NCBI GenBank assembly: GCA_020631315.1
Contig: JAHDHM010000171.1
Location: 1 to 7,421, forward strand
Direction: 5' to 3'
Origin: Acidimicrobiales bacterium
GTDB taxonomy: Bacteria; Actinomycetota; Acidimicrobiia; Acidimicrobiales; Poriferisodaliceae
Length of the DNA: 7,421 nucleotides
The position numbers were made by a program, and so were the translations under genes. This document shows, piece after piece, positions 1 through 7,421 of this stretch (positions within the stretch are counted from its first letter, which is position 1; every line of letters starts with the position of its first letter). Below the pieces are notes generated by a model that saw only the letters and a program-made list of their open reading frames with translations, ran no database searches and was not told where the DNA came from.

Positions 1-380
1 GACCGGTGATCGGCCCAAGCCGACAGGGTCCACTCGATGGCGGCGACGATCACGACGAGCAGGCCGAAGATGGCCAGCTGGGTGTTGATCACGAGACCGA
101 CGATCAGGAACGTGATGCCCGCAGCCGACATGATCGGCCAGTAGGTGGGCGTCGGCTCGTAGTGAGCCTCACGGTCCCGGTCGGCCGAGGCGCCGTCGCC
201 GGCTTCGAGCGACAGCCAGGTGAGGAAGCCGGTGGCGACACCCATGGTGCCGAGCACCACGGTGCCGAAGAAGGCGACGTCACCGTTGCCGTTGGCGGCG
301 GTGCCGATGCCGAAGACGGTCGCGGCGCCGATGAGCAGGAAGGTGAGACCTGCGAAGTACTTGGTGGCGGTTCCGAACAT
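1..380 (-). CDS. Cytochrome c oxidase subunit IV-like membrane protein (CtaF-type), C-terminus cut by window edge
   Basis: A partial reading frame of 126 codons starts at ATG 380-378 and runs off the left edge without a stop. It has four hydrophobic segments (about residues 7-28, 34-57, 81-98 and 100-120). The two halves are separated by a polar, acidic-basic linker (about 60-78) ending in a YEPTPTYWP motif. This two-plus-two layout, with a Trp-Pro entering the third helix, resembles the small actinobacterial oxidase subunit IV (CtaF). That protein is a non-catalytic helper subunit of the aa3 oxidase in the cytoplasmic membrane. The gene follows the subunit III-like gene by 10 bp and has a plausible ribosome site (GAGG, 8 bases before ATG), so it is probably translated from the same transcript. 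Primary sequence conservation in this family is low, so the call rests on layout and neighbours. Confidence 0.72.
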   Translation of the reverse strand, partial: MFGTATKYFAGLTFLLIGAATVFGIGTAANGNGDVAFFGTVVLGTMGVATGFLTWLSLEAGDGASADRDREAHYEPTPTYWPIMSAAGITFLIVGLVINTQLAIFGLLVVIVAAIEWTLSAWADHR

Positions 381-390
381 TGTCGCTACC

Positions 391-984
391 TCACTTCACC
401 ACGTAGATGGCGTACCAGGCGGCGCACCAGGCGACGAACACGAAATCCCAGAACCAGACGGCACCGTTCAACAGCGCAGCGCCCTCGTCACCGAGGTCAC
501 CACCAACGGTGCGCAGGCCCATGAGCATCAGATAGACGATCGAGATGATCGTCAGAGCGATGACGTACCCGGTGATGGTGAACACCAGGTTGTGCCATTC
601 GCTGGTGCCGATGGCGATGTCCATCTCGTTCATCGAGAAGATCACCATGTTCAGGAAGGCGACGATCAGCAGGATCGTCGAGCCCAGGCCGAGCAGAGTG
701 TGGCCCTGCTCGCGGCGCTTGGCGGCCCAGACACACCAGTGACCGATGATCGAGGCCATGAGCGCCGTGATGACGGTCATCACGAGCGGTGCGTTGGGCA
801 TGACGACGTCGTCGGGAACCCAGTTCTGACCGGGTGCGTCGACGGCATGACGGCGGCTCATGTAGAAGCCGATGAGGCCGGCCATGAGCGACATGCCGGC
901 GACGATCGTCAGGCCGGTCGCCACGAACTGGCTTCGAGGAGCGGTACGACCGCCCGGCGGGAGTGCGATGGTGGCGTCCGACAT
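391..984 (-). CDS. ctaE: Cytochrome c oxidase subunit III-like protein (CtaE family), divergent
   Basis: The protein is 197 aa with five hydrophobic segments (about 21-42, 64-88, 97-118, 130-157 and 172-195), the layout of short bacterial subunit III. FYMSRR (40-45), NW (54-55), the AAKRREQG loop and a C-terminal WFWDFVFVAW (177-186) line up with CtaE. CtaE normally binds lipid, stabilises subunit I and helps sustain proton uptake. Expected residues are missing: the Glu of the first-helix SELMFF motif, the Glu of the AYEY motif, the histidines of TGFHGLHV (here TGYVIALTI, 138-146), and the His and Asp of WHFVD (here D180 and F183). The start ATG shares its A with the stop of the upstream subunit I-like gene. 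It has a strong AGGAGG (1000-995), 10 bases upstream, inside that gene's end, implying translational coupling. The family call is secure; an ordinary role in an active oxidase is doubtful. Confidence 0.85.
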   Translation of the reverse strand: MSDATIALPPGGRTAPRSQFVATGLTIVAGMSLMAGLIGFYMSRRHAVDAPGQNWVPDDVVMPNAPLVMTVITALMASIIGHWCVWAAKRREQGHTLLGLGSTILLIVAFLNMVIFSMNEMDIAIGTSEWHNLVFTITGYVIALTIISIVYLMLMGLRTVGGDLGDEGAALLNGAVWFWDFVFVAWCAAWYAIYVVK

Positions 985-2657
985 CAGACGCTGACCTCCT
1001 CTGCGTCACGGGCGTCGAGCAGCGGGGTGCCCGAGGTCAGGGCGGGTAGACCCTCGTGGGTGGTGTCCCATTCGGCGGTGAAACCGCCCCAGGGATCGTC
1101 GTCGGCTTCGGCACCCTTGCCGAGCAGCAACGACACGATGACGTCGAGCGCGAGCAGCGCCACGCCGGCAGCGAAGATGATCACACCGACGGCGCCGATG
1201 GTGTTGAGCGCCGTGTTCGGGTCACTGATCGAGTCGTAGATCGAGTTGGTGGCCGGTCCACCGGGCTGACCGGTGAGCAGACCGGCGAGGGCCGGGCCGA
1301 GGCCGCCGATGAAGGCGCCGCCGAGCAGCGCCAACACGGTGAGGCGACTGAGGGCCGGGTTCATGTGGCGACCGAACACGATGGGAGCCCACCAGTTCAT
1401 GGCCGCAGCGATGCCGAGAGCGCCGGCGCCGACGGTGAGGAGGAACTGTGCGTCGTTCCACGTGGTCAGACGAAGCGCAGCCGCCGGGTCGAGGCCGAGC
1501 GTGTCGCGCCAGTCCCAGCCGACCGAGTCGAGCCAGTCGAGACCGGCACCGAGCCCACCGTGGACCGAACCGATGGCGAGCAGCACTGCCGCGCCGAGCG
1601 CAGCGAGGAAGGGCGCCGTCGTCGGCGGCACGACCTTGTTGATGCCGAGCGTGGCGAGGTGCAGGCCGATGACGACGAGGATGGCGAGCTTGGCGCCGGA
1701 GAACATGCCGACGTAGACGATGCCCTGCCATCCGTCGGCGATGGTGCCGCCCTCGACGCCGTTGAGCTGGGTCCAGGCGCCGAGCCCGAACATGGCGACG
1801 GCACCGATGGCTGCGGTGGAGATGGCCGGCAGCAGCACGCGGCGGCGGGCGGCGACCGGGAGGATCTCTGCCATCACGCCGATCACCGGCACGAGGAACA
1901 GGTAGAGCGTCGGTGCCCGGTACACCCACTCGATGTGGTCCCAGATGGCGGTGTTGCCGCCGAGGAAGTCGACGTCGAAGCGTGAGCTGTAGCGGTGGTC
2001 GATGTAGAGGAACGACGCCATCGCGATCAGGACCGGCAGCGTCAGCAGGAGGCCGACGCCGGTGACGAAGGTGGCCCAGGTGAACGGGGACGCCTGATCG
2101 AGGTTGAGGCCCGGAGCCCGCATCGAGAAGATCGTGGTCACGACGACCACGACGCCGAGCAGCAGCGCTGCCACCGTCGTGCCGAGTGCGATGAGGTGCA
2201 GGTCGACGCCCTCGGCATCGCCACGGACGCCGCCGTACGGGCCGCCGTTGACGAGGTAGGCGCCGATGAGCACCAACGAGGCGAACTTCCAGGTGAAGAA
2301 CGACGCCAGTGCGGCCCTCGGGAACGCCACGGTCTTGGCACCGATCTGTGCCGGCACCACGTAGATCGCCAGACCGATGAAGAACGGCAGCAGCACCAGG
2401 AACACCGCAGCGTCACGGGTGAGCGCGAACGCCTGTGCCCAGCTGTCGGCGTCGAGCACGACGAAACCGTCGCTGCTCGTCAGGTCGAGCGACACGAGTG
2501 CGGACAGCACTGCCGTCAACACGAAGAACCCCAGCGCGCTGACCATGAACATGCGACCGATGCGACGATGGTCGTTGGTGTTCACAAGGCCGAGCAGGGA
2601 AGGGTCCTCCATCGGACGAGCAGCGCTCGACACAGGGACTTCGGAGGTTTCGGTCAT
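984..2657 (-). CDS. Cytochrome c oxidase subunit I-like protein lacking all heme and copper ligands
   Basis: This is a full-length 557-aa membrane protein with about 12 hydrophobic segments, the size and layout of CtaD. COX1 landmarks are clear: NDHRRIGRM (28-36), VPAQIGAKTVAFPR (101-114), IEWVYRAPTLY followed by a P..G...EILPV stretch (242-267), FGR (428-430) and the C-terminal DDPWGGFTAEW (520-530). The metal-binding residues are gone. The heme a site TxHG reads LTRDA (about 79-83). HPEVY reads APTLY (248-252; the Tyr stays, His and Glu are lost). The CuB His-His pair reads GAWTQL (about 293-298). HFH reads AQF (403-405), and the propionate-binding MPRR reads GQPGG (463-467). The frame is open throughout, so this is not a frameshift artefact. 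The start ATG has an upstream GAGTGAG. Inference: a structural or regulatory paralogue, not a catalytic oxidase. An annotation as plain CtaD would be misleading. Confidence 0.85.
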   Translation of the reverse strand: MTETSEVPVSSAARPMEDPSLLGLVNTNDHRRIGRMFMVSALGFFVLTAVLSALVSLDLTSSDGFVVLDADSWAQAFALTRDAAVFLVLLPFFIGLAIYVVPAQIGAKTVAFPRAALASFFTWKFASLVLIGAYLVNGGPYGGVRGDAEGVDLHLIALGTTVAALLLGVVVVVTTIFSMRAPGLNLDQASPFTWATFVTGVGLLLTLPVLIAMASFLYIDHRYSSRFDVDFLGGNTAIWDHIEWVYRAPTLYLFLVPVIGVMAEILPVAARRRVLLPAISTAAIGAVAMFGLGAWTQLNGVEGGTIADGWQGIVYVGMFSGAKLAILVVIGLHLATLGINKVVPPTTAPFLAALGAAVLLAIGSVHGGLGAGLDWLDSVGWDWRDTLGLDPAAALRLTTWNDAQFLLTVGAGALGIAAAMNWWAPIVFGRHMNPALSRLTVLALLGGAFIGGLGPALAGLLTGQPGGPATNSIYDSISDPNTALNTIGAVGVIIFAAGVALLALDVIVSLLLGKGAEADDDPWGGFTAEWDTTHEGLPALTSGTPLLDARDAEEVSV

Positions 2658-2837
2658 CGCAGGAACTCACTCCACGGGACGCATGACGCCGCAGGTTCGC
2701 CGAGGGCGCTGATGCGCGCGACGCGGCTCGCGTGGCAGATCGGTTGGATTCGGGACAGGACTCTAGTCAGCAGGATGGCAGGCATCGAAACGATGAGGAA
2801 GCACCGTCGAGATGCGACAGGGTGATGAGGGCCGGGC
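2658..2837. other. Non-coding gap between ctaB and the subunit I-like gene
   Basis: This 180-bp stretch has no supportable gene. Read on the minus strand, it begins after the ctaB stop with two small inverted repeats: an imperfect one at 2802-2824 (CACC..GTCG/CGAC..GGTG) and a small one at 2783-2795 (CATCG-TTT-CGATG). Neither is followed by a U-run. Further on is a TAGAGT hexamer (2765-2760) that fits an actinobacterial -10 (TANNNT), with no convincing -35. The gap may hold a weak terminator for ctaB and a separate promoter for the oxidase-like genes, giving an untranslated leader of about 95 bases. Confidence 0.35.
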
Positions 2838-3761
2838 TCAGACTCCGACCGTGACGAACACGTCGACCGCCATGGCGGCGAACAGAAGCGTCACGTACGT
2901 GATCGAGTAACCGAACACCTTCATTGCTCGGCGGGCACTCAGGTCGTTCAAGAGGCTGACCGTGTGCCAGAGGAACGCACCTCCGGCGAGCACGGCGACG
3001 GCGAGGTAGATCCAGCCGAGGTCGGCGACCGGACCGAACACCACACCCAGGACGGCGACCGGCACGGTGTAGGCAACCATCTGGCGGGCCGTGTTCGTGG
3101 GCGTCGCGACCGCCGGCAGCATCGGCACGTCGGCGGCGCGGTAGTCCTCCGCGTACTTGATGGCGAGCGCCCAGAAGTGCGGGGGCGTCCACATGAACAT
3201 GAGGGCGAACAGGACCCACGCCTCGACACCGACGGTGTTCGTCACGGCCGACCAGCCGATGAGCACCGGCGCGGCGCCTGCGGCACCGCCGATCACGATG
3301 TTCTGCGTCGACGTGCGCTTCAGCCAGATCGTGTAGACGAGGACGTAGAAGGCGCACGCCGACGCGGCGAGAATCGCCGACAGCAGGTTCACCTGCGACC
3401 AGAGCAGTGCGAAGGCAGCGATCTCCAGAGCGGTGGCGAAGATCAGCGCGTGTGCCGGAGCGATCTCGCCGGTGACGAGCGGACGTCCCTTGGTCCGCTC
3501 CATCAGACGGTCGATGTCACGATCGACGTACATGTTGTAGGCGTTCGCACCACCGGCGGCGAGCGTGCCACCGACGACGGTCCAGACGATGAGCCACACC
3601 GACGGCAGACCGCGCTCGGCGACGATCATCGTCGGCACGGTGGTCACGAGCAGCAGCTCGATGATGCGCGGCTTGGTCAACGCCACGTACGCCATGACCC
3701 GGCGACGTGGGGCGGGAGCGGGCCGCGACTCGGCGCTGGGGGTCGCGCGGACGTCGGTCAC
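2838..3761 (-). CDS. ctaB: Protoheme IX farnesyltransferase (heme O synthase)
   Basis: This integral membrane prenyltransferase of the UbiA superfamily adds a farnesyl group from farnesyl diphosphate to heme B, giving heme O, the precursor of heme A. The protein is 307 aa from GTG 3761, a normal length. Family motifs are intact: ALTKPRIIELLLVT (27-40), the first Asp-rich motif NAYNMYVDRDID (73-84), KGRPLVTG (91-98), YTIWLKRTSTQNIVIGGAAG (143-162), and the second Asp motif YAEDYRAADVPMLP (203-216). About seven to nine hydrophobic helices follow. The frame stays open upstream to 4013, but that extension overlaps ctaA on the other strand and carries no family sequence. The chosen GTG has no ribosome site, but a TANNNT box lies 8 bases ahead, suggesting a leaderless message. 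The internal ATG at 3695 is a weaker alternative. ctaA is divergent, and the subunit I-like gene lies downstream. Confidence 0.95.
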   Translation of the reverse strand: MTDVRATPSAESRPAPAPRRRVMAYVALTKPRIIELLLVTTVPTMIVAERGLPSVWLIVWTVVGGTLAAGGANAYNMYVDRDIDRLMERTKGRPLVTGEIAPAHALIFATALEIAAFALLWSQVNLLSAILAASACAFYVLVYTIWLKRTSTQNIVIGGAAGAAPVLIGWSAVTNTVGVEAWVLFALMFMWTPPHFWALAIKYAEDYRAADVPMLPAVATPTNTARQMVAYTVPVAVLGVVFGPVADLGWIYLAVAVLAGGAFLWHTVSLLNDLSARRAMKVFGYSITYVTLLFAAMAVDVFVTVGV

Positions 3762-3768
3762 GGGGGGA

Positions 3769-3782
3769 GACGATAGATCGTC
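3769..3782. promoter_or_regulatory. 14-bp inverted repeat overlapping the putative ctaB -10 box
   Basis: GACGAT-AG-ATCGTC is a perfect 6+6 inverted repeat with a 2-base centre. On the minus strand it contains TATCGT (3775-3770), a match to the actinobacterial -10 consensus TANNNT, placed 8 bases before the ctaB GTG. No good -35 is visible 17-18 bases further upstream. A second palindrome, ATCGCGCGAT, lies at 3815-3824. The position suits a promoter with an overlapping operator, but no known regulator motif is recognised. Confidence 0.35.
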
Positions 3783-3956
3783 GGGCGGCACACCTCCAGC
3801 CCGAGACGGCTTCAATCGCGCGATCGTGACGAGCGACAGGCGTCTCCAGCCACCGTGGAGGAGCCGAGCAGGGGACGAGCCAGCGACGTCGACGAGACCG
3901 GAAGGGGCCTGTGCGAAAAGGGGCGGCGCTCGTTTTCGATCGCGTCGCCAGCCCAA

Positions 3957-3962
3957 TACCGT
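3957..3962 (+). promoter_or_regulatory. Putative -10 box for leaderless ctaA transcript
   Basis: TACCGT fits TANNNT and ends 8 bases before the GTG at 3971, the same spacing as the TATCGT-to-GTG arrangement of ctaB on the other strand. No clear -35 is present. There is no Shine-Dalgarno before the 3971 GTG, which agrees with a leaderless start. This remains a motif-level suggestion. Confidence 0.3.
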
Positions 3963-3970
3963 CTGTGGTC

Positions 3971-4933
3971 GTGGAACAGCCCAGTGCGCCGGCCGCCCCG
4001 GCCCGATCCTCACGCTGGAGAGTCAGCGACGCCCGGTACGCCCGGCTCACCTCCTTCACCGTGGGCTGGCTGGTCGTCATCGTCGTGTGCGGAGCTGCGG
4101 TCCGCCTCACCGGATCCGGACTCGGGTGTTCGGACTGGCCCAACTGCTCCGAGCAGTCGCTGATCCCCGAGTCCGACTTCCACAGCCTCATCGAATTCGG
4201 CAACCGGCTGATCACCATCCCGGTCGGCTTCGCCGCACTGGCAGCCCTCGTCGGCGCCTACCGCCTCGCCACGCCGAATCGTCGACTCATCCCGTGGGCG
4301 TGGGCGTTGGTCGTCGGCGTGTTCGCGAACGCGATCTGGGGTCGGTTCACCGTGGTGTGGGAACTGCGGCCCGAGGTGGTGATGGTCCACTTCCTGCTCG
4401 CGATGGCCACCCTGTGGTTCGCGGTGGCGCTCCATCACATCGCCCACGGCACTTCCGTCGCCGCGGCGCCCTCGAGGCGACTTCGTCTCCTCGCCCGCGC
4501 CTCGGTGCTCGTGACCACCGGCGTCGTCTTCCTCGGCACGGTGGTGACTGCCGCCGGCCCACATGCCGGCGACGAGCACGTCGAGCGGCTGGCCGTCGAT
4601 CTGCCCGCAGCAGCGCGCAACCACGGCGGTCTCGTGTGGGTCCTGGTCTTCCTCGTGCTCGCGATGTTCGTCACGACCGAGAGCATCGAAGGTGACGCTG
4701 GGTTCCGTCCGATGGTCCGCACGTTCGCGGTGGTCGTCGCGTCCCAGGGGGTCATCGGGTACGTCCAGTACTTCGCCGACATCCCGGAGCTGCTCGTCGC
4801 CTTGCACATCGCCGGCGCCTGCGCAGTGTGGATCCTGGCGATCCGTCTCGGGTTCACGATCGGCTGGCCACGCCACAGTCACGCCGATGTCGACGTCGCA
4901 CCGGACCTCGAACCGGCGGGAGCACATCGGTGA
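3971..4933 (+). CDS. ctaA: Heme A synthase (COX15/CtaA family)
   Basis: CtaA oxidises the C8 methyl of heme O to a formyl group, making heme A for aa3-type oxidases, in the cytoplasmic membrane. The 320-aa protein has about eight hydrophobic helices in two similar halves. Visible motifs are [16 protein letters not shown] (44-59) with the extracellular Cys53/Cys59 pair, EFGNR (75-79) with the likely catalytic Glu75, VVMVHF (His140), [14 protein letters not shown] (189-202), NHGG (His218) and LHIAG (His279). The usual first-site EFxHR histidine is Asn78; I recall EFGNR in mycobacterial CtaA, so this is probably lineage-typical. The frame opens earlier at GTG 3911, behind a purine run. The extra 20 codons include AT-rich codons (AAA, GTT, ATA) unlike the gene body, so I chose GTG 3971. 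It is divergent from ctaB and overlaps clpS by 4 bp (GTGA). Confidence 0.93.
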
Positions 4934-5220
4934 GCACCTCCCCCACTCCGACACGCCACGACGAAGGTGACACGCTCACCGAAGAGGACGTCCCCTGGGT
5001 CGTGCTCGTGTGGAACGACCCCATCAACCTGATGAGCTACGTCGTGATGGTGCTGCAGAAGCTGTTCGGCTACAGCCACGAGAAGGCGACCGAGCTCATG
5101 CTCGACGTGCACCACAAGGGCCGCGCCGTCGTGTCGAACGGCACGAAGGCCGAGGCCGAACGGGACGTGTTCCGTCTCCACGAGTTCGGGCTGTGGGCGA
5201 CGATGCAGAAGGACGAGTAG
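4930..5220 (+). CDS. clpS: ATP-dependent Clp protease adaptor ClpS
   Basis: ClpS is a small cytosolic adaptor that binds proteins bearing bulky hydrophobic N-terminal residues and hands them to the Clp unfoldase (ClpC in actinobacteria). The 96-aa product has a flexible polar N-terminal tail (1-20), then the ClpS core. [15 protein letters not shown] (24-38) carries the Asn29-Asp30 pair that binds the substrate's amino group. [20 protein letters not shown] (42-61) ends in His61, equivalent to E. coli His66, and is followed by HKGRAVV (62-68). GTG 4930 overlaps the ctaA stop as GTGA and is preceded by GGGAG, 7 bases away, so translation is probably coupled to ctaA. An earlier in-frame start would lie deep inside ctaA and is rejected. 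The next gene, DUF2017, is its usual actinobacterial partner. Confidence 0.95.
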
Positions 5221-5222
5221 GC

Positions 5223-5729
5223 ATGGCGTTCTCCTTCCGCCGCCGGATCCGGCGCTCCAACGGTCGCGTGATCGTGAAGATCGACGAGCAGGAGCGCGAG
5301 CTGCTCGAGCATCTGCTGCCCCAGCTGCGTGACGTGCTGGTGGGCGTGGCTCCCTCGGGCGAGCTCGACCCGGCGATCGTCCGGCTCTTCCCGACCGCAC
5401 ATCCCGAGGACGTCGAGGCGGAGGCGGCCTACCAGGAGACCCAGCGTGACCGACTCCTGGCGGCTCGCCTGGACCGACTCGACACGGTCGAGGCGACCCT
5501 CCAGGAGGAGTCGCTCGACGACGAGCAGCACGCGGCATGGATCGCGACGATCAACGACATGCGGCTCGTGCTCGGCACCCGACTCGACGTGGGTGAGGAA
5601 GACGAACCGCTCGACTTCGAGAGCGACGACCCGGCGACCGCAGCTCTGGCGACGTACCACTACCTCGGCCATCTGCTCGGGGAGCTGGTCGAAGCCGTCG
5701 ACGCCGGCCCGTTCGACCCGGACCGCTGA
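5223..5729 (+). CDS. DUF2017 family protein, ClpS-linked
   Basis: This 168-aa soluble, acidic, helix-rich protein has no signal peptide or membrane segment. The N-terminus is basic (MAFSFRRRIRR, 1-11), followed by a KIDEQERELLEHLLPQL helix. The middle is rich in Glu, Arg and Leu, with AYQETQRDRL and INDMRLVLGTRL segments typical of the DUF2017 family. The C-terminus has an YHYLGHLLGELVEAV helix. The biochemical function is not known. In actinobacteria this family habitually sits directly after clpS, and the 2-bp gap here implies co-translation. Hence a role with ClpS or Clp proteolysis is plausible but is inferred from context. ATG 5223 was preferred because the frame upstream (to 5010) runs through clpS. 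The gene ends 24 bp from the convergent degV-like gene. Confidence 0.87.
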   Translation: MAFSFRRRIRRSNGRVIVKIDEQERELLEHLLPQLRDVLVGVAPSGELDPAIVRLFPTAHPEDVEAEAAYQETQRDRLLAARLDRLDTVEATLQEESLDDEQHAAWIATINDMRLVLGTRLDVGEEDEPLDFESDDPATAALATYHYLGHLLGELVEAVDAGPFDPDR

Positions 5730-5742
5730 GCCGAGACCGGAT

Positions 5743-5754
5743 ACGTCGCGACGT
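5743..5754. repeat. 12-bp perfect palindrome in convergent gene junction
   Basis: ACGTCGCGACGT is perfectly self-complementary and fills most of the 24-bp gap between the DUF2017 stop and the degV-like stop, touching the latter. It has no loop and no T-run, so it is not a convincing intrinsic terminator. In GC-rich DNA such a palindrome can arise by chance. Confidence 0.3.
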
Positions 5755-6590
5755 CAGCCCAGGCGCAGCCAGGCCGCGCCGGCCACACCGGGACCGGAGA
5801 ACGCTCCCACCGACGGCCCGCAGCGGTACGAGATGACGTCGACGACGTGGTCCATCGCGCGCAGGCGCTCGAGCATCCGGTCGTGGATCGCCATCACCCC
5901 ACGGTCGCCCACCCCGACGCCCACGCGTAGCGGGCCCGGCTCTCGGGCGATCGTGTCGACCATCGCTGCGACCGCGGCGTCGAGATCTCGCACCGACGCG
6001 ACGACATCGAGGTCGGTCCCTGCGAGCCGAACGACCGGTACCTCGTCGGCCGAGACGTCGGCAGCGCCGTGCACGTCGAGACGACCGCCGCCGTCCGCGA
6101 GCACGAGGCCACTCACGACGAAGACGTTGCCCAGGCGGGTCGCCGCCGAACGTGCCGCATCCGCGACGGCATCGCCGTCAGCGCCGCCGTCGCGCGCCGC
6201 CACAGCGGCGGTCACACACAGTCCGATGGAGAACGACGTCTGCCCGGTGTCGACGATGTCGACGGGCACGTCGACCAGCTCCGCCGCGAGGCGTGCGCTG
6301 TTCGTCGTCCCGGACAGTGCACTGCCGACGTGGATCGACACGATGGCGTCGGCACCGTCGGACGCAAGTCGTCGGTAGGCCGCAGCGAAGTCGCCGGGCG
6401 ACGGCTGACTCGTGGAGACCTCAGCGCCCTCGGCGAGACGTGCATAGAAGTCGTCGACGTCGATCTCGCGCTCGGGCCGACTGTCCCCGTCGATGACGAT
6501 CGGAATGTCGACCACCGTGACGTCCAGGCGCTCCACGAGGGCTTCGGGGAGCTGGGCGTTGGAGTCGGTGACGATGGCGATCTGTGGCAC
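5754..6590 (-). CDS. DegV family protein (FakB-like fatty acid-binding protein)
   Basis: DegV proteins bind a fatty acid in a buried tunnel; the FakB members present it to the kinase FakA, giving acyl-phosphate. The 278-aa product matches the family: IAIVTDSNAQLP (4-15), VSTSQPSPGDF (58-68), SALSGTTNSA (90-99), DTGQTSFSIG (114-123) and a C-terminal SGPGVAG (265-271). Differences are a short, altered middle (LADGGGRLDV, 164-173, where RRGGRIG-type sequence is usual) and Phe264 in place of the family's His before GPG. GTG 6590 gives VPQIAIVTDS, the normal N-terminus. A TTG at 6647 would extend 19 residues into plsY and is less likely. The gene begins 7 bp after the plsY stop, so the two are almost certainly co-transcribed. 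Substrate and partner kinase are unknown; no fakA is in this window. Confidence 0.88.
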   Translation of the reverse strand: MPQIAIVTDSNAQLPEALVERLDVTVVDIPIVIDGDSRPEREIDVDDFYARLAEGAEVSTSQPSPGDFAAAYRRLASDGADAIVSIHVGSALSGTTNSARLAAELVDVPVDIVDTGQTSFSIGLCVTAAVAARDGGADGDAVADAARSAATRLGNVFVVSGLVLADGGGRLDVHGAADVSADEVPVVRLAGTDLDVVASVRDLDAAVAAMVDTIAREPGPLRVGVGVGDRGVMAIHDRMLERLRAMDHVVDVISYRCGPSVGAFSGPGVAGAAWLRLG

Positions 6591-6597
6591 GGGACCG

Positions 6598-7224
6598 TCA
6601 ACCCCGTGCAGCTGCAGCGCGTTCCGCTGCGACGAAACGTTCGGCAATCACCACACTCGACACTGCCGCCGCGATCGGAAGCGCCGCGGTCGGCTCGGGG
6701 CCCCATCCGTTTCGCCAGCCACGACGCCACCACAGAGCCGACGCACCGACCCACACCGCCGAAGCGGTGGCCGTGGCGGCGAACGCACGCTGCTTCCAGA
6801 CCGGCATCGCCGCCGTTGCCACAGCGACCGCAGCATCGATCGGGAAGTACACCGGGAACGACACCAGAACCTGACCGACGCTGGCAGCCACACCCTTCCC
6901 GCCCTTGCCCGGGTGAGTGACCGGATGGCAGTGCCCGATGACCGCGCCGGTCGAGCCGAGGTGGATGCCCAGGTCGCCGGCGACGAGACCGCCGACGCGA
7001 CCGGCCACGACGGCCTTGGCGATGTCGCCGGCCATCACCTCGAGTCCGGCGGTCGCGCCGAGCTGACCCGCGGCGTTCGCGGCACCCGGATTGCCGGTTC
7101 CGGACTCACGCAGGTCGACACCGTGGCGCCGCGCCACGAGATCCGCGGTCGGGAACAGGCCGCAGACATAGCCCACGACCGCAGCAGAGAGGAGACGCAG
7201 AACCCCGGTCGCAGACACGATCAC
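6598..7224 (-). CDS. plsY: Acyl-phosphate:glycerol-3-phosphate acyltransferase, divergent
   Basis: PlsY transfers an acyl chain from acyl-phosphate to glycerol-3-phosphate, making lysophosphatidic acid, the first step of phospholipid synthesis at the membrane. The 208-aa protein is hydrophobic with about five to seven membrane segments. Motif 1 is present as LFPTADLVARRHG (23-35) plus SGTGNPGAAN (41-50), against the common SGNxGATN. GDIAKA (66-71) keeps the Asp-x-x-Lys feature, and motif 2 is intact as GHCHPVTHPGKGGKGVA (97-113), the phosphate-binding glycine loop. The usual C-terminal HRxNIxRL motif 3 is not evident; the end reads AERFVAAER (194-202). GTG 7224 is taken as the start, with another GTG two codons in; no ribosome site is visible. 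It leads the operon with the degV-like gene and is divergent from tRNA-Glu. Confidence 0.88.
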   Translation of the reverse strand: MIVSATGVLRLLSAAVVGYVCGLFPTADLVARRHGVDLRESGTGNPGAANAAGQLGATAGLEVMAGDIAKAVVAGRVGGLVAGDLGIHLGSTGAVIGHCHPVTHPGKGGKGVAASVGQVLVSFPVYFPIDAAVAVATAAMPVWKQRAFAATATASAVWVGASALWWRRGWRNGWGPEPTAALPIAAAVSSVVIAERFVAAERAAAARG

Positions 7225-7279
7225 GGGAACAGCTTGGACGACCGTCGCGATTCCGGCGCGCCGATGCTCGTCGTGCCTC

Positions 7280-7285
7280 TATCCT
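7280..7285 (+). promoter_or_regulatory. Putative -10 box for tRNA-Glu
   Basis: TATCCT fits TANNNT and lies 12 bases before the mature 5' end of the tRNA, the distance expected for a short 5' leader. A matching -35 at 17-18 bases upstream is not evident. TTGGAC at 7234-7239 is too far away. Confidence 0.4.
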
Positions 7286-7297
7286 GATGCGGTCCCA

Positions 7298-7373
7298 GCC
7301 CCCATCGTCTAGCGGCCTAGGACACCGGCCTTTCACGCCGGCAGCACGGGTTCGAATCCCGTTGGGGGTGCCA
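7298..7373 (+). tRNA. tRNA-Glu (anticodon UUC)
   Basis: A 76-nt cloverleaf folds fully. The acceptor stem is GCCCCCA (7298-7304) with TGGGGGT (7363-7369), where G1-U72 is a wobble pair. The anticodon stem is CCGGC (7325-7329) with GCCGG (7337-7341), around loop CTTTCAC, with anticodon TTC at 7332-7334. The T stem is ACGGG (7346-7350) with CCCGT (7358-7362) around TTCGAAT. The discriminator is G7370 and the CCA end is encoded (7371-7373). It reads GAA and GAG. Together with 3'-CCA and G73 this is a standard bacterial tRNA-Glu, which also feeds tetrapyrrole synthesis through glutamyl-tRNA reductase where that route is used. Confidence 0.97.
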
Positions 7374-7377
7374 CATC

Positions 7378-7409
7378 ACGAAGCCGAGGCCGGTGCGCCT
7401 CGGCTTCGT
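7378..7409 (+). terminator. Hairpin terminator after tRNA-Glu
   Basis: ACGAAGCCGAGGC (7378-7390) pairs perfectly with GCCTCGGCTTCGT (7397-7409) around a 6-base loop, CGGTGC, starting 4 bases after the tRNA CCA. No U-tract follows (CGCGTC), as is common for terminators in GC-rich actinobacteria. Its position makes it the likely end of the tRNA transcript. Confidence 0.8.
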
Positions 7410-7421
7410 CGCGTCAGATCC

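Follow-up and report, generated by a model that had tools for sequence, protein, structure and literature searches.

The window, i.e., the whole 7,421-nucleotide stretch of DNA analyzed here, contains the following genes of interest, given in forward-strand coordinates:

984..2657, minus strand: I', a ligand-free homologue of cytochrome oxidase subunit I, 557 aa (PF00115, 136 bits)
391..984, minus strand: III', a divergent homologue of subunit III, 197 aa (PF00510, 27.1 bits against a cut-off of 23.8)
3..380, minus strand: IV' (sIV), a membrane protein, N-terminal 126 aa of a gene truncated by the window end, assigned by position and by likeness to IV' of the related locus L001
2838..3761, minus strand: ctaB, heme O synthase (NCBIfam heme o synthase model, 397 bits; UbiA, 219 bits)
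3911..4933, plus strand: ctaA, heme A synthase homologue (PF02628, 83.5 bits)

The coordinates of ctaB and ctaA are provisional at their start codons. On the minus strand ctaB is followed by I', III' and the beginning of IV', and the stop codon of I' overlaps the ATG of III' in the sequence TGATG. The ctaA gene is divergent from ctaB, a placement that recurs in many relatives. The best named relative of the window is L001, whose I' is 67% identical, and the nearest named sources are metagenome-assembled genomes (MAGs) labeled as Actinomycetota and Acidimicrobiales. As the window stops before ctaC and ctaD, the active oxidase partner is visible only in relatives such as L001.

The CtaA homologue of the window carries an EFGNR motif at a site where the usual CtaA motif is ExxHR. 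The accessible part of a study on the evolution of COX1 and CtaA (PMC8239418) lists an H60N substitution for the CtaA of Acidimicrobiaceae and mentions that family for this substitution alone. The other neighbors in the window (4957-5220, 5010-5726, 5754-6647 and 6598-7224) are ordinary by Pfam, their identities being ClpS, DUF2017, a DegV-family protein and a PlsY-like acyltransferase.

A subunit I fold without its cofactor ligands

Few respiratory proteins have been studied as well, or are as constrained, as subunit I of cytochrome oxidase. Inspection of an alignment of the window I' with 88 relatives, including canonical subunits I, shows T and L in the two low-spin heme histidine columns, Q in the column of the proximal histidine of the high-spin heme, and A, Q and L in the three CuB histidine columns. 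Further, the D, E and K positions of the proton channels (D- and K-channels) are T, T and V, the arginine pair of subunit I is likewise substituted, and the histidine columns common to the oxidases and NorB hold other residues. These columns, together with a PF00115 score nearly four times the cut-off, confirm the claim of a preliminary description of this DNA that a COX1 scaffold is present without any of the six heme and CuB histidines. The structural comparison proposed there also bears out the scaffold: a confident AlphaFold2 model (pLDDT 88.8, pTM 0.93) resembles oxidase subunit I structures across most of the length of I'. With the NCBIfam CtaD_CoxA equivalog (TIGR02891), I' scores 191.7 bits and does not reach the cut-off of 670.75. 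I' is a subunit I homologue by fold which lacks the defining features of a catalytic subunit I; the scaffold is retained and the known chemistry is gone. It differs from the A-family CtaD/subunit I (PF00115, TIGR02891) in having neither the heme and CuB ligands nor the D- and K-channel residues, and in relatives a true ctaD adjoins its gene.

Two protein searches combined with genome loci recovered at least 323 distinct members of the I' family, of which 322 have all six ligand columns filled. The second search contributed 120 listed matches out of 344, and the counts reflect the choice of two queries, taken from opposite ends of the family, rather than frequencies in nature. Among the matches listed, 144 of the 322 lack histidine at all six positions, 105 have retained the three heme histidines without any CuB histidine, 32 keep the low-spin pair alone, and eight carry a single histidine among the CuB columns, where two or more were seen in none. 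The residues that replace the ligands vary across the family. In the relatives of L148 among the matches listed (P0090-P0209), the first CuB histidine has become arginine in 120 of 120 and no CuB histidine remains in any, with the low-spin histidines present in 119 (the first, with one gap) and 120 (the second) and the high-spin histidine in 100.

The mean identity of I' is 35% over 89 operons, as compared with 66% for the canonical subunit I. Across 68 I' rows, 39 columns reach a conservation of 85% or more, and most of these hold residues common to canonical subunit I. Additionally, Arg35 is newly conserved in 87% of the 68 rows, and the subgroup of the window (n=20) has Arg81 without exception, with Asp or Glu as the next residue, where the low-spin heme site used to be.

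Three ligand-free members (P0015, P0016 and P0057) bear the public name "cbb3-type cytochrome c oxidase subunit I", which is a misannotation; where such proteins are named as oxidase subunits I, tallies of annotated genes give more oxidases than there are. A recoded stop codon was considered for members flagged as containing one internal TGA and was rejected: the six places fetched (L141-L146) are open frames of 530-563 aa, making recoding unnecessary.

Operonic context and the III' and IV' proteins

Across named loci and further genome regions, the gene order in relatives is ctaA<->ctaB-I'-III'-IV'-ctaC-ctaD-ctaE-COX4_pro-ctaG, where the labels ctaC, ctaD, ctaE and COX4_pro derive from Pfam matches in L001, ctaG from a PF09678 match in L043, and the others from custom profiles. 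The seven core genes from ctaB to ctaE are all present in 89 of 145 I' loci, with some genomes contributing more than one locus; of the 56 incomplete loci, 54 end too soon and two (L076 and L209) lack ctaB despite room for it. A canonical subunit I lies downstream of I' in every one of the 106 loci with at least 5.5 kb beyond it, the remaining 39 of the 145 ending sooner. This partner has all six histidines (HHHHHH) in 97 of the 106, and the other nine show gaps or one X (an unread base) and no substitution. Similarly, among 58 genome regions around hits, IV' is found in 56 and I' of at least 460 aa in 52, with subunits II and I downstream in all 52; in L195, L196, L201 and L206 the contig ends within or before I', and L151 and L155 have a different canonical oxidase at the region. 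In L001 the subunit II of the operon combines a COX2 periplasmic domain with a cytochrome c domain, as in the caa3 oxidases. The active subunit I of that locus (7060-9084) has a C-terminal extension with a weak CtaF match (PF12270, 23.7 bits, below the cut-off). This extension is absent from I', and IV' may supply its counterpart.

III', which lies downstream of I' in relatives too, scores 32 bits with the actinobacterial CtaE model against a cut-off of 190, and its L001 orthologue falls just under the PF00510 cut-off (22.8 against 23.8 bits). The 126-residue IV' fragment of the window has no Pfam match; in L001 the full protein is 257 aa long. IV' resembles CtaF weakly, with two of 22 members matching PF12270 at E <= 0.1 (best 0.0013). 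The two proteins are like the actinobacterial CtaE and CtaF in that III' passes PF00510 and IV' weakly resembles PF12270, and unlike them in that III' stays below the CtaE cut-off and IV' is extended by a second membrane half, to which some lineages add a cupredoxin domain. Copper-binding versions of this domain occur in four loci, all from I' branches that keep heme histidines and lack CuB. The altered C-terminal domain of other IV' proteins matches cupredoxins by profile comparison at E 0.001, with a probability of only 21%, and its fold match to cupredoxins is the better evidence. A strict coupling of copper-domain loss to heme loss was rejected, as L130, L133 and L138 keep the low-spin pair alongside an IV' without the copper motif, L133 even keeping all three heme histidines. 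The IV' of L045 matches a loose form of the copper motif, with a spacing taken as chance.

Phylogeny, ligand loss and selection

Trees were built without the six ligand columns. A quick tree of 103 rows places all I' proteins on one side (SH-aLRT 92) and 79 I' rows on a single branch (SH-aLRT 100), and a more careful tree of 56 rows separates I' from the canonical subunits I with support of 100/94. From the canonical side of the latter tree, L058 and P0084 branch first, followed by L149 (HYSEQH), L148 (HRAGHH) and a group with the remaining 36 rows (100/100), some of which still have the low-spin pair. The heme histidines are thus kept in the branches nearest the canonical proteins; in other branches the high-spin heme, the low-spin heme and the copper motif have been lost, and the window protein has no ligand histidine at all. 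At least six changes of the low-spin pair are required on the 103-row tree, and the pair was, therefore, probably lost several times. Judged from the distribution of these residues, the copper and heme sites seem to have been lost step by step in the I' lineage.

A recent duplication of ctaD was considered as the origin of I'. A tree uniting the 79 I' rows with eight ctaD sequences of the class is rejected (p-AU 0.004), which, given the long branches and a group named post hoc, is a lead rather than proof.

The early-branching protein of L058 (5228-6898; the same gene is found in L085), from a MAG labeled as Solirubrobacterales, is a second subunit I of 556 aa (HQSRQH) that keeps the low-spin heme pair only and adjoins a canonical subunit I in a different gene order. 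It groups with P0084, outside the main I' group. P0084 (HQYHHH) has histidines at the heme sites and in one CuB column, with QSLAY in place of HPEVY, and represents a further unusual heme-copper relative.

The median dN/dS of I' is 0.085 (maximum 0.21), as compared with 0.081 for the neighboring canonical subunit I, over 109 locus pairs with dS below 2 in both genes that are non-independent on account of shared loci. I' is under purifying selection of much the same strength as the active subunit; over longer times I' evolves faster than the canonical protein. The drop in conservation from canonical subunit I to I' is largest in TM6 (0.68 to 0.34), TM10 (0.64 to 0.32) and TM11 (0.58 to 0.29), and is smallest in TM3, TM4, TM5 and the C-terminal DPW..EW segment. 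In the oxidases, subunit III packs on helices in this first half of subunit I, and the surface for III' therefore seems to have been kept as the active-site helices drifted. The distances of I' correlate with those of III' (r = 0.88), IV' (0.86), subunit II (0.86), canonical subunit III (0.83) and canonical subunit I (0.76), or 0.79, 0.76, 0.74, 0.70 and 0.58 in the same order once the ctaB distance is taken out, values to be read with the caveat that co-inherited genes are expected to correlate highly and that subunit II tracks I' as well as IV' does.

The preliminary description had viewed I' as a non-redox "pseudo-COX1" that selection appears to preserve, possibly as a partner of the true oxidase, and had suggested looking for a separate, selected clade coexisting with a canonical subunit I. 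That core inference is supported by the clade, the dN/dS values and the operon; beyond the reach of the description were the I'-III'-IV' module, the graded loss of ligands and the decayed copper domain of the neighboring IV'. For its further suggestions of an ion-related or quinone-site membrane protein, the one feature that might count in favor is the newly fixed Arg-Asp/Glu pair in the subgroup of the window.

Possible roles and distribution of the module

On balance, we lean towards I'-III'-IV' being a cofactor-free structural module bound to the caa3 oxidase or to its supercomplex with cytochrome bcc. I', III' and IV' would assemble as one membrane module, made together with the caa3 oxidase of the same operon (CtaC/D/E) and most likely binding it. 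The module could make up the inactive half of an asymmetric dimer of oxidases, or it could serve as a platform for docking to the cytochrome bcc complex; in both cases I' would perform no chemistry of its own. The mutual binding of the three proteins, their binding to the oxidase and their structural role are what we infer from the features described above. As per the accessible part of the account of the Mycobacterium smegmatis supercomplex (PMC8361435), the main bcc-aa3 contacts are those of CtaE and CtaF with QcrB. These contact subunits are the ones which III', and perhaps IV', resemble, in keeping with a structural module. In the mycobacterial and corynebacterial bcc-aa3 supercomplexes the oxidase likewise docks to complex III via CtaE and CtaF, and the same part of that account makes no mention of a ligand-free copy of subunit I (PMC8361435). 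However, the newly fixed Arg35 and Arg81-Asp/Glu would not be required of a purely passive scaffold, and slightly lower the odds of a structural module while raising those of a new task.

With regard to its history, a more tentative proposal, which we consider possible but would not rely upon, is that the I' lineage in this class passed through a CuB-less, heme-binding state with its own cupredoxin partner, in which I' had histidines at every heme position and an invariant Arg in place of one CuB histidine. High-spin heme, low-spin heme and copper would then have been stripped away, leaving bare protein kept as the inert half of an asymmetric caa3 oxidase or as its docking module. If so, the heme-keeping I' forms would represent a new kind of protein in the heme-copper superfamily, with a chemistry that operates without CuB.

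The main rival to the structural module, which we consider unlikely, is an assembly factor: a transient I'/III'/IV' scaffold that holds CtaD, CtaE or the heme derived from CtaB/CtaA and is absent from the finished enzyme. The position of the I' gene right after ctaB, the presence of ctaA and ctaG in the same cluster in many relatives and the heme-binding histidines retained by some relatives are in line with such a role, but the window I', having no heme ligand, could not carry heme in any known way, and an entire I-III-IV set would be bulky for a transient factor. Less probable again is that the module simply shares the operon and works on its own in the membrane at some new task, such as the passage of ions, quinones or gas, or sensing. 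The channel and active-site residues have been free to change, and the newly fixed Arg-Asp/Glu pair in the subgroup of the window, along with the wider conservation of Arg35, could reflect such a task; against this, the oxidase operon has kept I', III' and IV' together despite the low mean identity of I' (35%), and most of its 39 conserved columns are residues of canonical subunit I too. It is very improbable that the window-type I' is redox active with heme or copper bound via unusual ligands: 105 of the 322 relatives among the matches listed do keep three heme histidines without a CuB histidine, but 144 have no histidine in any ligand column, the replacements vary, and no substitute ligand was noticed. 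Finally, although every catalytic residue is gone, the idea that I' is a pseudogene in decay or an artefact of assembly can practically be dismissed given the dN/dS of about 0.09, which is strong counter-evidence, the open frames of at least 460 aa in 145 loci (selected by hits, with broken copies left out) and the identical gene order across many independent genomes.

The structural module would have parallels, in that dead enzyme paralogues serve as structural parts of respiratory complexes, as seen in the core proteins of complex III and the gamma carbonic anhydrases of plant complex I. In those cases too an enzyme relative is kept for its structure, whereas here the dead copy is that of the catalytic core itself and living intermediates survive. 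Structural dead enzymes are already known, and a dead oxidase core with surviving intermediates is a new form of this. A selected, cofactor-free family with such intermediates can reveal what the bare scaffold is good for, and bears on the order in which metal sites are lost, on whether respiratory supercomplexes build with inert versions of their own enzymes, and on the annotation of oxidase genes. No description of such a protein was found by title or abstract in the open-access papers searched, and a word search of PMC5962788 gave no mention of cytochrome, oxidase, ctaD or heme.

Full-length IV', which serves here as a marker for the module, is found in 96 of 395 genomes sampled from the class of MedAcidi-G3 (G001, the genome of locus L016), taken as Acidimicrobiia. 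These 96 score at least 161 bits with the IV' profile, and the next reach at most 64 bits, along only a portion of the model. Counting by a score threshold on the I' profile (A2) was rejected: a canonical subunit I of 560 residues (G109, L155) reaches 433 bits with it, and the IV' profile was hence used instead. No full-length IV' was seen in the other 299 of the 395 genomes, some of them incomplete, and the module is thus dispensable at the class level. In a phylum-wide draw of 396 genomes, 46 match the I' profile at E <= 1e-110; inspection of 30 of these, one locus each, found 17 I' and 13 canonical proteins, with all 17 I' in genomes of the class draw and 12 of the 13 canonical ones from outside it; I' may yet be spread more widely than these 30 loci show. 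Cytochrome b is present in 36 of 36 module-bearing genomes tested, a comparison restricted to such genomes and hence not specific.

Operons of this sort can also encode another, distinct oxidase-like fusion, and it cannot, therefore, be claimed that other genomes are without any such protein. In L217 a 709-aa protein encoded before ctaC (6590-8719) joins a PF00115 part (96 bits, residues 38-431), whose ligand columns cannot be aligned with the A family, to an IV'-like membrane part and a cupredoxin. Its relatives on plasmids are named cbb3-type subunit I, and it may itself be an inactive oxidase core, one of a different type. Regions without I' in L215, L216, L218 and L219 encode, downstream of ctaG, a protein of 243-286 aa that matches the membrane half of IV' and has a copper-like C..GH...GM motif at its C-terminus, the L216 version scoring 23.4 bits with PF00127.
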